Positions 1 through 40,802 of a stretch of 40,802 nt of DNA are shown piece by piece; the stretch's first letter is position 1; each line of letters starts with the position of its first letter. Origin of the DNA: an uncultured Enterovibrio sp. GTDB taxonomy: Bacteria; Pseudomonadota; Gammaproteobacteria; Enterobacterales; Vibrionaceae. The DNA lies in the NCBI GenBank assembly GCA_947040595.1, contig CAMRBZ010000006.1, positions 1 to 40,802 on the forward strand. The letters are read 5' to 3'. A model generated the notes under the pieces. It searched no databases, was not told where the DNA came from, and saw nothing but the letters and a program-made list of their open reading frames with translations. Made by a program: the position numbers and the translations under genes.

Positions 1-2
1 CA

Positions 3-80
3 GCCCCTTCCTTTACTTCAAAACCAAACTCACCCCTCAATGAAACGCTATACGCCTTTCATTTAGATATGGAGTTGTAA
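3..80 (+). CDS. C-terminal tail of an unidentified gene (partial, low support)
   Basis: The frame beginning at base 3 is open from the window edge to a TAA at 78-80 and reads ...NETLYAFHLDMEL. The other two forward frames close earlier, at 41 and 66. A hairpin with a T-run follows about 25 bases later, which fits the end of a + strand gene. Twenty-five residues are too few to recognise a family, so no function is proposed. Confidence 0.35.
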   Translation, partial: APSFTSKPNSPLNETLYAFHLDMEL

Positions 81-104
81 GCCAGCACGTAATTTTTCCC
101 TGAC

Positions 105-127
105 AGAGGCTCGGTGCCTCTTTTTTT
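105..127 (+). terminator. Rho-independent terminator
   Basis: Stem AGAGGC / GCCTCT with loop TCGGT is followed directly by a run of seven Ts. It would end transcription of whatever gene enters from the left edge and insulate yaeP. Confidence 0.8.
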
Positions 128-245
128 CCCTAAATCTGTCTTCTGTTCTTTACAGAGTAAAGCTTACTCAGTTGTTTTATCTATTTCCAAAAGCCTCTCT
201 TCAAATGACACTGAAAATTGGAACAGCGCCTTTTTTTACTGACGC

Positions 246-254
246 TGGTATAAA
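246..254 (+). promoter_or_regulatory. Candidate extended -10 promoter of yaeP
   Basis: TGG precedes TATAAA at 249-254, which matches an extended -10 (TGnTATAAT-like). It lies about 80 bases before the yaeP start and after the terminator at 105-127. No convincing -35 box is seen at normal spacing. This is an inference from motif and position. Confidence 0.35.
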
Positions 255-336
255 ATGCTGCTGAAAATCCTCTCTCCTTCTCTTTTTCTCAGGCTATGGG
301 TTAGAATTGCAGATATTTTAAAATGAAGGAAATACC

Positions 337-561
337 ATGAAAATTTATGACTGTTGCGCTTTAATTCGACAACGTTATGCAGAGATTGGCAGTGGAGATC
401 AAGCTTATATTCCCCAAGCGATTTCCTGTGCGATTAGAACATTAAATTCCATCGCATCAGACGAAACCCTCCCCATTGTAACAAGAGAAAATGCGGCCTT
501 TTCTGCCGCCAACTTATTAATAAGCGATCATGAAGACATTGATCCGACATTCCGAAAATGA
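337..561 (+). CDS. yaeP: YaeP family protein (UPF0253)
   Basis: This 74-residue cytosolic protein matches the UPF0253/YaeP family from memory. It has an N-terminal [15 protein letters not shown] stretch (E. coli: CELIRKRYAEIASGD) and a C-terminal [17 protein letters not shown] stretch (E. coli: EKAAYAAANLLVSD). It is slightly longer than the E. coli protein of about 66 residues because of a C-terminal extension. AAGGA lies seven bases before ATG and supports the start. The molecular function of the family is not known to me. In E. coli yaeP lies close to tilS, and tilS is also nearby here, though a small unknown gene and two repeats intervene and no rof homologue is seen. An extended -10 promoter candidate lies at 246-254. 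Confidence 0.85.
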
Positions 562-710
562 GAAAATAATATTAATTTATCGGCATCCCGATGAGGGTTT
601 GTCCATAAATCCATATCTGCGCGTGACGCTAAGTTAAAAATTTGCATTTCAATTTTTATTTCAACGTCAGATTTTAAAAAATCGAGGTTAAATGCGGAAT
701 GACGGATTGA

Positions 711-835
711 TACCCCTCGACTTTGAACCTGCATGGGTGTTGGCTACGCTCATTCAGGCCAATCACAGAGTCTATCTATTCTCAGGGGCTTCACTCACTT
801 GCTGCAGGCGCGCAACTTCAAGTGTCTTGCGTATA
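711..835 (+). repeat. ERIC/IRU-like palindromic element, copy 1
   Basis: Full-length copy of about 125 bp. It begins TACCCCTCGACTTTGAAC, contains the conserved centre (CAATCACAGAGTCTATCTAT then CTCAGGGGCTTCACTC), and ends CTTCAAGTGTCTTGCGTATA. The ends are somewhat decayed. It lies in the spacer after yaeP. It shares architecture and length with the enterobacterial ERIC element (127 bp, TATACCC ends), but its central sequence differs. Confidence 0.85.
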
Positions 836-1307
836 ATGAAAAACTAAATCAAAATGAAATAAGATATCTTAAACCCGATATACTTTCATTTCATTGGCTT
901 AATGTTCAAAGAAGATGCTTTCTTTTCGATTTTAAGCCTGTTTTTTTATCTTGTTCTTTTCCACTGATCCAGATGCCGTGTTCTTTTTTTGTACTTCTCT
1001 CATAGAAAAATTCTTTTTTATAAAAACTCATTATTAAAAATTAAAAAGAAAATGCATCTGAACATTTTATGTCTCAATCATCCAGAGTCAGAAGATCTCT
1101 AATGCACCTCTAGAATAACAAAGAACAAAATAAACACACAAGATAAAAAAAGTGAAATGATCTATTTATTCTCCATCCTAAACTTGATATTATCATTTCA
1201 TCATAAAGAAACTCACGCCTTGTTTTCGTCTATTTTCAATGCAGTTACCTGCATATTAAAATAACGAACGTTCTCTTTTTTCATGCGGCGTTACTCATAT
1301 TAGAGAG
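836..1307. other. AT-rich spacer without a supported gene
   Basis: About 470 bases between two repeat copies. The only sizeable reading frame here (733-1005) starts inside the preceding repeat, has no ribosome binding site and an implausible composition rich in Phe and Cys. No RNA gene, terminator or clear promoter was recognised. Confidence 0.6.
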
Positions 1308-1434
1308 ATACCTGTCGCCTTTGAAGCTGCGTGGGTGTTGGTGACGCTCGTTCAGCCCAATCACAGAGTCCATCTATGCTCAGGGGGCTTCACTCGCTTG
1401 CCGCCTACACGCATCTTCAATTACTTTGGGTATA
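1308..1434 (+). repeat. ERIC/IRU-like palindromic element, copy 2
   Basis: Near-intact 127-bp copy starting ATACCTGTCGCCTTTGAAG and ending CAATTACTTTGGGTATA, with the usual centre (CAATCACAGAGTCCATCTAT, CTCAGGGGGCTTCACTC). It ends two bases before the ATG of the next gene, so it forms that gene's immediate 5' leader. Confidence 0.9.
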
Positions 1435-1436
1435 GA

Positions 1437-1955
1437 ATGAAAACGCTCTTAATTTGTTTGTTTTTTCTAAGTTTTGTCGGTGGGGCATACCTGTCAAAAT
1501 ACAGTATTAGCCCAGCCAATAATGTCATATTACCGAAAAGCCCCCCTCTTTATAAAGAAGATCCAACGGAAGATTATGTATGGTTAAACACGGCTCTTTT
1601 TGTAGACAAATTTCATAAAAATACCCATTATTATTTACGGGCTTACTTTGATAAAAAGGACAACCTTAAACTGATCCAAATACATATAAAACTACAGCTT
1701 AAAAATTGGTATTTAATCAATGAGGCCTCAATCGAGTCTGAAAGCCTTAACCTTGTGAAAATAGAGCGTTCATTTAATCATGATGACCAAGTTCATGAGA
1801 AAATCGTTATTAACATATCAAAACAAACCCTACAAAATATGACAAAAAAAGAAACAAAAATAAAACTAAACGGAAAAAATAAAGATTACAGTTTTTCTAT
1901 AAATAAAAACATTTCCAGCCTTTTTTTAAATAGAATCCAAGAAAGAACAACCTAA
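1437..1955 (+). CDS. Small predicted exported or membrane-anchored protein, unknown family
   Basis: This protein of 172 residues, read from ATG at 1437, is not recognised. It begins MKTLLICLFFLSFVGGAYLS, a typical N-terminal signal or anchor helix with no clear lipobox cysteine. A lysine-rich, mixed alpha/beta periplasmic part of about 150 residues follows. The frame stays open upstream to 1335, but those 34 extra residues are translated repeat sequence, so I place the start at 1437 where the signal peptide begins. No strong Shine-Dalgarno is visible because the repeat copy ends two bases before the ATG. The gene is visibly AT-rich compared with tilS and is convergent with it. Expression and function are uncertain. 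Confidence 0.6.
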   Translation: MKTLLICLFFLSFVGGAYLSKYSISPANNVILPKSPPLYKEDPTEDYVWLNTALFVDKFHKNTHYYLRAYFDKKDNLKLIQIHIKLQLKNWYLINEASIESESLNLVKIERSFNHDDQVHEKIVINISKQTLQNMTKKETKIKLNGKNKDYSFSINKNISSLFLNRIQERTT

Positions 1956-2002
1956 TTTAGACTGAATATAAATTTTCATTTTTATATCCTTCGGCCCCCT
2001 CT

Positions 2003-2031
2003 CCTCCTTTTTGGTCGATTTAAAAAGGAGG
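2003..2031. other. Inverted repeat between convergent genes
   Basis: CCTCCTTTTT at 2003-2012 pairs with AAAAAGGAGG at 2022-2031 across a loop of nine bases. It sits between the unknown + strand gene and the end of tilS. A stable hairpin is possible on either strand, and the stem itself contains the T or A runs. It may act as a bidirectional terminator, but there is no separate U-tract after the stem. Confidence 0.5.
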
Positions 2032-2047
2032 GTATATCAACGGATGC

Positions 2048-3391
2048 TTATCGGCTCGTATCTGCGTTTTTTTTCCAAAGCAATGAGAGTATTTTTCCTT
2101 CAAATCCCTCGCACACAAATAAATCGGCCACACAAGCGAGGCGCTTACCATAAAAAATGAGCGGGGTTCTTTTACGCGCCCACGTCGGAACACCGTATTC
2201 TTGGAACAATTTTTTTAATTTCCGTTTCCCCTGCCGTCCAAGAGGATGAGCCCAAAGACCTTGAGGATCAAAATGCACACTCACCGATTCATTTTCATCA
2301 GGCTCTCTTAATCTTAAGCCTTGCTCTGCTGAGTTTAGGGTCAAATACAGGCACCCTATATCATCTGGCAGTGTCAATTCCACTTCATATTTAAGCTCGC
2401 TTTCCCACAAAGCAACATCAGAAAAAAAAGGAAGAATATACAAGCCCTCTTGATGACGACGGATTTGCCATTCTCCTATTTTTATTTTTGGGTTAGCGTC
2501 TTCACTTGCGTCCATCACGCAATAAAAAACCTGTTGCAACTGAGCATACGAAAGCGCCAAATGAGTTCTTTTCTTAAACCAACGACGAAGAAGAGCCGAT
2601 TGAAGGCGCAACGAGTGCTTTTTAAGATCCGCAATTAAAAGCGTCCCTTCTTTGCTAAGCACTTCTTTATCATGCGCCATAAGCAATTCATCTAACAAAT
2701 TTTCTTGCTCGGCACAAAGAGCTGCGGCGCGATGAATGGCTTTATTGAGTCCTTTCCATCTTTCTTGTGCTAAAGGAAGCCATGCATGACGAATAAAATT
2801 TCGATCAAATCGACAATCTAAATTACTTTCATCCTCCAGCCAGACAAGCCCCTCTTGATCAGCATATTTTGCAATTTCATCACGGGATACCTGTAAAAAA
2901 GGACGAAATAACGCGCCCTCCCCAAACAGACGAGTCTCAGGCATGGCCGCCAATCCAGCAGGGCCACTTCCTCTTTTTAAAGCAAGAAGAAAAGACTCAA
3001 CTTGATCGTCCGCATGCTGAGCGGTTAAAACCAAAGCCCCCGATTGCATGACGCTTTCAATCGCCCGGTATCTTGCATCTCTTGCCTGTTTTTCAAGGCT
3101 TTCACCTTTTTTTTCTAACCTGACAAACAAACCTTCAAAAGCGAGTCCAAGCTCCCTTGACCAAGATTGGCATTGTGTCATCCAAGCATCGGCGTTGGGG
3201 CTTAGACCATGATGAACATGAACAATCAAATAAGAATGTTGAGGATGAATATCTCGGTAAAGGGCTAAAAGACTGAGCATAACGCGAGAGTCTAGCCCAC
3301 CACTCAATGCCAAAATAATTTGACGCGGCGTCTGGGTATGCGCATCAAGGGCATTTTCAAACAAAGAAAACATACGTCTGTTTACTCTCAT
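2048..3391 (-). CDS. tilS: tRNA(Ile)-lysidine synthase TilS
   Basis: TilS is an ATP-dependent PP-loop enzyme that adds lysine to C34 of tRNA-Ile(CAU), converting it to lysidine and switching it to read AUA. The 447-residue protein has the PP-loop ALSGGLDS near residues 28-35, VHVHHGLSPNADAW around 57-70, and TAQHADDQVESFLLALKRGSGPAGLAAMP in the middle of the N-domain. The linker and C-terminal domain of the long enterobacterial type follow, ending with HPLGRQGKRKLKKLFQEYGVP. Length is close to E. coli TilS (about 432). The start is not certain: ATG at 3391 has no clear ribosome binding site, and ATG at 3373 (MFSLFENAL) is an alternative. It forms its own unit, separated from accA by a terminator and two repeats. 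Confidence 0.95.
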   Translation of the reverse strand: MRVNRRMFSLFENALDAHTQTPRQIILALSGGLDSRVMLSLLALYRDIHPQHSYLIVHVHHGLSPNADAWMTQCQSWSRELGLAFEGLFVRLEKKGESLEKQARDARYRAIESVMQSGALVLTAQHADDQVESFLLALKRGSGPAGLAAMPETRLFGEGALFRPFLQVSRDEIAKYADQEGLVWLEDESNLDCRFDRNFIRHAWLPLAQERWKGLNKAIHRAAALCAEQENLLDELLMAHDKEVLSKEGTLLIADLKKHSLRLQSALLRRWFKKRTHLALSYAQLQQVFYCVMDASEDANPKIKIGEWQIRRHQEGLYILPFFSDVALWESELKYEVELTLPDDIGCLYLTLNSAEQGLRLREPDENESVSVHFDPQGLWAHPLGRQGKRKLKKLFQEYGVPTWARKRTPLIFYGKRLACVADLFVCEGFEGKILSLLWKKNADTSR

Positions 3392-3499
3392 GATAAATAA
3401 AAGATAAAATAATCAAAGAAGGCGAAAACATAAGCGATTCAACGAAAGATCACACTCGGTGTTTTTGTCTTTAAAGGCGTGAGAAAAAAGAGGCTTCAT

Positions 3500-3522
3500 A
3501 AAAAAAGGGGCAAAAGCCCCTT
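3500..3522 (-). terminator. Rho-independent terminator of the accA transcript
   Basis: Read on the - strand, AAGGGGC-TTTT-GCCCC is followed by seven Ts. It lies about 290 bases beyond the accA stop, after two tandem repeat elements, so those elements would be part of the accA 3' untranslated RNA. Confidence 0.8.
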
Positions 3523-3547
3523 ATCACTTTCAAAAATCCGCCATGTA

Positions 3548-3685
3548 ATACCTTATGTACTTGAGCGGTCAAGCTTGAAGCTGTGGCATTGTAAAGGCGT
3601 TCTCAAAGCCCCATTACAAGACACATTGTGGCTCTGGGGCTTTTCGTTCTTGTCTGCGATTGACATCTTCAAATATGAGGGTATA
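3548..3685 (+). repeat. Divergent ERIC/IRU-like element, tandem partner
   Basis: The sequence shares the layout of the other copies but is strongly diverged. A CTTGAAGCTG arm near the left end is followed by AGCCCCATTACAAGACACAT, then GGCTCTGGGGCTTTTCG, then ATCTTCAAATATGAGGGTATA. The right-hand TATA at 3682-3685 is also the left end of the next copy. It could be an older or distinct subfamily. Confidence 0.6.
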
Positions 3686-3809
3686 CCGGGTCGCCTTTGA
3701 AGCTGCATGGCTGTTGGCGACGCCCGTTCAGCCCAATCACAGAATAAATCTATGCTCAGGGGCTTCACACGCTGACCGCAGGCGCGCAGCTTCAATTACT
3801 TTGGGTATA
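3682..3809 (+). repeat. ERIC/IRU-like palindromic element, copy 3
   Basis: Full-length copy starting TATACCGGGTCGCCTTTGAAG, with centre CAATCACAGAATAAATCTAT and CTCAGGGGCTTCACAC, and ending CAATTACTTTGGGTATA. It abuts the accA stop codon (TGA read on the - strand at 3812-3810) and shares its TATA with the divergent copy to the left. Confidence 0.9.
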
Positions 3810-4772
3810 TCAACAATAGCCATAACTCATTAAACGTTGGAAACGACGCTCTTTTAAGCTTTCGACATCAAAACTCATTAATTCATCAAGCTGTTTGATG
3901 ATTTGCGCTTTGATGCTTTCAGCCGTTTTGGCTTGGTTTCGATGAGCGCCGCCCATAGGCTCTTCAATCACAGCATCAATCAAATTCTGCTCCAAAAGAC
4001 GCGAGGCGGTCATGCCCATCGCTTCTGCCGCCTGAGGCGCTTTATTTGAGTCTCGCCATAAAATAGAAGCGCAACCTTCAGGAGAAATAACAGAATACGT
4101 CGAATATTGAAGCATATTGACGAAATCACCCACACCGATGGCCAAAGCGCCACCTGACCCCCCCTCTCCCACGACATTCACAATCACAGGCACCTTCAAA
4201 CCAGACATCTCTTTTAAATTCCGAGCAATGGCTTCTGATTGACCACGCTCTTCAGCTTCAATGCCAGGATAGGCCCCTGCTGTATCGATAAAGGTGATGA
4301 TAGGCATATTAAAACGCTCTGCCATTTTCATGAGACGCAAGGCTTTACGGTATCCTTCAGGCTTTGGCATACCAAAATTTCGCACCACCTTTTCACGGGT
4401 TTTGCGGCCTTTTTGATGACCGATGATCATCACAGGACGTCCATCCAAACGGGCCATTCCACCCACGATGGCTTTGTCATCGGCATAAGCTCTGTCACCG
4501 GCCAATTCGACGAATTCAGTAAAAATGAGTTCAGCATAATCTAAGGTATAAGGTCTGCGTGGATGTCGAGCCAATTGCGCCACTTGCCATGCCCCTAGAT
4601 CGCTAAAGATTTTCCTCGTCAATTCAGCGCTTTTGCTCTCCAATTGCTCTATTTCTTTATCAAGATTGACAGACTCCGCGCTGTTACCACGTTTAGTGAC
4701 AACCCTCAGGGCTTCAATTTTGGCTTCAAGTTCCGCAATTGGCTGTTCAAATTCAAGAAAATTAAGACTCAT
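3810..4772 (-). CDS. accA: Acetyl-CoA carboxylase carboxyltransferase subunit alpha
   Basis: AccA pairs with AccD to form the cytosolic carboxyltransferase that moves the carboxyl group from biotin to acetyl-CoA, making malonyl-CoA for fatty-acid synthesis. The 320-residue length equals the family norm (319 in E. coli). Visible signatures are [13 protein letters not shown] near residue 92, [22 protein letters not shown], the [17 protein letters not shown] stretch, [19 protein letters not shown] and the glycine-rich [20 protein letters not shown] lies ten bases before ATG at 4772. It follows dnaE after 60 bases, as in vibrios and enterics, and probably ends the long lpx-dnaE transcript. The stop codon abuts a repeat element. 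Confidence 0.97.
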
Positions 4773-4832
4773 AGAAGAAGAATCCTGTTTAAGTTGTTAA
4801 ATGCCTCTTATAAAAAAAAGGAGGCAAGAATG

Positions 4833-7800
4833 TCAATCAAATTCCAACTCGACTTGTTTTTCGCCAAGAAGGGCTTTTAAATCGTCGATTAATTTATCAT
4901 CTGGTGTCACTCGCCATTGCGTCCCTAAAACCAATTTTCCTCTCGCGTCATCACGCTGATAATAAAGATTAATCGGAACGGTGCCGGCTTGATATGGCTC
5001 TAGAATTTCAGTGAATCGCTCGAAAAATTTGTCATTAATTTGCCTGTCTATCACAGAGATAGCAAGACCACGTAGGTATTTTTCACGAACTTGAGATATA
5101 TCAAGCACTTCTCTTGCTGTCATTTTAAGGCCCCCATTAAACTCATCAAGGCTGACTTGTCCTGAAACCACTAAAATGCGATCTTTTTGAATGAAATCCA
5201 GATATTTATCCAAAACATCTGAAAACAACATCACTTCCATGCGACCAGAGCGATCATCTAACGTCAAAATGCCAATGCGAGAGCCACGTTTTGTCGTCAT
5301 GACGCGCACCGCAATCACAAGACCTGCCACTGTAGAAACCACGTCTCGTTTCGTTTGATGCGCATCTTCTAAACGCCAAGTCGTGTAACGTTTGAGCTCT
5401 TTGATGTAACGATTAATAGGGTGACCGGTCAAATACAGCCCCAAGGTTTCACGTTCACCGTCTAACCATGTTTTTTCAGGCCAAGGAGGCACCTGTGTAT
5501 ATTTAAACTCAACGTCTTCAGGAGCTTGCGTTAATACTCCAAACATATCACCCTGACCAAATGCTTCAGCTTGATGATGTTGAGTGGCTGATTTTAATGC
5601 ATCTTCTAAAGACGCCATCAAGGCGGCGCGATGAGGCCCTAATCGGTCTAACGCCCCTGATTGGATCAGTTTTTCCATGACGCGTTTATTGACTTTTTTC
5701 GTATCAATACGAGAACAAAAATCAAATAAATCACGAAAAACACCGCCGTCTTCACGGGCTTTGATGATGCATTCTATGGGCGCTTCCCCAACGCCTTTAA
5801 TCGCCCCAATACCATAAACTATTTCATTGTTTTCATTAACATTAAAACGATATAGCCCGGCATTAACATCCGGTGGCAACAAGGTTTTTTTCATGCGCCG
5901 ACATTCTTCGACCAAACCCACAATTTTATCCGTGTTGTCCATGTCCGCCGTCATCACAGCGGCCATAAATTCAGCCGGAAAATGCGTCTTAAGCCAAAGG
6001 GTCTGATAAGAGAGCAAGGCGTACGCCGCGGAGTGCGATTTGTTAAAACCATACCCTGCGAATTTTTCTACAAGGTCAAATATCTTCATGGCAAGTTCGG
6101 CATCGACGCCATTCTTGACTGCACCGCTTTCAAAGGTCTCACGCTGCTTTGCCATTTCTTCGGCGTTTTTCTTGCCCATTGCACGTCGTAACATATCGGC
6201 GCCGCCCAAGGAATACCCTGCGAGCACTTGCGCGATTTGCATGACTTGTTCTTGATATAAAATAATGCCGTAAGTCGGCTCTAAAATTTCTTTTAAAGAG
6301 GCATGCTGCCATTTTTCGTCAGGATAAGAAACCTCTTCACGCCCGCGTTTACGCTCAATGAAATTATCCACCATCCCTGATTGCAATGGACCGGGTCGGA
6401 ACAAAGCCACTAACGCTATCATGTCTTCAAAGCAATCAGGTTGTAAGCGTTTTACAAGATCTTTCATCCCTCGGGACTCAAGCTGGAAAACCGCGGTGGT
6501 TTCTGAGTTTTGCAAAATACGAAAAGACGCCGCGTCATTCATCGGGATCGAATCAATCTGAACAGGCGGCTTCCCTTCGGCTTTTAAACGAGGATTGATC
6601 ATCGACAAAGCCCAATCAATGATGGTCAGTGTGCGTAAACCCAAAAAGTCAAACTTAACCAGACCCGCCGTTTCAACGTCATTTTTATCAAATTGCGTAA
6701 CAGGAAAATGGCCTTCACTGTCGCAATATATTGGCGAAAAATCGGTGATGGTTGTGGGTGAAATCACCACACCCCCGGCATGCTTCCCTGCATTTCGGGT
6801 ACAGCCTTCCAAAATACGACAGGTATCAATTAACTCTCGAACGTCATCATCGGCTTTGTATATTTCGCCTAATTGAGGCTCAACGTCAAACGCTTTTGCC
6901 AAGGTCATCCCGGGTTCAAGGGGGACCATTTTTGAGATGCGATCAACAAAACCATAAGGATGACCGAGCACACGTCCCACATCACGTATCACCGCTTTTG
7001 CAGCCATCGTTCCAAAGGTAATGATTTGTGACACCGCATCACGCCCATACATTTGGGCGACGTGATCAATCACTTGATCTCGTTTATCCATGCAAAAATC
7101 GATGTCAAAATCCGGCATGGAAACACGTTCTGGATTTAAAAAACGTTCAAACAAAAGATCAAATTCAAGGGGGTCAAGATCCGTGATGCTTAATACATAG
7201 GCGACCAAGGACCCCGCACCCGAACCTCGTCCCGGACCCACAGGGATCCCATTGTCCTTTGACCACTGAATAAATTCCATCACAATGAGAAAATACCCAG
7301 GAAATCCCATTTGGTTGATAACTTGAAGCTCAACGTCTAAGCGAACATCGTATTCTGGGCGGCGTGCATTGCGCGTTTCTGCGTCGGGAAACAAGAAATG
7401 AAGGCGTTTCTCTAGGCCTTCTTTTGATTTTTTAATAAGAAAATCACCAATTTCCATTCCTTCTGTCGGGAAATTAGGTAAGAAATATTTTCCAAGGCAG
7501 ACCGTTACGTTACAGCGTTTTGCAATTTCTACTGTATTTTCAATTGCTTCAGGAATGTCTTCAAACAAAGCGCACATTTCGTCTTCTGTTCGAAGATATT
7601 GTTCTGGGCTGTAATTTTTCGGGCGACGCGGATCCACAAGTGTGAAACCATCATGAATGGCCACGCGAATTTCATGGGGGTCAAACAAATCAGACGATAA
7701 AAAACACACCTCATTTGTGGCTACCACAGGAAAGTCATTTTTTGATGCAAACTCAAGTGCAAAATGAAGGTAAACTTCCTCATCAGGCCTTGAAGTACGG

Positions 7801-8312
7801 GTTAATTCGATGTAGTAAGCATCTGGAAAATGGGTTTTGTAAAAAGAAGCGCATTCATCAGCAAGGGCGGTATTTCCTTTCAGCAAAGCCTGACCCAAAT
7901 CCCCTTTTCGGCCACCCGACAAAAGGATGAGTCCTTCTTTTAGCTCAATTAACCACTCTTGATCGATGACAGGTTGGTGCTGGATATGCCCACGAAGATA
8001 CGCTTTTGATATCAATAAAGTAAGGTTTTTATATCCCACATTGTTTGCAGCAAGCACCGTCAGCTGACACAACTCATCTCCAAATGCATTTAACTGCATT
8101 TTAAAATCAGCCCCAATGATAGGTTTAACACCCTGACTTTGCGCCGCATTGTAAAACTTCACCAATCCACACAAATTGGTAAAATCAGTCAATGCCATCG
8201 CTGGCATATTTTGATCTGCGACTTGTTTAACGATGGCTTTCACTTTTCCAAGTCCATCAACCATGGAATAGTCACTGTGAACGCGAAGATGAATAAAACG
8301 AGGCTCAGACAT
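4833..8312 (-). CDS. dnaE: DNA polymerase III alpha subunit
   Basis: This is the catalytic subunit of the replicative polymerase. It has 1159 residues, as in E. coli (1160). An N-terminal PHP domain starts [18 protein letters not shown]. The polymerase core includes [27 protein letters not shown] with the metal-binding aspartates near residues 400-405, and [11 protein letters not shown] with the third aspartate. Helix-hairpin-helix, OB-fold ([19 protein letters not shown]) and C-terminal tau-binding regions follow. The start ATG at 8312 has only a weak AAGAG upstream. A repeat copy occupies the spacer between rnhB and dnaE, so the two may not be tightly co-transcribed. No truncation or frameshift is seen. 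Confidence 0.98.
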
Positions 8313-8369
8313 AGTGCTCTTACGTTACTAAAAAGAGAAAAAAGGCAAAGAATACGCATGCATTCGGTG

Positions 8370-8493
8370 TATAGCCGTCACCTTGAAAATGCAGGGATGT
8401 TGGGCTGGTTCAAAAACCAAACACAGCATGTATCTATGCTCTGGAGGTTTTCATCCTTGCCGCCTAGCAGCGTCTTCAAATATCTTGGGTATA
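8370..8493 (+). repeat. ERIC/IRU-like palindromic element, copy 4
   Basis: Copy starting TATAGCCGTCACCTTGAAA and ending GTCTTCAAATATCTTGGGTATA. Its centre is more diverged (CAAACACAGCATGTATCTAT, CTCTGGAGGTTTTCATC). It sits between rnhB and dnaE inside an otherwise conserved operon order. Confidence 0.85.
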
Positions 8494-8506
8494 AAAATAG
8501 AGGGCA

Positions 8507-9109
8507 TTATACGATGCCTAGCGCTTTTTTAACGGGTTTAAAACTTTTTCGATACTCTGGGGTAACACCGTGTTTTTCTATGGCATCAAGGTGGGCTTTC
8601 GTCGGATAAGCTTTGTGTTTTGCAAAACCGTATTGCGGGTATTTTTCGTCTAAAAGCAACATCTCTCGATCTCGAACTACTTTAGCCAAAATAGACGCAG
8701 CGCTGATTTGAGGAACCCGTAAATCGCCTTTTACGACCGCTTCACTGGGAATAGAAAGCCCTTTAGGAATTCGGTTTCCATCAATCAATACAAAATCAGG
8801 TCTAATGGAAAGACCCGCAACCGCGCGCTCCATCGCCAACATAGTGGCATGAAGAATATTAAGCGTGTCTATTTCTTCAGGCGTTGCGCGCCCTAAAGAC
8901 CAACTCAAGGCTTTTGCTTTAATTTCTTCAAACAAAACCTCTCGTCTTTTTTCACTTAATTTTTTTGAGTCGGTTAAACCTTCTATGGGATTTTGAGGAT
9001 CTAAGATCACCGCCGCCGTAACGACATCTCCCGCTAAGGGACCACGCCCAACTTCATCAACCCCCGCGATAAGGTGTGCTATAGGATAAACAAAGGGTTC
9101 AAATTTCAT
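8507..9109 (-). CDS. rnhB: Ribonuclease HII
   Basis: RNase HII cleaves RNA in RNA-DNA hybrids and excises single ribonucleotides from DNA. The 200-residue protein (198 in E. coli) has the signature [19 protein letters not shown] near residue 16, containing the first catalytic Asp and Glu. It also has [25 protein letters not shown] with the third catalytic Asp, and the [15 protein letters not shown] and [13 protein letters not shown] stretches. The ATG at 9109 follows the lpxB stop after only three bases, the usual lpxB-rnhB coupling. A repeat element lies just beyond the stop. Confidence 0.97.
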
Positions 9110-9112
9110 GGC

Positions 9113-10282
9113 TTATCGCCCTATTAATGTCAACACTGCATTGGCTGCGGATTGATCCGCATTACAGCGAATGGTTTCATGTAAGAGGCGAAATTCCTGC
9201 ATTAACGCTTCGTTTTCACCTTCTAAAAGAGAGGAGATATCTTCAACCAAGGCCTCAGAACGACACGCATCTTGAAGGTATTCTGGCACCAATTGACGTC
9301 CTGCCAAAATATTGGGTAAAGACACAAATTTTGTTTTTAGCATCCATTTAGCAAGCAAGGCGGTGATCGCATTGACCTTGTATCCAACCACCATCGGCCG
9401 TTTAATGAGCATGCATTCTAAAGCCACAGTGCCCGAGGCTAAAAGCACCACATCTGACGCGCTGATCACGTTTCGGGCAGTATCATCCACCAAAATAAAA
9501 TCAAGTGAGGGAGCCGTTTCTTTCCAGGCCAACTCAAATTGAGCACGGCGCTTGTCATTCACAAGGGCCACAACAAATTGCAGGTCAGGATAGGTGTCTT
9601 TTAACTTTTTGCAGGTTTCAATGAAGACAGGTGCAAGTAAACGCACCTCTGCGCTTCGACTTCCGGGCAAGACCGCAAGATAACGCCCTTTTTGATCAAT
9701 CCCTAATAAGGCACGCGCGTGTTCTTTTTCATTGTCCATAGGAATGTCATCGGCCAAAGTGTGACCCACAAACGTGCATGGCACTTTAAAATCGTCATAA
9801 AAGGCTTTTTCAAAGGGCAATAAAGCTAAAACGAGATCGGTCGCCTGGGCAATTTTAAAGATGCGTTTTTGACGCCAAGCCCACACGCTCGGACTCACAT
9901 ATTGAACGGTTTTAAAGCCATGTTCTTTGAGGGTTTTTTCGAGTCGAAGATTAAAATCAGGGGCATCAATTCCCACAAAGACATCCACCGGATTATCAAT
10001 AAAAGCGGCGACCAGATCCCGCTTGATTTTGAACAAACGAGGCAGGCGTTCTAAAACTTCAACAATGCCCATGACAGCCAGCTCTTCAAGACAAAAAAGG
10101 CTTTCACACTGCAAGGCGTTCATTTTTGGCCCACCAATCCCGACAAATTGCGCATCAGGATAACGCATTCTCACCGCAGAGATAAAACCCGCCCCTAAAA
10201 TATCACCGGAAAGTTCTCCGGCAACAATACCGATTCTGAGGGGCTTGTTTTTGATCGACGTTTTGACTAATGAGAAAGACAT
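9113..10282 (-). CDS. lpxB: Lipid-A-disaccharide synthase
   Basis: LpxB is the peripheral inner-membrane glycosyltransferase (GT19) that condenses UDP-2,3-diacylglucosamine with lipid X to give the lipid A disaccharide. The 389-residue protein starts its catalytic region with RIGIVAGELSGDILGAGFI. It also has FVGIGGPKM, FVGIDAPDFNL, QYVSPSVWAWRQKR, LALLPFEKAFY and LAVLPGSRSAEV, then ASGTVALECMLIKRPMVVGYK in the C-terminal nucleotide-binding half. Its ATG overlaps the lpxA stop by one base (TAATG). The length is slightly above that of E. coli (382). Confidence 0.97.
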   Translation of the reverse strand: MSFSLVKTSIKNKPLRIGIVAGELSGDILGAGFISAVRMRYPDAQFVGIGGPKMNALQCESLFCLEELAVMGIVEVLERLPRLFKIKRDLVAAFIDNPVDVFVGIDAPDFNLRLEKTLKEHGFKTVQYVSPSVWAWRQKRIFKIAQATDLVLALLPFEKAFYDDFKVPCTFVGHTLADDIPMDNEKEHARALLGIDQKGRYLAVLPGSRSAEVRLLAPVFIETCKKLKDTYPDLQFVVALVNDKRRAQFELAWKETAPSLDFILVDDTARNVISASDVVLLASGTVALECMLIKRPMVVGYKVNAITALLAKWMLKTKFVSLPNILAGRQLVPEYLQDACRSEALVEDISSLLEGENEALMQEFRLLHETIRCNADQSAANAVLTLIGR

Positions 10283-11070
10283 TAGCGGATGAGGCCGCGT
10301 GTTGAAACGGCAAAAAAATCAACAAAAACCTTTAAGATTGGCGCTAATTTTGCCATTTCTGCAATTTTTACTTTGGCCTCTTCTAACGCCAAACCTGAAC
10401 GATACAAAACACGATAGGCCGAGCGAATCGCTTTAATCTCTTCTTTTTCAAAACCTCGACGTTTCAAGCCTTCGAGGTTCACGCCAAAAGGAATGCAGTG
10501 GTTCCCTTGCCCAATCACATATGGCGGAACATCTTGCACAACAATCGAGCCTCCGCCTAACATGGCATGGATGCCAATGGTGCAAAATTGATGAATGGCC
10601 GTCATTCCACCAACAATCACGTGATCATCTAAAAGCACATGCCCTGCTAAAGTGGCATTGTTTGCCAAAATACAGTGGTTGCCAACTACACAATCATGTG
10701 CAACATGGGCGTTAACCATGAATAAATTATCATTTCCCACACGCGTTATACCACAATCTTGTACCGTACCACGGTGCATGGTGACACTTTCACGAATGAT
10801 ATTGCGGTCGCCAACGTGCAATTTTGTCGGCTCCCCCGCATATTTCAGATCCTGACAATCTTCTCCAATGCTTGCAAATTGAAATATCTTATTTTCTTTT
10901 CCAATTTTTGTCGGGCCGTTGATTACAACATGTGTTTTCACTTCCGTATCATCGCCGATTTCCACGCCAGTTCCGATAAAAGAAAAAGCGCCAATTTTTA
11001 CATTGGCGCCTAAAATCACCCCTTTCTCAACAATGGCCGTTGGATGAATTTGAGCTGATCCATGAATCAC
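10282..11070 (-). CDS. lpxA: UDP-N-acetylglucosamine acyltransferase
   Basis: LpxA catalyses the first lipid A step, moving 3-hydroxyacyl from ACP to UDP-GlcNAc, as a cytosolic trimer with a left-handed beta-helix. I place the start at GTG 11070, two bases after the fabZ stop. This gives [14 protein letters not shown]... and exactly 262 residues, the E. coli length. The ATG at 11094 would add eight unconserved residues and overlap fabZ. Hexapeptide repeats fill the first 190 residues, with [30 protein letters not shown] and [20 protein letters not shown], which includes the catalytic His of the family. The C-terminal helical part ends [11 protein letters not shown]. Confidence 0.96.
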
Positions 11071-11072
11071 TA

Positions 11073-11546
11073 TTAGTACTCTCTTCTCGCACATTTAAGT
11101 TCAGCAGAGCAAACAGTCTTGCCGTCCACTTTTGCAACGCCTCGAAATGCAGCAATACCTTGGCGTGCAACAATATTATCTTTTTTATCTCTCAAAAATT
11201 CCACTTCCAACACCAATTGATCTCCCGGGATCACAGGGGCGCGGAATTTTGCTTTATCAATGCTTGCAAAATAATAGAGTTCATTGTCATTGGGCAGTCC
11301 AAATGTTTTGAATGCCAATAAACCGGTAGCTTGAGCCATCGCTTCTAAAATAAGCACGCCAGGAAAGACGGGAAGCTGTGGAAAATGGCCTAAAAATTGA
11401 GGTTCATTGATCGAGACATTTTTAATTGCATGAAGAAAATGACCCGCTTCAAAATCGGTAACACGATCGAGCAACAAAAAAGGATAACGATGGGGAAGTA
11501 ATTCTTTAATCTCGTGTATTTTCAAGACGTTTTTTTCGCGACTCAA
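11073..11546 (-). CDS. fabZ: 3-hydroxyacyl-ACP dehydratase FabZ
   Basis: FabZ is a hot-dog-fold dehydratase that converts 3-hydroxyacyl-ACP to trans-2-enoyl-ACP in fatty-acid elongation. It competes with LpxA for hydroxyacyl-ACP. Signatures are [42 protein letters not shown] with the catalytic His and Glu, and [11 protein letters not shown]. The frame extends to GTG at 11570. I prefer TTG at 11546 because AGGA lies seven bases before it and the resulting 157 residues are nearer the usual 151. A second TTG in frame (11525 region) is also possible. A gap of about 130 bases separates it from lpxD, and lpxA follows directly. Confidence 0.93.
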
Positions 11547-11677
11547 AATATTATTCCTGTGTGAAAGCACATTATTTGCCGTTAAGAACGAAAACAGCCC
11601 ACAATGGAGGAAAAATAAACAACAAGGGTTGCTTATCTGCCATCAAAGCAGGCTATAACAGACAGTTTACCTAGGTT

Positions 11678-12694
11678 CTAGATTGTCTTTTTTTCAACAA
11701 CTTTCAATCTTTTATGGAAGTCATCAATCTTCATTACTCTTGCTGTCATTTTTCGCCACTCACGGTTCGCCTGAACAGGGATCCCCGATGAGTAAACGCC
11801 AGGCTCAGTGATAGAACGCATCACCATTCCCATCCCAGTAACCGTCACACCATCTGTGATTTCAATATGACCATTAATGACACAAGCGCCCGCAATTGTG
11901 CAATGAGATCCGAGTTTCAAACTACCACCCAGGGCACTGGCTGCCGCAATCGCCGAATTTTCGCCGATCGTGACATTATGCCCCACTTGGCATTGATTGT
12001 CGATAATGACCCCATCGGCAATCACCGTATCCTCTAAGGCACCGCGATCAATTGTGGTATTCGCCCCAATTTCTACACGGTTTCCAATCACAACACGCCC
12101 GAGCTGTGGAATTTTAATCCAACGGCCCTTGTCATTGGCATAACCAAAGCCATCTCCACCAATCACGGCACCCGACTGTATCAAACAAGCTTCACCAATT
12201 TGAACATTGTGGTAAACCGTAACATTCGCCCAAAGGGCCGTACCAGAAGCAATGGACGTGTTTTTCCCAATAACAGATCCAGCCCCGATTTGCACATGAT
12301 CTCCGAGAACAACCCCCTCTTCGATAACGGCATTGTGGCCCACACTCACACCAAGCCCCAAGGTTGCGGTAGGTGATATATAGGCCGTCGACGCGATGTC
12401 CGTTGCGCAATCGGGTGTTGTATCAAAAAATTGTGCAGTCAGTGCATAACCAAGATAAGGATTCGACATCACGAGCATATTGGTTTTGCAATACGGAACA
12501 TCTGCTTCTTTAAGCAAAACAACGCTTGCTTGACAAGAAGAAAGATATTTTCGGTATTGAGTGCTTGATAGAAAGGTGATTTGCCCTTCTTTGGCTTTGT
12601 CTAAACCGGCAAGAGAATGCACGGCAACACTGCCATCACCAAGCAACTGAGCACCAATTTTTTTTGCTAATTCAGCAAGAGTAATCGACCGCAT
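11678..12694 (-). CDS. lpxD: UDP-3-O-acyl-glucosamine N-acyltransferase
   Basis: LpxD performs the third lipid A step, N-acylation of UDP-3-O-acyl-glucosamine, as a left-handed beta-helix trimer. The 338-residue protein (341 in E. coli) has an N-terminal uridine-binding domain ([33 protein letters not shown]). Hexapeptide repeats from about residue 105 to 300 follow, including [33 protein letters not shown] and the [21 protein letters not shown] block with the catalytic His. A C-terminal helix closes the protein. AGGA just after the skp stop precedes the ATG, so the two genes are likely co-transcribed. Confidence 0.97.
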
Positions 12695-12702
12695 TTTTAA
12701 TC

Positions 12703-13212
12703 CTATTTAACCGCTTTTAAAACTTTGTCAGATAAATCATCGGCTGGATTTGAAAACAATACGGCTTGTTTATCTAAAATGACGTCGTAGCCGTCTTTCT
12801 TCGCCACTTGATTCACTGCATCTTGAAGGCTTTTAACCAACTTTTGTTGTTCTTCTGTACTGCGTTTACGCTCATCTTCTTTTAAATTTGTGACTTTTAA
12901 TTTCAAGTCTGAATCCCACGCTTTCAAATCACGTTGAAGTTTAGTGCGATCTGTATCAGACATCATTTCGCCATCACGCTTGAGCTTCTCTAAGGCTTTT
13001 TTCATTTTTTCTTCAACGGCTTGAAGAGCTGCAATTCTGTCCTTAAACTCATTACGAAGTTTTTCAGTGACATTATTCTTTTTAGCCATTTGTGACAATA
13101 CAGTGCCTGTCGCCACAAAACCTATTTTTTGAGCCGCTTCCGTCGCTGTTGCAAACAAAGAAGTGGTTAGAATAACAAGGCCTAAACCTGAAGCTTTAAT
13201 AAATGGTTTCAA
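12703..13212 (-). CDS. skp: Periplasmic chaperone Skp/OmpH
   Basis: Skp is a trimeric periplasmic holdase that carries unfolded outer-membrane proteins towards the BAM complex. The 169-residue protein has a signal peptide, [20 protein letters not shown], with likely cleavage after ATEA. The OmpH core starts [17 protein letters not shown] long charged coiled-coil (about residues 50-125) and a C-terminal return strand [24 protein letters not shown] follow. The first codon is TTG, with AGGAG six bases before it, so this is a well-supported non-ATG start. It lies directly behind bamA, its functional partner, and before lpxD, as in most gammaproteobacteria. Confidence 0.95.
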
Positions 13213-13233
13213 TGTCTTCTCCTAGTTTAAAAG

Positions 13234-15633
13234 TCAGAATGTACGACCGATGGTAAAAGAGAAAAACTCTTCATCATCGCCTTCATATTTCTTGATTGGC
13301 TTGGCCAACGAAAAGACCAAGGGTCCCATCGGTGAACGCCATTGAATGGCAGCACCATATGAAGCACGGTAGTTCGTTGGATCGCTGTAATCGTAAATGA
13401 ACTCTTGCCCACTAATAACACGAGAGCCGCCTAAATCGTATTCGGTATCCCAAACGGATGCCATATCGATAAAAACACTGGTTCGCAATGAATGCAAAAA
13501 ACTTTTAGACACAAAAGGAGTAGGAAAAATAAATTCCATACTCGCCAATGCTGTCGCATTCCCCCCAACCGCATCATCACTTCCGATCAAGGCTGGATTG
13601 TTTCCTGCACCTTGGTCATATATCGCTTTTGGACCCGCAGTATTCGAACGGAAGCCACGCAAGGTCGAAAACCCCCCGGCGTAAAAGTTTTCATAAAACG
13701 GCAATAAATAATCATTTTTGCCGGTGTTTCCATAACCATTCCCATAGCCTAATCGTCCACGAAATAATAAACTAAAATCATGAGATTCAGTTAAGGGAAC
13801 GTACTGTCTTAAATCATATTGCGCTTTAAAATACTGTGTATCTGAACCCGGCACGGTCATCATAAAAGAGGCGCGCTGGTAATTCCCTGCAGTAGGGAAA
13901 AATCCACGGTTTAAATTATTGCGTGTCCAACTGATTGACCAATCAAAATCACTGACTTTTAGTCCGCCATTGTCCGTGACATTGTCTTCCATCGAGGTTA
14001 AAAACTTCTCTATTTGGTAATACCCACCTAGATTTTCAATTTCACGGTGCGTATACCCTAGTGCGAAATCAAAGTAATTTATCTCATTGAATGGAAAACC
14101 CCAAGTCAGTGAGGTACCGTAACTTCTGTCGGTATAGTCAACAATATTCGCATCTGAGGCTTCAAATTCATTGAAGAAAATTTTCCCCCCAAGGCTTATC
14201 CCGTCCAAGGTAAAATAAGGATCACGATAATCTAACGTCAGATTCTTTTGATAATCGTTGACCATCGCATTCACACCAAAACGGTTTCCTGTTCCTGCAA
14301 AGTTATCTTGCTGAAGGCCCGCTTGAAAACTGATCCCAGATTCCGTTCCGTAACCCACACCAAAGTTAACGCTGCCTGAATTGGTTTCTTTTACCACATA
14401 TTCTACATCAACTTGATCGTCAGAATTCGGCACCGGTGAGGTTCGAATATTCACGGTTTCGAAAAAGCCCAAACGGTTTAAACGATCTTTGGCCGTGTCC
14501 ACCAATTTCACATTGAGCCAAGCCCCTTCCATTTGGCGCATTTCTCGACGCAAAACTTCGTCTTTGGTTATTTGATTACCTGAAAACTTGATTTTACGGA
14601 CATAAACGCGTTTTCCAGTTTCAACATTAAAAGTGAGTGCAACCGTTTTTTTATCGTCATTGAATTCTGGGAAGGCTTGCACTTTTGGATAGGCATAACC
14701 TTGTTCACCCAATTCACGTTTAATGCGTTCTTCTAAAGCCGTAATTTTATCGCCGTTATACACGTCGCCTGTTTTAATATTTAACAAGGTCGCATAATGC
14801 GAAGCTTCATTGTTGCCTCTAAAATGAACATCTGAAATCGAATAAGGTTCACCTTCATCGATATTTAACGTGATGTAAACCCCTTTTTTATCAGGAGAAA
14901 TAGAAACTTGGGTAGACTGAATATTAAATTTCAAAAAACCCTTATTAAGATAAAAGCTTTTTAAATTTTCAAGATCGCCCGCTAAAGCTTGTTTTTGGTA
15001 TTTTTCGTTAGCCAAAAAATTCCACCAAGGAACATCCGCGCGCAATTTAAAGTGAGATTTAAGCTCTTCATCAGTAAAGCGTTCATTCCCAATAAAATTA
15101 ATTTGATCAATGCTCGCTGAAACGCCTTCAGTAAAGACAAACTTCACATCCGAGCGGTTTCTTGGCAAAGGGGTGATCACTGTGTCTACAAGGGCATTGT
15201 ATTTACCCACACTGTAATAAAAATCTTCCAAGCCTTTTTCAATGTTTGACAAAGACGTCCGATCCAAAGCTTCACCTACGCGCAGTCCAGAAGCGGTTAA
15301 GTTTTCAGACAATAATTCTTTTTCAATCGCTTTATTTCCAGAAAATGAAATGCTTGCTATCGTCGGACGCTCCATAACCCGAACGAGCAGCACGTCACCA
15401 TCTCGAAATACGCGAACATTTTCAAAGTTGCCTGTCGCAAAGAGCGATTTGATGATTTCGGCAATCTCTTTTTCATTTATCGTATCACCCACGCGCACAG
15501 GCATCGCAAGCAACGCAGCACCGACACTTACGCGCTGCAACCCCTCAAAAAGAATATCATCGATAGCAAACTGTTCCGCTGCCACAGATTTTGAAAAAAG
15601 AAGAGAGGCCAGTAATAGTTTCTTCATCGACAT
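13234..15633 (-). CDS. bamA: Outer-membrane protein assembly factor BamA
   Basis: BamA is the Omp85 core of the BAM machine that folds beta-barrels into the outer membrane. The 799-residue protein (810 in E. coli) has a short signal peptide ending SVAAEQ. Five POTRA domains span about residues 20-415, starting [20 protein letters not shown] and with the fourth and fifth seen as [12 protein letters not shown] and [28 protein letters not shown] 16-stranded barrel follows, with the loop-6 motif [16 protein letters not shown] and a C-terminal FSFTIGRTF ending in Phe. ATG at 15627 is an alternative start. It lies between rseP and skp, the usual envelope-assembly neighbourhood. Confidence 0.98.
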
Positions 15634-15669
15634 TGTTTGCTCTGACTTTTCCTAGCTAGATATTGACAA

Positions 15670-17025
15670 TTACAACCGTGCAAAATCGTTAAATAATGCA
15701 ACGGCCATCAGCGCCACGATAATGGCTGAGCCGACTCTGTATCCTATTTCTTGTATTCGTTCAGAAACAGGGCGGCGAGTCAGGGCCTCAATACCAAAAA
15801 ATAACAAATGTCCACCGTCTAAAACAGGCAAAGGAAAAAGGTTCATAATGCCCAGATTCACACTGATCAATGCCAGAAAACCGAGGAAATATACAAAACC
15901 ATAATCTGCGGTCATCCCCGCACCTTTCGCTATAGAGATGGGGCCACTTAGGTTTTTAACAGCAACATCGCCCGTAAACAACTTTTTTATCATTTCTACA
16001 GTAAGAACAACCATATGCCAAGTTTTATCCATTGCGGCAGGAATGGCGGTAATCGGATTGTACTGCAGGGTATAGCGATAAGAATCGGGCCAAGGCTCCA
16101 TTACAGGGGCGATGCCAGCATAACCGACCTCAATTTGCCCCTCTTTTTTCGCATCAGGAAGCAAAGAAAGAGTCTCTGTTGTTCCATTTCTTAAGACTGA
16201 AATTTTCAATAGCATTTTAGGATGTGTTCGAATGAAATCAACCACGGATTTCCAATTTTCAATCGACTCACCGTTTATCTGAATAATTTGATCTCCTTTC
16301 ATTAGTCCAGATTCCTGGGCTGCACTTCCTTCCATGACTTCGTTCACAACCGTTGTCACCGCGGGGGTGTAAGGCACTATTCCCAGAGTATTCAGTGCAG
16401 ATTGAGACTCAGGATCAAAAGACCAAGACGCCAAATCCAATTTTTTATCCAAGGTAAAGGCGGCGTTGGCCTCTGGTTTAACAGATAAGCGCATTTCATC
16501 GTCACCCATATGGGCAATAAACTGCAAGTTGACAGATTGCCAATCAGAGGTTTTGATGCCGGATACGCCAACAAGTTCCATTCCTTTTTCAAGTCCCGCC
16601 TTCGCTGCAATGGATTGAGGGATAACCTCACCAATAACGGGCTTTAGCGCGGGAACCCCGATGATCATCACAAGCCAATATACAAAAAAAGCAAACAAGA
16701 AATTAGCAAATGGTCCTGCGGCAACAATGGCACTTCGTTGCCAAAGTGGACGGTTATTAAATGCCCTGTCTTTCATGTCTTCAGGGACATCATCCACACG
16801 TTCATCCAGCATTTTGACGTACCCGCCAAGCGGGATCATCGCCAAAGTGTATTCCGTCCCATCTTTACCCACACGCTTCCAAAGCGCTTTACCAAACCCG
16901 ATGGAAAAACGTTCGACTTTTACACCACAACGCCTCGCAACCCAAAAGTGTCCATATTCATGAATGGCGACCAAAATACCAAGAGAAAGAATAAAAAACA
17001 CAAAATTCCATAAAATACCACTCAT
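15670..17025 (-). CDS. rseP: RIP zinc metalloprotease RseP
   Basis: RseP is the inner-membrane site-2 protease that cleaves RseA to release sigma-E and also removes signal-peptide remnants. From ATG at 17025 it has 451 residues (450 in E. coli). This ATG overlaps the dxr stop as ATGA and is preferred over the upstream alternative start at 17046. The first membrane helix carries the zinc motif AIHEYGH with catalytic Glu. Two tandem PDZ domains follow (about 120-210 and 220-300, the second with NEVMEGSAAQESGLMKGDQII). The C-terminal membrane part has NLFPLPVLDGGHLLF, containing the third zinc ligand. Confidence 0.97.
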   Translation of the reverse strand: MSGILWNFVFFILSLGILVAIHEYGHFWVARRCGVKVERFSIGFGKALWKRVGKDGTEYTLAMIPLGGYVKMLDERVDDVPEDMKDRAFNNRPLWQRSAIVAAGPFANFLFAFFVYWLVMIIGVPALKPVIGEVIPQSIAAKAGLEKGMELVGVSGIKTSDWQSVNLQFIAHMGDDEMRLSVKPEANAAFTLDKKLDLASWSFDPESQSALNTLGIVPYTPAVTTVVNEVMEGSAAQESGLMKGDQIIQINGESIENWKSVVDFIRTHPKMLLKISVLRNGTTETLSLLPDAKKEGQIEVGYAGIAPVMEPWPDSYRYTLQYNPITAIPAAMDKTWHMVVLTVEMIKKLFTGDVAVKNLSGPISIAKGAGMTADYGFVYFLGFLALISVNLGIMNLFPLPVLDGGHLLFFGIEALTRRPVSERIQEIGYRVGSAIIVALMAVALFNDFARL

Positions 17026-18218
17026 GGTGCTAACCTCACTACCCAATTGTTTGCCAGGATCCTTGCTTTAAAATCAAATTCTAACGCACCTTCAATACAC
17101 GTAAGAGCGCCAAAAGAAGCCTCTTGCAAAACCGATTCGGTAATTTGTGCAATCTGCATAAAACCAATTCTTCCGGTCAAAAATGCATCTGCTGCCACTT
17201 CATTCGCTGCATTTAAAATCGTCGTGGCCGCTTGTCCCGCAGCGCACGCATCGATGGCCAATTTCAAGCAAGGATATCGTTTAAAATCGGGTTTCATAAA
17301 GGTGAGTTCCGAAATTTCGCTAAAATTTAGAGGCTTAATACCTGCATCAATGCGCTTAGGATAGGCTAAGGCATGGGCTATTGGTGTACACATATCTGGA
17401 CGACCCATTTGCGCAAGCAAGGATCCATCTCTATATTGCACCATCGAATGCACAATAGATTGAGGATGAATAATAACATCGAGCTCTGAAGGCGCCGCAT
17501 TAAAAAGCCACTTCGCTTCGATGTATTCTAATCCTTTGTTCATCATGGTCGCAGAATCCAGCGAGATTTTAGGTCCCATTGACCAATTAGGATGTGAAAT
17601 CGCCTCAGATGGCGTGACATTATATAAAGCTGACAATTCAGTAAAACGGAATGGACCGCCAGATCCGGTTAACAGTATAGAGCTGACACCCTGCTCTTCA
17701 AGAGAACAACGTCCAAGAGAAGATTGAACACAGGGAGGCAAACATTGAAAAATCGCATTGTGTTCGCTGTCGACAGGAATCAGCTCGGCGCCATGTTCAT
17801 GCACCGCGTTCATGAAAAACGCACCCGACATGACCAAGGCTTCTTTATTTGCCAATAAAACACGCTTTCCCGCTTTGACGGCCGCCATTGTAGGAAGCAG
17901 ACCCGCCGCTCCCACAATCGCCGCCATCACACAATCTACATCAGGGTGCGACGCCAATACAGAAAGCCCTTCAATACCCGCAAGCACTTGTGTTTTAGAG
18001 CCTTCCGCTTTCAATGCTAAATGTAATGTCTTGGCTGCCGCTTCATTGTTCATCGCAACAAAGCGAGGTTTCCACTTTAAGGATAAAGAGAGCATTTTGT
18101 CTACATTGGTGTCCGCTGCTAATCCAAACACCCGATAAGCGTCTATATTTTTTTCGACAACAGCCAATGTGCTCGTCCCAATTGAACCCGTAGCACCAAG
18201 AATCGTTAAATTACGCAT
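17022..18218 (-). CDS. dxr: 1-deoxy-D-xylulose 5-phosphate reductoisomerase
   Basis: Dxr (IspC) converts DXP to 2-C-methyl-D-erythritol 4-phosphate with NADPH, the committed step of the MEP isoprenoid pathway. The 398-residue protein has the NADPH-binding LGATGSIGTSTL at the N-terminus and LLANKEALVMSG. The metal-site stretch is PVDSEHNAIFQCL, followed by LTGSGGPFR, HPNWSMGPKISLDSATMMNKGLE and IIHPQSIVHSMVQYRDGS. The product feeds undecaprenyl phosphate made by UppS, encoded two genes upstream. Its stop overlaps the rseP start, so the two are translationally coupled. Confidence 0.98.
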   Translation of the reverse strand: MRNLTILGATGSIGTSTLAVVEKNIDAYRVFGLAADTNVDKMLSLSLKWKPRFVAMNNEAAAKTLHLALKAEGSKTQVLAGIEGLSVLASHPDVDCVMAAIVGAAGLLPTMAAVKAGKRVLLANKEALVMSGAFFMNAVHEHGAELIPVDSEHNAIFQCLPPCVQSSLGRCSLEEQGVSSILLTGSGGPFRFTELSALYNVTPSEAISHPNWSMGPKISLDSATMMNKGLEYIEAKWLFNAAPSELDVIIHPQSIVHSMVQYRDGSLLAQMGRPDMCTPIAHALAYPKRIDAGIKPLNFSEISELTFMKPDFKRYPCLKLAIDACAAGQAATTILNAANEVAADAFLTGRIGFMQIAQITESVLQEASFGALTCIEGALEFDFKARILANNWVVRLAP

Positions 18219-18282
18219 TGAAAGCTCTAATCATTATGAATAACAAAAAAGGCCACTTTCAAAAAAGCAGCCGTCAAAATCA

Positions 18283-19131
18283 TTATACAAACATAAAATA
18301 CAAGACAGAGAAAACAGGAAATGCAGCCGTTAAACTGTCAATTCTGTCTAAAACCCCCCCGTGCCCTGGCAAAATACTTCCACTGTCTTTCACGCCCGCC
18401 ACCCGCTTAAACATGCTCTCAACCAAATCGCCCAACACAGAGGCGAAAGAGGTGATCAAGGCAATCAAAGGCAGCATAAACACAGACGAAAAATGGACTG
18501 AGAAAAAGAAAGCCGCAACGAATGAGACACCCACAGAAGAGAATAAGCCGCCAATTAAACCTTCTACGGTTTTATTTGGGCTCACAAAGGGGGCCATTTT
18601 GCGTTTTCCAAAACGTTTGCCTACAAAATAAGCTCCCGTGTCCGCCGCCCAAACTAAAAGGCAAACCAAGAGCACCAATTTCGCCCCCATAAAAGGTTCA
18701 GCATCGTAGTTATAAGCACGAAGAAAGATCACACTCCACAAAAACGGAAGTAAGGTAAAAACACTGAAAACTTGCTGAAGTAAAGGGCTGTTTTTCCACC
18801 ATTCGGTTCCTTTGGGAAATTTCACAAGCATAAAGAAAACCCCCACCCACCAAAGTGCCCCCATCAGAACAATAGCGCTACCCCAAGAAACAGGGCCTTC
18901 GAAACCATGTTGAACGAGAGGAAAAATCAGTAAAGAGCCAATCAATATGCACGCAGGAGCAATCATATTAAAAACACGAAAAGGCGTAGATACAAATTTT
19001 CGCCATTCCCAGTGCCCCAATAAAGCAATGAGCATCACTGAAAAAACAAATAGAGGTAGGGGTAAAAAGAATGTCCCTGCGACAGCCAGAGGCGCTAATA
19101 CTGATGCCGTTAATACGCGTTGTTTTAGCAA
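18283..19131 (-). CDS. cdsA: Phosphatidate cytidylyltransferase
   Basis: CdsA is a polytopic inner-membrane enzyme that makes CDP-diacylglycerol from phosphatidate and CTP for all phospholipid synthesis. The 282-residue protein (285 in E. coli) has about eight hydrophobic segments. Its C-terminal signature is LGDLVESMFKRVAGVKDSGS, then ILPGHGGVLDRIDS. A DTGAYFVGKRFGKRKMAP stretch precedes PNKTVEGLIGG. The start codon is TTG, with AAGG seven bases upstream overlapping the uppS stop. I recall that E. coli cdsA also starts with TTG. Confidence 0.96.
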   Translation of the reverse strand: MLKQRVLTASVLAPLAVAGTFFLPLPLFVFSVMLIALLGHWEWRKFVSTPFRVFNMIAPACILIGSLLIFPLVQHGFEGPVSWGSAIVLMGALWWVGVFFMLVKFPKGTEWWKNSPLLQQVFSVFTLLPFLWSVIFLRAYNYDAEPFMGAKLVLLVCLLVWAADTGAYFVGKRFGKRKMAPFVSPNKTVEGLIGGLFSSVGVSFVAAFFFSVHFSSVFMLPLIALITSFASVLGDLVESMFKRVAGVKDSGSILPGHGGVLDRIDSLTAAFPVFSVLYFMFV

Positions 19132-19141
19132 AAGATACCTT

Positions 19142-19909
19142 CTATTTTATCTCTAACATGGACCCAGTATTTTCCTTCGCATCACCAAAACGGCGTTCAC
19201 GACGAATAAACCATTCCACGGCCTTACGCAGGCTATCTTCATCAAAATCCGGCCAAAATTGGTCAGTAAAATACAACTCTGCGTACGCAGCCTGCCATAG
19301 CATAAAGTTGCTAATACGACACTCACCACTGGTACGGATCATCAAATCAACATCCGGCAAGTTGGCTGTCAGTAAATTATCAGAAATATCCATCTCAGTG
19401 ATTTCATCGGCCCGCTTTTCACCACTTTCGATTTGTCTTGCTATTTTTTGAACGGCTTGGAAAATGTCCCATTGTCCGCCGTAATTGGCCGCAATGTTTA
19501 AAATCAAACCCGTATTGTTTTCTGTCAACAACTGCGCTGCTGAGATTTTCTCCTGTAACGTCGAACTGAAGCGAGTCAGATCACCCATCACATTAAACTT
19601 CACACCGTTTTTATGAAGGCGTTTCACTTCACGCCCTAAAACAGAAACAAACAGTTCCATTAAAAGAGAGACTTCCTTTTCTGGTCGACGCCAATTTTCA
19701 CTGCTAAATGCAAATAACGTTAAAACTTGAACTCCCATTCGCGCAGCGCCTAACACCGTCTTTCGAAGTGCGTCAACCCCCGCTTTATGTCCAAATATTC
19801 GTGCTTTTCCACGCTCTTTAGCCCAGCGACCATTACCATCCATGATTAACGCTATGTGTTTTGGTAAAAGCCTCGGCTCTATTGTGAGATGGGAAGATTG
19901 AGCGTTCAT
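19142..19909 (-). CDS. uppS: Undecaprenyl diphosphate synthase
   Basis: UppS (IspU) condenses eight isopentenyl diphosphates onto farnesyl diphosphate to give the C55 lipid carrier used for peptidoglycan and O-antigen. From ATG at 19909 it has 255 residues. GGAG and AAAGG directly precede this ATG. The frame extends to 19963, but that part overlaps the terminator hairpin behind frr. Signatures are [17 protein letters not shown] with the catalytic Asp, [15 protein letters not shown], and [28 protein letters not shown]. The residue after RTSGE is Cys where His or Gln is common in the homologues I recall. Confidence 0.97.
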
Positions 19910-19927
19910 CCTTTCTCCTTCACAAAT

Positions 19928-19957
19928 AAAAAGCGCTGTACTGTCAGCACAGCGCTT
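19928..19957 (-). terminator. Rho-independent terminator behind frr
   Basis: On the - strand AAGCGCTGT pairs with ACAGCGCTT across a loop of nine bases and is followed by further Ts. It separates the rpsB-tsf-pyrH-frr group from uppS-cdsA-dxr and overlaps the spuriously long N-terminus of the uppS frame. Confidence 0.8.
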
Positions 19958-19975
19958 AGTCAACAGAAATTGAGT

Positions 19976-20013
19976 TATACCCGTCGCCTTTGAAAAAGCT
20001 TAGGTGTTGGGTA
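19976..20013 (+). repeat. Internally deleted ERIC/IRU-like remnant
   Basis: Begins with an intact left end (TATACCCGTCGCCTTTGAA), keeps TTAGGTGTT, then jumps straight to a right-end-like GGGTATG. Only 38 bases of the usual 127 remain. It lies between frr and its terminator. Confidence 0.65.
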
Positions 20014-20024
20014 TGTAGGAGGAA

Positions 20025-20582
20025 TTAAACTTCCATCAACTCTTTTTCTTTTGCTTCAAGAATCAGATCGATATCTTTTACAGCAACATCGGTTAATTTT
20101 TGAATATCTTCTTGACCGCGGCGCTCATCATCTTCCGAAATGCTTTTGTCTTTAAGCAAGATTTTGAGATCACTGTTCGCATCACGTCGAATATTTCGTA
20201 CTGCAACACGCCCTTGCTCTGCTTCTGCGCGAACAATCTTAACAAGATCGCGACGACGCTCTTCCGTTAAAGCAGGTAACGGAACACGAATAACAGTACC
20301 CGCAGACATAGGGTTTAAACCTAAATCTGAACTTAAAATTGCTTTTTCAACTGCTTTTGTTACAGAGCGATCAAAAACAGTGATCGCCAGAGTTCTAGCA
20401 TCTTCAGCAATGATTGAAGCAAGCTGCTTGAGCGGTGTTGATGCACCATAATAGTCAACTGACAGCCCATCGAGTAACGCAGGATGCGCGCGACCCGTAC
20501 GAATTTTTGACAGCTGGCTCTTCAGGGCTTCAACGCTTTTTTTCATGCGTTCTTTCGAATCGGCGTTAATTTCATTGATCAC
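20025..20582 (-). CDS. frr: Ribosome recycling factor
   Basis: RRF works with EF-G to split post-termination ribosomes. The 185-residue length is identical to E. coli. The stretch [22 protein letters not shown] is the family signature. It is followed by [38 protein letters not shown] and [11 protein letters not shown]. The start codon is GTG (ATC AAT GAA follows), with AAGGA seven bases before it. It is the last gene of the rpsB-tsf-pyrH-frr translation and nucleotide block, 52 bases beyond pyrH, and is followed by a repeat remnant and a terminator. Confidence 0.97.
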
Positions 20583-20634
20583 GAGAATGTCCTTGGAGAT
20601 GTTTTTAAACGACTCGATTATGCCATAAATTCGG

Positions 20635-21363
20635 TTAACCGTTATTAATTAGTGTGCCTTCTTCTTCACCCATCACAACTCTTCGAAGCGCGCCGGGTTT
20701 ATTCATATTAAAAACACGAATCGGCATTTCATGATCCCGAGCGAGAGTAAAGGCGGCCAAGTCCATTACTTTTAATTCTTTTTCAAGAACATTGTCATAG
20801 GTTAAATGTTTATAAAGTGTCGATTCTGGATTTTTTTCAGGATCATCTGTATAAACACCGTCTACTTTTGTTGCCTTAATTACAATGTTTGCTTCAATTT
20901 CAATTCCACGTAAACAGGCTGCAGAATCGGTAGTAAAAAAAGGATTTCCCGTGCCCGCAGAGAAAATCACCACGCGACCATTGCGCAATTCGCGAATAGC
21001 CTCTGACCAATTATAATTGTCACATACCCCATTAAGAGGTATGGCAGACATCACTTTTGCATTCACATAAGCACGATGTAAAGCATCACGCATGGCCAAA
21101 CCATTCATGACTGTCGCCAACATACCCATATGATCCCCAACAACACGGTTCATACCTGCAGCAGCAAGGCCCGCTCCACGAAAAATGTTTCCACCACCAA
21201 TAACCAAACCCACCTGGACACCGAGTTCAACCAATTCTTTGATCTCTTGTGCCATACGATCAAGAACAGCCGGATCAATCCCAAAGCCTTCTTTTCCTTG
21301 TAGCGCTTCACCGCTCAATTTAAGCAAAATGCGTTGATAAGCGGGTTTTGGATTTGTTGTCAT
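20635..21363 (-). CDS. pyrH: Uridylate kinase (UMP kinase)
   Basis: PyrH phosphorylates UMP to UDP as a hexameric amino-acid-kinase-fold enzyme, regulated in the family by GTP and UTP. I start at ATG 21363 ([21 protein letters not shown]), with AGG upstream. This gives 242 residues, in line with the E. coli protein of 241. The upstream frame to 21417 crosses the tsf terminator. Signatures are [61 protein letters not shown] and [12 protein letters not shown]. Confidence 0.97.
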
Positions 21364-21404
21364 TTTCACTACCTTTAGAGAGTTACTTCTGGGGATACAA
21401 TTGT

Positions 21405-21432
21405 AAAAAGACCGCAATGGGCTGCGGTCTTT
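21405..21432 (-). terminator. Hairpin terminator between tsf and pyrH
   Basis: On the - strand AAGACCGCA pairs with TGCGGTCTT across a loop of six bases and is followed by Ts. It would limit read-through from rpsB-tsf into pyrH. Confidence 0.8.
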
Positions 21433-21455
21433 TGGATTCTTTTATTTTAAAGGAA

Positions 21456-22298
21456 TTAACCTTTCTGTACCGCAGCCACTTCTTCTGCAAAACTCTTTTC
21501 TTGCGCTTTTTCGATGCCTTCACCCACTTCCATACGAATGAAAGTAGAAACCGTCGCGCCTTTTTCTTTCAGAATGTCACCCACAGATTTTTTAGGATCC
21601 ATCACAAATGGTTGACCCGTAAGAGACACTTCACCCGTGAATTTTTTCATACGACCAACAACCATTTTCTCGGCAATTTCAGCAGGCTTGCCTTCGTTCA
21701 TCGCAATTTCAATTTGGATTTTTTGCTCTTTGGCAACCACCTCTGCTGGCACATCTTCTGGGTTAACATACTCAGGCTTAGATGCAGCAACGTGCATTGC
21801 GATATGTTTTAGTATTTCAGCATCGCCCGTTCCTGCAACAACAACACCGATACGTTCACCGTGACGGTACGTTGCCAAAGCTTGCCCTTCAACATAGGCC
21901 ACGCGACGAATAGAAATGTTTTCACCCATTTTGGTCACAAGTGCAATACGTGCATCTTCAAATTGGGCTTGTAAATCGTCGATAGACAATTTTGAAGCGA
22001 GTGCCACATCTGCAACTTCATTTGCAAATGAAACGAAGTTGGTGTCTTTTGCAACGAAATCGGTTTGACAATTTACTTCAAGTAAAACCGCAACACCGTT
22101 GGCTTCTTTAATGATGATGCTGCCATCAGCTGCAATGTTGCCTGCCTTTTTAGCGGCTTTCGCAGCGCCACTTTTACGCATGTTTTCAATTGCAAGCTCG
22201 ATGTCGCCATCGGTTTCAACAAGGGCTTTTTTGCATTCCATCATGCCTGCAGCAGTACGCTCACGTAACTCTTTTACCATGGCCGCGGTAATTGACAT
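21456..22298 (-). CDS. tsf: Elongation factor Ts
   Basis: EF-Ts is the nucleotide exchange factor that regenerates EF-Tu-GTP. The 280-residue protein (283 in E. coli) has the N-terminal UBA-like module [27 protein letters not shown]. The core has [15 protein letters not shown], containing the TDFV exchange motif, then [24 protein letters not shown] and [22 protein letters not shown] precedes the ATG. It follows rpsB after a spacer containing an attenuator-like terminator, the usual arrangement. Confidence 0.98.
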
Positions 22299-22334
22299 TA
22301 TTAAATCCTCAATTTCAAAATTAATTTATTTGGA

Positions 22335-22363
22335 CAAAAAATAGGGGCCAACAAGGGGCCCCT
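22335..22363 (-). terminator. Hairpin terminator/attenuator between rpsB and tsf
   Basis: On the - strand AGGGGCC pairs with GGCCCCT over a short loop, followed by ATTTTTTG. A partial terminator between rpsB and tsf is known in E. coli. Here it would set the S2 to EF-Ts expression ratio. Confidence 0.8.
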
Positions 22364-22428
22364 AATCACCAACTTAGGACCAGAGCATTCGCGCTGGAGG
22401 CTAAGAATTCGCTTAACGAGTAAGGGTC

Positions 22429-23157
22429 TTACTCTGCAACTTCAACCAATTCGTCTTCAGCTTGTGTAACGATGTCTTGGTTACGGCCTTCTTTGTAGGC
22501 TTGAGCGGCTGCGTTCACATAAAGTTGAACGGCACGAATCGCATCATCATTACCTGGAATAACAAAATCCACACCGTCTGGATCTGAATTCGTATCCACG
22601 ATAGCGTAAACTGGAATACCCAGATTATTGGCTTCTTTTACTGCAATGTGCTCATGATCAGCATCAACGACAAACAAAGCATCAGGCAAACCACCCATAT
22701 TTTTAATACCACCAAGAGACTTCTCAAGCTTTTCCATCTCACGGGTGCGCATTAGCGCTTCTTTTTTGGTTAATTTGTCAAATGTGCCATCTGTAGACTG
22801 AGCTTCTAATTCTTTTAGACGCTTGATAGACTGACGAACTGTTTTCCAGTTGGTCAACATACCACCTAACCAGCGTTGGTTTACATAAAATTGATCACAG
22901 CTTTGAGCGGCTGATTTAACAGCATCACTTGCAGCACGCTTTGTTCCAACGAACAAAAGCTTCCCTTTACGGTCGCCGACTTTGGTTACTTCCGTTAATA
23001 CGGAATTAAACATAGGGACTGTTTTTTCAAGGTTAATGATGTGAACTTTGTTACGTGAACCAAAAATGAAAGGCTTCATTTTTGGGTTCCAGAAACGTGT
23101 TTGGTGACCGAAGTGAACACCCGCTTTTAACATGTCGCGCATTGAAACAGTAGCCAT
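22429..23157 (-). CDS. rpsB: 30S ribosomal protein S2
   Basis: S2 is a 30S subunit protein bound late, near the back of the head. The 242-residue protein (241 in E. coli) starts [27 protein letters not shown]. It has [44 protein letters not shown] and [39 protein letters not shown] precedes the ATG. It is the first gene of the - strand block, divergent from map over 780 bases, and its leader carries an S2-autoregulation-like motif. Confidence 0.98.
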
Positions 23158-23250
23158 TTTACATCCTCTTGGGGTTAGGCCTCCACCTATCCCATATCAC
23201 CGACCCTCTCTAATAAAAGAAAAAGCACCCCGGAATATGTGTCGATAAGT
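23158..23250 (-). promoter_or_regulatory. Probable rpsB mRNA leader (S2 autoregulatory, t44-like)
   Basis: Read on the - strand, the 90 bases before rpsB contain GGGGTGC (23231-23225) and a downstream ACCCC near 23171-23175 that could pair with it. A GC-rich stretch and AGAGGA lie before ATG. The gammaproteobacterial rpsB leader (t44 RNA), bound by S2, occupies this position and, as I recall, carries a GGGGTGC block. The assignment rests on motif and position only. Confidence 0.4.
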
Positions 23251-23440
23251 GTGTGAGTTTTAATAAGAAATAAGAATAAATCATTCGATTTCATCAAGAT
23301 GCCAGAAAGACACAAGATGAAAAAGAAGATTTTCGTGCGCTTTATATCATAAAACCTGTCATAAAAGCCAGAAGAAAAAGCCTTCCTCAATAAGTAAGGC
23401 ACAAATCACGCTTTTTCAATATCAATACTTCGGACATTTT

Positions 23441-23469
23441 TTGACTTTAGTGATAGCTGTAAATATTAA
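23441..23469 (+). promoter_or_regulatory. Candidate sigma-70 promoter towards map
   Basis: TTGACT and TATTAA are separated by exactly 17 bases on the + strand. It lies 470 bases before map. If used, it gives map a long leader that contains a repeat element. No supported gene lies in between. The rest of the 780-base rpsB/map spacer shows no other recognisable gene or RNA. Confidence 0.4.
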
Positions 23470-23697
23470 TGCGTTGATTTTAAGGGAAATGATGCATTTT
23501 TACCCTAAGATTAAAATCGCTTAAATTCAATGGGTGATGAAAACGGTTCGCACCGTTGCTTCTCCATAAAGGATGAACAAGTCAGGGATATCTATGTTCA
23601 GTTCAGTCAATACGGATCTGATGACGGGATAAAAGTGTCTGCAGTTTTGAGAGCTTGCTCTTTATTTTTACAAGATAAACCTGAAATAAGCGCGCTT

Positions 23698-23824
23698 TAT
23701 ACCCAAAGGAATTGAAGAGGCGTGTCGGCGGCAAGCGAACGAAGCCCCTGAGCATAGAGGTACTATGTGATTGGGCAGAAAGAGCGCAGCCAACAAGCAC
23801 GCAACTTCAAAGGCGACGGGTATA
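23698..23824 (-). repeat. ERIC/IRU-like palindromic element, copy 5
   Basis: Full-length copy in the opposite orientation to those on the left. On the + strand it starts TATACCCAAAGGAATTGAAG, has GAAGCCCCTGAGCATAGAG and TATGTGATTGGGC in the centre, and ends CTTCAAAGGCGACGGGTATA. It lies about 115 bases before map. Confidence 0.9.
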
Positions 23825-23938
23825 TTCATGCTAAAAAAGAAGGTGAGAGGTTTCCACATTACAATACGATTGATATTATGTTGCTATGCCTACATCTTAT
23901 CTTGTCCAAATTAAACTTGGGCTTATTGCGAGAATCAA

Positions 23939-24736
23939 ATGAGCGTCATTATTAAAACCCCGATTCAAATAGAAAAAATGCGAAAAGCGGGTCGACTTGC
24001 GGCGGAGGTCCTCGACATGATTGCACCCCATGTAAAAGAAGGGGTGACGACCTTAGAATTAAACAATCTATGCCATGATTACATCACAAAACATCAGGGC
24101 GCCATCCCTGCCCCACTTAATTATCATGGCTTTCCAAAATCGATTTGCACCTCTGTCAACCATGTTATTTGTCACGGGATCCCGAGCGAAAATGAGATCC
24201 TTAAAGACGGAGACATCATTAATATTGATATCACCGTCATAAAAGACGGTTTTCACGGCGACACGTCAAAGATGTTTTATATTGGTGAGGTTTCTTCAGA
24301 AGACAAACGATTATGCAGCGTAGCTCAAGAAAGCCTTTATTATTCACTTAAGAAAGTGAAACCGGGGGCGCGCATTGGTGAAATCGGCACGGCCATCCAA
24401 AAATTCATAAAAAACAGCAACACCCGCTTTAGCATTGTGAAAGATTATTGTGGACACGGCCTCGGCGCCGCCTTTCATGAAGCCCCTCAAATCGTGCATT
24501 ACAAAAACAACGACCAAACCATCATGAAGCCGGGTATGTGCTTTACCATTGAACCCATGATCAATGCGGGCAAATTTGAAGGTGTTTTAGATAAAGATGA
24601 CAATTGGACTGTGCGCACCAAAGACGGTAAAAAATCCGCACAATGGGAACACAGCCTTTTAGTCACAGAAACAGGGTGCGAAATTCTCACCCTACGCGAC
24701 GAAGAATCCTTACCACGTATAATGAAGAATCTGTAA
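23939..24736 (+). CDS. map: Methionine aminopeptidase type I
   Basis: Map removes the N-terminal methionine from nascent proteins. The 265-residue pita-bread-fold enzyme (264 in E. coli) has the metal ligands in NIDITVIKDGFHGDTSKMF (two Asp), GHGLGAAFHEAPQI (His), CFTIEPMINAG (Glu) and QWEHSLLVTE (Glu). The substrate-site His is in NYHGFPKSICTSVNHVICHG. It is divergent from rpsB and followed by glnD, the enterobacterial order. A 17-base-spaced promoter candidate and a repeat copy lie in its upstream region. Confidence 0.97.
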   Translation: MSVIIKTPIQIEKMRKAGRLAAEVLDMIAPHVKEGVTTLELNNLCHDYITKHQGAIPAPLNYHGFPKSICTSVNHVICHGIPSENEILKDGDIINIDITVIKDGFHGDTSKMFYIGEVSSEDKRLCSVAQESLYYSLKKVKPGARIGEIGTAIQKFIKNSNTRFSIVKDYCGHGLGAAFHEAPQIVHYKNNDQTIMKPGMCFTIEPMINAGKFEGVLDKDDNWTVRTKDGKKSAQWEHSLLVTETGCEILTLRDEESLPRIMKNL

Positions 24737-24744
24737 CGTTCAGG

Positions 24745-24767
24745 GGCTGGCCCGAGGTCAGCCTTTT
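24745..24767 (+). terminator. Possible weak hairpin terminator after map
   Basis: GGCTG pairs with CAGCC across a nine-base loop, followed by TTTTC. The stem is short and the T-run brief, so termination may be partial. It lies only a few bases before the first possible glnD start. Confidence 0.4.
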
Positions 24768-24770
24768 CAT

Positions 24771-27437
24771 ATGGAAGCGCACCGATATGGAAATGAAATG
24801 ACCGATTTATTGATTAAACCTCATGATTTAAAAGAAAAAGACGTCACACTCTCTCTTCTCAAAGAACAACTTCAGCTCTTTTCCAAAAAGCAAAAAACGG
24901 CCTTTCTTAATCAAGGCTCTGTTTCCACCCTAATACATCAGCGTTCTGATTATTTTGATGCGCTTCTTACCCGCTTATGGACTCGAGCAGAGACAAAGAA
25001 AACAGCCGATTTATCCCTGATTGCGGTCGGGGGATACGGACGCGGTGAGCTGCATCCTTTGTCTGATATAGATTTGCTTATTTTGTGTGACTCAAGGCTG
25101 AATGAAGAGCAAAAACAGCACATCGAACAATTTATTACCCTGCTTTGGGATATAAAACTGGAAGTGGGACACAGTGTTCGCACCTTAAAAGAATGCCTTG
25201 AGGTTGGAAAAGAAGATCTAAGCGTCGCCACCAATTTACAAGAAGCGCGCTTTATTTACGGCAATAAAAACCTTTTTAATGCCCTACAAGATCGTATTTT
25301 TGATGCTCATTTTTGGCCAAGCGAAACCTTTTTTAAAGCAAAAATACAAGAGCAAACACAACGCCACATCCGTTTAAACGACACCGCCTATAACCTTGAA
25401 CCCGACATCAAATCAAGTCCAGGCGGCCTTCGCGATATCCATACTTTGAGCTGGATTGCACGCCGCCATTTTGGCGCAACCAGCCTTCGAGAAATGAGCA
25501 AATACGGCTTTTTAACAGAGGCTGAATTTAGAGAGCTTGATGAATGCCAAACCGCATTGTGGCGTTTTCGTTTTGCCTTACACCTTGAACTCAAACGCTA
25601 TGACAATCGTTTAAATTTCGCGCATCAATCCTCCGTCGCACAAAACCTTGGATACCAAGGAGAAGGGAACCGTGATGTCGAAACCATGATGAAAGATTTT
25701 TATCGTACATTGAGCCGCGTTGCAGAGCTAAACAACATGCTCATTCGCCTCTTTACTTTAGAAATTGAAAATACACCTGAAAACAAAAAAATCGAAATCA
25801 TCAATGATGATTTTCAACGCCAAGGAAAACAAATTGAAGCCCGAAAACCGGCTCTCTTTCAAGCCCGTCCTGACACTGTTTTGGAGATGTTCTTACACAT
25901 TGCCAATGATTCACGTATTGAGTCCATCGGCGCTCCCACATTAAGACAACTGCGGACAGCAAGAAGCCGTTTAAATCGTTTTCTCTGCGAAATTCCAGCG
26001 GCAAAAGAAACATTCATGGCCTTAACACGCCACCCAAACGCCTTATCAAGGGCGTTCCCTTTGATGCACAAACACGGGGTTTTTTCTGCTTATTTTCCTC
26101 AATGGAGCCAAATTGTAGGACAAATGCAATTTGACCTTTTTCATACGTATACGGTGGATGAACACACAATACGCTTACTAAAACACATTTATTCCTTCAG
26201 CCAAGAAGAAAACAAACCCCATCATCCGATTTGCTGTGAAATTTATCCTCGCCTACAAAAACCAGAAATCCTTCGATTGGCCGCTATTTTTCACGACATA
26301 GGAAAAGGACGTGGTGGATGCCACAGTGAAATAGGTTCCAAAGAAGCGTATCGCTTTTGCCTTGAACACGCCCTCCCCACCCCCGAAGCCCATCTTGTCA
26401 GTTGGCTGGTTAAAAACCATTTATTGATGTCCGTCACCGCGCAACGACGAGATATTTATGATCCTGAAATCATCAATGAATTTGCAAAAAAAGTGCGTAA
26501 TGAAGAACGCTTAGAACTTCTCTTGTGTTTAACGGTGGCGGACATCAAAGCGACAAATCCTTCACTTTGGAACAGCTGGAAAAAAACACTTCTTACAGAG
26601 CTTTTTTATGCCACTCAAAAAGCGTTACGCCTCGGGCTTGAAAACAGGCCTGATGCCAGAGGACGTATCCGCCATAATCAGCATTTAGCGTCCGCTATAT
26701 TACGAAAAAAAGGCTTATCCACACAAAAAATCGCCTCACTTTGGACACGTTTAAAAGCAGATTATTTTCTGCGCCATACCCACAAACAAATCGCATGGCA
26801 TTGTACACATATCCTTGAGCACAATTCAGACGCCCCTTTGGTCTTAGTCAGTAAATATGCAACAAGGGGGGGGACGGAGATTTTTGTCTATCACAAAGAC
26901 AAACCCTCACTTTTTGCCCGCGTGGTCTCCGTTTTAGATAAAAAGAACCTGAATGTTCATGACGCACAAATCTTAACGAGCAAAGATGGATACACCCTCG
27001 ATACCTTTTTAGTTCTGGACGCCTTTAACAACGCAATCACTCTTGACCGCCATGAAAAGGTACGCGAAAGCGTGAAAGAAGCCTTGATACAAGAAGGCCC
27101 AATCCCTCTTTTTATAAAACGCCCTCCCACGCAACTTCTTGCGTTTACAGTCGAAACAAAAGTGGCTTTTTTACCGACAAAGGCAAAACGAAATTCATTA
27201 TTAGAATTGGTGGCACTCGATACGCCGGGGTTACTCGCTTGTGTGGGCAATGTTTTTGCACAACAGAACATCTTACTTAAAGCGGCAAAAATCACCACGG
27301 TCGGCGAACGAGCAGAAGATGTCTTTGTGATCACAGATCAAAATAGGCACCCCCTCACCGAAGAACAGCAAGAGAAATTAAAGATCTGCTTGCTTGATGC
27401 CTTGTCTCAAAAAAGCACTCAACCCAACAATCAATGA
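24771..27437 (+). CDS. glnD: Bifunctional uridylyltransferase/uridylyl-removing enzyme GlnD
   Basis: GlnD senses glutamine and adds or removes UMP on PII proteins, steering glutamine synthetase and nitrogen regulation. The 888-residue protein (890 in E. coli) has the nucleotidyltransferase motif GGYGRGELHPLSDID at 87-101. An SYNLEPDIKSSPGGLRD-like core stretch follows (AYNLEPDIKSSPGGLRDIHT), then the HD hydrolase motif FHDIGKGRGG near 506 and two C-terminal ACT domains (about 703-780 and 811-885) for glutamine. After RGG the sequence is CHSEIG where E. coli has DHSILG, a change close to the HD centre. ATG at 24798 (MTDLL) is an alternative start. An intact G8 run lies at 26866-26873. Confidence 0.97.
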   Translation: MEAHRYGNEMTDLLIKPHDLKEKDVTLSLLKEQLQLFSKKQKTAFLNQGSVSTLIHQRSDYFDALLTRLWTRAETKKTADLSLIAVGGYGRGELHPLSDIDLLILCDSRLNEEQKQHIEQFITLLWDIKLEVGHSVRTLKECLEVGKEDLSVATNLQEARFIYGNKNLFNALQDRIFDAHFWPSETFFKAKIQEQTQRHIRLNDTAYNLEPDIKSSPGGLRDIHTLSWIARRHFGATSLREMSKYGFLTEAEFRELDECQTALWRFRFALHLELKRYDNRLNFAHQSSVAQNLGYQGEGNRDVETMMKDFYRTLSRVAELNNMLIRLFTLEIENTPENKKIEIINDDFQRQGKQIEARKPALFQARPDTVLEMFLHIANDSRIESIGAPTLRQLRTARSRLNRFLCEIPAAKETFMALTRHPNALSRAFPLMHKHGVFSAYFPQWSQIVGQMQFDLFHTYTVDEHTIRLLKHIYSFSQEENKPHHPICCEIYPRLQKPEILRLAAIFHDIGKGRGGCHSEIGSKEAYRFCLEHALPTPEAHLVSWLVKNHLLMSVTAQRRDIYDPEIINEFAKKVRNEERLELLLCLTVADIKATNPSLWNSWKKTLLTELFYATQKALRLGLENRPDARGRIRHNQHLASAILRKKGLSTQKIASLWTRLKADYFLRHTHKQIAWHCTHILEHNSDAPLVLVSKYATRGGTEIFVYHKDKPSLFARVVSVLDKKNLNVHDAQILTSKDGYTLDTFLVLDAFNNAITLDRHEKVRESVKEALIQEGPIPLFIKRPPTQLLAFTVETKVAFLPTKAKRNSLLELVALDTPGLLACVGNVFAQQNILLKAAKITTVGERAEDVFVITDQNRHPLTEEQQEKLKICLLDALSQKSTQPNNQ

Positions 27438-27443
27438 ACCAGA

Positions 27444-27470
27444 AAAGACGAATTGATCAAATTCGTCTTT
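27444..27470 (+). terminator. Hairpin terminator after glnD
   Basis: AAAGACGAATT pairs with AATTCGTCTTT across a few bases. The stem is long, but the T-run after it is only the end of the stem, so efficiency is unclear. It lies seven bases beyond the glnD stop and just before a repeat copy. Confidence 0.6.
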
Positions 27471-27474
27471 AACT

Positions 27475-27602
27475 TATACCCGTCGCTTTTGACGCGGCGT
27501 AGGTGTTGGCTAGGCTCAGTGAGCCTGATCAGATTGTCTCTCTATGCTCAGGGGCTTTACTCCCTTGCCACAAGCGCGCCTCTTCAATTACTTTGGATAT
27601 AT
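27475..27602 (+). repeat. ERIC/IRU-like palindromic element, copy 6
   Basis: Full-length copy starting TATACCCGTCGCTTTTGACG and ending CTTCAATTACTTTGGATATA. Its centre is altered (GAGCCTGATCAGATTGTCTC) but keeps CTCAGGGGCTTTACTC. It marks the boundary between glnD and the AT-rich chemosensory cluster. Confidence 0.88.
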
Positions 27603-27654
27603 CTCCTTTCAAGCTCGATTCAGCCCCCTAAATTTAAATGATTTTTTAAAGATC

Positions 27655-27681
27655 TTTACATTTATTGAAATCAGCTATAGT
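27655..27681 (+). promoter_or_regulatory. Weak sigma-70-like promoter candidate for the response regulator
   Basis: TTTACA and TATAGT are separated by 15 bases, two short of the optimum. It lies 54 bases before the start of the CheY-like gene. No sigma-28-type motif, common before chemotaxis genes, was seen. Confidence 0.25.
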
Positions 27682-27734
27682 TAATCAAAATGACTCAATA
27701 ATGAAACACCGGATTCGAATTGGAGACATGAATC

Positions 27735-28289
27735 ATGAAAATTATTTTTGCTGACGACATGCCTGAAATGCGTTCAGCAATGTTGGCATCATTAAAAGAA
27801 ATAGAAGGAGATTTTGGTCCTTTTGAAATATTAGAGCCCGCTAAAGACGGAAATGAACTGATTCAATTGGTTGAAAATAATCCTGATGTAGATTTAGTTT
27901 TGACTGATTTACGCATGCCCCATTTAGACGGCCTTTCTGCACTGGTCTATCTCATCGCAAATAAGAAATGCAACAAGATCGTCATGGTCTCAAGTGAAAG
28001 TATTGCGACGGTGAACAAAGTAGAAAAAGGCGCATTAGATATTGAAATAGAAGAAAAGATGACCTTGCTGGACAAAATAGCACATCGGGTTATTGATGAG
28101 GAAAGAGTCGAAGGAAAAATAAATTCTATTTTAACTGGATGTGAAAAGCTGAGCCTAGACCCGATTTCAATCGCTGAATACTATGGCGCAACTGGATATA
28201 TGAGAAAACCCATCTCAGGAAGAAAACTCTCGCATTTATTTGACAATTTAAGCACAAATAAACATTTCATCAGTATCGGTCTCGTTTGA
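27735..28289 (+). CDS. CheY-like response regulator with enlarged alpha4 region
   Basis: The protein is a single receiver domain of 184 residues with no output domain. It has the acidic pair D7-D8 (FADDMPE), phospho-acceptor D58 in LTDLRMPHLDG, Ser86/87 in MVSSES, and Lys158 in YMRKPIS. The distance between the Ser motif and GATGYMRKP is about 65 residues, against about 20 in CheY. So about 45 extra, charged and probably helical residues (around 90-145) are inserted at alpha4, the face CheY uses for partners. GGAG precedes the start. It is the first gene of the chemosensory cluster and probably the phosphoryl acceptor from the CheA/HPt pair. No output gene is seen nearby, so what it controls is unknown. 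Confidence 0.85.
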   Translation: MKIIFADDMPEMRSAMLASLKEIEGDFGPFEILEPAKDGNELIQLVENNPDVDLVLTDLRMPHLDGLSALVYLIANKKCNKIVMVSSESIATVNKVEKGALDIEIEEKMTLLDKIAHRVIDEERVEGKINSILTGCEKLSLDPISIAEYYGATGYMRKPISGRKLSHLFDNLSTNKHFISIGLV

Positions 28290-28401
28290 TCAAAATTATT
28301 TTATTTTTCTTCCTCTCTCTTTATTTTAAATTAAAAGTTTAAACAGAAAAGAATAACGCGAGATTTAATTAAAATTAACCTCAAAATATCTCTTGATTCA
28401 A

Positions 28402-28528
28402 TATACCCGAGACACTTGAAGATGCGTCTAGGCGGCAAACGAGTGAACGCCCTGAGCATAGAGAGACGATGAAATTGGCCAGAACGAGAGCAAGCAACAC
28501 TCACGCAGTTTCAAAGTCGACGGATATA
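28402..28528 (-). repeat. ERIC/IRU-like palindromic element, copy 7
   Basis: On the + strand it starts TATACCCGAGACACTTGAAG, has GAACGCCCTGAGCATAGAG and ends TTTCAAAGTCGACGGATATA. It lies between the response regulator and cheW. Confidence 0.88.
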
Positions 28529-28596
28529 GATGGACTATATGATTGCCCTGAACGAGAGCATATAACACCCGGCAGTTTCAAAGACGACAGGTATAT
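28529..28596 (-). repeat. Partial tandem duplicate of copy 7 (right half)
   Basis: TGGACTATATGATTGCCCTG, then GAACGAGAGC, then CCGGCAGTTTCAAAGACGAC and GGTATATA repeat the right half of the element directly after the full copy. This looks like a slippage or half-element duplication at the shared TATA end. Confidence 0.7.
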
Positions 28597-28654
28597 ACGG
28601 TTCAAATAATCAGGCGTATATCGTTTACTTTTTTACTCAGTGGGATCGAGATAA

Positions 28655-29212
28655 ATGATAGATAATGTAGAAATGACAGATTCAAATGCCGCATTAAAAA
28701 ACACGATAATAAACACAAAAATAATGCAAAAATATCTTATTTTCAGCATCAATGGTGAACCTTATGGGATCCCTCTTTTTTCAGTAAAAGAGGTCATCGG
28801 TATTGTTAAAATCACCCCTACCCCTCACGTACCCAACTTTTTTAAAGGCCTGATTAATTTAAGAGGTCGTATCATTTCAGTTATTGACATGCGATTAAAA
28901 CTCGGAATAGAAGAAATAAATTACGTTCCTAAAAAAACATCTATTATTATTTTCGATGTTAATGATTTGACAATTGGAAGTATTGTTGATGATGTAAATG
29001 AAGTCATCGGATTTACTGATGGACAAATTGAACAGAATTTAGAATTATCAAACTGCATTAAGAAAAAATACATCTTGAGCATTGCAAAATCTGTAGAAAA
29101 TGAATTAATCATCTTGTTAGACATACACAAAATGCTAAATCCAGAAGAACTCACATTAATCTCTGAGAACGCAATTAAAAAAGATCATGAAGTTTATTTA
29201 GATAACGAATAA
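28655..29212 (+). CDS. cheW: CheW-type coupling protein
   Basis: CheW links CheA to chemoreceptors in signalling arrays at the cytoplasmic membrane. The 185-residue protein carries one CheW domain from about residue 24 to 165. It includes KYLIFSINGEPYGIPLFSVKEV, TPTPHVPNFFKGLINLRG and RIISVIDMRLKLGI, the two-barrel hallmarks with the receptor-contact Arg in NLRG. An extra N-terminal tail of about 23 residues could reflect a start further in (ATG in MQKYLIF), but a weak GGGAT lies before 28655. The gene is AT-rich and lies 13 bases before the receptor gene, so the two are likely co-transcribed. Confidence 0.92.
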   Translation: MIDNVEMTDSNAALKNTIINTKIMQKYLIFSINGEPYGIPLFSVKEVIGIVKITPTPHVPNFFKGLINLRGRIISVIDMRLKLGIEEINYVPKKTSIIIFDVNDLTIGSIVDDVNEVIGFTDGQIEQNLELSNCIKKKYILSIAKSVENELIILLDIHKMLNPEELTLISENAIKKDHEVYLDNE

Positions 29213-29225
29213 AGGAATAAAAACC

Positions 29226-31370
29226 ATGTTCAAAGACCTGTCATTACGGGCAAAAATCGTTTTAGGTAATGCTATCAGCTTAATGTTTTTGGTCTGCATT
29301 TCGTTTATCAGTCTCGATAGCATGAAACAAATCAGAGAAACAGATCTATGGGTCGATCACACTCACAGAGTCATTAATAAATCTCTCACACTTCTCTCTT
29401 CAGCGAAAGATATGGAAACCGGAATGCGTGGTTATCTCCTTTCTGGAAAAGAAAGCTTTCTTCTGCCCTATAAAAATGGCAATCAATCCTTTTCTGAAAT
29501 TTTAATTGATTTAAAAAAGACCGTCAGTGATAACCCTGCACAAGTTTCTTTATTAGATGATATAAATAAAAGCATCATTGACTGGAAAACAAACATCACA
29601 GAAAAAGGAATTCTATTAAGAAAAGAAGTTGAAAACGAAAAAGACATGATACAGATGCACGACTTACTTTCAAAGTCAAAAGAAATGAATCATTTTGATA
29701 ACCTAAAAAAAATGATCGATAAATTCATATCTCGTGAACGCGAATTTTTAATAACCTCGGCGCCTTTACTCAGTAACTCGAAAGAACCTAATGATATAAA
29801 ACGTGAAAAAGAGGCATCTCAGAAAATAAACAAAGCATTACTGACGCATATCATGGCCTTAAAGATGGAAACAGAAATGCGGAATTATTTGCTTACCGGT
29901 GATGAAACCTCTCTTAAACGCTATAAAGAGAATGAAATTGAATCAAATAAAATAGCGTCAGATTTAAAATACTTAACTCAAAACACCCCCTCTCAACTTT
30001 CAACATTAAGAGAAATAGATTCTTTAATAGCCGATTGGAAATATAACTCAGCCGAAAAACAAATCCAATTAAAGCAAAGAATAAACAATGTAAAAACAAT
30101 GGATGATATCACTGAATTTGTTACGAAAGAAAATGGCGGGAATTATTTTGACACCTTTAGAAAACAGATTGAACGTTTTATCGACGAAGAAGAGATATTA
30201 ATGGAAAGGAGACTTAAAGAGAATGAAAATGTTGTTTCTCAAACTAATATTGTTATTCTATCAGGCATCATTATTGCGATATTGGTCTCTATTCCGATTG
30301 TATTTATACTGAGCAAATCTATCATGCAACCTTTTAACAAAATTTTCAAAGGACTGCATTCTTTTAGCTCAAGAGAATTAAATGAAATCAGCCTCGCTTT
30401 TACCAATGTCGTGCAACGGATGAGCCAAAGCGCTTTCCGCCTCGCCTGCGTATCTAAAAATATTGATAATGTCTCACAAAATCTTGCTCAAGTCTCCAAT
30501 CGTCAAGCCAGCTCTCTTGAAGAAACATCCGCTTGCACTGAAGAAATATCGGCTATGGTGAAAATCAATGTCCAATCAGCAGAAGAATCTCGGAATTTGT
30601 CAGAACAAGTCGGAAGTAAAATGACAGACCTCGAAAATGCAATGAATAAAATATCAGAATCTAATCATAAAATATCAGAATTAGTAAAAATCATTGCCGA
30701 AATAGGCATAAAAACAGAAATAATTGATGAGATTGTTTTTCAAACGAAATTACTTTCATTCAATGCCTCCGTAGAAGCTGAAAGAGCAGGAGAACATGGC
30801 CGAGGTTTTGCTGTTGTTGCACAAGAAGTCGGTAATTTAGCCAAAATGAGCGGAAAAGCAGCAAAAGATATCTCCATTATTGTAAAACAGAGTATCAATG
30901 AAGCAGAATCCATCGCCAAAGAAAATACACAACGCGTCGAAATAGGCAGCAACATTGTTTCAGAAACTAAACGTCAATCCGGTGTCGTCGCCGAAGGGGC
31001 CAATAAAATATTTGAAGCCTCTAATGAACAAGCAAAAGGGATCCTCGAAATAAGCAATGCAGTAGAATCAATTAATAAATTAACTCAACATGCCGCCTCT
31101 ATTGCCGACACGGCATCCTCATCAAGCTCAGAATTAAATAAAGAAGCCGAAAATTTAAATAGAATGGTTTTCAAACTGAATGGGTTTTTACAAGGAGGCG
31201 ATACAGAAGAAAATGAACATAATTTATTAGATGAAAATACAGTAAATGAATATGCGCTTCAATCACAAAGAAATGCAAGTTATAACCGCGAAAAAGAAAA
31301 TATCAATTTGCCACTTGGAGACTTTAATTCCCACACAGAAACAACGAAAACAGGTTGGGATAGGCTCTAA
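29226..31370 (+). CDS. Methyl-accepting chemotaxis protein with two CHASE3-like segments
   Basis: The protein is a membrane chemoreceptor of 714 residues. A first membrane helix lies at 10-30. Two related helical sensor segments follow: 32-175 with METGMRGYLLSGKESFLLPY and 200-330 with METEMRNYLLTGDETSLKRY, each resembling CHASE3. The second membrane helix is at 342-363. No convincing HAMP is seen, only a short linker at 365-400. The signalling hairpin tip is IDEIVFQTKLLSFNASVEAE followed by RAGEHGRGFAVVAQEV (about 500-535). Glutamine/glutamate-rich adaptation helices flank it. No C-terminal NWETF-like tether is present, and the tail ends GWDRL. The ligand is unknown. AGGAA precedes the ATG, and a repeat follows the stop. 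Confidence 0.93.
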   Translation: MFKDLSLRAKIVLGNAISLMFLVCISFISLDSMKQIRETDLWVDHTHRVINKSLTLLSSAKDMETGMRGYLLSGKESFLLPYKNGNQSFSEILIDLKKTVSDNPAQVSLLDDINKSIIDWKTNITEKGILLRKEVENEKDMIQMHDLLSKSKEMNHFDNLKKMIDKFISREREFLITSAPLLSNSKEPNDIKREKEASQKINKALLTHIMALKMETEMRNYLLTGDETSLKRYKENEIESNKIASDLKYLTQNTPSQLSTLREIDSLIADWKYNSAEKQIQLKQRINNVKTMDDITEFVTKENGGNYFDTFRKQIERFIDEEEILMERRLKENENVVSQTNIVILSGIIIAILVSIPIVFILSKSIMQPFNKIFKGLHSFSSRELNEISLAFTNVVQRMSQSAFRLACVSKNIDNVSQNLAQVSNRQASSLEETSACTEEISAMVKINVQSAEESRNLSEQVGSKMTDLENAMNKISESNHKISELVKIIAEIGIKTEIIDEIVFQTKLLSFNASVEAERAGEHGRGFAVVAQEVGNLAKMSGKAAKDISIIVKQSINEAESIAKENTQRVEIGSNIVSETKRQSGVVAEGANKIFEASNEQAKGILEISNAVESINKLTQHAASIADTASSSSSELNKEAENLNRMVFKLNGFLQGGDTEENEHNLLDENTVNEYALQSQRNASYNREKENINLPLGDFNSHTETTKTGWDRL

Positions 31371-31387
31371 ATTTTACATTGGAATTC

Positions 31388-31514
31388 TATACCCAAGACA
31401 CTTCAAGATGCGCGCCTGCGGTAAAGGAGTGAAGGCCCTGACCATAGATTGATTCTATGGTTGACCTGAGCGAGAGCAGCCAACACCCAGGCAGCTTCAA
31501 AAGCGACGGGTATA
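31388..31514 (-). repeat. ERIC/IRU-like palindromic element, copy 8
   Basis: Full-length copy. On the + strand it starts TATACCCAAGACACTTCAAG and ends CTTCAAAAGCGACGGGTATA, with GAAGGCCCTGACCATAGAT in the centre. It fills the spacer between the receptor gene and cheR. Confidence 0.9.
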
Positions 31515-31541
31515 TAATGATAAGTCACATAGAGAAGAGAG

Positions 31542-32354
31542 ATGTCACTTAGATATTTTCAGAGATTAATCAGAAATCATGCTGGAATTCATATTCCAAA
31601 AGAAAAATTCAGCATGATAGAAATCCGATTAAATCCTCGTCTAAAAGCATTAGGACTTCGCTCATTCAAAGAATACGCAAATTATTTAATTGCAGACCCT
31701 TTTGGAGATGAATTAATTGAATTCACAAATGCACTCACTACAAATAAAACGGTTTTTTTTAGAGAAAAGTATCACTTTGATTTTTTAAAATCTTATCTTG
31801 AAAAAGAATCGCCATCTGATATGACCTACCTATGGTCGGCAGCGTGTTCTAGTGGAGAAGAAGCATATTCTTTGAGTATTATATGTAACCTCATCGCCTT
31901 CTCTTCCCCGAGATTTAATTATCGAATTTTAGCCAGCGACATTGACACAAACAAAATAGAAATAGCAAAAAAAGGGATTTATAAAAAAAACGCACTTTCA
32001 AATGTGCCAAAACACTTAATAAGGACCTATTTTTCAACAATTCATGAACCCTTTGAAAATAAAGTCATTGTCTCAGAAAAATTAAAGGAAAATATTAAAT
32101 TTAGAGCGTATAATTTAACAAAAAAGAATAACAACATCGGGATCTCATTCCATTACATATTTTTACGGAATGTTCTTTATTATTTTAGTGATGATGTTGT
32201 TTTGAAGGTTCTTCGTTCATTGATTAAACAATTAAATATTGGCGGTTTGATCTTTGTTAGCTTGACTGAAACATTACACCATTTAGATTTAGGATTGCTT
32301 CCCATCGGATCCTCTGTCTACAGAAAAATAAAACATATGAATGAAAAAACATGA
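31542..32354 (+). CDS. cheR: CheR-type chemoreceptor glutamate methyltransferase
   Basis: CheR methylates receptor glutamates using SAM, setting adaptation. The 270-residue protein has the N-terminal helical domain (YFQRLIRNHAGIHIPKEKFSM), then TTNKTVFFREKYHF, where the family usually has T.NETxFFR. The SAM-binding WSAACSSGEEAYSLSI lies at 98-113, followed by ILASDIDTNKIEIAKKGIY and the late motif FLRNVLYYF. The Glu-to-Lys change in TNKT is notable. Purine-rich AGAGAAGAGAG precedes the start. Its end overlaps cheB by ATGA, so the genes are translationally coupled. Confidence 0.92.
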   Translation: MSLRYFQRLIRNHAGIHIPKEKFSMIEIRLNPRLKALGLRSFKEYANYLIADPFGDELIEFTNALTTNKTVFFREKYHFDFLKSYLEKESPSDMTYLWSAACSSGEEAYSLSIICNLIAFSSPRFNYRILASDIDTNKIEIAKKGIYKKNALSNVPKHLIRTYFSTIHEPFENKVIVSEKLKENIKFRAYNLTKKNNNIGISFHYIFLRNVLYYFSDDVVLKVLRSLIKQLNIGGLIFVSLTETLHHLDLGLLPIGSSVYRKIKHMNEKT

Positions 32355-32938
32355 AAAAAATTCAAGTGACTTCCAGTGGATTCTATTGTTCATTGAATGA
32401 AGCTTCCATTATATCCACGTTTTTGGGTGTCTATGTCTGTATTTGGTACAAACGCTTAAACAGGGGGGGGATGTGTCATTTTAGACTTCCTCGAGCTCTC
32501 TACATCGCCCCTTCTGAAAGACAATTTAAATTAAATCAATTAGAAAACGAAAATATTATCATAGAAATAATCGATTTTCCTCCAATGAATGTGTTTGCTC
32601 CTTCCGTTTATTTTATTTTTAATTCTGCCCTTAAAATAAAGAACAAATTATTAATTTGTTCTTTATTAAGTGGCATGGGCAATGATGGCGATCAATGTTT
32701 AAAAAAACAAAAAGAAAGAGGCGCAATTACTTTAATACAAGATGAAAAAAGCAGTGTTGTCTTTGGTATGGTGCGTGAAGCAAAGAAAATTGGTGCCGAA
32801 TGTCAAACCCTCCCATTAAGTCGCATTTCAGCCTGTCTTCACGAAATCTTAAAATTGCATTTATATAAAATGCAGCTCAATTCTGTCGAATATCGAAAAA
32901 ACGATGATCACATGGAAATAAGCAAGGAGCGAATATGA
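32351..32938 (+). CDS. cheB: Truncated, probably inactive CheB methylesterase domain
   Basis: Normal CheB has a receiver domain plus a methylesterase or deamidase domain with a Ser-His-Asp triad. This 195-residue protein has no receiver. It keeps the later part of the esterase fold: ALYIAPSERQFKL at 49-61, FAPSVYFIFNSAL near 82-94, LLSGMGNDGDQCL with the expected Asp112, and IQDEKSSVVFGMVREAKKIGA. The start should hold the Ser motif (GASTGG) and the His motif (QHMP), but it reads VTSSGFYCSLNEASIIS and VCIWYK and is about 30 residues short. The other frames do not restore these motifs. It overlaps cheR and cheA by ATGA on both sides, so the reading frame is maintained, perhaps for coupling. 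A G8 run lies at 32463-32470. Confidence 0.8.
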   Translation: MKKIQVTSSGFYCSLNEASIISTFLGVYVCIWYKRLNRGGMCHFRLPRALYIAPSERQFKLNQLENENIIIEIIDFPPMNVFAPSVYFIFNSALKIKNKLLICSLLSGMGNDGDQCLKKQKERGAITLIQDEKSSVVFGMVREAKKIGAECQTLPLSRISACLHEILKLHLYKMQLNSVEYRKNDDHMEISKERI

Positions 32939-34728
32939 GTTTAAACAGTGAAAAATCAAACATAGTTGAAGCTTTGGATCTGATATCTACTATTCGCATT
33001 CATTTAAAATCTGGATTTGATGTTGAAACGACACTCCCTTTAATTACGAAACTCATTTCCTTGAGTAACAGAAAAAATCAATCAGATAAACAAAGTGATT
33101 TTTTTGTTTTTCGTTCAATCAATCAAATCATTGTTCATGCAGAAACCATATTGGAACTTCATCACCTAAATAAAATCGAAATAAACAATCAACTGATACA
33201 ATCTTTAGAGTCTGTCCTTGATATTACAGAAGAAGACATTTTAATCTCTTCAAAAGAAACTTCTTTTCTTTCTTACTCAAAGAAAAGAGACGAAATATTA
33301 AAAACATTCTCAATCGAGATATTTAATGCAATGAACATTGACGTCTCATATTCTGAGGATATTTTAAACTCAAATATAGATATAAAAAAAGAAATCGATT
33401 ATATTTCTGATTTAATTTGCCCTCTAGAAAATAATAAAATAAACACATCAAAAAACATCCCCTCCACCCCGCTTTCAAAATCAAAATCGAAATTGTTAAA
33501 AAATAAATTTGAAGTCACTACACGAGTAAAATCCTACTTACTAGAGCAAATGATGAATTACTCTGAAGAATTAGTTCAAATTAGAAATGCATTAGCTGAT
33601 TACGCAGAAAATAAACAAGATCAAAAGTTAAGTGAAATATCAAGCAAATTAAAATCTGTTTCTGACAATGTATTATCAGACCTATTAAAAACACGCATGA
33701 TGCCTATTGGTGGAATATTAAGCAAATACCGTCGAATTGTTCGAGACCTCTCAAATGAATTAAATAAAAAGGTTGAACTAGAGATTATTGGGGAAAACAT
33801 TGAGTTGGACAATAATGTCATTGAAGCCATTACTGAACCCTTAACTCACTTAGTTCGAAATGCAATTGATCACGCATTTGAATCACCTCTCGAACGCACT
33901 AAAAACGGAAAGACTCTTGTCGGAAAATTAATTATTCATGCCTATAATGCATCAGGAAAAGTAATTATTAACATTTCTGACGACGGACAAGGAATTGACA
34001 CAAATAAACTTGTAGAAAAAGCCATCAATACAAACTTAATTACGAATGAACAGCTTAACCTCATGACAGAAAAAAACAAACTCGAACTTATTTTTCATCC
34101 AGGACTCAGCACATCAGAGAGCATCAGCACATTATCAGGCAGAGGTGTTGGCATGGGAGCTGTAAAACAGAAAGTGGAAGAAATAAACGGACATATTGAT
34201 ATATCCTCTGTTAAACACAAAGGAACAAACATTGCTTTATCTTTTCCACTGACAATGGCAACCTTAAAAGTTATCTTATTCACGATTAAAGGGATTACTT
34301 ATGCCATTCCTTCTGGTGATATTAAAAATATTATAGGAATGAGCAAAGATGACAATGACAGTACAGTGCGCTTTGATTCAGTTCCCCCTCTATTGCACAA
34401 AAATAATCAAGTTATTTCACTGATTGACCCCATTGAATACCTTGATGGATTAGCAGGCACACAATCGCTGAAAACCTCTTATCTCAATAAAGAGCAAATC
34501 AGTGTCGTTGTTTTTCGTTATCAGGATATAAATTGGGGACTCTGTGTGGATTCTGTCAACGCATTTTTAGACATTGTCATTAAACCTTTAGAAACACAAA
34601 TGAACACAAATAATATTTTTGCAGGTGCCGCCGTTCTTGGAAACGGTGATTTAGCCTTGGTGATTGATCTCAAAAAAATAGTGATTTTTTCAAGATCTCA
34701 CACGTCATTTTACACAGAAGCCATCTAG
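32935..34728 (+). CDS. cheA: CheA-type histidine kinase lacking a recognisable phosphorylatable P1 domain
   Basis: CheA is the chemosensory kinase. In this 597-residue protein the dimerisation domain (about 196-262, ending LKTRMMPIGGILSKYRR) and the ATP-binding domain are intact. The ATP-binding domain has N-box LVRNAIDHAFE 306-316, G1 SDDGQGID, F-box IFHPGLSTSE and G2 GRGVGMGAVK. The CheW-like P5 domain (about 441-590) is also intact. The first 130 residues are helical and reminiscent of P1. Where P1 should read F.AAHSIKG they read FRSINQIIVHAETILELHH, with no HSIKG-type His site. Residues 130-195 are a low-complexity Ser/Lys linker. A separate HPt protein downstream can supply the missing histidine. 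The start overlaps cheB by ATGA. Confidence 0.92.
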   Translation: MSLNSEKSNIVEALDLISTIRIHLKSGFDVETTLPLITKLISLSNRKNQSDKQSDFFVFRSINQIIVHAETILELHHLNKIEINNQLIQSLESVLDITEEDILISSKETSFLSYSKKRDEILKTFSIEIFNAMNIDVSYSEDILNSNIDIKKEIDYISDLICPLENNKINTSKNIPSTPLSKSKSKLLKNKFEVTTRVKSYLLEQMMNYSEELVQIRNALADYAENKQDQKLSEISSKLKSVSDNVLSDLLKTRMMPIGGILSKYRRIVRDLSNELNKKVELEIIGENIELDNNVIEAITEPLTHLVRNAIDHAFESPLERTKNGKTLVGKLIIHAYNASGKVIINISDDGQGIDTNKLVEKAINTNLITNEQLNLMTEKNKLELIFHPGLSTSESISTLSGRGVGMGAVKQKVEEINGHIDISSVKHKGTNIALSFPLTMATLKVILFTIKGITYAIPSGDIKNIIGMSKDDNDSTVRFDSVPPLLHKNNQVISLIDPIEYLDGLAGTQSLKTSYLNKEQISVVVFRYQDINWGLCVDSVNAFLDIVIKPLETQMNTNNIFAGAAVLGNGDLALVIDLKKIVIFSRSHTSFYTEAI

Positions 34729-34747
34729 CGAGTCAGTAAAAGATCAC

Positions 34748-34769
34748 CGCTTTATTGAGCGTTTTTTTC
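34748..34769 (+). terminator. Rho-independent terminator after cheA
   Basis: CGCT-TTATTG-AGCG is followed by seven Ts and then a long pyrimidine tract. It ends the cheR-cheB-cheA unit 20 bases after the stop and separates it from the HPt gene. Confidence 0.7.
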
Positions 34770-34785
34770 TTTTTCTTTTTTCACT

Positions 34786-34909
34786 TATACCCAAAGTAAT
34801 TGAAGGTGCTCACCAGCACCCAGCGAGTGAAGCCCCTCTGCATAGATCGACTCTGTGATTGGGCTGAACGAGCGTAGCCAACACCCACGCAGCGTCAAAG
34901 GCGACGGGG
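34786..34909 (-). repeat. ERIC/IRU-like palindromic element, copy 9
   Basis: On the + strand it starts TATACCCAAAGTAATTGAAG and has GAAGCCCCTCTGCATAGAT and TGTGATTGGGCTGAACGAGC. The right end is AAAGGCGACGGGG, so the closing TATA is lost. It lies between the cheA terminator and the HPt gene. Confidence 0.88.
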
Positions 34910-34958
34910 AAAATAAGATGATGTCGATTTCTTTTTTATCATTAAATGGAGAGGTAAT

Positions 34959-35897
34959 ATGAAATTGTTTGGTCGTTTTTTACTCGATGAAAATCTCATT
35001 TCAGCATCCGATTTAGCGGATGCCATGATTGAGCAAATTAAAACGATGCCAAATAATATCGTGATCTTATACGAAAAAAAGATGATTAATTCAAAACAAA
35101 TACTCGATATTATTTCACTGCAAAATAATGAATCCTTAGATCTTCGTTCTGCTTGTATTCAACTTGGGATTTGGCAACATGAATTTACAAATATGATCCA
35201 GGAAGAAGTATTAAAGCAACGGATCCCTCTTAGTCAAATATTAATCAATAAAGGTTTGATAAAACCACAGGTCATCTTGCCTGTTTTAAAAAAATACCAC
35301 GCATACTGCGCAGAGAATAGCAATGACTTTACTCTCTTTTCCGAGATAGATGACATTGAAAATGAACAAAAAAATACAATTCAAAAAATTCGCTTTGAAC
35401 CTGATTTTTCACAAGTTAAAATTAATGATCTTTCAGAATACCTTGCGTTTTTTTCTGACGAGAAAATCGTCTCCTTAGAGCTTGCGATTTTAGTGATTGA
35501 AGGGCTTGCAGACAACACGGAAGATGCAGAAGAAAGATTGGATTCATTTTTTATTGAATTTCATTCACTCAAAGGCTCCGCAAGAGCAATAGGCGCTATT
35601 TTATCTGAAAATCTAATACATGAAACAGAAGACGTTTTGTCTTTTTATAAACGATTTTTGCACAAAATAGAAAAAAATGATTTTGTACTTTTGGCTGCTG
35701 CCAACTTACACGTTCTTGATGTATTAGGGCATTTGAGGAACGCGCTTATTTCTTCTGGCTCTGAAGAAGGATTTTGGTCCAATCAAGCACATAAAAATCA
35801 TTATTTAAAAGTATTAACTGAAGTTAAATCCTTAAGTGAAAAGATGAATTCACGAGGTTATGTCATCGATATTGAAGATGTACGAGAAATGTTTTAA
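34959..35897 (+). CDS. HPt domain protein with MshEN-like N-terminal repeats
   Basis: The 312-residue soluble protein has two parts. Residues 3-26 (LFGRFLLDENLISASDLADA...), about 32-55, 61-84 and 90-113 (LSQILINKGLIKPQVI...) are four helical repeats. They follow the 24-residue pattern xLGxxLLxxGLIxxxxLxxxLxxQ of MshEN domains, which in some type II secretion and pilus ATPases bind cyclic di-GMP. The usual first Arg is Leu in repeat 1. Residues about 155-265 form an HPt domain with FFIEFHSLKGSARAIG, where His202 is the expected phosphoryl site, and HETEDVLSFYKR behind it. Downstream of a CheA without a P1 histidine, it is the natural phosphotransfer partner, with the CheY-like protein as acceptor. 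GGAGAGG precedes the start. Confidence 0.85.
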   Translation: MKLFGRFLLDENLISASDLADAMIEQIKTMPNNIVILYEKKMINSKQILDIISLQNNESLDLRSACIQLGIWQHEFTNMIQEEVLKQRIPLSQILINKGLIKPQVILPVLKKYHAYCAENSNDFTLFSEIDDIENEQKNTIQKIRFEPDFSQVKINDLSEYLAFFSDEKIVSLELAILVIEGLADNTEDAEERLDSFFIEFHSLKGSARAIGAILSENLIHETEDVLSFYKRFLHKIEKNDFVLLAAANLHVLDVLGHLRNALISSGSEEGFWSNQAHKNHYLKVLTEVKSLSEKMNSRGYVIDIEDVREMF

Positions 35898-35979
35898 TTC
35901 CGATTTCAGTCATTCGTAAAGTAAATATTGACTGGAACGGGTAAGGCCATTTGGCGATGATGTCAGCATTTGGAGTCAA

Positions 35980-36096
35980 TATAACCCAAAGGAATTGAAG
36001 ATGCGTGTAGACAGCAAGCAAGTGACGCCCCTGAGCATAGAGAGACTATGTGATTGGGCTGAACGAGCGCAGCCAACTTCAAAGTCGACGGGTATA
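35980..36096 (-). repeat. ERIC/IRU-like palindromic element, copy 10
   Basis: On the + strand it starts TATAACCCAAAGGAATTGAAG and ends CTTCAAAGTCGACGGGTATA. It is about 11 bases shorter than the others because the ACACCCACGC stretch before the last arm is missing. It lies between the HPt gene and the convergent qnr gene. Confidence 0.88.
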
Positions 36097-36135
36097 ATCT
36101 TGCATTTATTCAAAGGAGATGGATATAACATGGCA

Positions 36136-36792
36136 TTAATTGGGCATAATAATAAGCCCCAAAGAGCCTAACAATATTTCTTGCTGCCAATCACAAATCG
36201 TGACGCCATACAAATTAACCCTTCGAGGATCTAAGCCTTCTAATTCACAATGACTTAAATTACATTCTTGCAAATTAAAGTCTTCCCACACATCCGCTGA
36301 AAAAATGCCACGCGTCAAATCAGAACCTTTTAATGAAGCAGACAATAAATTAGCGCCGACCCATTTATTTTCAAATAAATCGCATTTCTCAATGCATTGC
36401 CGTTCAAAGTTGGCATAGGATAAATTACAACCTGTAATATATGCAGAACAAAAATACATATTGTGACTGACTCTGTTAATAAATTGCGCTTGATAAAAAT
36501 TGGCACCTTTCATGTCACAATCTCTAAATTCAACGCCAAAGCAATTTGCCCCTTTAAAATGAGCTAAAGACAACTGACAGTTTTTAAAACGGGCGTTTCG
36601 CAAATCACAATATTCAAAATGACATCCTTCTAATGCCCCTTTTTCTACAAAAATACATGCTTCAAACTGGGCTTCTCTCAAATCTGTATGTTCAAAATTG
36701 CAAAGATAAAATTGGCAATTTTGGAACACTCTTCCATTCAAATCTTGACGAGAAAAATCAACTTGATGAAACACGCTGTTCGCTTCGTTCAT
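36136..36792 (-). CDS. qnr: Qnr-family pentapeptide-repeat protein
   Basis: Qnr proteins are DNA-mimicking right-handed beta-helices that shield DNA gyrase and topoisomerase IV from quinolones. The 218-residue length is that of Qnr proteins. The sequence follows QnrA closely from memory: VFHQVDFSRQDLNGRVF, ALEGCHFEYCDLRNARF (loop A and hinge Gly), LSLAHFKGANCFGVEFRDCD, SHNMYFCSAYITGCNLSYAN (loop B), CIEKCDLFENKW, and LDPRRVNLYGVTICDWQQE near the C-terminus. No integron, transposase or IS is adjacent, so it looks like a resident chromosomal gene, as in Shewanella and Vibrio species. No LexA box (CTGT-N8-ACAG) is seen upstream, unlike qnrB. It is convergent with the HPt gene and 36 bases from truC. 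Confidence 0.93.
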   Translation of the reverse strand: MNEANSVFHQVDFSRQDLNGRVFQNCQFYLCNFEHTDLREAQFEACIFVEKGALEGCHFEYCDLRNARFKNCQLSLAHFKGANCFGVEFRDCDMKGANFYQAQFINRVSHNMYFCSAYITGCNLSYANFERQCIEKCDLFENKWVGANLLSASLKGSDLTRGIFSADVWEDFNLQECNLSHCELEGLDPRRVNLYGVTICDWQQEILLGSLGLIIMPN

Positions 36793-36827
36793 TCATCCTC
36801 TTCTTTTTCGATAAATTTAAAACACAG

Positions 36828-37562
36828 TCAACACGAAAATTGAACCAAATCTAAAGCTTCAAGCACCTGTTTCCATGCGTTATCATACCCGGCACAAAGA
36901 TGGACATTTTGGGATGTTACAGGATGAACAAAAGACAGACTGCATGCGTGAAGTAACAAGCGATGACAATCAAACTTTTCTCTGAATAATCGGTTGTGTT
37001 TCCCATCTCCATGATTAACATCACCGATAATAGGGTGATGAAGATGATGCATATGGCGTCTAAGTTGATGTTTTCGCCCCGTTAGAGGTTTCATTTCGAT
37101 AAGGCTGTATCGCGTGCTTTGATGACGCCCCATCGGAATCGGTAATTCAACGTAAGCCAAAGGAGAGTATTGGGTTATGGCCTCTTTATAAAGCGGCTCC
37201 ATTGTGGCAAATTTATCCGCTTTTTTATCCAGCTCTTCTTTTAAGGGGTAATCTAAAACGGCCGCTTCTTTGATCCAACCTCTTACAAGTGCATGATAGG
37301 TTTTATGGATATCGCGTCCAGCAAATTTAGGCATCATTTTCGAAGCGATTTCTGACGACAAACCAAAAAGTAAAACGCCAGAGGTCGGGCGGTCTAAACG
37401 ATGCAAAGGAAAGACGTGCTGTCCAATTTGATCCCGCAATGTTTGCATTACAAAACGCGTTTCCCCCTTGTCTAGCCAAGAGCGATGCACCAGCATTCCA
37501 GCGGGTTTATTCACTGCAATCAAGTCGTTATCACGGTAAATAATTTCAAGTTCAATGTTCAT
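36828..37562 (-). CDS. truC: tRNA pseudouridine synthase C
   Basis: TruC makes pseudouridine at position 65 of tRNAs in the acceptor/T-arm region. The 244-residue protein of the RluA type starts IELEIIYRDNDLIAVNKPAGMLVH. It has the active-site stretch FPLHRLDRPTSGVLLFG with the catalytic Asp, KTYHALVRGW, and LIEMKPLTGRKHQLRRHMHHL followed by HPIIGDVNHGDGKHN, which are typical of TruC. No S4 domain is present, and the length is near the E. coli protein (260). It overlaps yqcC by ATGA. The yqcC-truC pair is conserved in related bacteria. Confidence 0.95.
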   Translation of the reverse strand: MNIELEIIYRDNDLIAVNKPAGMLVHRSWLDKGETRFVMQTLRDQIGQHVFPLHRLDRPTSGVLLFGLSSEIASKMMPKFAGRDIHKTYHALVRGWIKEAAVLDYPLKEELDKKADKFATMEPLYKEAITQYSPLAYVELPIPMGRHQSTRYSLIEMKPLTGRKHQLRRHMHHLHHPIIGDVNHGDGKHNRLFREKFDCHRLLLHACSLSFVHPVTSQNVHLCAGYDNAWKQVLEALDLVQFSC

Positions 37563-37915
37563 AAGCGTGAAGAGGATTTCTTTAATAAGGAAGAGAAAGA
37601 GAGGGCAAAAAAAGCATCAATTTCTTTTGATAAAAGGGTTATTTCTTTATGGCCCCTTCGACCTCGCATGGCTTCTTCAACATAAGGTGAAATAGACACA
37701 CTGCTTTGAAACGGATTTTTTTCTTCCATTAATTGCCTTGTTTTTGGAATAAAAACCCACTGTAACCACTGGCTGCAATTTAATCTGTCGATGGAAAAAG
37801 GAAGGAGACTCTTCAATGCCGTTTTAGAGGGCGACGTTTTATCCCAATAACCATGAAGGGTCAATTCAACTTCTAATTTGTTCAATAAAAACGCAATGTT
37901 CGAATAATCATTCAT
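37559..37915 (-). CDS. yqcC: YqcC family protein (DUF446)
   Basis: The 118-residue soluble helical protein matches the YqcC/DUF446 family by sequence style: LLNKLEVELTLHGYWD at the N-terminus, PFSIDRLNCSQWLQWVFIPKTRQLME in the middle and a C-terminal helix. It also matches by its coupling to truC through an ATGA overlap. The biochemical function is unknown to me. It has a C-terminal Ser/Arg-rich tail beyond the usual length of about 109. It is divergent from the DUF3549-type gene across about 140 bases. Confidence 0.88.
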   Translation of the reverse strand: MNDYSNIAFLLNKLEVELTLHGYWDKTSPSKTALKSLLPFSIDRLNCSQWLQWVFIPKTRQLMEEKNPFQSSVSISPYVEEAMRGRRGHKEITLLSKEIDAFFALSFSSLLKKSSSRL

Positions 37916-38055
37916 AGATATTCCTTCTCACGACTTGAAATTTCAATGCGGCGCAAGCATATCACTTAACACCGAAGTTGAGTTAAAATCGTCCTTAATC
38001 TCAAAACATTTTTTGCGTTTTTCACCCATCAACATACAAAGAGCCATCACATCTC

Positions 38056-39141
38056 ATGACAAACGTTTTTTCTCTTCTGTCCATTTTCAAGCAAGCCCAT
38101 TGTGATTTTGTCATCTTTGACTTAAGTCGACGAGTCACCCTCATCAGTCACCTGGACTTTTGCGCTATTGAAGAAAATCGAATTCCTTATCCTTTGCCTC
38201 TCAAGCAACACGCAGAAATAGGCATTGCCTTTTGGAAAACAAAAGAAACACCTTGGATTTGGTTTTTAAGAATTCCACTGGATGAACGAGGACTTTTAAC
38301 ACAAAAAGCATTGGGGGATTTTGTTCACTGTGTGGGGAATGCAATCAGCCCCCATAGCAAAACCCAGTGCAATAAAGAGGACAATACCCTCCCATCAAAC
38401 CCGTATATTTTTACCCCAAAGGAGGATAAGAAAGCCCTCTTTCATGCTCTGCTTACCGCCCAACTCAAACTCCCACCAAGCCAATACTACCTCGCAACAC
38501 AGCAGTATTTTTCGGGTCAATCTGGTTTCGATCATTGGGAAGAAATAGGTTTACAAGGCGTTGCTGATCTTTGTGCCCGTATTGAGCAAGAGAGCCATGC
38601 GAAAGACATTCAAAATGCACTTTTCTTGATGCCATCTTCCCCAAAATACGCGCTTCTTGGGTGTCTTGAGCACATTTCCCTCCCCATCGCGCTGACGCAG
38701 GCCATAGAAACCCATATACAATTTTTATGTTCCGCCCCTCAAATTGATATTTTCCTCGTAGCAGCTTGCCTTCGAGGCTTATCCGGTTCAGATTTAGCCT
38801 CACAACAAAACACAATAAAAAGGATACTTTCTTATCAAGCGCTACAGCATCGTGAAATATACATTGCCATTGCGGGACGCTGTTGGACTGCATTGCTTGA
38901 CGCTGATTTATTACGCTCTTTTCTCATCTTGATGACCCAAGAAAACGATCCGCTCTTTTTTGAACAAATCCTCAGCTCCCTTGTCACTCTTCCCACACTT
39001 CGCCCGGCGCTTTTAGCCCTTATTCACAGCAAAGACCCGACACCATTTTTGCATTCCATGAGCCAATATCAACAAAGGATCCGGCAAAACGCGTCGCATC
39101 CTGAGCGTTATCCTCACACAAAAAAGGGAGAGAGAGCCTAA
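38056..39141 (+). CDS. DUF3549-type hypothetical protein
   Basis: The 361-residue protein has no signal peptide or clear membrane helix. It begins with an N-terminal segment (VFSLLSIFKQAHCDFVIFDLSRRVTLISHLDF), continues with a strand-rich part (IGIAFWKTKETPWIWFLRIPLDERGLL), and has a helical C-terminal two thirds. I assign it to DUF3549 from sequence style and position: in vibrios and relatives a DUF3549 gene sits beside yqcC-truC and is followed by a DUF3301 gene, as here. No catalytic motif is evident and the function is unknown. Its stop overlaps the next gene's ATG, giving coupling. The ribosome binding site is weak. Confidence 0.7.
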   Translation: MTNVFSLLSIFKQAHCDFVIFDLSRRVTLISHLDFCAIEENRIPYPLPLKQHAEIGIAFWKTKETPWIWFLRIPLDERGLLTQKALGDFVHCVGNAISPHSKTQCNKEDNTLPSNPYIFTPKEDKKALFHALLTAQLKLPPSQYYLATQQYFSGQSGFDHWEEIGLQGVADLCARIEQESHAKDIQNALFLMPSSPKYALLGCLEHISLPIALTQAIETHIQFLCSAPQIDIFLVAACLRGLSGSDLASQQNTIKRILSYQALQHREIYIAIAGRCWTALLDADLLRSFLILMTQENDPLFFEQILSSLVTLPTLRPALLALIHSKDPTPFLHSMSQYQQRIRQNASHPERYPHTKKGERA

Positions 39142-39443
39142 TGGGGAATTTACTGTGGATCCTTTTTATTGCTTTTGCCTTGGCGTGGTTTTGGCAACAA
39201 CGCAGACAAAGTGAATTTGCCAAACGTTTCATACAACAACGCTGTGAAACCGTTGATGTACAATTACTCTCTATTGCAAGGGGAAGCCAAACCTATGGCT
39301 GGCCAAAAGGCCCAATCAATATCCAAACCCGGTATTATTTTGAATTTTCGGCAAACGGTGCCGATTGTTTTCAAGGGCATGCTGTTATGAAAGGAATGCG
39401 CTTACAAGAAATTTATATGCCCCCCTACCCTGTAAGACGATAA
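39141..39443 (+). CDS. DUF3301-type membrane-anchored small protein
   Basis: The 100-residue protein has one N-terminal membrane helix (LLWILFIAFALAWFWQQRR), then a basic stretch on the cytoplasmic side and a small strand-rich domain (VQLLSIARG, IQTRYYFEFSANG). The layout, size and coupling to a DUF3549-type gene fit DUF3301. The function is unknown. The ATG overlaps the preceding stop by one base. A GC-rich hairpin follows six bases after the stop. Confidence 0.75.
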   Translation: MGNLLWILFIAFALAWFWQQRRQSEFAKRFIQQRCETVDVQLLSIARGSQTYGWPKGPINIQTRYYFEFSANGADCFQGHAVMKGMRLQEIYMPPYPVRR

Positions 39444-39470
39444 AAAAAGGACGCGACAAAAGGCGCGTCC
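39442..39470 (-). terminator. GC hairpin with A-tract after the DUF3301-type gene
   Basis: GGACGCG pairs with CGCGTCC over an eight-base loop. The run of seven As lies on its left, so the U-tract needed for termination exists on the - strand only. For the + strand genes it would be a 3'-stabilising hairpin rather than a classic terminator. Confidence 0.55.
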
Positions 39471-39484
39471 AAAGATTCAAAATC

Positions 39485-39597
39485 TATACCTCTCGCCTTT
39501 GAAAGGACAGGGTGCAGAAAAGTCCAATCAGACACTACATCGATGCTCCGGGACGTCACTCACTTACCGCAGGCGCGTGACTTCAAGTGTCTAATAA
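39485..39597 (+). repeat. Degenerate ERIC/IRU-like element, copy 11
   Basis: Begins TATACCTCTCGCCTTTGAAAG and keeps CAATCAGACACTACATCGAT, GCTCCGGGACGTCACTCACT and CGCAGGCGCGTGACTTCAAG. The right end is decayed. It lies in the 790-base spacer after the DUF3301-type gene. That spacer otherwise holds a heptanucleotide repeat, another element copy and AT-rich sequence without a gene. Confidence 0.75.
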
Positions 39598-39746
39598 TAA
39601 GCACATATAAAAAACAACAACACCACCAAAATAAGAAAACTATTTTTAAATCATGCGCTTATCATTATTTTCACTTTTAATCACAAAAGAGAGAAGGCTA
39701 TAAATAGATCTTAAATTTAATTTCATATATGATTGCCCTAATTAAA

Positions 39747-39780
39747 CACATAACACATAACACATAACACATAACACATA
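39747..39780 (+). repeat. Heptanucleotide tandem repeat (CACATAA, 4.9 copies)
   Basis: Five nearly complete perfect copies of CACATAA run in tandem. Just before them, TATATGATTGCCCT is identical to a 14-mer in the partial element at 28529-28596, so the array may have grown from a decayed element copy. It lies about 450 bases before the start of the repeat-protein gene at 40233. Confidence 0.9.
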
Positions 39781-39903
39781 TACAACTTAAATGAATTGAG
39801 TGTTTTATAAACCTTTTCTTATTGCTTTTTAATGCCAATAAACCTTCTTTTTAACACCTTAAAAACAAAGAAACTAAACGCTTCATTTTGTTGAAATAAA
39901 AAA

Positions 39904-40030
39904 TATACCTAAGACACGTGAAGATGCCTGTAGGCGGCAAACGAGCGAAGGCCCTGAGCATAGATGGACTCTGTGATTGGCCTGAGCGAGAGCAGCCAAC
40001 ACCCACACAGTTTCAAATGCGAGGGGTATA
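39904..40030 (-). repeat. ERIC/IRU-like palindromic element, copy 12
   Basis: On the + strand it starts TATACCTAAGACACGTGAAG, has GAAGGCCCTGAGCATAGAT and CTGTGATTGGCCTGAGCGAG, and ends TTTCAAATGCGAGGGGTATA. It lies about 200 bases before the last gene. The interval 40031-40232 is AT-rich and shows no clear promoter. Confidence 0.88.
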
Positions 40031-40232
40031 ACACCTTCGCATTCTATTACGAATAAAACGATACCATAACGCTTTTTTATTTTAACAATCTTTATTTTCA
40101 CATCTTATTAGAAATTTAATTACATTAAAAGCATTTTTTAAACCAATGCATTATTTAAACAAATAACTAAAAGATAAATAAATATCCGCTATTTATTTCC
40201 CGTTTATTTTCTAACTTTTTTGGACTTTCCTG

Positions 40233-40802
40233 ATGATTCGTTATTTATTTACACCATTACCAAGATTAGGCCAAATTTCCGTCGCGAGAAATCCCAATAA
40301 CCTCACAAGAATTCTCTCGGTTAATAATACGGAATCGACGATTTACAACCCGTACAGAAATAACGGTATGCCACAAGGCGCGGGGGTTCGCGGCCCAGTA
40401 ATGAGGCAGCTATTAAACGGAGAGCCTTCCATTTACAGACCCATTAACCGATTTGGAAGCCACACCCCTCCTTTACCGACAATGGAAGTCAGCCCCTCCG
40501 CCCCTACCTCATCCTTGGTGAACACTCTAAATAGTTTTGGGATTTCGGCAAGAACAGTATCAACGCCCACAGAACCTCTTCAACCCATCAATATTGCAAA
40601 CCTTGCAACTCCGCCGGGAGACAGTCAAACAACAGACATTGCAACTCCGCCAGGAGACACTCAAACAACAAACATTGCAACGGCCCCAGGGAATACTCAT
40701 ACAACAGATCTTATCTCTTTTGATAATGATTTATTCGAAAGCGGTCTAACAACAGACATTGCAACTCCGCCAGGAGACACTCAAACAACAAACATTGCAA
40801 CG
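40233..40802 (+). CDS. Repeat-containing protein of unknown function (5' part, open at window end)
   Basis: The frame runs from ATG 40233, after an in-frame stop at 40212, to the window edge without a stop (190 codons seen). It starts MIRYLFTPLPRLGQISVARN, with no evident signal peptide. A Asn/Pro/Arg-rich, Ser/Thr-rich and probably disordered part follows. From residue 123 there are 12-residue repeats of the form [ND][LI]ATPPGD[ST]QTT, interrupted by DLISFDNDLFESGL and resumed. No family is recognised. A low-complexity cytosolic or secreted effector-like or surface protein is possible, but nothing in the sequence decides this. The ribosome binding site is weak. The region is preceded by repeats and AT-rich DNA. 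Confidence 0.6.
   Translation, partial: MIRYLFTPLPRLGQISVARNPNNLTRILSVNNTESTIYNPYRNNGMPQGAGVRGPVMRQLLNGEPSIYRPINRFGSHTPPLPTMEVSPSAPTSSLVNTLNSFGISARTVSTPTEPLQPINIANLATPPGDSQTTDIATPPGDTQTTNIATAPGNTHTTDLISFDNDLFESGLTTDIATPPGDTQTTNIAT
40599..40802 (+). repeat. 36-bp coding tandem repeats within a 120-bp higher-order unit
   Basis: Three 36-bp units lie at 40599-40634, 40635-40670 and 40671-40706. A 48-bp non-repeat segment follows, then units from 40755 to the window end. The 48 bases at 40635-40682 and 40755-40802 are identical, giving a 120-bp (40-codon) period. All unit lengths are multiples of three, so copy-number change would keep the frame. Confidence 0.9.

Follow-up and report, generated by a model that had tools for sequence, protein, structure and literature searches.

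The CheA kinase of the chemosensory module described here, which a marine bacterium shares with close relatives, is, in our judgement, likely to be bipartite: its P4 domain would phosphorylate a separate P1 protein in trans at His202, and the response regulator of the module would then receive the phosphoryl group at Asp58. CheA itself carries no recognizable phosphoacceptor His site. An initial annotation had proposed a split kinase with the phosphotransfer site on a separate protein, and this arrangement was found to be conserved as a gene pair.

The chemosensory module and its distribution

The window, that is, the whole stretch of 40,802 nt that was analysed, is contig 6 of a 374-contig, 3.6-Mb assembly. 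It harbors seven + strand genes for a response regulator, CheW, a chemoreceptor, CheR, a CheD-CheB fusion, CheA and an HPt protein. As listed in Table 1, the open reading frames that the initial annotation had assigned to CheA and to the HPt protein were both recovered. The seven genes were found together and in unchanged order in 12 of 12 relatives. One of the 13 module-bearing genomes is assembled in 3 contigs.

Table 1. Features of the module in the window
Feature	Position	Strand	Basis
Response regulator, 184 aa; D58 codon 27906-27908	27735..28289	+	Response_reg match 3-100
CheW coupling protein	28655..29212	+	PF01584, 111 bits
Chemoreceptor, two CHASE3 stretches and MCP signalling domain, C-terminus W-D-R-L	29226..31370	+	Pfam
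CheR methyltransferase	31542..32354	+	PF01739, PF03705
CheD-CheB fusion, internally deleted; 4-bp overlap with cheA start	32351..32938	+	Comparison with G002
CheA kinase, 597 aa, without phosphoacceptor His site	32935..34728	+	Pfam, motifs
Residues 1-133 of CheA, probable His-less P1-like domain with five predicted helices	32935..33333	+	Profile alignment, structure prediction
Acidic linker motif after the putative pseudo-P1, residues 136-160	33340..33414	+	Conservation
P3 dimerisation region, residues 195-244	33517..33666	+	Weak Pfam match
P4 ATP-binding domain, residues 302-440, N/G1/F/G2 boxes	33838..34254	+	Pfam, motifs
P5 CheW-like domain, residues 446-583	34270..34683	+	Pfam
Terminator-like hairpin between cheA and HPt gene	34748..34761	+	Weak; 3 such sites in region, shuffle mean 4.9
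HPt protein, 312 aa	34959..35897	+	ORF, Pfam, conservation
Four MshEN-like helix-turn-helix repeats, residues 3-114	34965..35300	+	NF053729, predicted structure
CheA-type P1 (HPt) domain, residues 154-299	35418..35855	+	Alignment, predicted structure
His202 codon, predicted phosphorylation site	35562..35564	+	Motif, conservation

The HPt protein was present in 13 of 18 genomes of the same genus (the window's genome counted), and the other genomes of a 199-genome set of relatives gave no convincing match; a match in G179 (19.4 bits, with stops inside) was excluded from the full-length homologues. The CheA orthologue occurred in the same 13 genomes at E<=1e-150, the best other CheA reaching E 4.9e-73. 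In all 13, cheA and the HPt gene were adjacent and on the same strand. Identity of the two proteins to the window copies was 44-57% in 11 relatives and 91-96% in the near relative G002, whose HPt protein is 96% identical. The homologue search suggested in the initial annotation thus recovered the same gene pair, and from its adjacency in 13 genomes and the conservation of both genes we concluded that the pairing is not due to chance.

A profile of the HPt protein detected only its own genome among 369 genomes drawn from the class (E<=1e-6), and among 398 genomes drawn from the phylum (E<=1e-5) its own genome and one weak match confined to the P1 part. The match in G894 (28.9 bits, positions 188-267 only, in a 687-aa frame) was excluded from the full-length homologues. 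The regulator profile also found only its own genome in the 369 class genomes at E<=1e-25. Queries P0002 and P0004 had no match among plasmids, and a contig scan with P0002 gave one locus, in the near relative.

The surroundings of the module were of three types. Upstream lies a 299-aa ORF in six genomes, a nearest large ORF of 714-730 aa in five, and in the window and G002 an 888-aa ORF, which we take to be glnD. Flanking proteins were inspected in eight relatives and the flanks of G002 matched those of the window; the settings of L069, L070 and L071 were assigned from ORF lengths alone. Since the limits of the module stayed constant while its surroundings varied, the HPt gene appears to be tied to the module. 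The gap between cheA and the HPt gene is 38-144 bp in the relatives and 230 bp in the window. Because of the short gaps, and because no terminator-like site was found in the gap of L069, the one relative scanned, the two genes are likely to be transcribed as one unit in the relatives. This is less clear for the window, due to the longer gap, the weak terminator-like hairpin and a repeat.

The CheA kinase and its N-terminal region

The window CheA matched HATPase_c and CheW above the Pfam curated cut-offs, and H-kinase_dim weakly (15.6 bits vs a cut-off of 23). At E<=1 each of the three families was found in 13/13 orthologues, as were the N, G1, F and G2 boxes; within the GRGVGM(D)A box, the window and G002 have Gly and the other 11 have Asp. 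The order dimerisation-ATPase-CheW-like together with the four boxes is that of a CheA kinase. The initial annotation had described P3, P4 and P5 as intact; this was borne out for P4, with all its boxes, and for P5, whereas P3 is a weak match. No receiver was found in this CheA. A tree of the CheA cores was dropped, as long branches met in it and labelled classes were absent.

Absence of a P1 phospho-His site from the N-terminus, also claimed before, was confirmed in 13/13 orthologues including the window copy: residues 1-195 had no H-x-x-K-[GS], Pfam Hpt gave no match at E<=1, and none of the orthologues had an Hpt of its own with an HxxKG site. The position of the lost His had been assigned to SINQII (residues 61-66). 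The profile alignment instead pairs N48 with the P1 phospho-His, and the predicted second helix with its following loop (residues 30-52) is free of His in the window sequence. Ahead of residue 195, the window CheA has His at 23, 68, 76 and 77. None of the His columns in this region is conserved, the maximum being 6/13 at position 23; His68 occurs in 3/13, His76 and His77 in 1/13 each. This low sharing speaks against the three residues that the initial annotation had named as potentially refuting its reading. In one clade, four orthologues (L068, L069, L071, L075) have a His at the column paired with the P1 phospho-His, with no Lys-Gly after it, and four others (L067, L070, L073, L074) have one nine columns before.

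The region evolves fast (dN/dS 0.39) and is followed by an acidic linker in which E141, D142, E153, Y156 and L160 are invariant in 13. When 56 windows over the seven module proteins were scored with the P1 profile, the CheA N-terminus reached 23.9 and chemoreceptor windows up to 21.5, so the profile match alone is insufficient for calling a pseudo-P1. None of 300 column shuffles reached the CheA score, a weak control since shuffling destroys helix periodicity. A five-helix P1-like bundle is predicted here, and a plain absence of P1 was rejected for this reason. CheA has therefore probably retained P1 as a His-less, fast-evolving bundle, and of the earlier description of a CheA without P1 histidine, the loss of the His holds, but probably not a loss of the fold.

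The separate P1 protein and the proposed phosphorelay

Pfam Hpt matched 13/13 HPt proteins at E<=1, the window copy remaining below the cut-off (21.1 vs 24.6 bits), and His202 was invariant, in agreement with the HPt site originally placed on this protein. A quartet of His, Lys, His and Glu at +0/+3/+19/+22 was shared by 13/13 HPt proteins and by 18/18 ordinary P1s, which were picked by HxxKG and look to be nearly all of one kind of CheA rather than a wide sample (L063, with no P1 by motif, was left out). The six other HPts examined had His at +19 in 0/6 and Glu at +22 in 5/6, so Glu at +22 is uninformative for the P1 type. These six came from seven non-CheA matches outside the module; the seventh, on contig 30 with 13.3 bits, was not counted. 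Residue numbers and network of the T. maritima P1 are general background, and the letters were taken from the alignment. In the predicted structure, the C-terminal half of the HPt protein has the five-helix P1 fold. By the second His and this predicted fold, both CheA-type, the detached HPt is a CheA-type P1, and identity as a generic HPt protein was ruled out. None of the 13 members had a CheW match at E<=1.

The MshEN-like repeats that the initial annotation saw fused to the HPt are real but weak: NF053729, an MshE-related c-di-GMP motif, matched 13/13 at E<=0.1, the window copy with 31.3 bits vs a cut-off of 38. The structure model has four short-long helix pairs (2-27, 33-58, 62-87, 91-119); this fold is predicted and had no match in a fold search that barely covered that half. 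Residues 3-26, 27-31 and 32-55 fit the spacing of 24+5+24 residues given for the MshEN double motif (PMC5013675). The terminal Gln is present in motif I in 12/13 and in motif II in 13/13. Leu-Gly was found in motif I in 9/13, while the Arg of RLG is missing there in 13/13 (LFG, LLG, ILG or TLG), and motif II had no RLG in the HPt protein. The protein thus does not contain two copies of the consensus RLGxx(L/V/I)(L/V/I)xxG..LxxxLxxQ joined by a 5-residue linker, and with RLG lost in this way c-di-GMP binding by the repeats is doubtful. The same source indicates that a perfect motif is perhaps not required for binding (PMC5013675). Spacing and motif-ending Gln are common to the MshEN receptor described there and the protein studied here; the Arg of RLG was lost in the latter.

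In the proposed relay, the P3-P5 core of CheA would assemble with the receptor and CheW into a signalling complex. P4 would bind ATP but be unable to phosphorylate the N-terminal bundle of CheA; its target would be His202 on the separate P1 protein, reached in trans. From there the phosphoryl group would move on to the regulator's Asp58, and the MshEN-like repeats most probably serve as a tether or a gate for the shuttle. Gene order, conservation, motifs and the lack of a His site on CheA are observed, and the folds are predicted. We infer the transfer steps from family knowledge, and also infer the role of the repeats and the output. D58, the end point named by the initial annotation, was invariant in 13, together with D7, D8, S86 and K158; these we take to be the receiver catalytic residues (acidic pair, phospho-Asp, Ser/Thr, Lys). 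By Pfam, the regulator is the only protein of the window module with a receiver-domain match, and it has no output domain. It is not a compact receiver: Ser86 and Lys158 are separated by 72 residues, against 22 in E. coli CheY, and the about 50 extra residues are themselves conserved. D58 is supported as the likely end point of the earlier, putative route from CheA over His202.

Autophosphorylation of CheA on a non-canonical N-terminal His such as His68, with the HPt protein as a side branch or phosphate sink, would be consistent with the predicted P1-like fold and with the scattered His residues, including those at the aligned position in 4/13 and nine columns earlier in 4 others. We regard it as improbable because no His column is conserved, H-x-x-K-[GS] is absent throughout and the region is fast-evolving. 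Slightly more improbable still is that the HPt protein serves another kinase and merely lies beside a dead CheA. Generic HPt proteins usually serve hybrid histidine kinases, and the window has a long gap with a terminator-like site after cheA; but the second His and fold are those of a CheA P1, unlike in the six other HPts, the ATP boxes of CheA are kept in 13/13, and the genes stay paired in all three settings.

In the window's genome the pathway could be a decaying remnant without function, a minor but serious possibility that is compatible with a bipartite CheA in the relatives. CheD and CheB form one ORF of 505-591 aa in 12 relatives, and Pfam CheD and CheB_methylest matched 3/3 fusions scanned. 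Compared with G002, the window copy lacks 996 bp, in frame, at 32498/32499. The STGG and QHIP stretches of CheB, which hold its catalytic Ser and His, are gone. Unless this is a loss by the metagenome-type assembly, adaptation is therefore likely to be impaired here. Decay would also fit the dispersed repeats between the genes and the genome size of 3.6 Mb vs 5.2-5.7 Mb in 11/12 module-bearing relatives (3.7 Mb in the twelfth). Against it, the other genes are open, with dN/dS of 0.08-0.21 vs G002, although the deletion may be younger than most of this divergence. In its middle part, the fusion seems to resemble a receiver that lacks the acidic pair. A literature search for CheD-CheB fusions by name revealed none of this kind in the titles and abstract starts of the matches listed.

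If CheA is bipartite as proposed, the module offers a compact natural split: the relocated domain apparently persists, as a dead copy, on one of the partners. It allows one to ask what P1 does besides carrying phosphate, and whether its detachment lets a second input, such as a nucleotide or a location signal, set the amount of array signal that arrives at the regulator. With the pair kept in 13 genomes, intact copies are available for such tests. A more speculative and rather unlikely extension is that the detached P1 is a gated node, in which phosphate flow from the array to the regulator depends on what the repeats bind, be it c-di-GMP, a related ligand or a partner, and the His-less P1 of CheA acting as docking site or competitor.

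Comparison with known split CheA systems

No literature was found on a chemosensory CheA of Enterovibrio. In the parts of the searched literature that were available, we did not meet an MshEN-like fusion on a detached P1, a His-less P1 kept on CheA, or a module of this type in a single genus. In R. sphaeroides, the split CheA3/CheA4 pair has a second P5 on the partner with the His (PMC6829392); besides a P5/CheW-like domain of its own, CheA3 contains a phosphatase region (PMC6829392, PMC10782961). The HPt protein here differs in having no CheW match. The initial annotation had set the two systems apart because both R. sphaeroides partners are CheA-derived; this distinction falls, as the separate HPt is itself a CheA-type P1.

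Synechocystis Hik36-Hik43 (PilL-N/PilL-C) is described as a split CheA acting with Rre6 (PMC7656254). An HPt-bearing and a kinase-bearing protein with one regulator are common to both, a likeness by description. In Synechocystis the pair is connected with pili, aggregation and biofilm (PMC7656254). The CheA described here has no receiver match.

A split CheA with separate HPt is not unprecedented. According to Berry et al. 2023, Hpt is present in 98.3% of surveyed CheAs, and part of those lacking it have Hpt as a separate operon gene (PMC10782961). MshEN and Vibrio, as word starts, have 0 occurrences in its main text. A CheA core without Hpt match and an adjoining HPt gene are common to those bipartite CheAs (PMC10782961) and the module described here, which belongs to this known kind. 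Two traits set it apart: CheA has apparently retained a P1-like bundle that is His-less, and the detached P1 carries a fusion to MshEN-like repeats. The module thus represents a known but uncommon arrangement in an unusual form, in which a second signal could gate the pathway.

The CheD-CheB fusion and a second chemosensory cluster

The fusion gene of CheD and CheB in the window had a deletion of 996 bp compared with that of G002, a near relative with the same module. The deletion was clean and kept the reading frame. The fusion ORF comprised 505–591 aa in all 12 relatives carrying the module.

Another chemosensory cluster is present in the same genome outside the window (locus L079, contig 43), and its CheA bears its own P1. 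As judged from ORF size and start, the gene order is CheY, CheA, CheW, MCP, CheR, CheD, CheB, with all names except CheA and CheW assigned by eye. On this reading, CheD and CheB are separate ORFs in this cluster.

Coordinates of features in the window
Feature	Position
Single-domain response regulator	27735-28289
W-[ND]-R-L of the chemoreceptor	31356-31367
Dispersed element, first copy	31388-31518
CheD-CheB fusion	32351-32938
Deletion junction in the fusion	32498/32499
Dispersed element, second copy	34784-34906

Response regulator, CheA and dispersed element

The regulator has about 50 extra, conserved residues between Ser86 and Lys158, and the Pfam receiver match stops at residue 100. Residue 408 of CheA, in the G2 box, is Gly in the window and G002 and Asp in the other 11 orthologues. 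Intergenic positions within the module harbor two copies of a dispersed element of about 127 bp, which occurs at at least 46 places in the genome, a lower bound as 40 of 740 first-look candidates were scored.

The chemoreceptor C-terminus

The chemoreceptor ended with W-[ND]-R-L in 13 of 13 genomes. This motif may tether CheR or CheD/CheB in the manner of the E. coli pentapeptide.
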